DNA from: an uncultured Algibacter sp.
GTDB lineage: Bacteria > Bacteroidota > Bacteroidia > Flavobacteriales > Flavobacteriaceae
Direction: 5' to 3'
Assembly (NCBI RefSeq): GCF_905480415.1
Contig: NZ_CAJQQI010000107.1
Coordinates: forward strand, 1-37,542
DNA length: 37,542 bases
Below, in pieces: positions 1 to 37,542 of the stretch (its first letter is position 1; each line of letters starts with the position of its first letter). Below the pieces are notes generated by a model. That model searched no databases and was not told the DNA's origin. It worked only from the letters and a program-made list of their open reading frames with translations. A program made the translations under genes and the position numbers.

Positions 1-171
1 ATTTAATAAACGTTCGGTATCCAAATCGCTTAGACCTGTTTTCATATCTGCATAATATTGATAGGTTTTATAAGTACTGAAGTTTGTAGTTTTATTATAA
101 TCGTAATTAACACGAATGGGGGCGCATGATACAATAATTAGAGTTAAAAAAGTAACTTTTAGAAATCGCAT
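1..171 (-). CDS. DUF4136-type lipoprotein, N-terminal part only
   Basis: The first 57 codons of a minus-strand gene start at an ATG at 171 and run off the window edge. The protein opens with a short lipoprotein signal, a hydrophobic stretch ending in IIVSCAP, so Cys16 would be the lipidated residue. The mature part begins VNYDYNKTTNFSTYKTYQYY. This fits the start of DUF4136, where a D-Y-D strand is followed by F-x-x-Y-K-T-Y-x-W/Y. The family is widespread in envelopes of Bacteroidota and Proteobacteria and has no settled function. An outer-membrane or periplasmic location is inferred from the lipobox. The C-terminal two thirds lie outside the window, so the domain call rests on the N-terminal motif alone. 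Confidence 0.72.
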   Translation of the reverse strand, partial: MRFLKVTFLTLIIVSCAPIRVNYDYNKTTNFSTYKTYQYYADMKTGLSDLDTERLLN

Positions 172-299
172 GAGACTGTATTTAAATTTGATGAGATCCT
201 CACCTTAATCAGAATTAGTTCAACTAGTCAATTATAAAAAATTGAAGTCTCACTAAGTTAATAAAAAAATTATTTCAATGTTGCTTTTTTGTTCTTTTG

Positions 300-470
300 C
301 TGCGTTAAGGATTGAAGTGGAAATCCTTTTTGATACATTGATGAACTATTAATTATGTTTAAGATATGAATTAATAGATTGCGACGTCCTTCGTCCTTGC
401 AATGCCGTTTTAAAAAAAAATTGCAACGTAAAGCCCGATTCTTGCTGTAACCTGCCTGCCGGCAGGCAGG
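300..470. repeat. Structured extragenic element with two related modules and a terminal palindrome
   Basis: Four pieces of structure follow one another. AAGGATT (307-313) pairs with AATCCTT (322-328) and is followed by a T run. CTATTAATT (346-354) pairs perfectly with AATTAATAG (369-377). A second module, ATTGCAACGTAAAGCC (420-435), resembles the first, ATTGAAGTGGAAATCC (311-326), at 11 of 16 positions. A perfect 20-bp GC-rich palindrome, CCTGCCTGCCGGCAGGCAGG, closes the element at 451-470. The T run after the first module could pair with the A run before the second (412-420). It looks like a dispersed extragenic repeat and not a remnant gene. Its copy number elsewhere cannot be seen from here. 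Confidence 0.55.
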
Positions 471-521
471 CGCCCAAAATATAAACTTATTAGCTACAAT
501 ATTTGCAAATTTAAAATAATA

Positions 522-539
522 TTTAGATATTTATCTAAA
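522..539. promoter_or_regulatory. Probable operator of the ArsR/SdpR-type repressor
   Basis: TTTAGATA (522-529) and TATCTAAA (532-539) form a perfect 8-bp inverted repeat with a 2-bp spacer, ending 10 bp before the repressor start codon. ArsR-family dimers bind such short palindromes and usually control their own operon. Autorepression of the pair is therefore the likely role, by inference from position and symmetry. Confidence 0.6.
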
Positions 540-549
540 CACCTAATTG

Positions 550-804
550 ATGAATTATTTATTTAAAGCTTTAAATGACGAAACGCGAAGGCAAATTTTA
601 GAGTTGCTGAAAGATAAAGATATGACTGCTGGTGATATTGCGAATGCTTTTAATATTTCGAAACCGAGTATTTCGCACCATTTGGATATTTTGAAACGTG
701 GGGATTTAGTTTCGAGTGAGAAAACGGGACAATTTATTACCTATTCGATAAATACAACCATTTTAGAAGATGTGCTTCAATGGATTATAACTTTAAAAAA
801 ATAA
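550..804 (+). CDS. sdpR: ArsR-family winged-helix repressor, SdpR-like
   Basis: A small protein of 84 residues made almost entirely of one winged helix-turn-helix. The recognition-helix region NISKPSISHHLDILKRGDLV (about residues 37-56) is the classic ArsR pattern, and FKALNDETRRQILELL is the usual N-terminal helix. It has no cysteine pair for metal sensing, which matches the SdpR subgroup and argues against the metal-responsive ArsR/SmtB proteins. I chose the ATG at 550 over the TTG three bases earlier. Four bases separate it from an SdpI-like membrane gene, as in the sdpRI pair of Bacillus subtilis, where the repressor is held at the membrane by its partner when toxin is present. A palindrome suited to autorepression lies just upstream. 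The symbol reflects family resemblance, not proven function. Confidence 0.78.
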   Translation: MNYLFKALNDETRRQILELLKDKDMTAGDIANAFNISKPSISHHLDILKRGDLVSSEKTGQFITYSINTTILEDVLQWIITLKK

Positions 805-808
805 TATC

Positions 809-1450
809 ATGAATATAAAGAAGGAAATACCTTTACTAATAGTTGTTTTGATTCCGTTTGTTTATTTAGCCTATATATGGAGTTCCTTACCTGATACAGT
901 GCCACTCCACTGGAATTACATAGGTGAAATTGATGATTGGGGAAATAAATCTTCACTAATATTTATAACCTTTTTACTTTCTGGGTTAACTTATATCTTA
1001 TTTACAGTTATCCCCTTTATTGATCCTAAAAAAAGGATCCAAACGATGGGTAACAAATACCACAATTTAAAATTTTTGATGGTATTATTTATGTCTGCCT
1101 TAGCAGTGTTTATTATTTATAGCGCAAAAGAGCAATCAATTACCAACCCCTCATTTATCTATCTGGCCATAGGTTTACTGTTTATGCTTTTGGGAAATTA
1201 TATGAAGATCATAAAGGCAAATTACTTTATTGGGATTAGAACGCCATGGACATTAGAGTATGAATCCATTTGGAAAAGCACGCATAAGCTAGCAAGCAAA
1301 ATATGGTTTGTTGGTGGCTTAGCGATAGTGATTTCTAGTTTAACAACTAATAAAGATTTTAATGGTATTTTCTTTATTTCGGTAATCACATTATTAGCTA
1401 TAATTCCTGTTGTTTATTCTTATATGGAATATAGAAAGCTAAAAAAATAA
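809..1450 (+). CDS. sdpI: SdpI-like membrane protein (DUF1648 plus SdpI domains)
   Basis: An integral membrane protein of 213 residues with about six hydrophobic segments. The N-terminal part contains LPDTVPLHWNYIGEIDDWGN (about residues 28-47), the hallmark of DUF1648, in which a periplasmic P-x-H-[WF]-[ND] loop follows the first helix. The C-terminal half carries the SdpI signature NYMKIIKANYFIGIRTPWTL. In Bacillus, SdpI gives immunity to the killing factor SdpC and recruits the repressor SdpR. Here it follows an SdpR-like gene in one operon, and no toxin gene is visible nearby. It may protect against a foreign peptide or report membrane stress. The family call is firm and the physiological role is inferred. 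Confidence 0.8.
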   Translation: MNIKKEIPLLIVVLIPFVYLAYIWSSLPDTVPLHWNYIGEIDDWGNKSSLIFITFLLSGLTYILFTVIPFIDPKKRIQTMGNKYHNLKFLMVLFMSALAVFIIYSAKEQSITNPSFIYLAIGLLFMLLGNYMKIIKANYFIGIRTPWTLEYESIWKSTHKLASKIWFVGGLAIVISSLTTNKDFNGIFFISVITLLAIIPVVYSYMEYRKLKK

Positions 1451-1459
1451 AAAATCTAT

Positions 1460-2458
1460 TTAAGCATTCAACATCTTCCACAACACATCTTTAAGCTCTG
1501 TAATACCTTTTTGAGCAACAGATGAAATAAATAAATATGGAATAGGAAGTTCGTTATCTAACTCGATTTTCATTTCCGCCTGAAGTTCATCATCAAGCAT
1601 ATCGCTTTTCGAAATAGCTATGATCCGATCTTTATCAAGCATTTCTGGATTGTATCTTCGAAGTTCATCTAATAGAATATCATATTGCTTTTTGATGTCC
1701 TTAGCATCTGCAGGAATTAAAAACAACAGAATAGAGTTTCGCTCGATATGACGTAAAAAATAATGTCCAAGTCCTTTACCTTCAGCAGCACCTTCGATGA
1801 TTCCAGGAATATCTGCCATTACAAAGGTTTGAAAATCACGGTATTTTACAATCCCTAAATTTGGTTTGAGTGTTGTAAATTCATAATCAGCTATTTTAGG
1901 TTTTGCCGAAGTAACAACCGATAATAATGTTGACTTTCCGGCATTAGGAAATCCTACCAATCCAACATCAGCAAGTACTTTTAACTCCATGGTTACGTAC
2001 TTTTCTTCCATGGGAATTCCTGGTTGCGCGTAACGTGGTGTTTGATTAGTTGAACTTTTAAAATGCCAATTTCCTAAACCACCTTTACCGCCTTCTGCCA
2101 CTATTATTTCCTCACCATCTTTGGTGATTTCAAAAAGGATATCATTAGTTTCTGTATCACGAATCACAGTACCTAATGGCACATCAACGTAAACATCTTC
2201 ACCATCAGCTCCAAAACTTCTACCACTACTGCCATGTCCTCCATGTCCAGCTCTTGAGTGCTTTCTAAACTTTAAATGAAGTAGTGTCCAAAGGTTAGAC
2301 TTCCCACGAACAATAACATGACCTCCACGACCACCATCTCCACCATCCGGCCCACCTTTTGTGATATACTTTTCACGATGTAAATGCACAGAGCCTTTAC
2401 CTCCGTTTCCGGACGACACAAACATTTTTACGTAGTCTACAAAATTTCCTTCAGTCAT
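1460..2458 (-). CDS. obg: Obg/CgtA GTPase, ribosome-associated
   Basis: The 332-residue protein has the two Obg domains in order. The glycine-rich Obg fold covers about residues 1-158, with its [14 protein letters not shown] and [10 protein letters not shown] runs. The G domain follows, with the P-loop GFPNAGKS at 169-176, DIPG at 216-219 and the base-recognition motif SKSD at 283-286, where NKxD is usual. The C-terminal OCT domain of Firmicutes Obg is absent. Obg proteins act in late assembly of the 50S ribosomal subunit and respond to (p)ppGpp. The gene converges on the sdpI-like gene with only 9 bp between stops. It is separated from the upstream hpt-adk gene by a 126-bp repeat-rich gap. 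Confidence 0.95.
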
Positions 2459-2461
2459 GAT

Positions 2462-2580
2462 TTCTGTCGTTCCCTCGAAGGAGGGAATCTTTTAAATTGG
2501 AGTTCTAAAATATTAAGAACTAGAACTTCAATTCCAAAGTTATAGTTCTTATTTATGAGATTCCTGTCTTCGCAGGAATG
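2462..2580. repeat. Paired REP-like inverted repeats between obg and hpt-adk
   Basis: The gap between the two genes is nearly all inverted repeats. TTCCCTC (2470-2476) pairs with GAGGGAA (2481-2487) around GAAG. ATTCCTG (2560-2566) pairs with CAGGAAT (2573-2579). Read on the minus strand the right hairpin begins CATTCCTGCGAAGACAGGAA, close to GTCGTTCCCTCGAAGGAGGG on the plus strand at 2467, so the two face each other in opposite orientation. Between them AAGAACTA (2515-2522) pairs with TAGTTCTT (2543-2550). The arrangement resembles a REP doublet. It could also serve as a terminator or processing site in the minus-strand transcript. Confidence 0.55.
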
Positions 2581-2584
2581 TGCA

Positions 2585-3694
2585 TTAAAAATTATCTATC
2601 GTAGCGCTCAAACGCTCTGTGATATCATCAATACTACCAACACCATCCACTCCAAAATATTTATCTTGAGCCGTGTAGTAGTCTTTTAATATAGCCGTTT
2701 CATCGTAGTATACTTTAATTCTGTTTCTAATTACAGTTTCATCAGCATCATCTTTTCTTCCGCTAGTTTTTCCTCTTTCAAGTAAACGCTTTACTAAAAC
2801 CTCATCATCAACCTCTAAAGCAATCATGGCATTAATTTGAGAATCTTTATTATCCATTAACGTGTCTAAAGCTTCAGCTTGAGCATTAGTACGTGGAAAG
2901 CCATCAAATATAAATCCCTTTGCATCCGCATTTTTTTCTACCTCAGCACTAAGCATATCAATAGTCACTTGATCTGGAACCAAACCACCTTTTTCTATGT
3001 AAGACTTCGCTAACATGCCCAAAGCGGTATCGTTTTTCATGTTATATCTAAAAACATCACCTGTAGAAATATGTACTAAATCATATTTCTCTTTTAAAAA
3101 TTCTGCTTGTGTTCCTTTGCCTGCTCCCGGAGGTCCAAATAGCACTAAGTTTGTCATGTGTTGTGTTTCTTTAATTTGATAGACCTCTGGTAAATTTCTC
3201 CCTAAGCCATCATAATCTAAACCGTATCCAACTATGAATTTATCAGGGATTTCAATACCAACATAATGTAGCTTAAAGTCTTTTTTGTACGCTGTGGGTT
3301 TGTGAAAAAGCGTTGCAATTTTTAATGATTTTACATTTTCGTTTTTAAAAATCCGGTGAACCTCATGTAACGTATTCCCCGTATCAATAATATCTTCTAG
3401 AATAATTACGGTACGTCCCGTTAAATCTTGAGTTAACCCGATTAATCTCTGAATATCTTCTGTAGACTTCAGTCCTTCATAAGACGCTAATTTTATAAAA
3501 GTAACCTCGCATGTTTTTGGATACTTTTTAACAAAATCGCTAGTTAACATAAATGACCCATTTAGGATACCAATAAACAAAGGAATTTCATCTCCTACAT
3601 CTTCAGCTATTTCATCAACTAAACGCTGTAAAGCATCATCAATTTCCTGAGCAGAAATAAAGGGTTTAAAATATTTATCGTGTAACTTTATCAC
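2585..3694 (-). CDS. adk: Fusion of hypoxanthine phosphoribosyltransferase and adenylate kinase
   Basis: One frame of 369 codons carries two enzymes. Residues 1-179 are a type I phosphoribosyltransferase of the Hpt group; EDIIDTGNT at 100-108 is the PRPP-binding loop. Residues 180-369 are a complete adenylate kinase starting MTNLVLFGPPGAGKG, with the P-loop at 187-194, GFPRTNAQ in the NMP-binding part and a short LID without zinc cysteines. Hpt salvages hypoxanthine or guanine with PRPP, and Adk interconverts ATP, ADP and AMP, so the fusion joins nucleotide salvage to energy balance. The adk half keeps a Met at the junction (codon at 3157) after an A-rich run, as if an old intergenic space had been read through. 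Separate translation from that Met is possible. A TATCTTTG -7 element lies 21 bp upstream. Similar fusions exist in other Flavobacteriaceae. Confidence 0.93.
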   Translation of the reverse strand: MIKLHDKYFKPFISAQEIDDALQRLVDEIAEDVGDEIPLFIGILNGSFMLTSDFVKKYPKTCEVTFIKLASYEGLKSTEDIQRLIGLTQDLTGRTVIILEDIIDTGNTLHEVHRIFKNENVKSLKIATLFHKPTAYKKDFKLHYVGIEIPDKFIVGYGLDYDGLGRNLPEVYQIKETQHMTNLVLFGPPGAGKGTQAEFLKEKYDLVHISTGDVFRYNMKNDTALGMLAKSYIEKGGLVPDQVTIDMLSAEVEKNADAKGFIFDGFPRTNAQAEALDTLMDNKDSQINAMIALEVDDEVLVKRLLERGKTSGRKDDADETVIRNRIKVYYDETAILKDYYTAQDKYFGVDGVGSIDDITERLSATIDNF

Positions 3695-3715
3695 AAGGAC
3701 TAATTTTTAAAGTGG

Positions 3716-3723
3716 CAAAGATA
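3716..3723 (-). promoter_or_regulatory. -7 promoter element for hpt-adk
   Basis: On the minus strand the bases read TATCTTTG, a perfect match to the Bacteroidota -7 consensus TAnnTTTG. It would place the transcript start about 18 nt before the hpt-adk ATG. No clear -33 TTG was seen at the usual 19-bp spacing. Confidence 0.5.
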
Positions 3724-3788
3724 ATCAATAGATTAAGTAATACCCATTTTTTGATTTACGAATTAGGAACTATTTTAAGATTTAAGTG

Positions 3789-3796
3789 TATTTTTG
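3789..3796 (+). promoter_or_regulatory. -7 promoter element for purK-purE
   Basis: TATTTTTG matches the Bacteroidota -7 consensus and would start the transcript near 3800, about 30 nt before the ATG at 3832. This argues against the longer open frame that begins at 3712, because that start would lie upstream of the promoter. Confidence 0.55.
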
Positions 3797-3831
3797 CGTA
3801 TCGTTATTTGGGTTTCATTAAAAGCATTTCA

Positions 3832-4986
3832 ATGAATTACTTTTCTTCAAATTTTAAACTTGGTATTCTTGGTGGCGGCCAATTGGGTAAAATGCTGCTT
3901 TATAATACCAGAAAGTTTGACATCTTTACTTCGGTTTTAGATGCCAATGAAGAAGCTCCATGTAAAATTTCTAGTAACGAATTTCATTTGGGAGACTTGA
4001 TGGGTTATGATGCTGTTTACAATTTTGGAAAACGAGTCGATGTTTTAACTATTGAAATTGAAAACGTTAATGTTGATGCTTTAGAAACTCTTGAAAAGGA
4101 AGGGGTTAAAGTTTATCCTGCTTCTAAAACACTAAGAACTATTCAAAATAAAGCAAAACAAAAACTATTTTATAGAGATAACAATATTCCTACCTCTGAT
4201 TTTACACGATTTGCTTATTTATCCGAAATAGAAGACGCTATTGGCAATGGCGGTTTAGAATTTCCATTTGTATGGAAGGCTGCACAGTTTGGATATGATG
4301 GTAATGGAGTAAAGATCGTAAGAAACTTATCGGATTTGGAAGATCTACCAAAGGGTGAATGTATAGCTGAAGATTTAATTCCATTTAAAAATGAATTAGC
4401 TGTTATTGTAGCAAGAAGTGTATCTGGTGAAACAAAAACGTATCCTGTAGTAGAAATGGAATTTCACCCCGAAGCTAATCAAGTAGAGTACGTTATTTGT
4501 CCTGCTAGAATTTCTAATGAAATTGCAAAAAAGGCTGAGGAGGTTGCACTAAAAGCATCCAAAGCGTTCAATCACGTTGGGTTATTGGCTGTTGAAATGT
4601 TTCAAACAAATGATGATGAAATTTTAGTAAATGAAGTAGCACCAAGACCTCATAATTCTGGCCACCAAACTATCGAAGCAAGTTATACCTCGCAATTTGA
4701 ACAACATATTAGGGCTATTTTAGATTTACCTTTAGGGCGAACAAACAGTAAAGTTGGTGGCGTTATGGTTAATCTTGTCGGTGCGGAGGGTTACACTGGA
4801 AATGTAATATATGAAAATATTGAAAATATAATGAATATGGATGGTGTAACACCCCATATTTATGGTAAAAAGCAAACACGACCCTTCAGAAAAATGGGAC
4901 ATGTAACCATTGTAAATGAAGATTTGAATGAAGCGAGACGTATTGCTGAAGAAGTAAAGAAAAGTATAAAAGTTATAAGCGAATAG
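3832..4986 (+). CDS. purK: N5-carboxyaminoimidazole ribonucleotide synthase
   Basis: PurK uses ATP and bicarbonate to carboxylate aminoimidazole ribonucleotide at N5 in de novo purine synthesis. The 384-residue protein starts with the Rossmann-like KLGILGGGQLGKML. It continues through an ATP-grasp domain with FPFVWKAAQFGYDGNGVKIV and ends with EVAPRPHNSGHQTIEAS, the family signature. The frame is open 40 codons further upstream, but the ATG at 3832 gives the normal length, sits just before the conserved start and lies downstream of a good -7 element. purE follows after 2 nt, so the two enzymes of this route are made from one transcript. Confidence 0.95.
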   Translation: MNYFSSNFKLGILGGGQLGKMLLYNTRKFDIFTSVLDANEEAPCKISSNEFHLGDLMGYDAVYNFGKRVDVLTIEIENVNVDALETLEKEGVKVYPASKTLRTIQNKAKQKLFYRDNNIPTSDFTRFAYLSEIEDAIGNGGLEFPFVWKAAQFGYDGNGVKIVRNLSDLEDLPKGECIAEDLIPFKNELAVIVARSVSGETKTYPVVEMEFHPEANQVEYVICPARISNEIAKKAEEVALKASKAFNHVGLLAVEMFQTNDDEILVNEVAPRPHNSGHQTIEASYTSQFEQHIRAILDLPLGRTNSKVGGVMVNLVGAEGYTGNVIYENIENIMNMDGVTPHIYGKKQTRPFRKMGHVTIVNEDLNEARRIAEEVKKSIKVISE

Positions 4987-4988
4987 AC

Positions 4989-5471
4989 ATGAGTAAAGTT
5001 GGCGTTATTATGGGAAGTAAAAGTGATCTTCCCGTTATGCAAGATGCTATAGACATCTTAAAAGGTTTTGATATAGAAGTTGAAGTAGATATTGTTTCGG
5101 CACATCGTACACCTGAAAAATTATTTGATTATGGCAAGCATGCGCACACCAGAGGATTTTCTGTAGTCATTGCTGGTGCTGGTGGAGCGGCACATTTACC
5201 CGGCATGATTGCTTCTTTATCACCGCTTCCAGTTATTGGTGTTCCAGTAAAAAGCAGCAACTCTATTGATGGTTGGGATTCCGTTTTATCAATTCTGCAA
5301 ATGCCTGGTGGTGTTCCTGTTGCTACCGTTGCATTAAACGGGGCAAAAAATGCGGGTATTTTAGCCGCTCAAATTATTGCCACTAGTGACACATGTGTGC
5401 TAGACAAAATTTTAGCTTATAAAGAAGGATTGAAGATGAAAGTAAACGAATCCGCCAAAGATTTAAAATAA
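4989..5471 (+). CDS. purE: N5-carboxyaminoimidazole ribonucleotide mutase
   Basis: The class I PurE moves the carboxyl group made by PurK from N5 to C4 of the imidazole ring. The 160-residue length is normal. The active-site loops are visible: GVIMGSKSDLPVM at the N-terminus, VSAHRTPEKLFDY around residue 40 with the catalytic histidine, and AGAGGAAHLPGMIASLSPLPVIGVP in the middle. It begins 2 nt after the purK stop and is followed at once by a strong hairpin terminator, so purK-purE is a two-gene operon. Confidence 0.96.
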   Translation: MSKVGVIMGSKSDLPVMQDAIDILKGFDIEVEVDIVSAHRTPEKLFDYGKHAHTRGFSVVIAGAGGAAHLPGMIASLSPLPVIGVPVKSSNSIDGWDSVLSILQMPGGVPVATVALNGAKNAGILAAQIIATSDTCVLDKILAYKEGLKMKVNESAKDLK

Positions 5472-5501
5472 AAAAAGTCCCGAAGTTATTCAGGACTTTT
5501 T
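5472..5501 (+). terminator. Rho-independent terminator after purE
   Basis: AAAAAGTCC (5472-5480) pairs with GGACTTTTT (5493-5501) around a 12-nt loop, and the stem ends in a T run. It begins directly at the purE stop codon. Confidence 0.85.
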
Positions 5502-5619
5502 AGCTATTAACAAATAATTCTCATGAGTTAGTCACTCGTCGTATTATCGGGAGTAAAAGTATAACTAAATATACTATGCAAACATAATACATCGTGTTTT
5601 TAACATATTCTCTGAATAA

Positions 5620-7653
5620 ATGACAAAGAAAACATTAATTACTTCATTTAACACTAAATATAATACTGCTCCTTTCAGAATAATTCAAACAGAAGATTTT
5701 CTGCCAGCTTTCAAGGAAACTATAAAAATGGCTAAAAAGGAGATTGATACTATTGTTATTAACCCTAAAAAACCTTCGTTTGAGAATACTATTGAAGCTC
5801 TGGACTTTTCTGGAGAACAACTCGATAGAATTTCTAGTATTTTTTTCAACTTAAATTCGGCTGAAACTAATGAAGCTATTCAGAAAATAGCGCAGGAGGT
5901 TTCGCCTTTATTGTCAGAATTCAGTAATGATATAACTTTAAATGAAGACTTATTTAAGCGCGTTAAAACCGTTTATTATTCTAAACCTGAATTAAATTTA
6001 ACTACAGAACAAACCACATTACTAGATAAAAAATATAAAAGTTTCTCAAGAAACGGGGCGAATTTACCTAAAGACAAAAAAATACAACTTAGAGAAATTG
6101 ACAAAAAATTAAGTACACTAAAACTTAAATTTGGTGAAAATGTATTAGCAGAAACTAACAAATTTGAAATGCTAATTACGGATGAATCTAATTTATCTGG
6201 ACTTCCAGAAGGAACAAAAGAAGCTGCAAAACAGTTAGCAGAATCAAAAGAAAAAAAAGGCTGGCTATTTACTTTAGATTATCCTAGCTATATTCCATTT
6301 ATAACTTACGCAGACAATCGCGATTTGCGTAAAAAACTGTCTTTAGCTGCTGGAGCAAAAGCATTTAAAGGTGATGCATTAGACAATCAAAATAATGTGC
6401 TTCAAATTGCTATACTTAGATATGAACGAGCTAATTTGTTAGGTTATAAAACGCATGCGCATTTTGTTTTAGAAGAGCGCATGGCAGAAACGCCTGAAAC
6501 AGTTCTAAAATTTTCAAATGATTTATTAGAAAAAGCAAAACCAGCGGCTGAACGAGAGTATAAAAAGCTCGAAAACTTCGCGAAAGACCTAGATAATATT
6601 GATCAATTACAAAAATGGGATGGCGCCTATTATTCCGAAAAATTAAAACAAAAACTATTTAGTCTAGATGACGAATTACTAAAACCATACTTCAAATTAG
6701 AAAACGTTATTAACGGTGCATTTACCATCGCTAATAAATTGTTCGACTTAAACTTTGAAGAAATTGATACGATTGACAAATACCATGAAGATGTTTTAAC
6801 TTATAAAGTTACAGACTCAAAAGGTGATTTTATTTCTATTTTTTATGCAGATTTTTTTCCGCGATCAGGAAAACGTAATGGTGCTTGGATGACCTCCTAC
6901 AAACCACAATACATTAAAAATAAAGAAAATAGCAGACCACATATTTCTATTGTTTGCAACTTCACAAAACCTACAAAAACAAAGCCATCTCTTTTAACTT
7001 TTAATGAAGTTACAACATTGTTTCATGAATTCGGACATGCTCTGCATGGTATGTTAGCCAACACCACATACCCTAGTTTATCTGGCACAAGTGTGTTCTG
7101 GGATTTTGTAGAGTTACCAAGTCAGGTTATGGAAAATTGGTGTTATGAGAAGGAAGCTTTAGAATTATTTGCAACGCATTACGAAACTGGAGAAGTGATT
7201 CCTATGGAATTAGTTGAAAAAATAAAAGATTCTGCTACATTTCATGAAGGGATGCAAACGTTACGCCAATTAAGTCTTGGTTTATTAGATATGAGTTGGC
7301 ATAGTCAGGATCCAACAAGTATAAAATCGGTAAAAACGTATGAAGATGACGTATTTAAAAACACATCTCTATATCCGAAAACAAAAGAAACCTGCATGAG
7401 TACTTCCTTTTCTCATATATTTCAAGGTGGATATTCCTCTGGTTATTATAGTTACAAATGGGCAGAAGTATTAGATGCTGATGCTTTTGAATATTTCAAA
7501 CAAGAGGGTATCTTTAATAAAAGGGTTGCTGATAAATTTAAAAACCATGTTTTAAGCCAAGGCGGAACTGAAAACCCCATGACACTGTACAAACGTTTTA
7601 GAGGCCAAAAACCCCAGCCTGAAGCTTTACTAAGACGTGCAGGATTAATTTAA
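5620..7653 (+). CDS. M3-family metallopeptidase (Dcp/oligopeptidase A type)
   Basis: A 677-residue zinc peptidase of the thimet oligopeptidase family. The zinc motif HEFGH is at about residues 469-473 in TLFHEFGHALHGML. The third ligand is the glutamate in FVELPSQVMENW near residue 498, and the substrate-binding FSHIFQGGYSSGYYSYKWAEV follows near 605. No signal peptide is seen, so it should act in the cytoplasm on short peptides, either removing dipeptides (Dcp) or degrading signal-peptide fragments (PrlC). Sequence alone does not separate these two. It stands alone between the purE terminator and the sigma-factor promoter. Confidence 0.93.
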   Translation: MTKKTLITSFNTKYNTAPFRIIQTEDFLPAFKETIKMAKKEIDTIVINPKKPSFENTIEALDFSGEQLDRISSIFFNLNSAETNEAIQKIAQEVSPLLSEFSNDITLNEDLFKRVKTVYYSKPELNLTTEQTTLLDKKYKSFSRNGANLPKDKKIQLREIDKKLSTLKLKFGENVLAETNKFEMLITDESNLSGLPEGTKEAAKQLAESKEKKGWLFTLDYPSYIPFITYADNRDLRKKLSLAAGAKAFKGDALDNQNNVLQIAILRYERANLLGYKTHAHFVLEERMAETPETVLKFSNDLLEKAKPAAEREYKKLENFAKDLDNIDQLQKWDGAYYSEKLKQKLFSLDDELLKPYFKLENVINGAFTIANKLFDLNFEEIDTIDKYHEDVLTYKVTDSKGDFISIFYADFFPRSGKRNGAWMTSYKPQYIKNKENSRPHISIVCNFTKPTKTKPSLLTFNEVTTLFHEFGHALHGMLANTTYPSLSGTSVFWDFVELPSQVMENWCYEKEALELFATHYETGEVIPMELVEKIKDSATFHEGMQTLRQLSLGLLDMSWHSQDPTSIKSVKTYEDDVFKNTSLYPKTKETCMSTSFSHIFQGGYSSGYYSYKWAEVLDADAFEYFKQEGIFNKRVADKFKNHVLSQGGTENPMTLYKRFRGQKPQPEALLRRAGLI

Positions 7654-7761
7654 AACAGTAAGGGTTTTCGAAAATTGAAATTGAAGATGCTTCATTAAGA
7701 ATTGCTCAATTAGTATTATATATGGAAATAAACTAAGCATTACAAATTCATTTTTTTAGTT

Positions 7762-7769
7762 TATTTTTG
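7762..7769 (+). promoter_or_regulatory. -7 promoter element for the sigma-factor operon
   Basis: TATTTTTG matches TAnnTTTG and would start transcription near 7773, about 23 nt before the sigma-factor ATG. No -33 TTG is evident at standard spacing. Confidence 0.5.
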
Positions 7770-7795
7770 AAATTAAGAAAAACAATTGCTAAATA

Positions 7796-8347
7796 ATGTC
7801 TAACCATCAAATTAATCCCAATAAGTGGATCGATTTATATTCAGATTACCTCTTTAATTATACGATATCTCGCGTTAGTGATAGAGAAATTGCACAAGAT
7901 TTGGTGCAAGACACTTTTTTAGCGGGTTTAAAATCTATGAAAAACTTCAAAGGAGAAGCTAGTGAGCGCACATGGCTTATTTCTATTTTAAAGCGAAAAA
8001 TTATAGATTATTACCGAAAGATAAATTCGAATAAAGGAAAAGCTGAAGTTAGAATAAATTACAACGACTCTGAAAGTGAAGGTGACTGGTTAGAGGAACG
8101 CGTTGCAGACCCATTTGATAAAAATGCTGAAGACACTTTGCAGAACAGTGAACTAGGAGACGCAATACATAACTGTCTAGAAAAATTACCAAAAAAGCAA
8201 GCTGATGTTTTTAAAATGAAAACTATTCTTGGTTATGAGACTGAAGTTATTTGTAATGAATTAAATATTACGGCGTCTAATTTGTGGGTAATCATTCATA
8301 GAGCGCGAACAGGTATGGCAGATTGCTTAAAACAAAATTGGTTTTAA
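7796..8347 (+). CDS. ECF-type RNA polymerase sigma factor
   Basis: A 183-residue group 4 sigma factor. Region 2 is visible at about residues 10-75, with DREIAQDLVQDTFLAGLKSM and the helix ASERTWLISILKRKIIDYYRK. Region 4 at about 125-180 has LPKKQADVFKMK followed by the helix-turn-helix NELNITASNLWVIIHRARTG. An acidic linker (NDSESEGDWLEE) joins them. A zinc-finger anti-sigma gene starts 2 nt after its stop, the standard pairing for ECF factors kept inactive until a signal arrives. The inducing signal cannot be read from the sequence. Confidence 0.93.
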   Translation: MSNHQINPNKWIDLYSDYLFNYTISRVSDREIAQDLVQDTFLAGLKSMKNFKGEASERTWLISILKRKIIDYYRKINSNKGKAEVRINYNDSESEGDWLEERVADPFDKNAEDTLQNSELGDAIHNCLEKLPKKQADVFKMKTILGYETEVICNELNITASNLWVIIHRARTGMADCLKQNWF

Positions 8348-8349
8348 TT

Positions 8350-8610
8350 ATGAGTAAAATGAAGGTTATGATTCCTTGTGATGAAGCGAATCTCGTTTGT
8401 GACAAAACACAATATAAGGAAGCTACTTTATGGGAAAAAATAAAGCTAAATATTCATTTAATTTATTGTAAAGTCTGCAGAAAGTATTCTAAAAACAATA
8501 AAACCCTGTCTAAAACAATAAAAAAATCCAATATTGAGTGTCTAGACAAGACGTGCAAAGACACTATGAAGAAAGACTTCGAAAAAGTATTGAAAGAGGT
8601 TTCTAATTAA
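8350..8610 (+). CDS. Small zinc-finger anti-sigma factor
   Basis: The 86-residue product carries the anti-sigma zinc signature His36-x3-Cys40-x2-Cys43 in KLNIHLIYCKVCRKY. It is preceded by CDEANLVCDK and the helix EATLWEKIKLN, which together match the zf-HC2/ZAS fold. It lacks any membrane segment, so it is a soluble one-domain anti-sigma and may sense redox or metal state through the zinc site. I chose the ATG at 8350, 2 nt after the sigma stop, over an upstream in-frame start inside the sigma gene. Its 3' end overlaps the convergent UbiA-like gene by 8 bp. Small proteins of this kind are sometimes misannotated as glycine dehydrogenase because gcvP is close; there is no such domain here. Confidence 0.82.
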   Translation: MSKMKVMIPCDEANLVCDKTQYKEATLWEKIKLNIHLIYCKVCRKYSKNNKTLSKTIKKSNIECLDKTCKDTMKKDFEKVLKEVSN

Positions 8611-9436
8611 AAGCTAGTAATATAATTAGCCACAATATTGGCAATCCTTCCACCCAAAAAGAACTGTAATATTTGTTTTGTTCTATTTTAGAATAAAGTA
8701 AAAAAAGTAATGTAACTAGCAAAACTACAAGCAGCACTATAATTCCATTTACAGTTATCTCATCTTTAAAAAATTCTAATAAAAATACGGATAAAATTAA
8801 GGCTACACCTATTATTTTCGTTTGCTTTACTCCTATTTTTTGTGGTATGGTTGAGAGCTTTAAGTTGTCAAACTTTAAATCTCGTATTTCAAAAGGCAGC
8901 ATTAAAAGTATGACAAAAATATACCGCTGCACACCAGTTATTAATACATCCGCACTTATTGGTAGCTCATGACTTAATAGGGGCAAAAAAACCGTAACTC
9001 CTGTCCAAACAGCTGCTATAACATAAACTTTAAGTCCACCAATACTTCTTAGATTATTCTGTTTATCAATAAAAATTCGTTTTGGCAAAAATGGAATTGC
9101 ATAGAAAAATGTAATCCCTCCAAATATGACGATATAAACTAACATCAAAGAAGGTAGTTTTAAGCCATAATAACCCATCAAAACAAAGCTTATCAAAGAA
9201 AATATTTGAATAACTTTCAACCAACGTGCCAAACTTCTATGATGAAATTTTGCAATTCCAAAATACTTCACAAAGTTATAGCCGGTAATGGTAGCGTAAA
9301 ACACGAAATAAAGTATGTCTTCATCATACTGAATATCATACTCAACTAGAGTGATGTAGGTAAGCCCATAAACAGCTAAAGCGACATGAATACTACTGTT
9401 GATGTAAAAATTAAAAAATTGTTTCAAAAAGGTCAT
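8603..9436 (-). CDS. UbiA-like polytopic membrane protein
   Basis: The protein of about 277 residues has eight or nine hydrophobic helices. Two places recall UbiA prenyltransferases: TGYNFVKYFG near the first helical pair, where the first Asp-rich motif is expected but reduced to a single Asn, and LPFEIRDLKFDNLKLSTIPQKIGVKQTK, which resembles the second D-x3-D motif followed by T-x-P-x-x-x-G. Catalytic competence is doubtful because the first motif is degenerate. The frame extends 25 codons upstream to 9511. I prefer the ATG at 9436 because a perfect -7 element ends 4 bp before it, making the longer version untranscribed from that promoter. It diverges from gcvP. The function is unknown. Confidence 0.65.
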   Translation of the reverse strand: MTFLKQFFNFYINSSIHVALAVYGLTYITLVEYDIQYDEDILYFVFYATITGYNFVKYFGIAKFHHRSLARWLKVIQIFSLISFVLMGYYGLKLPSLMLVYIVIFGGITFFYAIPFLPKRIFIDKQNNLRSIGGLKVYVIAAVWTGVTVFLPLLSHELPISADVLITGVQRYIFVILLMLPFEIRDLKFDNLKLSTIPQKIGVKQTKIIGVALILSVFLLEFFKDEITVNGIIVLLVVLLVTLLFLLYSKIEQNKYYSSFWVEGLPILWLIILLAFN

Positions 9437-9440
9437 AAAA

Positions 9441-9448
9441 CAAAAGTA
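9441..9448 (-). promoter_or_regulatory. -7 element placed for a leaderless transcript
   Basis: The minus strand reads TACTTTTG, a perfect TAnnTTTG, and only four bases lie between it and the ATG at 9436. Transcription would start at or next to the start codon. Confidence 0.5.
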
Positions 9449-9522
9449 ACTAAAGTGTTGATAACGTATATGAATAGTTAAAAACTTTCCATTTTGCTCA
9501 ATAAAACACATTAAATATTACG

Positions 9523-9530
9523 TATTTTTG
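9523..9530 (+). promoter_or_regulatory. -7 promoter element for gcvP
   Basis: TATTTTTG matches the Bacteroidota -7 consensus and predicts a leader of about 23 nt for gcvP. I see no glycine riboswitch fold in the short space available. Confidence 0.55.
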
Positions 9531-9556
9531 CGAATTATATAATTAAATCCTGCTTA

Positions 9557-12406
9557 ATGAATACGAATGCTTTCGCTTTACGTCACATTGGTCCTAGAGA
9601 AGAAGACCAAAAACTTATGTTAGAAACTTTAGGTTTAGACTCCTTAGCTCAGTTAATTTCTGAAACTATTCCTGATGATATTCGTTTAAAAAACGGTTTA
9701 AATTTGGAGGAGCCAATGACGGAATATGAGTATTTATTACATATTCATGATTTGTCTAAAAAAAATAAAGCTCGCAAAACTTATATAGGTTTAGGCTACC
9801 ACCCCACTATTATGCCTGCTGTTATTCAAAGAAATATTCTTGAAAACCCAGGTTGGTATACGGCTTACACACCTTACCAAGCTGAAATAGCCCAAGGAAG
9901 GTTAGAAGCATTATTGAATTTTCAAACCATGGTCATAGACCTTACCGGAATGGAAATTGCAAACGCCTCGTTACTTGACGAGAGTACAGCAGCAGCAGAA
10001 GCGATGAGTTTACTTTTTGCAGTACGCGAACGCGATCAGAAAAAAGCAGGAATAAATAAGTTTTTTGTTTCTGAAAACATATTACCACAAACTTTATCTT
10101 TATTACAGACAAGATCAACGCCTATTGGTATTGAATTAGTCATTGGAAAAGAAGAAGCATTTGATTTCTCAGAAGAATTTTTCGGAGCTATTTTACAATA
10201 CCCTGGAAAAGATGGTCAAATTACCAATATAAAATCATTTATTAACCAAGCCAATAACGCTAGAATTAAAGTGGCTGTTGCAGCCGATATTTTAAGCTTA
10301 GTGAAGTTAGAAGCGCCAGGTAAATTTGGAGCTGATGTGGTTGTAGGAACCACACAACGTTTTGGAATCCCAATGGGTTATGGAGGCCCTCATGCCGCAT
10401 ATTTTGCAACCAAAAAAGCTTATAAACGAGACTTACCTGGTCGAATTATTGGGGTTACTAAAGATGCAAATGGTAACCGCGCACTGCGTATGGCTCTACA
10501 AACTCGCGAGCAACATATTAAAAGAGATAAAGCTACGTCTAACATTTGTACTGCTCAAGTACTATTAGCAGTAATGGCTAGCACATATGCGGTCTATCAT
10601 GGTCCTCAAGGTTTGAAATTTATAGCTAATAACGTTCATAACAAAACAGCCACCTTAGCTAAAGCACTTGAAGCGTTAGGATACGAGCAGGTTAACACCT
10701 CTTATTTTGACACACTGCAAGTGAAAACTAAGGCAAAAAAGATTAAGAAAGTTGCTACTGAAAAGAAAGTAAATCTGTATTATCCAGATAAACGCACAGT
10801 AACCATTTCAGTAAATGAAACGACATCAATAAGAGACATTAATTATTTGATTTCAATTTTTGCTGAAGCGGCAAAGAAAGAAACTATTATAATTTCTTCA
10901 GTTGAACAAGCCAATAATATTTCAGAACTTATTCAAAGACAATCTCATTTCTTAACTGAACCTGTTTTTAACACCTATCATTCTGAAACAGAATTAATGC
11001 GCTATATCAAAACTTTAGAACGTAAAGATTTAGCCTTAAATCATTCTATGATTGCATTAGGATCGTGTACAATGAAATTAAATGCGGCGTCTGAAATGCT
11101 ACCATTGAGTTGGTTTAAGTGGGGCAACATACACCCTTTTGTGCCTTTAAAACAAGCCAAAGGATATTTAACATTTTTAAAAGAGCTAGAAGATCAATTA
11201 ACAGAAATCACAGGTTTTGCCGCGACATCATTACAACCAAATTCTGGAGCTCAAGGCGAGTTTGCAGGCCTTATGGTTATAAAAGCGTACCACGAATCTC
11301 GTGATGACCATCATAGAAACATTTGTTTAATTCCTTCATCTGCGCATGGCACAAATCCTGCGAGTGCTATTATGGCGGGCATGAAGGTTGTTGTTACCAA
11401 ATCAACTGAAGAGGGTAATATCGATGTTGATGATTTACGCGAAAAGGCAGAATTACATAAAAACAATCTTTCAGCTTTGATGGTTACCTACCCATCTACT
11501 CATGGTGTTTACGAATCTGCAATCAAAGAAATTACACAAATCATTCATGATAACGGCGGACAAGTATATATGGACGGAGCAAACATGAACGCCCAGGTTG
11601 GCTTGACTAATCCCGGGAATATTGGTGCTGACGTTTGCCACCTCAACTTACATAAAACTTTTGCTATACCTCATGGCGGCGGAGGTCCTGGCGTTGGTCC
11701 TATTTGTGTTGCAGAACAACTTGTACCATTCTTACCTGGAAATCCTTTAGTTAAAACTGGAGGAGACAAGGCTATCACTGCAATTTCCGCAGCACCTTTC
11801 GGTTCTGCTTTAGCATGTCTTATTTCGTATGGGTATATAAAAATGCTTGGAGCTCAGGGCTTAACGGAATCTACTAAAATCGCCATTTTAAATGCTAATT
11901 ATATAAAACATCGTCTTGAAGGAAGTTTTGAAACCTTATATTCTGGTGAACGTGGTCGTGCAGCACATGAAATGATTATAGATTGCAGACCTTTTAAAGT
12001 TCATGGTATTGAAGTTACAGATATAGCAAAACGCTTAATGGATTATGGATTCCACGCTCCAACAGTTTCATTCCCCGTTGCTGGTACTATGATGATTGAG
12101 CCTACAGAAAGTGAAAGCAAAGCCGAAATGGATCGTTTTTGCGATGCCATGATTTCCATTAAAAAAGAAATAGATAGCCTATTAAAAGAAGATGATAATA
12201 ACGTCTTAAAAAACGCACCTCATACTTTAGACATGATCACTGCTAACGAATGGTATTTCCCATATTCTCGTGAAAAAGCTGCATTTCCATTAGACTATGT
12301 AAGGAATAACAAGTTTTGGCCAAGTGTAAGGCGTGTTGATGATGCCTACGGAGACAGAAATTTAATTTGTTCCTGTGCGCCTATAGAAGACTATATGGAA
12401 GCCTAA
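9557..12406 (+). CDS. gcvP: Glycine dehydrogenase (decarboxylating), P protein
   Basis: The P protein decarboxylates glycine with pyridoxal phosphate and passes the aminomethyl group to the lipoyl arm of GcvH. The 949-residue length is that of the fused type, in which the N-terminal half (structural) and the C-terminal half (catalytic) are homologous. The PLP lysine is in HLNLHKTFAIPHGGGGPGVG near residue 700. YTPYQAEIAQGRLEALLNFQ and GSCTMKLNAASEM are further family signatures, and the C-terminus ends in the usual EWYFPYSREKAAFPL and RRVDDAYGDRNLICSC. The other glycine-cleavage genes (gcvT, gcvH) are not in the window. Confidence 0.98.
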   Translation: MNTNAFALRHIGPREEDQKLMLETLGLDSLAQLISETIPDDIRLKNGLNLEEPMTEYEYLLHIHDLSKKNKARKTYIGLGYHPTIMPAVIQRNILENPGWYTAYTPYQAEIAQGRLEALLNFQTMVIDLTGMEIANASLLDESTAAAEAMSLLFAVRERDQKKAGINKFFVSENILPQTLSLLQTRSTPIGIELVIGKEEAFDFSEEFFGAILQYPGKDGQITNIKSFINQANNARIKVAVAADILSLVKLEAPGKFGADVVVGTTQRFGIPMGYGGPHAAYFATKKAYKRDLPGRIIGVTKDANGNRALRMALQTREQHIKRDKATSNICTAQVLLAVMASTYAVYHGPQGLKFIANNVHNKTATLAKALEALGYEQVNTSYFDTLQVKTKAKKIKKVATEKKVNLYYPDKRTVTISVNETTSIRDINYLISIFAEAAKKETIIISSVEQANNISELIQRQSHFLTEPVFNTYHSETELMRYIKTLERKDLALNHSMIALGSCTMKLNAASEMLPLSWFKWGNIHPFVPLKQAKGYLTFLKELEDQLTEITGFAATSLQPNSGAQGEFAGLMVIKAYHESRDDHHRNICLIPSSAHGTNPASAIMAGMKVVVTKSTEEGNIDVDDLREKAELHKNNLSALMVTYPSTHGVYESAIKEITQIIHDNGGQVYMDGANMNAQVGLTNPGNIGADVCHLNLHKTFAIPHGGGGPGVGPICVAEQLVPFLPGNPLVKTGGDKAITAISAAPFGSALACLISYGYIKMLGAQGLTESTKIAILNANYIKHRLEGSFETLYSGERGRAAHEMIIDCRPFKVHGIEVTDIAKRLMDYGFHAPTVSFPVAGTMMIEPTESESKAEMDRFCDAMISIKKEIDSLLKEDDNNVLKNAPHTLDMITANEWYFPYSREKAAFPLDYVRNNKFWPSVRRVDDAYGDRNLICSCAPIEDYMEA

Positions 12407-12509
12407 AATCAGGCTTTGAACATCGTAAAATTCTTTTAAAGTGAGTTTTAATTCATTTAAATAAAATTATTTTGCTTGAAAGAAAAAAATTATAATAATT
12501 TTCATATTT

Positions 12510-13568
12510 ATGAACATTAAAATTACAGGTAGAGGAAGCTATATCCCAGCAAATATTGAAAAAAACGAAGACTTCTACAATCATGAATTTCTAAATAGTG
12601 ATGGATCTTCAATAAAAGCACCTAACGAAGTTATTGTAAAGAAGTTTAAAGCAATTACGGGTATTGACGAACGTCGTTATGCTAAAAAGCATTTAAACAC
12701 ATCTGATTTAGCTTCATTTGCAGCTGAAAAAGCTATAGAAAATGCAAAAATTGATCGTGAAGAATTAGATTATATTATAGTTGCTCATAATTACGGCAAT
12801 GTTAGCCATGATAGTATTCAAAGTGATACCGTACCAAGTATTGCTACAAGGGTTAAACATCTTCTTAGGATTAAGAATCCAAAATGTGTTGGATATGATT
12901 TACTTTTTGGATGTCCTGGTTGGGTTGAAGGAGTTATACAAGCCAATGCATTTATAAAATCTGGAATTGCAAAAAAATGTTTAGTAATTGGTGCTGAAAC
13001 ATTGTCTCGTATTTTAGATCCTCATGATAGAGATTCTATGATTTATAGTGATGGTGCTGGTGCTGTAATTATTGAATCTACAGATGATGAAGGGGGTATT
13101 ATTGCCCATGAGTCTGCAACGCACGCTTTCGATGAAGCACATTTCATATACTTCGGTGAAACTAACAGCCAAGATTCTGAAGACGACCGTCGTTACATAA
13201 AAATGTATGGGCGAAAAATTTATGAATTCGCATTAACCAACGTTCCTTTGGCTATGAAATCTTGTCTTGATAAAAGCGGTGTTAATATTTCTGATGTAAA
13301 AAAAATATTAATACATCAAGCTAATGAAAAAATGGATGAAGCTATTGTAAAACGTTTTTACCAGCTTTACAACATGGAAATGCCAGAAAATATTATGCCA
13401 ATGAGTATCGGTAAATTAGGGAATTCTAGTGTGGCAACTATTCCTACTTTATATGATATCATTTTAAATGGCAATATGGAAAATCAAGAAATAAATAAAG
13501 GAGACGTTATTATTTTTGCAAGTGTTGGTGCTGGTATGAATATCAATGCTATTGTTTACAAACAATAA
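12510..13568 (+). CDS. Ketoacyl-ACP synthase III-type thiolase-fold enzyme
   Basis: A 352-residue thiolase-fold enzyme of the FabH group, which joins an acyl-CoA to an acyl-carrier substrate. The catalytic triad can be placed: Cys135 in FGCPGWVEG, His269 in IHQANEK and Asn305 in GNSSVATIPT. The motif around Cys differs from the GCAGF of housekeeping FabH, and a 40-residue N-terminal segment (EDFYNHEFLNSDGSS) is unusual. A specialised lipid role therefore seems more likely than initiation of bulk fatty acid synthesis. The next gene starts 2 nt after its stop and a glycosyltransferase follows, suggesting one operon for a modified lipid. The product is unknown. Confidence 0.87.
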   Translation: MNIKITGRGSYIPANIEKNEDFYNHEFLNSDGSSIKAPNEVIVKKFKAITGIDERRYAKKHLNTSDLASFAAEKAIENAKIDREELDYIIVAHNYGNVSHDSIQSDTVPSIATRVKHLLRIKNPKCVGYDLLFGCPGWVEGVIQANAFIKSGIAKKCLVIGAETLSRILDPHDRDSMIYSDGAGAVIIESTDDEGGIIAHESATHAFDEAHFIYFGETNSQDSEDDRRYIKMYGRKIYEFALTNVPLAMKSCLDKSGVNISDVKKILIHQANEKMDEAIVKRFYQLYNMEMPENIMPMSIGKLGNSSVATIPTLYDIILNGNMENQEINKGDVIIFASVGAGMNINAIVYKQ

Positions 13569-13570
13569 TA

Positions 13571-14092
13571 ATGTACGAGAAAACTTTTCCGAATAAACGT
13601 TTCAAAAAAACTATTGAGTTTTTAGAAAAACATGTTTCAAATACTGAATCTATTCTAGATTTAGGTGTTGTGAATCCGTTTACTAAAATCATGCAAGAAC
13701 GCGGATATTCAATAGAAAATACTCAAGGCGAAGATTTAGATACAGACACTTCCACAATTGAAAATTCTGACGCTAATATCGTAACTGCTTTCGAAATATT
13801 TGAACACTTGCTCTCCCCCTTCACGGTTTTAAAATCTATAAAATCAAATAGATTAGTTGCTAGCATACCTCTTAAATTATGGTTTTCTTCAGCATATAGA
13901 AGCAAAACAGATATACTCGATAGACACTATCATGAGTTTGAAGACTGGCAGTTTGATTGGTTATTAGAAAAAGCAGGATGGAAAATTATTGATCGCGAAA
14001 AATGGACCAACCCAACAAAAAAAATTGGGATTCGTCCAATTTTAAGATGGTTTACCCCAAGATATTATATTGTTTACGCTGAAAAAGTTTAA
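13571..14092 (+). CDS. Degenerate class I methyltransferase-like protein
   Basis: The 173-residue protein follows the layout of a small SAM-dependent methyltransferase of the Methyltransf_11 type. The nucleotide-binding strand is SILDLGVVNPF, then NIVTAFEIFEHLLSPFTVL matches the motif in which E-H-L follows the fourth strand, and HYHEFEDWQFDWLLEKAGW resembles the late strand-helix of such enzymes. Motif I lacks the normal GxGxG (it reads DLGVVNP) and the chain is short by 50 or more residues. It may bind SAM poorly or act as a non-catalytic partner. It sits between the ketosynthase gene (2 nt gap) and the glycosyltransferase gene (27 nt gap). Confidence 0.68.
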   Translation: MYEKTFPNKRFKKTIEFLEKHVSNTESILDLGVVNPFTKIMQERGYSIENTQGEDLDTDTSTIENSDANIVTAFEIFEHLLSPFTVLKSIKSNRLVASIPLKLWFSSAYRSKTDILDRHYHEFEDWQFDWLLEKAGWKIIDREKWTNPTKKIGIRPILRWFTPRYYIVYAEKV

Positions 14093-14119
14093 TTTAGAGT
14101 TTTAAACTTTCAAAATCAA

Positions 14120-14968
14120 TTGAACTTTTCCATTATCATTCCCGCCCACAACGAAGCTGATTCAATTGGTCTCACACTTTATTCTTTGACTAATCAAACT
14201 ATAAAACCAAAGCAAATTATTGTAGTTAATGATAATTCAACTGACACCACTCAATCTGTCGTAGAAAGTTATGCTCAAAAGCACTCTTTTATTTCTCTGA
14301 TCCATAATAAATCGTCCAACCAACATTTACCAGGTTCGAAAATTATAAATGCATTTTATAAAGGTTATGAAACTTTAGATGATGACTATGATGTGATTTG
14401 TAAGTTTGATGCCGACTTAATTTTTGCTAACAACTATCTTGAACAATTAGCGCATCATTTTAAAAACAATGACAAACTAGGTATGGTTTCAGGGTTTTGC
14501 TATATCGAAAAAAATGGCGAATGGGTTTTAGAAAATTTAACTAGAAAAGACCATATTCGCGGTGCATTAAAAGCTTATAGAAAAGACTGTTTTCTTGAAA
14601 TTGGAAAATTAAAACCCTCAATGGGCTGGGACACAGTTGATGAATTGCTAGCTCAATATTACGGCTGGCATATTCTAACAGATGAATCGTTACACGTTAA
14701 ACACTTAAAGCCTACAGGAATAAGTTATAACAAAGCCTCAAAATATTTACAGGGTGAAGCTATGTATAAAATGCGTTATGGTTTTTTAATCACAATAATT
14801 TCAGCTCTAAAATTGGCTCATAAAAAAGGAAGCTTCTTTTTATTTAAAGATTATATGTCTGGTTATTTTAAAGCAAAAAAAGAAAAAATTGATTTTTTAG
14901 TATCTGAAGAAGAAGGCAAATTTATTAGGACCCTCCGTTGGAAAGGAATACTTAAAAAGTTTAGTTAA
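14120..14968 (+). CDS. Family 2 glycosyltransferase with TTG start
   Basis: A GT-A fold transferase of 282 residues. MNFSIIIPAHNEADSIGLTL is the standard start, VVNDNSTDTT forms the nucleotide-binding part, and the metal-binding D-A-D at 97-99 sits in VICKFDADL. There is no transmembrane segment apart from a hydrophobic patch near the C-terminus. The start must be TTG at 14120. Upstream the frame is closed by the methyltransferase stop at 14090-14092 with no ATG or GTG between, and the next ATG lies far past the conserved N-terminus. Being last in the operon, it probably glycosylates the product of the ketosynthase pathway or another envelope lipid. Its 3' end overlaps the nuclease gene on the other strand by 8 bp. 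Confidence 0.88.
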   Translation: MNFSIIIPAHNEADSIGLTLYSLTNQTIKPKQIIVVNDNSTDTTQSVVESYAQKHSFISLIHNKSSNQHLPGSKIINAFYKGYETLDDDYDVICKFDADLIFANNYLEQLAHHFKNNDKLGMVSGFCYIEKNGEWVLENLTRKDHIRGALKAYRKDCFLEIGKLKPSMGWDTVDELLAQYYGWHILTDESLHVKHLKPTGISYNKASKYLQGEAMYKMRYGFLITIISALKLAHKKGSFFLFKDYMSGYFKAKKEKIDFLVSEEEGKFIRTLRWKGILKKFS

Positions 14969-15770
14969 AACTCCAACCTTTATAACTACTTGAAGCTTCT
15001 AATTTATCTTCAAGAACATCCTCTAGTTCAGGAAAAAAATCAATTCCAGTAAGAGCTTCTACTTCATCCACTGAAACCACAAATTCATACAATGGTTTAC
15101 TAGATTTTTTATGCGGTATTAAAAATGCAATTATTTTAGTTTTGCCAGTATTATTATCAATCAAAACTTTATAAAACTGGTTGGGAACCGAAACATCTTC
15201 CGTTCCAATAGTATTCATTTCCCCTTTTAAAACGCCTCCTGTTACCACAAAAATTCCATCATATTTCCTTGCCCAATAACGTGCTTTCTGCTCTAAAGTA
15301 TTCCAAATTCCAGCATTAAACCGATGTTCTTGAGGACTTATGTTACTGGTTAAAAATGTTTCGTCATGCGCCTCTTTCGTATATCTCCTATCCCCTGCCG
15401 GACATAAATGACCACGATCATATCCAGAATTCTTATAGTTTCTCCAACTAGCAGCACCTGTTTTTACTGTTTTATCAATTTCAAAATAGGGGCGTTTATG
15501 ATTGGTATTTGAAAGATGTGATTTCTTCAATTCGTATGCCACCCACTCAGCTTGTTCATGGATTTCACTATAGGACAATGAATACCCATCATGATGTACA
15601 ATCTGCCCCGTTGTGCTTGTTGGTAAAAAATACTCGTTAGTCTGGTCTTTAGTTTCCATTCCATCAGCAACAATTTCAGCTTTTTCTTCTTCACCTAAAA
15701 AGTGTTCATATGTATAAACACCCAAAATAATAACTAAAGCCAGAATAGAATATAAAGTTCGTTTACTCAT
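14961..15770 (-). CDS. Membrane-anchored DNA/RNA non-specific endonuclease
   Basis: A 269-residue beta-beta-alpha-metal nuclease of the NUC1/Serratia family. The active-site motif DRGH is at residues 118-121 with His121 as base. Asn152 in SPQEHRFNAGIWNTLE is the expected magnesium ligand. The N-terminal hydrophobic helix (about residues 5-21) is an uncleaved anchor or signal, placing the catalytic part outside the cytoplasm. The start codon overlaps the stop of the phosphatase gene by one base (TAATG), so the two are translationally coupled. Together they could break extracellular nucleic acid into nucleotides and then release phosphate. Confidence 0.92.
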   Translation of the reverse strand: MSKRTLYSILALVIILGVYTYEHFLGEEEKAEIVADGMETKDQTNEYFLPTSTTGQIVHHDGYSLSYSEIHEQAEWVAYELKKSHLSNTNHKRPYFEIDKTVKTGAASWRNYKNSGYDRGHLCPAGDRRYTKEAHDETFLTSNISPQEHRFNAGIWNTLEQKARYWARKYDGIFVVTGGVLKGEMNTIGTEDVSVPNQFYKVLIDNNTGKTKIIAFLIPHKKSSKPLYEFVVSVDEVEALTGIDFFPELEDVLEDKLEASSSYKGWSFN

Positions 15771-17425
15771 TAATCCAAAACAAATTCTAAGGGCTGTCCT
15801 ATAGCTCCATTCGGGAAACTGATTCCTAAAAGCGCCGACATGGTTGGTGCGATATCGGTTATTTCCGTTTTTCGCAAGGTCTGTCCGTGCTTAATGCCTT
15901 TACCAAAGAATAAAAGCGGCACATGAGTATCGTAATTTAAACCGCTCCCATGAGTAGAGCCTGTTTTACCATATGAAATATATGCTGGATCTTCAATTAT
16001 TAAAACATCTCCAGAACGTTTTTGGTTGAAACCTTTTTGTAATAAATTCTCCACTCCATCTGCAAAATGCACTGTACTCATTGTGGATGCTGAATACGCT
16101 TTATAAACATTTTTATAGGTAATAATTTCGTTAACTATAGCTTCTTGGACATCATCAAGATCTAAATCCAATGCTTTTATTTTTTCTCTGTTTAAAAATA
16201 TTTGATTATTACTTATATTTTCAATTAAACCCTCGGTTTCAAAAGCATTTTTCATAAATACACTTAATTTCGTTTTTAAAGAAACATTGTTTAAATAACC
16301 AGCAGGGATTTTAACACTTTTTAAATATGATGGGACATTAATAGCTCCATGATCTGATGTTAGAAAAACGGTGTAATTACCTTTTCCAACTTCCGAGTCT
16401 AAAACCTTTAAAATATGTTCTAAATCTTTATCTAATCGAATGTAAGTGTCTTCAATTTCTTTTGAGTTTACTCCAAAATTATGACCAATATAATCGGTGC
16501 TTGAAAAACTAACTGTTAAAACATCAGTAATATTATCTTTCCCTAGTTGCTCATTTTTAATGGCTTCAATAGCAAAATCTGCAACAATACTATTGCCATA
16601 AGGACTCACTTTTAAAATATCAAACCCTGCATTTTGTTGAGATAATTTTTTCAAATCATAAGGAAATGTTGCCGTTTCTTTTCCTTTAAAACCACCTTCA
16701 AAAGTATTCAAATCAGAGCCACTTTCAGTGTAAGTAGAAATATCATATAATGTATTCCAGTCTTTCAAATATGATTCTGCAATTTTAGATGCATTAAAAC
16801 TTTTTACCCATTTTGGTAAATCTTTCATGTAGTACGTACTTGATATAAAATTACCTTCATCTTTGCCTCTAAACCAATAGGCCGCATTTGCAGAATGACC
16901 AGCGGGTAAAATGGCACCTCTATCTTTAATTGAAATACCAATACTTTTCCCTTTTGATTGAGTAAACAATCTGTTTTCATCAGCAAAAGTTGTCGTTTTC
17001 ATTCTATGTGGAGACATGCGTTCTAAATCGGAATCTGTGCCGACGGCTAAAACAGAATAATCTCCAGCACAATAAACCATATTTTTGGTTTCCTTATCAT
17101 ACCAATCATTAGCAATAACACCATGATATTTTGGCGTAGTCCCTGTGAATACAGAAGCATGCCCTGGCCCTGTTTTAGTTGGAATATAATTAAAATGATT
17201 GTTTTTACAATTAAATCCTTCTCTCATCATACGTTTAAAACCACCTTCTCCATATTTACTATAAAACCGAGTTAAGTAGTCATAACGCATTTGATCTACC
17301 ACAATACCAACGACTAGTTTTGGATTATTATTAATAATTGTATTATTTTCTGAAGGTATTTGATTTTGAGCTTTACATGAAAAGCATGCTATAAAAATAA
17401 AAGACAGGTAAAGTATATTTTTCAT
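15770..17425 (-). CDS. PafA-like alkaline phosphatase, exported
   Basis: A 551-residue enzyme of the alkaline phosphatase superfamily. The exported N-terminus ends FIACFSCKAQ, so Cys17 may be lipidated, though plain cleavage after Ala19 is also possible. Metal ligand Asp44 is in VVGIVVDQMRYDY and the nucleophile is Thr85 in PTKTGPGHASVFTGTTP. Further ligands are in SSTDYIGHNFG and TSDHGAINVP near residues 310-360, with a late THGSGLNYDTHVPLLFFG. The threonine nucleophile places it with PafA of Flavobacterium and Elizabethkingia, which is calcium-activated and acts on phosphomonoesters outside the cell. It is first in an operon with the nuclease and has a good -7 element 23 bp before its start. 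Confidence 0.9.
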   Translation of the reverse strand: MKNILYLSFIFIACFSCKAQNQIPSENNTIINNNPKLVVGIVVDQMRYDYLTRFYSKYGEGGFKRMMREGFNCKNNHFNYIPTKTGPGHASVFTGTTPKYHGVIANDWYDKETKNMVYCAGDYSVLAVGTDSDLERMSPHRMKTTTFADENRLFTQSKGKSIGISIKDRGAILPAGHSANAAYWFRGKDEGNFISSTYYMKDLPKWVKSFNASKIAESYLKDWNTLYDISTYTESGSDLNTFEGGFKGKETATFPYDLKKLSQQNAGFDILKVSPYGNSIVADFAIEAIKNEQLGKDNITDVLTVSFSSTDYIGHNFGVNSKEIEDTYIRLDKDLEHILKVLDSEVGKGNYTVFLTSDHGAINVPSYLKSVKIPAGYLNNVSLKTKLSVFMKNAFETEGLIENISNNQIFLNREKIKALDLDLDDVQEAIVNEIITYKNVYKAYSASTMSTVHFADGVENLLQKGFNQKRSGDVLIIEDPAYISYGKTGSTHGSGLNYDTHVPLLFFGKGIKHGQTLRKTEITDIAPTMSALLGISFPNGAIGQPLEFVLD

Positions 17426-17447
17426 AATTTGTTTAAATTTCTATTTC

Positions 17448-17455
17448 AAAAATAC
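17448..17455 (-). promoter_or_regulatory. -7 promoter element for the phosphatase-nuclease operon
   Basis: The minus strand reads TATTTTTG, a perfect match to the Bacteroidota -7 consensus, giving a predicted leader of about 19 nt before the phosphatase ATG. Confidence 0.55.
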
Positions 17456-17534
17456 GCTTTTTAAGACATCATAATTTAAATTTAAAGTTAAATTGGTGTA
17501 AGTTTTTTTTACTTTAGCAACTACAAATTTATAT

Positions 17535-18272
17535 ATGACATACCTCCATAATATAGGCGCCTATTTTTTAATGATTGCTGAAATGTTTCGCAAACCAACA
17601 AAATGGTCCGTTATGAAGCAATTGATTCTTAAAGATGTAGATGACTTAATTATTGGCTCTCTTGGTATTGTTGCATTTATATCCTTTTTTGTTGGAGGTG
17701 TCGTTACCATTCAAACAGCTCTAAATATTAACAACCCTCTAATACCAAAATATTTAGTAGGTTTTGCCACAAGACAATCTATTATATTAGAGTTTGCACC
17801 TACGTTCATGTCTATTATTATGGCAGGAAAAGTGGGTTCGTTTATAACTTCTAGCATTGGTACGATGCGGGTAACAGAGCAAATTGACGCATTGGAAGTC
17901 ATGGGTATTAACGCACTAAATTACTTAGTTTTTCCTAAGTTTATTTCTATGTTATTATACCCTTTCATAATTTCTATTGCCATGTTTTTAGGAATTCTTG
18001 GCGGAATGGCTGCCTGTGTTTATGGTGGCTTTAGTACACTTGAAGATTATATTGTTGGTATTCAAACCGATTTTGAAACGTTTCATGTTGTATATGCTTT
18101 TATTAAAACCTTTGCATTTGCATTTCTTCTAGCCACCATACCATCATTTCATGGCTTTTACATGAAAGGTGGCGCTTTAGAAGTTGGAAAAGCGAGTACA
18201 ACCTCTTTTGTATGGACTAGTGTAGCTATTATTGTTTTAAACTATTTCCTAACCCAGATGTTATTAAGCTAA
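17535..18272 (+). CDS. mlaE: MlaE-type ABC transporter permease
   Basis: The 245-residue protein matches the MlaE/TrbH permease family for phospholipid transport between the envelope membranes. Family signatures are FVGGVVTIQTALN near residue 53, GKVGSFITSSIGTMRVTEQIDALEVMGINAL in the middle and the P-x-F-H-G-F-Y-M-K-G-G loop near 205. About five membrane segments are present. Its stop overlaps the start of the ATPase gene (TAATG). In Proteobacteria MlaE works with an MCE protein (MlaD); no MCE gene is in this window. A near-consensus TACTTTAG at 17510-17517 may be its -7 element. Confidence 0.9.
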   Translation: MTYLHNIGAYFLMIAEMFRKPTKWSVMKQLILKDVDDLIIGSLGIVAFISFFVGGVVTIQTALNINNPLIPKYLVGFATRQSIILEFAPTFMSIIMAGKVGSFITSSIGTMRVTEQIDALEVMGINALNYLVFPKFISMLLYPFIISIAMFLGILGGMAACVYGGFSTLEDYIVGIQTDFETFHVVYAFIKTFAFAFLLATIPSFHGFYMKGGALEVGKASTTSFVWTSVAIIVLNYFLTQMLLS

Positions 18273-19039
18273 TGATTGAAGTTAAAAATTTACATAAGTC
18301 GTTTGGTGGCGTAGAAGTTTTAAAAGGAATTAGTACAACTTTTGAAAAAGGCAAAACCAATCTTATTATAGGACAAAGTGGTTCTGGAAAAACTGTTTTT
18401 TTAAAATGTCTATTAGGCTTATTTGATTACGAAGAAGGTACAATAGCCTACGATGGTAAAATATTTTCACAGCTTACCGAAGCCGAAAAACGGAATATGC
18501 GCGCCAAGATTGGCATGGTATTCCAAGGGAGCGCTTTATTTGACTCTATGACTATCGCACAAAATGTGATGTTTCCACTCAAAATGTTTACCAAACAAAG
18601 TAAAAGCGAAATGGAAGACCGTGTAGATTTTGTTTTAAAACGTGTTAATTTAGATGATGCTCATAATAAAATGCCAAGTGAGGCCTCTGGAGGCATGCAA
18701 AAACGCGTTGCAATAGCACGCGCCATAGTGAATAACCCTAAGTATTTATTTTGTGATGAACCCAACTCTGGCTTAGATCCAAAAACAGCCATCGTTATAG
18801 ATAACCTTATTCAAGAAATAACAGATGAATATCAAATTACTACGGTGGTAAATTCACATGATATGAACTCGGTTATGGAAATTGGCGAAAAAATTGTATT
18901 CTTAAAAAATGGATTAAAAGCATGGGAAGGATCGAATAAAACCATATTCAAGACAGACAATGAAGTCGTTACAGATTTTGTTTATTCTTCCAACCTATTT
19001 AAAAAAGTACGCAAAATGTATATTGATGATAATGAGTAA
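18272..19039 (+). CDS. mlaF: MlaF-type ABC transporter ATPase
   Basis: A 255-residue ATP-binding subunit. Walker A is GQSGSGKT at residues 34-41, the Q-loop is in GMVFQGSALFDSMTIAQNV, the ABC signature is EASGGMQKRVAIARAI and Walker B is YLFCDEPNSGLDP. FQGSALFDSMT and VNSHDMNSVMEIGEKI are typical of MlaF, the partner of the permease just upstream. The one-base overlap with that gene implies coupled translation. The substrate is inferred to be phospholipid moving between inner and outer membrane. The gene converges on the DUF389 gene. Confidence 0.93.
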   Translation: MIEVKNLHKSFGGVEVLKGISTTFEKGKTNLIIGQSGSGKTVFLKCLLGLFDYEEGTIAYDGKIFSQLTEAEKRNMRAKIGMVFQGSALFDSMTIAQNVMFPLKMFTKQSKSEMEDRVDFVLKRVNLDDAHNKMPSEASGGMQKRVAIARAIVNNPKYLFCDEPNSGLDPKTAIVIDNLIQEITDEYQITTVVNSHDMNSVMEIGEKIVFLKNGLKAWEGSNKTIFKTDNEVVTDFVYSSNLFKKVRKMYIDDNE

Positions 19040-19040
19040 C

Positions 19041-20525
19041 TTAATTCCTCTTTACTCGTATTTTTTCAGTCTTTAGTTCTCGTTTTAACCACAATAACAA
19101 TTCGCCTTCTTTAACACCAACAATACTGTCATTTAATGAAGATTTCCATTTCACATTAGCAACGTTCAATGTGTCTACTTTTATAAAATCCTGTGATTCT
19201 AGCATTTTGGCAAAACCAAAATATTCTAAATCATTAAACCTAATTTTAGCATCTTTAGCCAAAGTAGAAAAGGCTATCCCACCTGAAACATTTTGAGCTT
19301 CTAATTGTTGGTTAAGTCCCGAAATATTTTCTTGTAATTTGCTTATTTCGTTGTGCAATCCAGAGATGATATTATCTTTTTTATCAAGTTCCATAATTGC
19401 CCTATCATAGGCTTCAGAGATTTTATCAAAACTTCTATTCTTATTCCCACTTATATCTAAATAAAAATCGCTAATCTTAGCATAACCTTTTAATTCATTA
19501 CGCAAATCGGTTTCCGTAGCTTCAGCAATTTCACCATTAAAGTAAAGTGTGATTTTTTTGTCGGCTGTATTTATTGTTCCTTTTTGAAACCAAAGTTCAT
19601 TATTTGATCTTACTTCATCAGCGATAAAGCTATTATAATCGTTCTCAAAACCACTGTTTTTCAACACCCTTAAAAAGGTAATAGTAGGATAAATCATTAC
19701 CAAAATAGCTACCAACGCAGCAAATCTTGATATACGTCTTCTTTTAGCAGAATTGGCATATTTAAGCATTGGAAATCTAAGAACTTTGAGCACAATAAAA
19801 GTTGCTAAAGCAATAAATATGGTGTTGATAGTAAATAAATTCATTGCTCCTAAAAAATAAGACCAATTGCCATCTGCTAAACCATATCCAGCTGTACATA
19901 ATGGTGGCATTAACGCTGTAGCAATAGCCACACCAAAAATTACGGAGGCAATGGTTCCTTTTTTAGTACGTGCTATGATTAATGCCAAACCACCGAAAAA
20001 GGCAATTAGTACATCACGAATATCAGGTTTTACACGACCCAATAATTCTGAAGTTTCCTGATTTCCAAGAGGAAAAAATTTAAAAAACAAATACGCCGTT
20101 AATAAACTTAGAACAATCATTATCGCTAAGTTAATTAGCGATTTTTTTAAGGTATCAATATCATTAATTGCAATGGACATTCCAATCCCTAATATTGGCC
20201 CCATTAATGGCGAAATTAACATAGCTCCAATTACTACAGCAGTAGAATCCGCATTTAATCCTATTGAAGCTACAAAAATAGAACATATTAAAATCCAAGC
20301 CGTTGCACCTTTAAAAGAAATATCTCCTTTTATCGCAGCTATGGTTGCATCCCTGTCAGTATCATCTCTAAAGTCTAAAAGCTCACTTAAAAACGTCCTA
20401 ACACTTACAAATAAGCCTTTAGCATCTTGTTTTACAGCTTCCTTTTTTTCTTCTACAGCTTTATCCTTATCTAATTGCTGTTGTTGCTCTTCCTCAGAAA
20501 AATTGAATTTACTTTCGTTACTCAT
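19041..20525 (-). CDS. DUF389 membrane protein (TIGR00341-like)
   Basis: A 494-residue protein in three parts. The N-terminus is charged (about residues 1-65). A membrane domain of about six helices (about 70-285) contains the DUF389 signatures ADSTAVVIGAMLISPLMGPI and ATALMPPLCTAGYGL. A soluble C-terminal part holds a coiled-coil at about 385-425 rich in E, L and K. DUF389 proteins have no proven activity; the conserved Pro-Leu-Met-Gly-Pro repeat pair suggests a channel or transporter. It is last in an operon with manC (2 nt gap) and the SprT-like gene. Confidence 0.88.
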   Translation of the reverse strand: MSNESKFNFSEEEQQQQLDKDKAVEEKKEAVKQDAKGLFVSVRTFLSELLDFRDDTDRDATIAAIKGDISFKGATAWILICSIFVASIGLNADSTAVVIGAMLISPLMGPILGIGMSIAINDIDTLKKSLINLAIMIVLSLLTAYLFFKFFPLGNQETSELLGRVKPDIRDVLIAFFGGLALIIARTKKGTIASVIFGVAIATALMPPLCTAGYGLADGNWSYFLGAMNLFTINTIFIALATFIVLKVLRFPMLKYANSAKRRRISRFAALVAILVMIYPTITFLRVLKNSGFENDYNSFIADEVRSNNELWFQKGTINTADKKITLYFNGEIAEATETDLRNELKGYAKISDFYLDISGNKNRSFDKISEAYDRAIMELDKKDNIISGLHNEISKLQENISGLNQQLEAQNVSGGIAFSTLAKDAKIRFNDLEYFGFAKMLESQDFIKVDTLNVANVKWKSSLNDSIVGVKEGELLLWLKRELKTEKIRVKRN

Positions 20526-20527
20526 AA

Positions 20528-21607
20528 TTAACCATATTGTTCTCCAAATTTATCCTTAACCTGTTGGAGCGTTTTCTTGATATCTTGTTCTTTTGACTTA
20601 GGAAAGATAAGCAAAACTTCTTCTTTATCAACAACAATATAATCTTGTAAACCATCAATAACAACAATTTTATCATTTTCGGTTCTTATCATATTCCCAG
20701 ATGAATCTTCCGCTAAAGTTCTTGCATTCACGACAGCATTATTAGATTCATCCTTATCTAATTTATCATATAAACTGCCCCAAGTACCTAAATCATTCCA
20801 ATCAAATTCCGCAGCAATTACACAAACATTACTTGATTTTTCCATAATCGCATAATCCACGGAAATGTTTTCTGCCTTAGGGTAATTATCTCGAATAAAA
20901 TCATCTTCAAAATCGGTATTGTAAACGGCAATTCCATTTTCAAATACATCATATAGTTCAGGTTGATTATTTTGAAACGCTTCAACTACACTTTTTACAC
21001 TCCACATAAAAATTCCAGCATTCCATAAAAAATTCCCTTGTGCAATAAATTCTTTGGCTGTATTGTAGTCTGGTTTTTCTCTAAACTGATTTACAGATTT
21101 TATGGCTTCCACAGAAGACTTATCGTATTCAATATAACCGTAACCTGTGTTTGGAAATGTTGGTTGTATTCCCAGAGTCATTAAAGTGTTATTTTCAGCA
21201 CAAAAATCGAAGGCTTGCTGAACATTTTTTGAAAATGTTTTCTCATCCTCAATCCAATGATCACTTGGAGCCACAATCATAAGGGCATCTGGATTTTCCT
21301 TCTGAATCTTTAAGGACGCATATAAAATACAAGGTGCAGTGTTACGCATTGCAGGCTCTAAAACCACCTGGCGTTGTTCAACTTCTGGCAATTGTTCTAA
21401 AACCAAATCATTATAACGCTCATTAGTCAAAATGAAAATATTTTCTTTTGGAATCAAGTCTGCTAAACGGTGAAATGTTTTTTGTATTAAGGTATCACCA
21501 GTTCCAAGCATATCATGAAACTGCTTTGGGAAATCTTCGGTACTAACTGGCCAAAATCTAGATCCTACGCCTCCAGCCATTAATATGGCATAATAGTTTT
21601 TATTCAT
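20528..21607 (-). CDS. manC: Mannose-1-phosphate guanylyltransferase
   Basis: The enzyme makes GDP-mannose from mannose 1-phosphate and GTP for surface glycans. The 359-residue protein has the nucleotidyltransferase signature AGGVGSRFWPVSTEDFPKQF at about residues 11-30, EPAMRNTAPCILYASL near 83, the metal-binding APSDHWI near 113, and NFLWNAGIFMW near 193. It is the single-domain type without the C-terminal mannose-phosphate isomerase of the long ManC/AlgA enzymes. It starts 4 bp after the SprT-like gene and ends 2 bp before DUF389, so the three are probably one transcript. Confidence 0.93.
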   Translation of the reverse strand: MNKNYYAILMAGGVGSRFWPVSTEDFPKQFHDMLGTGDTLIQKTFHRLADLIPKENIFILTNERYNDLVLEQLPEVEQRQVVLEPAMRNTAPCILYASLKIQKENPDALMIVAPSDHWIEDEKTFSKNVQQAFDFCAENNTLMTLGIQPTFPNTGYGYIEYDKSSVEAIKSVNQFREKPDYNTAKEFIAQGNFLWNAGIFMWSVKSVVEAFQNNQPELYDVFENGIAVYNTDFEDDFIRDNYPKAENISVDYAIMEKSSNVCVIAAEFDWNDLGTWGSLYDKLDKDESNNAVVNARTLAEDSSGNMIRTENDKIVVIDGLQDYIVVDKEEVLLIFPKSKEQDIKKTLQQVKDKFGEQYG

Positions 21608-21611
21608 TTTT

Positions 21612-22208
21612 TTAATTTATCAATTCTACTTCTGCATTAGGATTAAAGAGATATATCTTTCCTGTTTTAAGTTCTAGACATTGATAACGCTTAACACGCT
21701 TTTCTCCCATTTTAAATATTTTCCCATTGTACAATTTAAAAGTACACCCTAAAGGTACTTCAAAAATAAAGGTTTTATTATTTGGTTCATCGAATTGCTT
21801 TAAAGCTAAGGCCAATTGGACATCTGTATCGCTAGATGCTTTTGGGTTTATAAAATGTTTAGCTAATAAAGGCAATATATTATTTGGAAAAATTTCTGGA
21901 TTTAAAAAAGGCAACATTAAATGTTGAAAAGTGCGTTTCCATTCTAGACCATGTGGTTTTATAAATTTACCATAAGCCTTATAGGCCTCAAAATGGGCGA
22001 TTTCATGAATTAATGTAATTAAAAAACGGTATGTATTTAAATTCGAATTTATGGTTATTTGATGCTTTCCATTTGGTAAGCTCCTGTAATCACCATGACG
22101 TGTTTTACGTTCGTTTTTAATTTTAATCAATAAATTATCCTGTTCTAAAAGGCTTAAAACTGATGCTAGGGCATTTATTGGAATGTATTCTTTAAGCTGG
22201 TTTTGCAT
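21612..22208 (-). CDS. SprT-like zinc metallopeptidase domain protein
   Basis: A 198-residue cytoplasmic protein of the SprT/Spartan fold. The zinc site is HEIAH at residues 68-72, with a third ligand at His86 in KPHGLEWKRTF. The C-terminal part has a strand-rich region, FKLYNGKIFKMGEKRVKRYQ, where other SprT proteins carry a zinc ribbon; the cysteines are missing here. Eukaryotic Spartan degrades DNA-protein crosslinks, but the bacterial role is not settled. It is the first gene of the sprT-manC-DUF389 set. Confidence 0.85.
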   Translation of the reverse strand: MQNQLKEYIPINALASVLSLLEQDNLLIKIKNERKTRHGDYRSLPNGKHQITINSNLNTYRFLITLIHEIAHFEAYKAYGKFIKPHGLEWKRTFQHLMLPFLNPEIFPNNILPLLAKHFINPKASSDTDVQLALALKQFDEPNNKTFIFEVPLGCTFKLYNGKIFKMGEKRVKRYQCLELKTGKIYLFNPNAEVELIN

Positions 22209-22292
22209 TACAGCTAAAATAGAAGAATTCTTGAAAAGACAAACTGAACTTGCGTAACTTTCTTAGAAAAAAAATATAACTTGGTTTAACTA

Positions 22293-22928
22293 TCATAACA
22301 TCCCCAAAAGCTTATCCATACTATCAAATGTAGTGTTAGCTTCTGATTGTAATTCATTATTGTAATCGTGCTCAGTATACCCATAAACATCAAAACCTCC
22401 TAATTTAGCTGCTCTTATACCAGAAATACTGTCTTCAATTACTAAACATTCATTTGGTTTAAAACCCATAGTTTCTGCCGCCCACAAAAATATATCGGGT
22501 TCTGGTTTCCATTTTTGAATAGCATAGCAACTAAAAATGTTACTTTCAAAAAAAGGCAATAAACCTGTAATTTCAAGGTTCAATCTAATTTTATTTTCTG
22601 GTCCGCTAGACGCGACGCAAAAAGGAATCGTTAAATTTTCAATAACATCTTGTATACCTTTAATTGGCTGAATCTTTTCTCGAAAAGCCTCAAATGTATT
22701 TATGCGATAGTCTGTCTCAAAATTAATAGGAAGTGGTTTGTTAATGCGTTTCGAAATGAATTCCATACACCGGTTAAATGCCTTTCCTTTTAAACTAATT
22801 AAAGATTCTTCAACATTCATATTAGCTCCTAAATAATTCGCCATATCCACCAAAACTCCAATAGCTATGGATTCACTATCGATTAAAACGCCATCGCAAT
22901 CGAAAATAATACACTTGTATTTACTCAT
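22293..22928 (-). CDS. HAD-family phosphatase, phosphoglucomutase-like subgroup
   Basis: A 211-residue haloacid dehalogenase-fold hydrolase. Asp10 and Asp12 in CIIFDCDGVLIDSES are nucleophile and acid, the CVASSG segment supplies motif II, the lysine is in QKWKPEPDIFLWA and the metal acids are in CLVIEDSISGIRAAKLGG. The helical cap of about 70 residues between motifs I and II places it with beta-phosphoglucomutase and small sugar-phosphate phosphatases. The substrate is not predictable. It follows the SDR gene after 3 bp. Confidence 0.9.
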   Translation of the reverse strand: MSKYKCIIFDCDGVLIDSESIAIGVLVDMANYLGANMNVEESLISLKGKAFNRCMEFISKRINKPLPINFETDYRINTFEAFREKIQPIKGIQDVIENLTIPFCVASSGPENKIRLNLEITGLLPFFESNIFSCYAIQKWKPEPDIFLWAAETMGFKPNECLVIEDSISGIRAAKLGGFDVYGYTEHDYNNELQSEANTTFDSMDKLLGML

Positions 22929-22931
22929 AAA

Positions 22932-23615
22932 TTATGGCGTAGAATTAGAAACCTGCAACAATTTTCCGTTGTAATATTTATTCCCATTTAAAGAAAAATC
23001 AAAGATATATTCTGCCATTTCTAATGCTGTAGTTGGTGCTTGATACCCCGGAAAAGCCTCTTCTAGCATTTCGGTTTGTACAGCTCCTAAAGCCAATACA
23101 TTAAATGAAATACCCGATTCTTTATATTCCTCGGCTAGTAATTCTGTTAATGTTATTACTGCGGCCTTACTTGAACTATAAGCTGCTAAACCTGGGAACT
23201 TCATACTACCCTGAACGCCTCCCATAGAACTTATAGTTACTACATGACTTTCCTTTTTCATGAATGGTAATACCACTCTTGTTAATTCTGAAACACCAAA
23301 AACATTGGTTTTATAAACGTGTTCAAAATCTTCTAAATTAGTTTCTGCAAATGGCTTATTTAGTAGTGTACCTGCATTGTTGATTAAAACATCTACTTGA
23401 CTCCACTCTTTCTTAATGAAGTCCTCAACATTCTTATAAGCATTAGAATCACCCAAATCGAATGAAAACGCGGTGACATTATCTAAATCTAAACTTTGAA
23501 TAGGTTTTTCATTCCGCGAAAGTGCTAAAACGTTATGACCTCCATTAGCAAATAATTTCACTAACTCAAAACCAATACCTCTACTAGTCCCTGTAATTAT
23601 AATATTTTTACTCAT
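22932..23615 (-). CDS. Short-chain dehydrogenase/reductase
   Basis: A 227-residue classical SDR. The cofactor loop TGTSRGIG is at residues 8-15, NNAG at 79-82, and the catalytic Ser130, Tyr146 and Lys150 are in ISSMGG and AAYSSSKAA. An Arg in LALSRNEKP after the second strand favours NADPH. The substrate is unknown. The start overlaps the M28 peptidase gene by 8 bp and the HAD gene follows after 3 bp, so it is the middle gene of a three-gene operon. Confidence 0.92.
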   Translation of the reverse strand: MSKNIIITGTSRGIGFELVKLFANGGHNVLALSRNEKPIQSLDLDNVTAFSFDLGDSNAYKNVEDFIKKEWSQVDVLINNAGTLLNKPFAETNLEDFEHVYKTNVFGVSELTRVVLPFMKKESHVVTISSMGGVQGSMKFPGLAAYSSSKAAVITLTELLAEEYKESGISFNVLALGAVQTEMLEEAFPGYQAPTTALEMAEYIFDFSLNGNKYYNGKLLQVSNSTP

Positions 23616-24558
23616 AGTTCATTTTTATTTCCTTTTCAGGAGTATTAATCATCCCTTCTAAGGCCGGAATCATTTTATTCATAAAGCTAGTCATGTGATT
23701 AAAATCCATTTTATCCGCTTCATCGTCTACATGATGGTAATAATCAAAATTAGTGAAATCGAAAGTAGAAATAGCATGTGCAGGTATACCAAATTGGTTG
23801 TAAAATGGAAAATTATCAGAACGTTTAAACAATTCATATGATTTGGCTTGCGGCAAAAACCCAACAATTTCAGTATTGGTATAAGTATTTAGCTTTTTAG
23901 CCATGTTAGATAAATCATGACCCGATATATATGCCATAATTTCATTTTCAGCTCTAGGTACGCCAATCATTTCAAAATTAATCATGGTATAAAGATCTAG
24001 ATTAGCATTCTTGAGGCGTTCTGATAAATGACCAGAGCCTTTCAATCCCATTTCTTCAGCAGAAAATAAGGTAAATAGAATGCTTCGTTTATTGTTTTTA
24101 GTTTTTGAAAAGTATTTTGCCCATTCTAAAACTGCCACGGTGCCAGATGCATCATCATTAGCTCCGTTTGCAATACTATCTCCATCAACTGTTTTTGCCC
24201 TTCCTATATGATCGTAGTGCGCACCAAGAATAACAAACTCGTTTTTTAAATCTGAATCGTTGCCTTCTATAAAACCAACCACATTATAGCCAATAACGTC
24301 TTTTACATTAAAACTATCTCTATAGGTTTCGAAATAAGGTTTGATATTATTTTCTTTGAATAGGTTTTCAATATAAATGGCAGCTTTTTCAATACCCTTG
24401 CTTCCTGTGCTTCTACCTTCTAATTCATCTAAAGCCAAATATTCTAAACTAGATTTTACCTGGTCTTTAGTTATTTCAATTGTTTTAACACTTTTTTCAA
24501 TTGTAGATTTACAACCCAGAATAATTATAAAAATAAGGGCATAAAAAAATTTATTCAT
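23608..24558 (-). CDS. M28-family zinc peptidase, lipoprotein
   Basis: A 316-residue exported aminopeptidase-type enzyme. The lipobox IIILGC puts lipidated Cys16 at the mature N-terminus. Two-zinc ligands can be read as His114 in GAHYDHIG, Asp135 in NGANDDASG, the catalytic pair Glu168-Glu169 in FSAEEMGLKGS, and later ligands in INFEMIG and the final FDYYHHVDDEADKMD. M28 peptidases remove N-terminal residues from peptides. The lipid anchor suggests it works at the outer membrane on imported or periplasmic peptides. It heads the operon with SDR and HAD genes. A near-consensus -7 (TATCTTTA, minus strand) lies at 24578-24585. Confidence 0.92.
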   Translation of the reverse strand: MNKFFYALIFIIILGCKSTIEKSVKTIEITKDQVKSSLEYLALDELEGRSTGSKGIEKAAIYIENLFKENNIKPYFETYRDSFNVKDVIGYNVVGFIEGNDSDLKNEFVILGAHYDHIGRAKTVDGDSIANGANDDASGTVAVLEWAKYFSKTKNNKRSILFTLFSAEEMGLKGSGHLSERLKNANLDLYTMINFEMIGVPRAENEIMAYISGHDLSNMAKKLNTYTNTEIVGFLPQAKSYELFKRSDNFPFYNQFGIPAHAISTFDFTNFDYYHHVDDEADKMDFNHMTSFMNKMIPALEGMINTPEKEIKMNYE

Positions 24559-24702
24559 ACAAGATTTAATTTGAGTTTAAAGATAAAAAACTCTCAGTAA
24601 CCATTCTACTTTTTATTATTGTTTAAATAACAACCATTGAAAGCCTCACTAACTTCTTGCGTAACCCGTTAAAAATCATTAACTTGGTTAAAACAAACAA
24701 CT

Positions 24703-25809
24703 ATGCCAATATATTTGGATCTCCATGAAATGCCTGATGGCGTTACAGCAGAACATGTCGCAGAAATGCATCAAGCTGATTTAAAAATTGAACATGAATT
24801 TAATTGTCGTGGGTTAACATATTGGTGTGACGAAAAAAGGCAAACAGCCTTCTGTTTGATAGAAGCTCCGAACAAACAAGCCCTTAAAGATTTACATGCT
24901 AAGGCTCATGGAGATGTACCTCTGCGCATAATTGAAGTAGACAACACCATAGTAGAATCGTTTTTGGGTAGGATAGAAGACCCGGAAAAATCTCAAAATA
25001 CTAAGCTAAATATTATAAATGACCCTGCTTTTAGAGTTTTAATGGTAATAGAAACGAGTAATTATTTAAATCGGCTGGAAGGAAATCAATTTACCATCTT
25101 TGCTCAAAAATTTCATAACAATGTATCTAAAACCTTAAAAAAATTTAACGGTCGTGTCGTAAAAAAAGATAACAACACATATTTAGCTTCCTTTAAATCT
25201 GTCACCGATGCGGTTTTATGTGCTTTAAAAATTCAGTTTCATTTCAAATATGTTACTCCAAAAGCCGACCCTTCTACACGTAAACTAAATATTGCTTTAA
25301 GCTCTGGTATTCCGATAACTAACAAAGAAAATATTTTTGAAGAGGCTATTACGCTAGCCACACGTATGTGCGATATTGTTAAGGAACAACTGGTAATTAC
25401 TACAGAGGTAAAATTATTATACGAGAGCGAAAATAGAAATGCTGCGATTGATAATAAAATGATTAAAATATTGAAACCTAATGAAGAAAAGTTTCTAACG
25501 CAGTTAATTGATTTTGTAGGACAGGTATGGGACAAACCCAACTTTCATGTGAATGACTTTAGCAATGCTCTAGGTTTTAGTAAATCACAACTTTATAGAA
25601 AACTGACTAAATTAACAGGGCAATCACCAAATAAATTTTTAAAAGAATTTAGATTACACAAAGCTCTAGAGTTGTTACATAAACAAAATGGTAATATTTC
25701 GGAAATAGCTTTTGAAACAGGATTTAATAGCGCCGCTTATTTCTCAAAATGTTTTCTTGATAAATACGGTATCCTCCCTTCAAAATATATTCAACAGCAT
25801 ATCCTTTAA
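24703..25809 (+). CDS. Three-domain regulator: DUF4242, cyclase-like domain, AraC HTH
   Basis: Three domains follow one another in 368 residues. Residues 1-90 match DUF4242 (nickel-binding SCO4226 type), with MPIYLDLHEMPDGVTAEHVA and GLTYWCDEKRQTAFCLIEAP. Residues 108-245 follow the class III nucleotide cyclase fold (FRVLMVIETSNYL, KKFNGRVVKKDNNTYLASF, GIPITNKENIFEEAITLATR). Both metal aspartates are replaced: the first motif reads MVIETSN where FTDIVGS is usual, and NNT stands for GDG, so it should not make cyclic nucleotide. Residues 275-368 are an AraC-type double helix-turn-helix ending in ISEIAFETGFNSAAYFSKCF. It probably senses a ligand or metal and controls the three genes that follow on the same strand, 84 bp downstream of which lies a promoter element. 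Confidence 0.82.
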   Translation: MPIYLDLHEMPDGVTAEHVAEMHQADLKIEHEFNCRGLTYWCDEKRQTAFCLIEAPNKQALKDLHAKAHGDVPLRIIEVDNTIVESFLGRIEDPEKSQNTKLNIINDPAFRVLMVIETSNYLNRLEGNQFTIFAQKFHNNVSKTLKKFNGRVVKKDNNTYLASFKSVTDAVLCALKIQFHFKYVTPKADPSTRKLNIALSSGIPITNKENIFEEAITLATRMCDIVKEQLVITTEVKLLYESENRNAAIDNKMIKILKPNEEKFLTQLIDFVGQVWDKPNFHVNDFSNALGFSKSQLYRKLTKLTGQSPNKFLKEFRLHKALELLHKQNGNISEIAFETGFNSAAYFSKCFLDKYGILPSKYIQQHIL

Positions 25810-25892
25810 GGTGTGTTTTCGATAAAATCATAAATGATTCAAAATTCTACTTTTTTGAATTAAATTTAGAAGTGCGTTCCTTTTACTATATA

Positions 25893-25900
25893 TAGATTTG
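25893..25900 (+). promoter_or_regulatory. -7 promoter element for the globin operon
   Basis: TAGATTTG is a perfect TAnnTTTG. Transcription would begin near 25904, which supports the globin start at 25925 and excludes the upstream TTG at 25898. Confidence 0.5.
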
Positions 25901-25924
25901 GAATATAACCAAAACTATAACATT

Positions 25925-26299
25925 ATGAGTAAAACACTTTTTGAACGATTAGGTGGTAGAAATGGCATCTCTATGATTGTTGATGATACGGTAGAAAATC
26001 ACATGAATAATTCTGCTGTAAATGCGAGATTTCTTCCTTTTAAAGAAAAACCAGAACAATTAGCTATTATAAAAAACCATACAGTTGATTTTTTTAGTGC
26101 TGGCAGTGGTGGACCAAATAATTACAAAGGAAAAGATATGGTAACGGCACATACCGGTATGAATATCAGTCATGCAGAATATATGCATGTAATGAATGAT
26201 ATTTTTATGGCTCTCGATAAAAATAATATTGATGAAGATTCTAAAAAAGATGTGCTTTCAATCCTATGGTCCTTAAAAGGCATGATGATTAGCAAATAA
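25925..26299 (+). CDS. Group 1 truncated haemoglobin
   Basis: A 124-residue two-over-two globin. FERLGGRNGISMIVDDTVE is the usual opening helix. His76 in MVTAHTGMNISHAEY is the proximal haem ligand, in the same place as in trHbN proteins. The glycine-rich turn GSGGPNNYKGKDM before it is also standard. Such globins bind oxygen or nitric oxide and often protect from nitrosative stress. The start at ATG 25925 matches the conserved N-terminus. It opens a three-gene run with the FAD oxidase (21 bp gap) and the cupin (10 bp gap). Confidence 0.92.
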   Translation: MSKTLFERLGGRNGISMIVDDTVENHMNNSAVNARFLPFKEKPEQLAIIKNHTVDFFSAGSGGPNNYKGKDMVTAHTGMNISHAEYMHVMNDIFMALDKNNIDEDSKKDVLSILWSLKGMMISK

Positions 26300-26320
26300 C
26301 CAACCAAAATTTAATTTAAC

Positions 26321-27706
26321 ATGAAAAATCCAGTCAAAGATTTAAACCCTGAATTAATTGAAGCATTTACTCTACAGATAAGAGGTGAAATTATTTTACC
26401 AACAAACAAAGAATATAACGAAACTCGAAAAGTATATAACGGTATGATTAATAAACATCCCGGAATGTTTGTTATGTGTGTTGATGTTGCAGATGTTATG
26501 TCTGCTGTAAACTTTGGAAGAGAAAATAATTTATTGATTGCTATTAGAGGAGGTGGGCACAATGGAGGCGGATTAGGATTATGCGATGACGGTTTAGTCA
26601 TTGATTTATCAGGTATTAAATTTATTCGTGTAGACACCTCTAACAATACAGTGCGCGTTGGCGGAGGTAATCTTTGGGGTGAAGTCGATCATGCAACGCA
26701 TCCTTTTGGATTAGCTGTTCCTGCAGGTATAATTTCAACTACAGGTGTTGGCGGACTAACATTGGGTGGTGGCGTTGGTCATTTATCTCGAAAATACGGC
26801 TTGACGATTGACAATCTTTTAGAAGCGGATATGGTTCTAGCAGATGGCTCTTTTGTAACCGTAAATGCTAACCAAAACTCTGATTTATTTTGGGCCATTC
26901 GTGGTGGAGGTGGAAACTTTGGTATTGTTACGTCGTTTAAATTTCAAGCTCATAAAGTTAAAAATGTGATTGGAGGCCCCACGTTATGGCCTATAGAAAG
27001 GACTGAAGAAATCATAGAATGGTATCATAAGTTCATTAATAATGCACCTGATGAATTAAATGGATTTATTGCTACTATGGTTATTCCCGGACCTCCTTTT
27101 CCTGATTTTTTACATGGAAACAAGTATTGCGGTATTGTATGGTGTTATACTGGTAATCAACAAGAATTCGACAAATTAATAAAGCCTGCTATGGATTTAG
27201 AGCCCATTTTTGCTCACGTAGGTGAAATGCCCTATCCATCAATTCAAACTTTATTTGACGGATTGATGCCTCATGGATTACAATGGTATTGGAGAGCTGA
27301 TTTTTTTAATGAACTAGGCCCTGAAGTTAGAGCTAAACATTTAAATTTTGGATCTAAAATACCAACGCCTCTTTCTCAAATGCACTTATACCCAATTAGT
27401 GGAGCAGCCAGCAGAGTTGGAGCTACAGACACGCCCTGGGCGTATCGCGATGCTAAATATGCAGGCGTGATAGTAGGTGTTGACCCAGATCCAGTAAATG
27501 CAGATAAAATTACCAGTTGGTGTAAAGATTACTGGGAAGCATTACATCCCTACTCTTCTGGTGGTGCCTATTCTAACTTTATGATGGATGAAGGACAAGA
27601 ACGCGTAAAGGCGAGTTACAAACAAAATTATGATCGCTTATCAAAAATAAAGAGAATGTACGATCCGAATAATTTATTTCGGGTTAATCAGAATATTAAA
27701 CCCTAA
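26321..27706 (+). CDS. FAD-linked oxidoreductase with BBE domain
   Basis: A 461-residue flavoprotein of the vanillyl-alcohol oxidase/berberine-bridge group. The FAD-binding part holds IAIRGGGHNGGGLGLCDDG, where His80 is the expected covalent flavin link, and TGVGGLTLGGGVGHLSRKYG. The second Cys link of bicovalent members is not present at the usual place. The C-terminal BBE segment reads YSNFMMDEGQERVKASY and YDPNNLFRVNQNIKP. There is no signal peptide, so it is cytoplasmic, and oxygen is the likely electron acceptor. Substrates of this family range from sugars to alkaloids and cannot be chosen here. Oxygen or peroxide chemistry may explain the globin next door. Confidence 0.92.
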   Translation: MKNPVKDLNPELIEAFTLQIRGEIILPTNKEYNETRKVYNGMINKHPGMFVMCVDVADVMSAVNFGRENNLLIAIRGGGHNGGGLGLCDDGLVIDLSGIKFIRVDTSNNTVRVGGGNLWGEVDHATHPFGLAVPAGIISTTGVGGLTLGGGVGHLSRKYGLTIDNLLEADMVLADGSFVTVNANQNSDLFWAIRGGGGNFGIVTSFKFQAHKVKNVIGGPTLWPIERTEEIIEWYHKFINNAPDELNGFIATMVIPGPPFPDFLHGNKYCGIVWCYTGNQQEFDKLIKPAMDLEPIFAHVGEMPYPSIQTLFDGLMPHGLQWYWRADFFNELGPEVRAKHLNFGSKIPTPLSQMHLYPISGAASRVGATDTPWAYRDAKYAGVIVGVDPDPVNADKITSWCKDYWEALHPYSSGGAYSNFMMDEGQERVKASYKQNYDRLSKIKRMYDPNNLFRVNQNIKP

Positions 27707-27716
27707 CATTAACATT

Positions 27717-28196
27717 ATGAAAGCTATATTTAATAATTTCAAAATAAAAAAAGGATATATAATACTCCTGTTTTTATTACCAACATTATGCCTTGCTCAA
27801 AGCCAAAATGAATCGACTCAAGAGCAATCAGAACTCAAAACATTCCAAGACAACGACTTGGTTTGGCTTCCAGCACCATCTTTTTTACCACGTTGCACAT
27901 TTACAGTGGTGCATGGCGATATGAGTCAGCCTAATTTAGATGTCTTTTTTAAAGTTCCTGAAAACACAAAAGTACCCAAACATTGGCACCATTCTCAAGA
28001 ACGCATGATCTTAATCTCAGGTGAAATGGAAGTCCAATACGAAGGTGAACCTTCGCAACTCATGAAAACGGGTTCTTACGCTTATGGTCCTGCCAAAAAA
28101 CCACATTTAGCTAAATGTCTTGACAAGGGACCTTGTGTTCTATTTATTGCACTTGTAGAGCCTTTTGACGCCTTTCCAATTACAATAAAAAACTGA
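27717..28196 (+). CDS. Exported single-domain cupin
   Basis: A 159-residue protein with a clear Sec signal (hydrophobic core about residues 13-25, cleavage after LCLA at residue 27). The metal motif sits in VPKHWHHSQERMILISGEM with His89, His91 and Glu95, and the later histidine is in KKPHLAKC. It resembles the small DUF4437/quercetinase-like cupins, which may be metal-dependent dioxygenases or isomerases. It is last in the globin operon and is closed by a strong hairpin terminator. Because it is exported while the oxidase is cytoplasmic, the two would act on different sides of the inner membrane. Confidence 0.85.
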   Translation: MKAIFNNFKIKKGYIILLFLLPTLCLAQSQNESTQEQSELKTFQDNDLVWLPAPSFLPRCTFTVVHGDMSQPNLDVFFKVPENTKVPKHWHHSQERMILISGEMEVQYEGEPSQLMKTGSYAYGPAKKPHLAKCLDKGPCVLFIALVEPFDAFPITIKN

Positions 28197-28219
28197 CCCT
28201 ATCTAAGTACCTCAAAAAC

Positions 28220-28253
28220 AGAAAAGCCACTGCATTTTTGCAGTGGCTTTTCT
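28220..28253. terminator. Bidirectional terminator between the cupin and pdhC genes
   Basis: AGAAAAGCCACTGCA (28220-28234) and TGCAGTGGCTTTTCT (28239-28253) form a perfect 15-bp stem with a 4-nt T loop. It stands between two convergent genes and the A/T-rich ends suit both directions. Confidence 0.9.
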
Positions 28254-28272
28254 TTAGTATTTTATTAATTAC

Positions 28273-29901
28273 CTATACCAGCATAGTCACAGGGTTCTCA
28301 ATATAGCCTTTTAATGTTTGAAGGAATTGAGCACCTGTTGCGCCATCAACCGTTCTATGGTCGCAGGCTAATGATAATTTCATGGTATTACCCACGACTA
28401 TTTGACCATTTTTAACAACTGGTTTTTCAACAATATTTCCAACAGAAAGTATTGCAGAATTTGGTTGATTTATAATCGATGTAAATGTATCGATACCAAA
28501 CATCCCTAAGTTAGAAACTGTAAAGGTACTTCCTTGCATTTCGTCTGGTGTTAACTTTTTGTTTCTTGCTTTTCCTGCGAGGTCTTTTACAGCAGCACCT
28601 ATTTGAGGTAGTGTTTGCTCATTAGCAAATCTTACTACAGGCACAACTAAACCATCAGGAACTGCAACAGCCACTCCAATATGCACGTGATTATTCAAAC
28701 GCATTTTATCTGCAAACCATTGCGAGTTTACTTGCGGGTGTTCTTTTAAAGCCAATGCACATGCTTTAACAATAATATCGTTATAAGAAATCTTAGTATC
28801 TGGAATCGAGTTAAATTGAGCACGGAACGCCATAGCATTTTCCATATCAAACTCAACACTTAAATAATAATGAGGCGCCGAAAACTTAGAGTTAGTTAAT
28901 GCTTTTGCAATAGCTTTACGCATTTGCGAATTATCAATATCATCAAAGTCTTCTTGTCCTGAAGGAACAAATTTACCTACTGCAGCTGCTACTCCTGCTG
29001 CTGCTGGTTCGTAATTTTCTATATCACGTTTTATAATACGTCCATTTTCTCCAGAACCTTGAACTTTCACCAAATTGATACCTTTTTCCTCAGCCAACTT
29101 TTTAGCAAGTGGTGACACATATAAGCGTCCGTTTTGAGTTACTGCCGTTGGTGCTGGAACACTCGTTTTTGGAGTTGAAGTTGGTGCAGCTTTTGGCACA
29201 TCCTTATTAGCTGCAACTTTCGGTGCCTCCTCTTTTTTAGCTGGTTCTGATGTTGCAGAGAAACTAGAAGCAACTCCTGAAACATCGGTACCTGCAGGAC
29301 CAATAATAGCTAAAAGAGCATCAACTTTAGCTGACTCACCTTCTTTTAATCCTATTTCTAATAACGTACCAGATTGGAATGATTCAAATTCCATAGTTGC
29401 TTTATCTGTTTCTATTTCTGCTAAAATATCGCCTTCTTCAACCGTATCTCCAACGTTCTTTAACCAAGTCGCAACAGTTCCTTCTTCCATAGTGTCACTT
29501 AAACGCGGCATAGTAACCACTATAACACCTTCTGGTAAATCTTGAGAAACGTCTTTTTTAGACGCTTCGACTGCACTAGGAGTAACGTTTTCGTTCTTTT
29601 CTTCTTCTTTCGCTTCCGCGGAAGCGTTACCACCTCCATTTAACAAACCAGAAATGTCTTCTCCTTCATCACCAATAATTGCTAAAAGCTCATCTACTTT
29701 TGTAGTTTCGCCTTCTTGAACGCCAATATGAAGCAATGTGCCTTCATTAAAAGATTCGAACTCCATTGTGGCTTTATCAGTTTCTATTTCAGCTAAAATA
29801 TCACCTTCCTCAATTTTATCTCCTACTTTTTTTAACCAAGCAGCAACGGTTCCTTCTTCCATTGTATCGCTTAAACGCGGCATGTTTACTACTATTGCCA
29901 T
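28273..29901 (-). CDS. pdhC: Pyruvate dehydrogenase E2, dihydrolipoamide acetyltransferase
   Basis: E2 carries acetyl groups on lipoyl arms and passes them to CoA. The 542-residue protein has two N-terminal lipoyl domains with lipoyl lysines at Lys43 and Lys167, both in ETDKATMEFESF. The E3-binding domain covers about residues 257-297 (YVSPLAKKLAEEKGINLVKV), and the catalytic domain about 320-542, with the active-site segment DHRTVDGATG. Linkers between them are rich in Ala, Pro, Glu and Lys. It starts 3 bp after pdhA. The two lipoyl domains are unusually alike, suggesting a recent duplication or gene conversion. A 16-bp palindrome lies in the linker after the first. Confidence 0.96.
   Translation of the reverse strand: MAIVVNMPRLSDTMEEGTVAAWLKKVGDKIEEGDILAEIETDKATMEFESFNEGTLLHIGVQEGETTKVDELLAIIGDEGEDISGLLNGGGNASAEAKEEEKNENVTPSAVEASKKDVSQDLPEGVIVVTMPRLSDTMEEGTVATWLKNVGDTVEEGDILAEIETDKATMEFESFQSGTLLEIGLKEGESAKVDALLAIIGPAGTDVSGVASSFSATSEPAKKEEAPKVAANKDVPKAAPTSTPKTSVPAPTAVTQNGRLYVSPLAKKLAEEKGINLVKVQGSGENGRIIKRDIENYEPAAAGVAAAVGKFVPSGQEDFDDIDNSQMRKAIAKALTNSKFSAPHYYLSVEFDMENAMAFRAQFNSIPDTKISYNDIIVKACALALKEHPQVNSQWFADKMRLNNHVHIGVAVAVPDGLVVPVVRFANEQTLPQIGAAVKDLAGKARNKKLTPDEMQGSTFTVSNLGMFGIDTFTSIINQPNSAILSVGNIVEKPVVKNGQIVVGNTMKLSLACDHRTVDGATGAQFLQTLKGYIENPVTMLV
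29611..29626. repeat. 16-bp GC-rich palindrome inside pdhC
   Basis: CGCTTCCGCGGAAGCG is a perfect palindrome in the part of pdhC that encodes the flexible linker around residues 92-97. It stands out in the AT-rich surroundings. It could be a dispersed short palindrome that is tolerated in a linker. Confidence 0.5.
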
Positions 29902-29904
29902 ATC

Positions 29905-30903
29905 TTATATTTTGTGTTGAATAAATGGATAATCTTCTTGCTCGTAAACCATATCGTAAAGCTGTTGCTTTTCTGGGTATGGAGATTCGTCTGCGAATTT
30001 TTCACATTCTGCCACAAGCGCTTTTACGCGTTTATCAATTACTTTAATATCATCTTCAGTAGCATATTTCTTATCAAGAATAACATCTTTTACTTGTGTA
30101 ATAGGGTCTATCTTCTTGTATTCTTGAACCTCATCTTTCGTTCTGTAATGCTGAGCATCACTCATTGAGTGCCCTCGATATCGATACGTTTTTAATTCTA
30201 AAAATGTTGGCCCACCACCTTTACGTGCCCTTTGAATGGCTTCATCAAAAGCTTCAGCAACTTTAATTGGATTCATACCATCAACTGGACCGCATGGCAT
30301 ATCGTAACCTAAACCTAATTTCCATATTTCAGTATGGTTTGCAGTTCGCTCTACAGAAGTACCCATAGCATAGCCATTGTTTTCACAAACAAACACAACT
30401 GGTAAATTCCAAAGCATAGCCAAGTTAAATGTTTCATGTAATGATCCTTGACGTGCAGCACCATCTCCAAAACAACAGATAGTTACACCATCAACATCGT
30501 GATATTTATCACCAAATGCAATTCCTGCTCCTAAAGGGATTTGACCTCCTACAATTCCATGACCGCCATAGAATCTAAACTCTTTAGAGAAAATATGCAT
30601 AGACCCTCCCATACCTTTGGAAGTTCCTGTCACTTTTCCATATAATTCTGCCATAACACGTTTAGGATCTACACCCATACCTATGGGTTGAACGTGATTA
30701 CGATAAGCAGTAATCATTTTATCCTTAGTCAAATCCATAGCATGTAAAGCACCTGCTAAAACTGCTTCTTGACCATTATATAAATGAAGAAAACCTCTTA
30801 CTTTTTGTTGAATGTAGACGGCAGCAAGTTTGTCTTCAAACTTCCTCCAGAATAACATGTCTTCATACCATTTGAGGTAAACCTCTTTTGTGATTTTTTG
30901 CAT
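29905..30903 (-). CDS. pdhA: Pyruvate dehydrogenase E1 component, alpha subunit
   Basis: The thiamine-diphosphate subunit that decarboxylates pyruvate. The 332-residue protein holds the TPP motif GDGAARQGSLHETFNLAMLWNLP with the closing ENNGYAMGTS (about residues 143-180), and YRYRGHSMSDAQHYR near residue 245, the phosphorylation-loop region of the family. The N-terminal VRGFLHLYNGQEAV is also standard. The beta subunit gene (pdhB) is not next to it; only E1 alpha and E2 are together here, so E1 beta and E3 must be encoded elsewhere. Confidence 0.96.
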   Translation of the reverse strand: MQKITKEVYLKWYEDMLFWRKFEDKLAAVYIQQKVRGFLHLYNGQEAVLAGALHAMDLTKDKMITAYRNHVQPIGMGVDPKRVMAELYGKVTGTSKGMGGSMHIFSKEFRFYGGHGIVGGQIPLGAGIAFGDKYHDVDGVTICCFGDGAARQGSLHETFNLAMLWNLPVVFVCENNGYAMGTSVERTANHTEIWKLGLGYDMPCGPVDGMNPIKVAEAFDEAIQRARKGGGPTFLELKTYRYRGHSMSDAQHYRTKDEVQEYKKIDPITQVKDVILDKKYATEDDIKVIDKRVKALVAECEKFADESPYPEKQQLYDMVYEQEDYPFIQHKI

Positions 30904-30935
30904 TGAATATTATTATAATATTAATAAGCGAAATA

Positions 30936-30943
30936 CAAAAGTA
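30936..30943 (-). promoter_or_regulatory. -7 promoter element for pdhA-pdhC
   Basis: The minus strand reads TACTTTTG, a perfect TAnnTTTG, predicting a leader of about 29 nt. It overlaps a small inverted repeat, AAAGTA (30938-30943) and TACTTT (30945-30950), which could be a regulator site. Confidence 0.5.
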
Positions 30944-31077
30944 ATACTTTGTAGTGTATTGAAGAAGTGCAATATGCCGAAAGTATAAAAAATATCAAAA
31001 AAAGCAATCTAAGCTACTTAGGTTAACCAATTATTAATTTTTACAACAATTACTTATACATCTGAAAAATTGCAACG

Positions 31078-31560
31078 TTATAGCACCGACTTATCAAACA
31101 CGAGCGGTAATAAGTTAGCGAGCGAATTAGATTTAGCAACCGCCCCTGTTTCTCCCATAAAATAGATTTCTATTGGAGATTCTTGTTTTATCTCATACTC
31201 TGCAATGGCCTGTCTACAAGCTCCGCAAGGTGGAATAGGTTTTGTTGTCTGATTTCTTTTTGACCCTGCCGAAATAGCCATACGTATTATCTTTGAATCG
31301 GGAAACTGAGATCCAGCATAATAAATAGCTGTACGCTCTGCACATAAGCCAGAAGGATACGATGCATTTTCTTGATTATTACCTGTAATAACCTGTCCAT
31401 TATCTAAAAGTAATGCAGCTCCAACATAAAATTTAGAGTATGGTGCATAAGCCTTTCCTCTAGCTTCAATAGCTTTTTGCATTAGTGATAATGCTTCATT
31501 TGGAAGTTCGTTAACATTATCAAAAACATATAATGTAGATTCTATTTTTATTTCCTTCAT
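31078..31560 (-). CDS. cdd: Cytidine deaminase
   Basis: The enzyme deaminates cytidine and deoxycytidine to uridine forms in pyrimidine salvage. The 160-residue protein has the zinc motif Cys73-Ala-Glu75 in GLCAERTAIYYA and Cys112/Cys115 in PCGACRQAI. KAYAPYSKFYVGAALL is the substrate-binding part. The frame is open two codons further to a TTG at 31566, but the ATG at 31560 fits better. A TACATTTG -7 element ends only three bases before it, so the transcript may be leaderless. Confidence 0.95.
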   Translation of the reverse strand: MKEIKIESTLYVFDNVNELPNEALSLMQKAIEARGKAYAPYSKFYVGAALLLDNGQVITGNNQENASYPSGLCAERTAIYYAGSQFPDSKIIRMAISAGSKRNQTTKPIPPCGACRQAIAEYEIKQESPIEIYFMGETGAVAKSNSLANLLPLVFDKSVL

Positions 31561-31563
31561 AAT

Positions 31564-31571
31564 CAAATGTA
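31564..31571 (-). promoter_or_regulatory. -7 element placed for a leaderless cdd transcript
   Basis: On the minus strand TACATTTG matches TAnnTTTG and is followed by three bases and the cdd ATG. The predicted transcript start falls on the start codon. Confidence 0.5.
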
Positions 31572-31598
31572 TTTAAATAATTTTAAGAAACCATTATA

Positions 31599-31630
31599 AT
31601 ACCAATGTAACTATAGAATTACATTGGTAT
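31599..31630. repeat. 12-bp perfect inverted repeat upstream of cdd
   Basis: ATACCAATGTAA (31599-31610) and TTACATTGGTAT (31619-31630) pair perfectly around 8 nt. It lies between the porV terminator and the cdd -7 element, so it could be a second terminator stem, a regulator site or a small repeat. Confidence 0.6.
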
Positions 31631-31634
31631 AAAC

Positions 31635-31668
31635 AAAAAAACTATTGCTAATTAGCAATAGTTTTTTT
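31635..31668 (-). terminator. Terminator after porV
   Basis: A perfect palindrome with 17-nt arms: the A run plus ACTATTGCTAA is followed by TTAGCAATAGT plus a T run. In the minus direction it lies 20 bp after the porV stop and has the A-tract, stem and T-tract order of an intrinsic terminator. Confidence 0.85.
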
Positions 31669-31688
31669 ATAAATTTATTTAAATTTTA

Positions 31689-32891
31689 CTAATATTCATT
31701 ATACTCGCCAGCACCAATATTAAACGTTAACGAGAAACGTAAGGTGTTTTCTAAAGGACTTTGTACTTTGGATGCAGAAAACAAGTACGACAAATCTATA
31801 TTTACAACATTTGCCTTAAATCCAGCTCCTAACGCTAAGAATTTTCTAGCGCCTTTATCTTCACTCTCATTAAAATAACCTGCTCTAAACGCAAATGAAT
31901 CTTGGTATAAATATTCTGCACTAAGTGCCCAAGTAAACTCTTTTAATTCCTCACTAAACCCATCAGGTGCATCACCAAATGACTGGAACATTCCAGATAA
32001 AAAGCTTACATCCGGATCTTGCCCTTCAACAATTATTGTTGATTCATCACTGTCTTGATTTCCATCGCCATCAGTATCTACAAAACCATAAATAGGTGGT
32101 GTTGGAACCAATAGTTTAGCTATTTCTGCTGTAACAGCTATTTTATTATAATCATCAAAAATAAAATCAAATCCTGCTCCTAATCTTAAGTTAGTAGGTT
32201 GAAAATTTTCTTGCCCGCCTTCATCATATTTAAATTTTGGACCAATGTTCTGAATTGCGAATCCTGCTCTCCAACGCCCATTAAAATCGCTATATGCTTC
32301 CTCTTCACTTTGATAATATCCAGAAATATCGACACCAAAAGTACTCGCAGGTGTTGCATCGCCATCCACCCCATCTAATCTTAAATCTGAACGCAAGTAG
32401 CGCATCGCTACAGACATACCAAATTGATCTGATAAACGTAGTGCATATGATGCATCAACAGTTAACTCGTTTGGTCTTTGTATTAATGCTTCCGAAAATT
32501 CATCAGTAACAAATTCTATATCACCTAACGAAAAATATTTTAAACTAACTGCAAATGCGCTACGTTCATCAATTCTATTGAAGTAAGTAACATTTCCTAA
32601 AAAAATATCATTCACTAATTTACTCAAGTAAGGCGTGTAACTTACCCCAAGACCTGATTTAGCTTCAGAAAACACATATTTTGATGAGTTCCATTGTTGT
32701 GAAAAGGCATCAACTGATGTTGCAACTCCCATATCTCCCAGGGCAGCTGCCCTAGCATCAGGAGCAATTAGTAAAAAAGGGACTCCTGTGGTGATAACCC
32801 TTCTATCTTGATTAGGAAAAATGACAGTTTCTTGTGCACTAGCTTTCAAAATAAAAGCAAAGGCTAACAATAGTAATATTTGATTCTTCAT
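31689..32891 (-). CDS. porV: Type IX secretion outer-membrane protein PorV
   Basis: PorV (LptO) is a 14-strand outer-membrane barrel that carries cargo from the SprA translocon to the PorU sortase. The 400-residue protein has a signal peptide ending KASAQ at residue 20. Next come the conserved segment ITTGVPFLLIAPDARAAALGDMGVATS, then QQWNSSKYVF, and a series of amphipathic strands to the C-terminus, which ends in LRFSLTFNIGAGEYNEY. A loop rich in Asp (VDTDGDGNQDSDES, about residues 270-283) looks like a calcium-binding repeat of the thrombospondin type 3 kind. The gene has its own TATATTTG -7 element 19 bp upstream and is followed by a terminator, so it can be expressed apart from porU. Confidence 0.95.
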   Translation of the reverse strand: MKNQILLLLAFAFILKASAQETVIFPNQDRRVITTGVPFLLIAPDARAAALGDMGVATSVDAFSQQWNSSKYVFSEAKSGLGVSYTPYLSKLVNDIFLGNVTYFNRIDERSAFAVSLKYFSLGDIEFVTDEFSEALIQRPNELTVDASYALRLSDQFGMSVAMRYLRSDLRLDGVDGDATPASTFGVDISGYYQSEEEAYSDFNGRWRAGFAIQNIGPKFKYDEGGQENFQPTNLRLGAGFDFIFDDYNKIAVTAEIAKLLVPTPPIYGFVDTDGDGNQDSDESTIIVEGQDPDVSFLSGMFQSFGDAPDGFSEELKEFTWALSAEYLYQDSFAFRAGYFNESEDKGARKFLALGAGFKANVVNIDLSYLFSASKVQSPLENTLRFSLTFNIGAGEYNEY

Positions 32892-32909
32892 GAATTAAAT
32901 TTTATTTAG

Positions 32910-32917
32910 CAAATATA
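32910..32917 (-). promoter_or_regulatory. -7 promoter element for porV
   Basis: The minus strand reads TATATTTG, a perfect TAnnTTTG, predicting a leader of about 15 nt. It lies between the long palindrome and porV, so porV need not depend on read-through from porU. Confidence 0.5.
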
Positions 32918-32929
32918 ATTTTTTATTAG

Positions 32930-33091
32930 ATAACTCATCTTGACTTTTTCCATTTCCTAAAAAAAGGCTAAAATTCGCTCATATTTCGTTACTTTTTTTA
33001 TTCATAGCGGTGCTATGGCTTTCAAAAAGTGTCTCATCTGTAAAAATTTTATCTCGTTTTCGGTTAAAAACAAAAAGTCAAGATGAGTTAT
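32930..33091. repeat. 162-bp imperfect palindrome with 20-bp perfect arms
   Basis: ATAACTCATCTTGACTTTTT (32930-32949) is repeated in perfect inverse at 33072-33091. The exact centre (33010) is a small hairpin, CATAGC-GGT-GCTATG (33003-33017). Between arms and centre the halves are partly complementary, with shared TAAAATT and ACTTTTT blocks. The porU stop codon (33088-33090) is inside the right arm. The whole fills the porU-porV gap upstream of the porV promoter. It looks like a non-autonomous mobile palindrome (MITE or large REP), or a structured RNA at the 3' end of porU. No target-site duplication is clear. Confidence 0.75.
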
Positions 33092-36000
33092 AGTATTACA
33101 AGTTTCTCAATTTTTTCCACTGTTTTATTTAATAAGCTTGAATGTACTTTAAGCTTATAAATATAAACCCCTTTACCTATTTTATCTCCAAAATCATCTC
33201 TTCCATCCCAAACCATATCTCTAGATAAAGAACTCGTCGTTTTAATACCTCCTGTGGTTTGTCCATTTAAAGTTCTAACCAACTTCCCTGAAACAGTGAA
33301 TATCTGTATAGAAACGTCTAAAGGTTCAGAACTATTGTGGTTAAACCAAAATTCTGTATAATTAACAAACGGATTTGGATAATTAAGCACATTATTAATC
33401 ACTAAACTTTGGTCTTTATCAAATACAATAAACTGTATTTCAGATATTGAAGAGTTATTATAAACATCCCAAGCTTTTAAAGTTAATGTATGTAACCCTG
33501 GCTCTAAATCTCTAAACGGAAAACTTACTGTCCCTTTAGTATATTCGTCAACATCTGTTTGGTAATAGTCGTTTAAAACAAACGGATTCGTTTCATCACC
33601 ATCAATAATGGCTACTATATCATGACCAATACCACTTGCCGTGTTTATACCATTCGTATCTTCCATTTTTGCTAATAATGTGGGCGATTCATTAGTAATA
33701 CCACCTGTAACAAAATTTTCATCATTCATATAAAGCGTGATCACTGGTCCTGTATTATCTTCAGGTGCATTTTCATTTAAGCCCCCAATTCTAACCGTAT
33801 TTATAGTTGCTCCAGCTTGATCTTCAGTTGAAGATTCATTTTTAGAATAGAAACTCACTTTACCAAAACCTACTGGAATACCAATATCCTTTGGTACAAC
33901 AAAATCAAATTCAAATTGACCGTTTTTCACTGAGGCTTGCCCTCTAAATATTATTTCACCGAGGGTAGTGAAATCTAATTTTATAACTTCACCATTTTGC
34001 CTTATACCATCATTAGCTAGTGTTTGCCTGCTAATGCCCTTATCATAGATAGTCGTTGATAATGTACCACTGTAATTATTTAGAAGATTACCAGAAACAT
34101 CGGTAACTTCTCCTGCTAACTTCACATAACTCAATGCTTTTAAAGTATCTGTTGCCTGCGCAATAGGGACATCATTAATTTTCGTGAGTTTAATATTTGG
34201 TTTTGAAAAGGCTAATTTCATGGCTGGATCACCAATAAAAAAGACCAAGTTTTTTTGACTGTTTCCAGAAAGTGACGGGTCGTTTTTTGCTAACCTTAAA
34301 GCTTCTGCCATAGTAGGATATTCGTCATCATTATACGTATCATTATCGCTATAAGAAAACAAATATTGTCCTAACTCTCTGTTAAAGGTAATTCCGAAAT
34401 TCACAAAAACTTGTCGAGTCGTCGTAATTAATCCCACGGCTCCCGTTTCCTTATTCCAAAATGTAAATTCTCCTGCGGTTTCTCTAAATGGATTGTCAAA
34501 TCTTGTAAATTCGCAAGTTACAGTTACAAAACAATTGAGTTTACAAAAATTACGAAACCCAGTAATATCAGGCTTTAACAAAATGCGTTCTTGTGCTAAA
34601 CCTTCTTCGCCACCATGGCCAAAATAATTCACTACCAAGGCACCATTATCAATGGCATTAACTATTTCGTTAGTCACTATAGGGTATCTATCTCCTCCTG
34701 CTGACGATTCTTGCTGAAAAGCATCTGAATGAACTTTTGTTACATTCATAAAAGGCTTTTCTTGCGATATTAAATCGCCTATAGCATCTGTAGTCTCTTG
34801 CAAAGCACCATAAAGTTTATCATCATTATCATCAGAAATTACTAAAACACTGTTTCGCCAGCTTCCATAAGCTTCTTTAGCATAGTAAGATTCGATTTTA
34901 TCAACCATTTCTTTTCCTCTTTGAGGCGTGTCTGCTAAAATTCGACCCACAGCAATGTCTAATCTATTACTTGAAATCATAGTCCCTTCATTATCATCCA
35001 TCATCCCATAAAAATCATCAGAAACAAATGAGGTGGCTAAACTAAAACTACTATATGAGTACCAAGAAGGAACAATGTTGGTGTTGTTTCGAATACGATC
35101 TTTATAATCATAAGATCCATCACCGAATAAACATAAATATTTTATCCTATTTTCTGGCGTACTCGCATTATCGTAAACATATTTTACCATATTTCTGATA
35201 GCACCAATATCTTGATTTCCCGAACTAAATTCGTTGTAAATCTCATCTAGACCAACAACCTTGACATTTAAATCGTATTGATTTCGATTAATTTGAGCTA
35301 AACGTTCGGCATCATTCAACATGTTATTTGGTGTTACGATAATATAATCGACATCTTGAAAACTTCCTTGGGCATTTTGAAAAATAGTCCCTTTTATATT
35401 TTGATTATTAATTATGGTTTTCGAATCAAATTTAGGTTCAAAATAGTCTAAAGGAGATACTGCAACATAGCTTTTTAAACTTCCGAGAGCCGCTGTAAAA
35501 CTTAAGGTTGAAGTTTCATCTGTATTCACATAATTTGAAACGTTATAACTATCCGTTACTTCCCAAATTTCTGAAAGTGCAGACGTATTCGTCATATTAT
35601 ATTGTACAATACCGGAAGTTGATGCAACATCTTTGTTTTTAAACAGAAACTGTTTATTATCAAAGTTTAATTTACGGGTGGCTTCAATACCTATTAAATC
35701 TAAATAACCGATAGTACTTGGGTTCCCTAAATTATCAAAGTCCAGACCGACCGTGATCTTGGACGTATTCACATCTACACGACCACGGTAAGAATTCCCA
35801 TTAGCTAAAGTTGGTGTGGATACACCCCTAACAAATATAGATGACACGGCAACATTATTAACACTTACATTCATTTGACTATCACTCCTTGTCGCTGTTG
35901 CCACAGAAACAGTTAAATCTACGGGTTCTGAAGTCACTAAATCCGGAAAATTAAATTCAAATTCCTTAGAACTATCCACATCAAATTTATCTCCAAACCA

Positions 36001-36969
36001 ACGCCTTCCTAGAGAGATGAGATTATACGCATCAATTTCGTGATATTGATAATCCTGAAAAGTATCAATAACCATATCTATTGTTCCCTCAGGCTGGTTA
36101 AATTGTTGGATGCGTTTTCCATTCCCAGAACTTATATTAATATAATAATATGTTTTATCCGTATAGCAATTTATGTGAGTTCTACTCTCTTGATTGTATT
36201 CTTTAGGGCCTTGAGCGTAAAATAATATATAGTCATTCGTATTAAACTCACCATCTTCTTCACCTACAAATTTTATGGCATTTTCAGGAACATCATAAGG
36301 GTAAGCAACAGAGTTTGAGTAAGGAATCATGCGCCCACCATGACCAAATAATTTAATAGCTCTAGGATCTACAGTATTCACTTTAACACCTAAACGTTGT
36401 AAAAAACTTTTTGATAGTTTAAAAACCCCTGTAGTATCCACATAAAACCTATACCATTCCCCAGAGTTTAAAACGGAATTAGTTACAACTGCTGAAGCCT
36501 TATTGCTTCTTAACAATGCAGATTTGCTATCAGAGCCTTTCTTATAATTTATTTGAAATGAAGTTACTTTTTTATAACCTCCATTTTCATCCTTTATAAT
36601 AGGCGACAGTTGAAAAAAGGTATAAGTCTTATTTCTTGCTACTGAATTTTCTAAGCTGAATACTAATTTATTAGGTATTTTATTTAAATCTAAGTCTTTT
36701 AAATCTACTTTATATATCGACTGATATACAACATTAGTTGCTGTAACTGAAGATTCATTGACCAAGCCTTTCGATTCCCATTGATCTGAAAATACTAAGC
36801 CTTTTTCTAAATCATAATTAAAATATGCTTTATCAAATGAAGGCACCTCCATTGAAAAATTTTCTACTGAAAGCGTTTGAGCCTTCTCCCAAACTAAATT
36901 GTATCGCTTTTGTTGCGCATGTAACCCAGCTGAAATAATCAACAGTAAAACTAAAATATTCTTTTTCAT
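33088..36969 (-). CDS. porU: Type IX secretion sortase PorU
   Basis: PorU is the cell-surface cysteine peptidase that removes the C-terminal signal of type IX cargo and attaches it to the surface. The 1293-residue protein has a signal peptide ending SAGLHAQ near residue 19, a long N-terminal beta region, and a C25 gingipain-type catalytic domain. The catalytic His is in NYFGHGGEEGLAQE near residue 785 and the Cys in VTVTCEFTRFDNPFRETAGEF near 818. At the C-terminus is a sorting-type domain: NYPNPFVNYTEFWF, SGKLVRTLNG, WDGRDDFGDKIGKGVYIYKL and the final EKIEKLVIL. A TATTTTTG -7 element lies at 37033-37040, and gldJ diverges from it. Confidence 0.97.
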   Translation of the reverse strand: MKKNILVLLLIISAGLHAQQKRYNLVWEKAQTLSVENFSMEVPSFDKAYFNYDLEKGLVFSDQWESKGLVNESSVTATNVVYQSIYKVDLKDLDLNKIPNKLVFSLENSVARNKTYTFFQLSPIIKDENGGYKKVTSFQINYKKGSDSKSALLRSNKASAVVTNSVLNSGEWYRFYVDTTGVFKLSKSFLQRLGVKVNTVDPRAIKLFGHGGRMIPYSNSVAYPYDVPENAIKFVGEEDGEFNTNDYILFYAQGPKEYNQESRTHINCYTDKTYYYINISSGNGKRIQQFNQPEGTIDMVIDTFQDYQYHEIDAYNLISLGRRWFGDKFDVDSSKEFEFNFPDLVTSEPVDLTVSVATATRSDSQMNVSVNNVAVSSIFVRGVSTPTLANGNSYRGRVDVNTSKITVGLDFDNLGNPSTIGYLDLIGIEATRKLNFDNKQFLFKNKDVASTSGIVQYNMTNTSALSEIWEVTDSYNVSNYVNTDETSTLSFTAALGSLKSYVAVSPLDYFEPKFDSKTIINNQNIKGTIFQNAQGSFQDVDYIIVTPNNMLNDAERLAQINRNQYDLNVKVVGLDEIYNEFSSGNQDIGAIRNMVKYVYDNASTPENRIKYLCLFGDGSYDYKDRIRNNTNIVPSWYSYSSFSLATSFVSDDFYGMMDDNEGTMISSNRLDIAVGRILADTPQRGKEMVDKIESYYAKEAYGSWRNSVLVISDDNDDKLYGALQETTDAIGDLISQEKPFMNVTKVHSDAFQQESSAGGDRYPIVTNEIVNAIDNGALVVNYFGHGGEEGLAQERILLKPDITGFRNFCKLNCFVTVTCEFTRFDNPFRETAGEFTFWNKETGAVGLITTTRQVFVNFGITFNRELGQYLFSYSDNDTYNDDEYPTMAEALRLAKNDPSLSGNSQKNLVFFIGDPAMKLAFSKPNIKLTKINDVPIAQATDTLKALSYVKLAGEVTDVSGNLLNNYSGTLSTTIYDKGISRQTLANDGIRQNGEVIKLDFTTLGEIIFRGQASVKNGQFEFDFVVPKDIGIPVGFGKVSFYSKNESSTEDQAGATINTVRIGGLNENAPEDNTGPVITLYMNDENFVTGGITNESPTLLAKMEDTNGINTASGIGHDIVAIIDGDETNPFVLNDYYQTDVDEYTKGTVSFPFRDLEPGLHTLTLKAWDVYNNSSISEIQFIVFDKDQSLVINNVLNYPNPFVNYTEFWFNHNSSEPLDVSIQIFTVSGKLVRTLNGQTTGGIKTTSSLSRDMVWDGRDDFGDKIGKGVYIYKLKVHSSLLNKTVEKIEKLVIL

Positions 36970-37032
36970 TGGTAAAATAACGTCGTTAATGCCTTGTTAT
37001 TATTAAAAAAACAACAATTTTTAAAACAGATT

Positions 37033-37040
37033 CAAAAATA
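37033..37040 (-). promoter_or_regulatory. -7 promoter element for porU
   Basis: The minus strand reads TATTTTTG, a perfect TAnnTTTG, predicting a leader of about 60 nt before the porU ATG. Confidence 0.5.
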
Positions 37041-37168
37041 CAATAATAAATTAGGAAAACATGCGTTAATACAACACAAAACTATGGTTTAAAAGGTCAA
37101 AATCATCGTTGTAATACATAAAAATAGGACGAAATACACTATTTTTTGGTTAAAATGCACAAAACAGC

Positions 37169-37198
37169 TTGCGTTATTCGGTTTAATTCCTATATTGC
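37169..37198 (+). promoter_or_regulatory. Possible gldJ promoter
   Basis: TTG at 37169-37171 is followed after exactly 19 bp by TATATTGC at 37191-37198. The spacing is that of the Bacteroidota -33/-7 pair, but the -7 box departs from TAnnTTTG in its last two bases. It would start the transcript about 30 nt before gldJ. Confidence 0.38.
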
Positions 37199-37231
37199 AG
37201 CTCCAAAATTATTATTAGCTTACTTAAAAGT

Positions 37232-37542
37232 ATGGATATGAAAAAAGTAGTAGCATTCAAGGTTTTATTAGTTTTAGCACTAGCAGTCGCTTCGACTAGT
37301 TGTAAAAAATCTTCGAGTTCAAAAAATAGCTCTAGAGCGACTGGATGGGAGATTAACTCCAGAGAAGGTGGTTTCCAGTACAATACAGACTTCAAAGAAC
37401 AAGAAACTTCTCCTGGATTAGTTTTTGTAGAAGGTGGTACATTTACTAAAGGTCGTGTACAAGACGATGTGATGCATGATTGGAATAATACTCCAAATCA
37501 GCAACACGTTCAGTCTTTTTACATGGATGAAACAGAGGTAAC
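37232..37542 (+). CDS. gldJ: Gliding motility lipoprotein GldJ, N-terminal part
   Basis: The first 103 codons of a gene that leaves the window. The protein begins MDMKKVVAFKVLLVLALAVA and has a lipobox ending at Cys24 (ASTSCKK). The mature start, a Ser/Lys-rich stretch, is followed by RATGWEINSREGGFQYNTDF and then PGLVFVEGGTFTKGR, the opening of the formylglycine-generating-enzyme-like (FGE-sulfatase) fold typical of GldJ. GldJ is needed for gliding and stabilises other Gld proteins and the type IX machinery. Its divergent placement next to porU is the arrangement known in Flavobacterium johnsoniae. The start may instead be the in-frame ATG at 37238. Confidence 0.93.
   Translation, partial: MDMKKVVAFKVLLVLALAVASTSCKKSSSSKNSSRATGWEINSREGGFQYNTDFKEQETSPGLVFVEGGTFTKGRVQDDVMHDWNNTPNQQHVQSFYMDETEV

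Follow-up and report, generated by a model that had tools for sequence, protein, structure and literature searches.

A dispersed family of non-autonomous transposable elements with probable IS5-type ends in Flavobacteriaceae, with a copy at the porU stop codon of an uncultured Algibacter

The window, the 37,542-nucleotide stretch of an uncultured Algibacter sp. contig that was analysed as a whole, carries a long palindrome between two secretion genes. These are porU and porV, as the original prediction had named them, and both products score well above the respective NCBIfam cut-offs (PorU, NF033707, 1387 bits against 420; PorV, NF033710, 540 bits against 250). The palindrome arms, at 32930-32949 and 33072-33091, are perfect reverse complements of 20 bp separated by a 122-bp spacer, a geometry that held when the coordinates were rechecked and that lies far beyond chance: it is the sole perfect 20-bp inverted repeat of the window at loops of up to 160 bp, and in 100 windows resampled from a Markov-1 model perfect arms of 20 bp never arose (0), while those of 18 bp arose at a rate of 0.02 per window. 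When up to 3 mismatches are allowed, the 18-base core of the arm is found at two places in the window, both of them the palindrome arms, against an expected 0.10. While the unit does lie between porU and porV, it does not fill the whole gap as had been proposed, covering about 157 of the 196 nt from the porU stop to the porV start; the porU TAA is indeed contained in one of the arms on the minus strand, and the small central hairpin, which was said to share its exact centre with the arms, is off by half a base. Coordinates are collected in Table 1, where the unit is listed under the reading that we develop below, that of a non-autonomous transposable element (MITE).

Table 1. Positions in the window of the palindromic element, its parts, its flanks and the neighbouring genes.
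Feature	Position	Strand	Remark
MITE copy, 160 bp	32931..33090	-	modal family length; orientation of family alignment A1
Element proper, porU-side terminal base probably lost	32931-33089		most economical reading of the empty site
porV-side terminal inverted repeat TAACTCATCTTGACTTTTT	32931..32949	+	family consensus starts with G
porU-side terminal inverted repeat	33072..33090	-	
Interior foldback	32950..33071	.	A1 columns 43-53/113-123: most two-sided changes across subfamilies
Central hairpin CATAGC-GGT-GCTATG	33003..33017	.	partly conserved: A1 columns 77-80 with 85-89
Putative target duplication, porU side: ATA (coding strand TAT)	33090..33092	+	read from the empty site
Putative target duplication, porV side: AGA, one change from ATA	32928..32930	+	read from the empty site
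porU stop codon TAA, probable insertion point of the element (T^AA)	33088..33090	-	
porU	33088..36969	-	NF033707
porV	31689..32891	-	NF033710

The 170 nt around the unit fold at -45.3 kcal/mol on the minus strand (z -6.6) and at -43.6 kcal/mol on the plus strand (z -7.5), equalled by 0 of 200 shuffles in either case, but the interior of the window copy taken by itself reaches a folding z of -1.6, with 15 of 200 shuffles equally good, and the folding of the unit is owed mostly to its arms. Rfam gave no match at gathering score over the unit or in 12 further loci with copies, and a relaxed threshold over the unit brought up microRNA-precursor hairpins only, far below their gathering scores. Elsewhere in the window, a Flavo-1 RNA (RF01705) is found at 294-444 on the plus strand with 43.9 bits (cut-off 42), its loop measuring 80 nt against 11 in the model; a link between this RNA and the palindrome, hinted at by a common GATTGAAG string, found no support, with 0 matches in 12 loci. 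Two other perfect inverted repeats near gene ends, at 31635-31668 (16-bp arms, 2-nt loop) and at 28220-28253 (15-bp arms, 4-nt loop), are possibly ordinary terminators.

The porU-porV gap was compared across 12 genomes, namely the own genome, nine congeners and two others (G014 and G015), which remain from the 20 genomes with a PorU match when G011 and seven order-level genomes are left out. In all 12, the PorU C-terminus reads ...KLVIL and is followed by TAA. The element is found at this position in its own genome only, and all 11 relatives compared have an empty site, the gap measuring 196 nt in the own genome, 33-34 nt in five of the others, 66 nt in one and 95-97 nt in five. Five congeners (G001, G003, G004, G006 and G007; loci L317, L325, L319, L321 and L316) have a gap about 60 bp above the short form, and their longer gaps bear no sign of MITE ends. 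Upstream of porV, the string TATATTTG (32910-32917, minus strand), which we take to fit the Bacteroidota -7 box TAnnTTTG, is present in all 12 genomes compared, and since the element lies 13 bp upstream of this string, it replaces whatever occupied the -33 position.

The closest empty sequence reads ...ATACT(A/G)TAATAAAAAATTATATTTG and the occupied one in the window ...ATACTAT^AACTC...GAGTT^ATCTAATAAAAAATTATATTTG. The pair is explained with the fewest steps if the element entered behind the T of the TAA stop and duplicated TAT, after which the porU side would have lost its terminal G and the porV side acquired two substitutions. Another copy of the family (L231) has exactly the T|GA stop that such an insertion would give. 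The position of the stop codon is ancestral, the element having landed in the stop and brought no new C-terminus.

The unit is dispersed, with further copies in the own and related genomes. Contig C35 of the own genome (194 contigs totalling 2.82 Mb, completeness 92.5%) carries a second full copy, 85% identical, whose neighbours are a folP-like gene and one other gene (both named from their translations), and a shortened copy lies on contig C68. The C35 copy (G000:C35:7724-7881, L002) occupies the same site as a copy in another genus (G015:C37, L031), with shared flanks; some insertions are old or shared. Among 99 genomes, comprising the own genome and relatives, 15 have a match, copy counts being lower bounds because 8 candidates per genome were scored; the matches outside the own family (G061, G064, G073 and G084) are short and look like chance. 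Within the family, counting the own genome and genus, 48 of 397 genomes and 38 of 237 genera have the MITE end with at most one mismatch; the three arm-richest genomes hold 43, 51 and 57 arms, and a reversed-end control gave 0 matches in every genome listed. Named genomes were also scanned for pairs of perfect 17-bp arms with 112-136 bp between them, which retrieved 81 stretches from Aquimarina, Flavivirga, Snuella, Maribacter, Arenibacter, Confluentibacter, Galbibacter, Kordia, Sinomicrobium, Wocania, Aestuariivivens and further relatives; these, minus one (L248), make up the set of 80 copies used hereafter. One genome (G058) additionally has shorter classes with the same ends, of 47-51, 73-74 and 81-85 bp. 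Viral contigs held 0 copies with perfect arms, and plasmids and phages gave matches of 27 and 31 nt only.

The family ends in GAACTCATCTTGACTTTTT with a terminal inverted repeat of 19 bp. Including terminal bases, 49 of the 80 copies are 160 bp long, 21 are 161 bp and the other 10 span 157-162 bp, for copies found by perfect 17-bp arms with a search pattern that admitted 150-174. An exact 3-bp target duplication flanks 58 of 78 independent copies (shuffled mean 14.1, maximum 26 in 2000 shuffles; one duplicate locus and one copy with a short flank were left out), with at most 6 of 78 at other offsets, and the duplicated triplets are mostly ANT or TAT (ATT 21, AAT 16, TAT 6, ACT 5). The exact duplication is missing from 20 of the 78, and in the window copy it is likewise inexact (AGA/ATA, 2 of 3 bases). 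In four of six genomes tested, some copies share at least 98% identity while having unlike flanks, accounting for 16 of 36 pairs in Snuella, 6 of 66 and 3 of 21 in two Aquimarina and 10 of 10 in Flavivirga rizhaonensis, with 0 of 6 in Flavivirga amylovorans and 0 of 3 in Arenibacter, and fully identical copies are found at unrelated sites inside single genomes.

None of the 80 copies lies inside an ORF of at least 100 aa, though ORFs span about 74% of the loci, and the 160-bp window copy holds no gene itself. Where both neighbours are available (63 copies, 17 having no ORF on one side), they are arranged in tandem in 41 cases, convergently in 16 and divergently in 6, against 135 tandem, 29 convergent and 29 divergent control gaps. 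A role in ending genes was considered and found weak, as 3 of 73 neighbouring gene 3' ends stop inside the element by a crude ORF caller.

A candidate source of the transposition machinery is provided by insertion sequences with similar ends. In one genome assembled as one contig (G172), a 913-bp unit with ends GAAGTCATCTTGACTTTTT and GAACTCATCTTGACTTTTT, one exact and the other with one change relative to the MITE ends, encloses an IS5-like transposase gene split between two frames; the unit is flanked by TAT and TAA, which match at 2 of 3 bases, and this decayed copy scores 49.3 bits with NF033580, below the cut-off of 110. A 538-bp remnant in G119 has the left end GAAGTCATCTTGACTTTTT, a right end with 3 mismatches to the consensus and an ATT duplication. 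Four further G172 copies, of 927-929 bp, carry an intact frame of about 277 aa with DUF4096 and DDE domains, and their NF033580 scores of 119.4-120.8 bits lie above the same cut-off, which places the presumed partner in the IS5 family. Their ends start GAAGTGATTTAAAC and GAACTCATTTAAAC (GAAGTCATTTAAAC in one copy) and are less similar to those of the MITE, and duplications are present in three of the four (ATT, ATT, ATA); among related insertion sequences with both ends placed, 8 of 13 have an exact 3-bp duplication. The nearest named relative of the G172 transposase is that of ISBf6 of Bacteroides, at 62% identity, and no solved structure was matched by its sequence.

Because both the ends and the duplication length match, an IS5-type transposase is the probable partner of the MITE. 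The genomes examined, including the own one, G172 and Snuella G209, contained no intact insertion sequence with exactly the MITE ends. The G172 type was not found in the own genome, at 92.5% completeness, and Snuella G209, where the MITE copies look recent, lacked it too. A separate set of 80 loci (L088-L167, 8 genomes) gave no convincing autonomous copy, the decayed one of G172 being found later. Five identical IS5-type copies in G399 (L338, L343, L345, L348 and L351) were rejected as partner on account of their other ends (AACCTGAGTTCGATTA...), as were the IS5 matches of G209, G190 and G058, which within 900 bp on either side have at least 7 mismatches in 19 to the MITE ends.

Overall, fixed terminal inverted repeats, target duplication and dispersal with empty sites are combined in a unit that contains no transposase and has its ends in common with a decayed IS5-type element, the features by which a MITE is recognized, and the empty site and the near-identical copies are the footprint of its movement. 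We therefore consider it very likely (probability about 0.93) that the unit is a MITE of about 160 bp with IS5-type ends and not a conserved 3' structure of porU; the earlier suggestion that a mobile palindrome had come to rest at the end of the gene is strongly supported by the copies in the own genome, the 3-bp duplications, the 11 relatives with an empty site and the insertion sequence that shares the MITE ends. In the corresponding mechanism, an IS5-type transposase acting in trans would join the element into the TAT spanning the porU stop (T^AA), and as the element starts with GA, the preceding T would complete a TGA stop at the same place, so that PorU would never have been extended; loss of the terminal G at a later time would then produce the present TAA. 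Against this reading stand the window copy itself, which has no exact duplication (AGA/ATA), needs one lost base and two substitutions and whose interior folding alone is not significant, the 20 of 78 copies without an exact duplication, the decay and imperfect ends and flanks of the insertion sequence in G172, and the lack of an insertion sequence of this type in the own genome and in Snuella G209.

The original prediction had offered as its other option a structured 3' end, that is a terminator or processing site of the porU mRNA that sets the PorU:PorV ratio. The presence of a strong hairpin in an operon gap fits such a role, and RNase III cleavage at the hairpin (Correia) and altered mRNA decay (ERIC) are reported for other MITEs (PMC10969869). 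As a conserved function, however, this role finds no support, given the absence of the unit from the porU-porV gap of all nine congeners and the two further genomes, the dispersal of the same sequence at many other loci and the lack of an intrinsic-terminator pattern at the unit, and we regard it as unlikely. Any effect on porU and porV expression would rather be a by-product of the insertion, a possible consequence for the operon that would not be conserved. A palindrome of the REP/REPIN type, mobilized by a Y1 (RAYT) transposase, would also be palindromic, intergenic and dispersed, but the long fixed ends and the 3-bp target duplication are shared with an IS5-type insertion sequence, and Y1 elements are not known to make a target duplication; we give this origin hardly any credence.

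The interior of the MITE is itself a foldback, with folding z values ranging from -1.1 to -5.4 across 18 copies. Covariation was examined in 19 representatives of less than 88% identity, taken from 81 sequences (the 80 copies and the window). In these, pairing holds in 92.6% of the cells of 22 interior pairs (77.3% when shuffled). Two-sided changes affect 14 of the 22 pairs (9.7 when shuffled, a count reached by 1 of 500 shuffles) and 61 cells (20.3 when shuffled, 4 to 35 in slid versions), values to be read in light of the fact that the shuffles keep relatedness, the slid controls remove part of it and the structure was drawn from the same alignment, which favours the result. A derivation of the interior from insertion sequences was rejected, as the real interiors gave 30 short matches and shuffled ones 21, 25 and 22, the best match being 14 nt long (E 0.001, L177 to L271). 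Of the 329 paired columns at which close copies (1-12 differences) differ, 9 have changed on both sides and still pair; the figures are 884 of 3637 at 13-24 differences and 1033 of 3027 at 25-40, for copy pairs that are not independent. The rarity of two-sided changes between close copies suggests that landed copies decay one side at a time, and the lineages that founded subfamilies would have kept the pairing, the foldback being retained in those still spreading.

Two accounts of this retention can be weighed. We propose, tentatively and with more doubt than confidence, that the element has to maintain its foldback as such, pairing being preserved by two-sided changes across subfamilies with different interiors. 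If true, a hairpin over the whole length of a DDE-type MITE would be selected and a cruciform DNA or RNA hairpin step would matter, serving either movement or harmless landing next to genes, an unexpected outcome since such an element needs only its ends. It is also quite possible, at slightly less than an even chance, that interior pairing is kept not by hairpin selection but by slow arm-to-arm copying (templated quasi-palindrome correction), as the same uncommon change is found in both ends at 4 sites in G172 against 0.40 when shuffled (4 of 5000 as high) and at 5 in G119 against 1.87 (126 of 5000 as high). There is, however, no such excess in G058 (3 against 3.71) or G015 (0 against 0.37), and the pooled count of 12 against 6.35 stays below the shuffled maximum of 14; the few two-sided columns in close copies (9 of 329) further argue against copying in a single event, while leaving later correction unaffected. 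Three single copies in G172 (G172:C1:1202474, 3855188 and 3030223) have the same uncommon change at both ends and look like the product of copying from arm to arm.

Comparable elements are known. BrickBuilt and MITEPgRS of Porphyromonas gingivalis, a member of the same phylum, are IS5-related MITEs that resemble the present family in being non-autonomous and intergenic, in having ends that match the IS5 family with no transposase remnant inside and in the existence of paralogous loci with and without the element (PMC4596501). They are set apart by 12-nt ends (GAGACC...), by a report from one genus, by duplications that vary in length and by a minisatellite interior, in contrast to the covarying foldback of fixed length in the Flavobacteriaceae MITE (PMC4596501). 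The ends of ISBf6, GAAGTGATTTAAACTT, and those of the MITE have the frame GAA..-....-..ACTT in common, and Flavobacteriaceae relatives of the ISBf6 group also make 3-bp duplications; ISBf6 and ISBf6-like IS5-family sequences differ, however, in being autonomous and about 930 bp long, and their ends read GATTTAAAC or CATTTAAAC where those of the MITE read CATCTTGAC. ERIC and Correia are likewise small, intergenic and palindromic and extend across several genera or a family, with transcripts that may be processed at the hairpin, but their sequences and hosts are different (PMC10969869). The literature searches listed no paper describing the Flavobacteriaceae repeat family.

The family is a new MITE of a known type, with an unusually exact site in the stop codon described here, and the covarying foldback is its one less ordinary property. 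Flavobacteriaceae thereby gain a repeat family that is widespread, follows a target rule, has a documented empty site and probably depends on a partner of IS5 type, and with it a warning that such palindromes are not to be taken for conserved operon regulators. The covarying interior, finally, offers a simple system in which to ask whether hairpin formation aids the spread or the tolerance of a DDE-type MITE.
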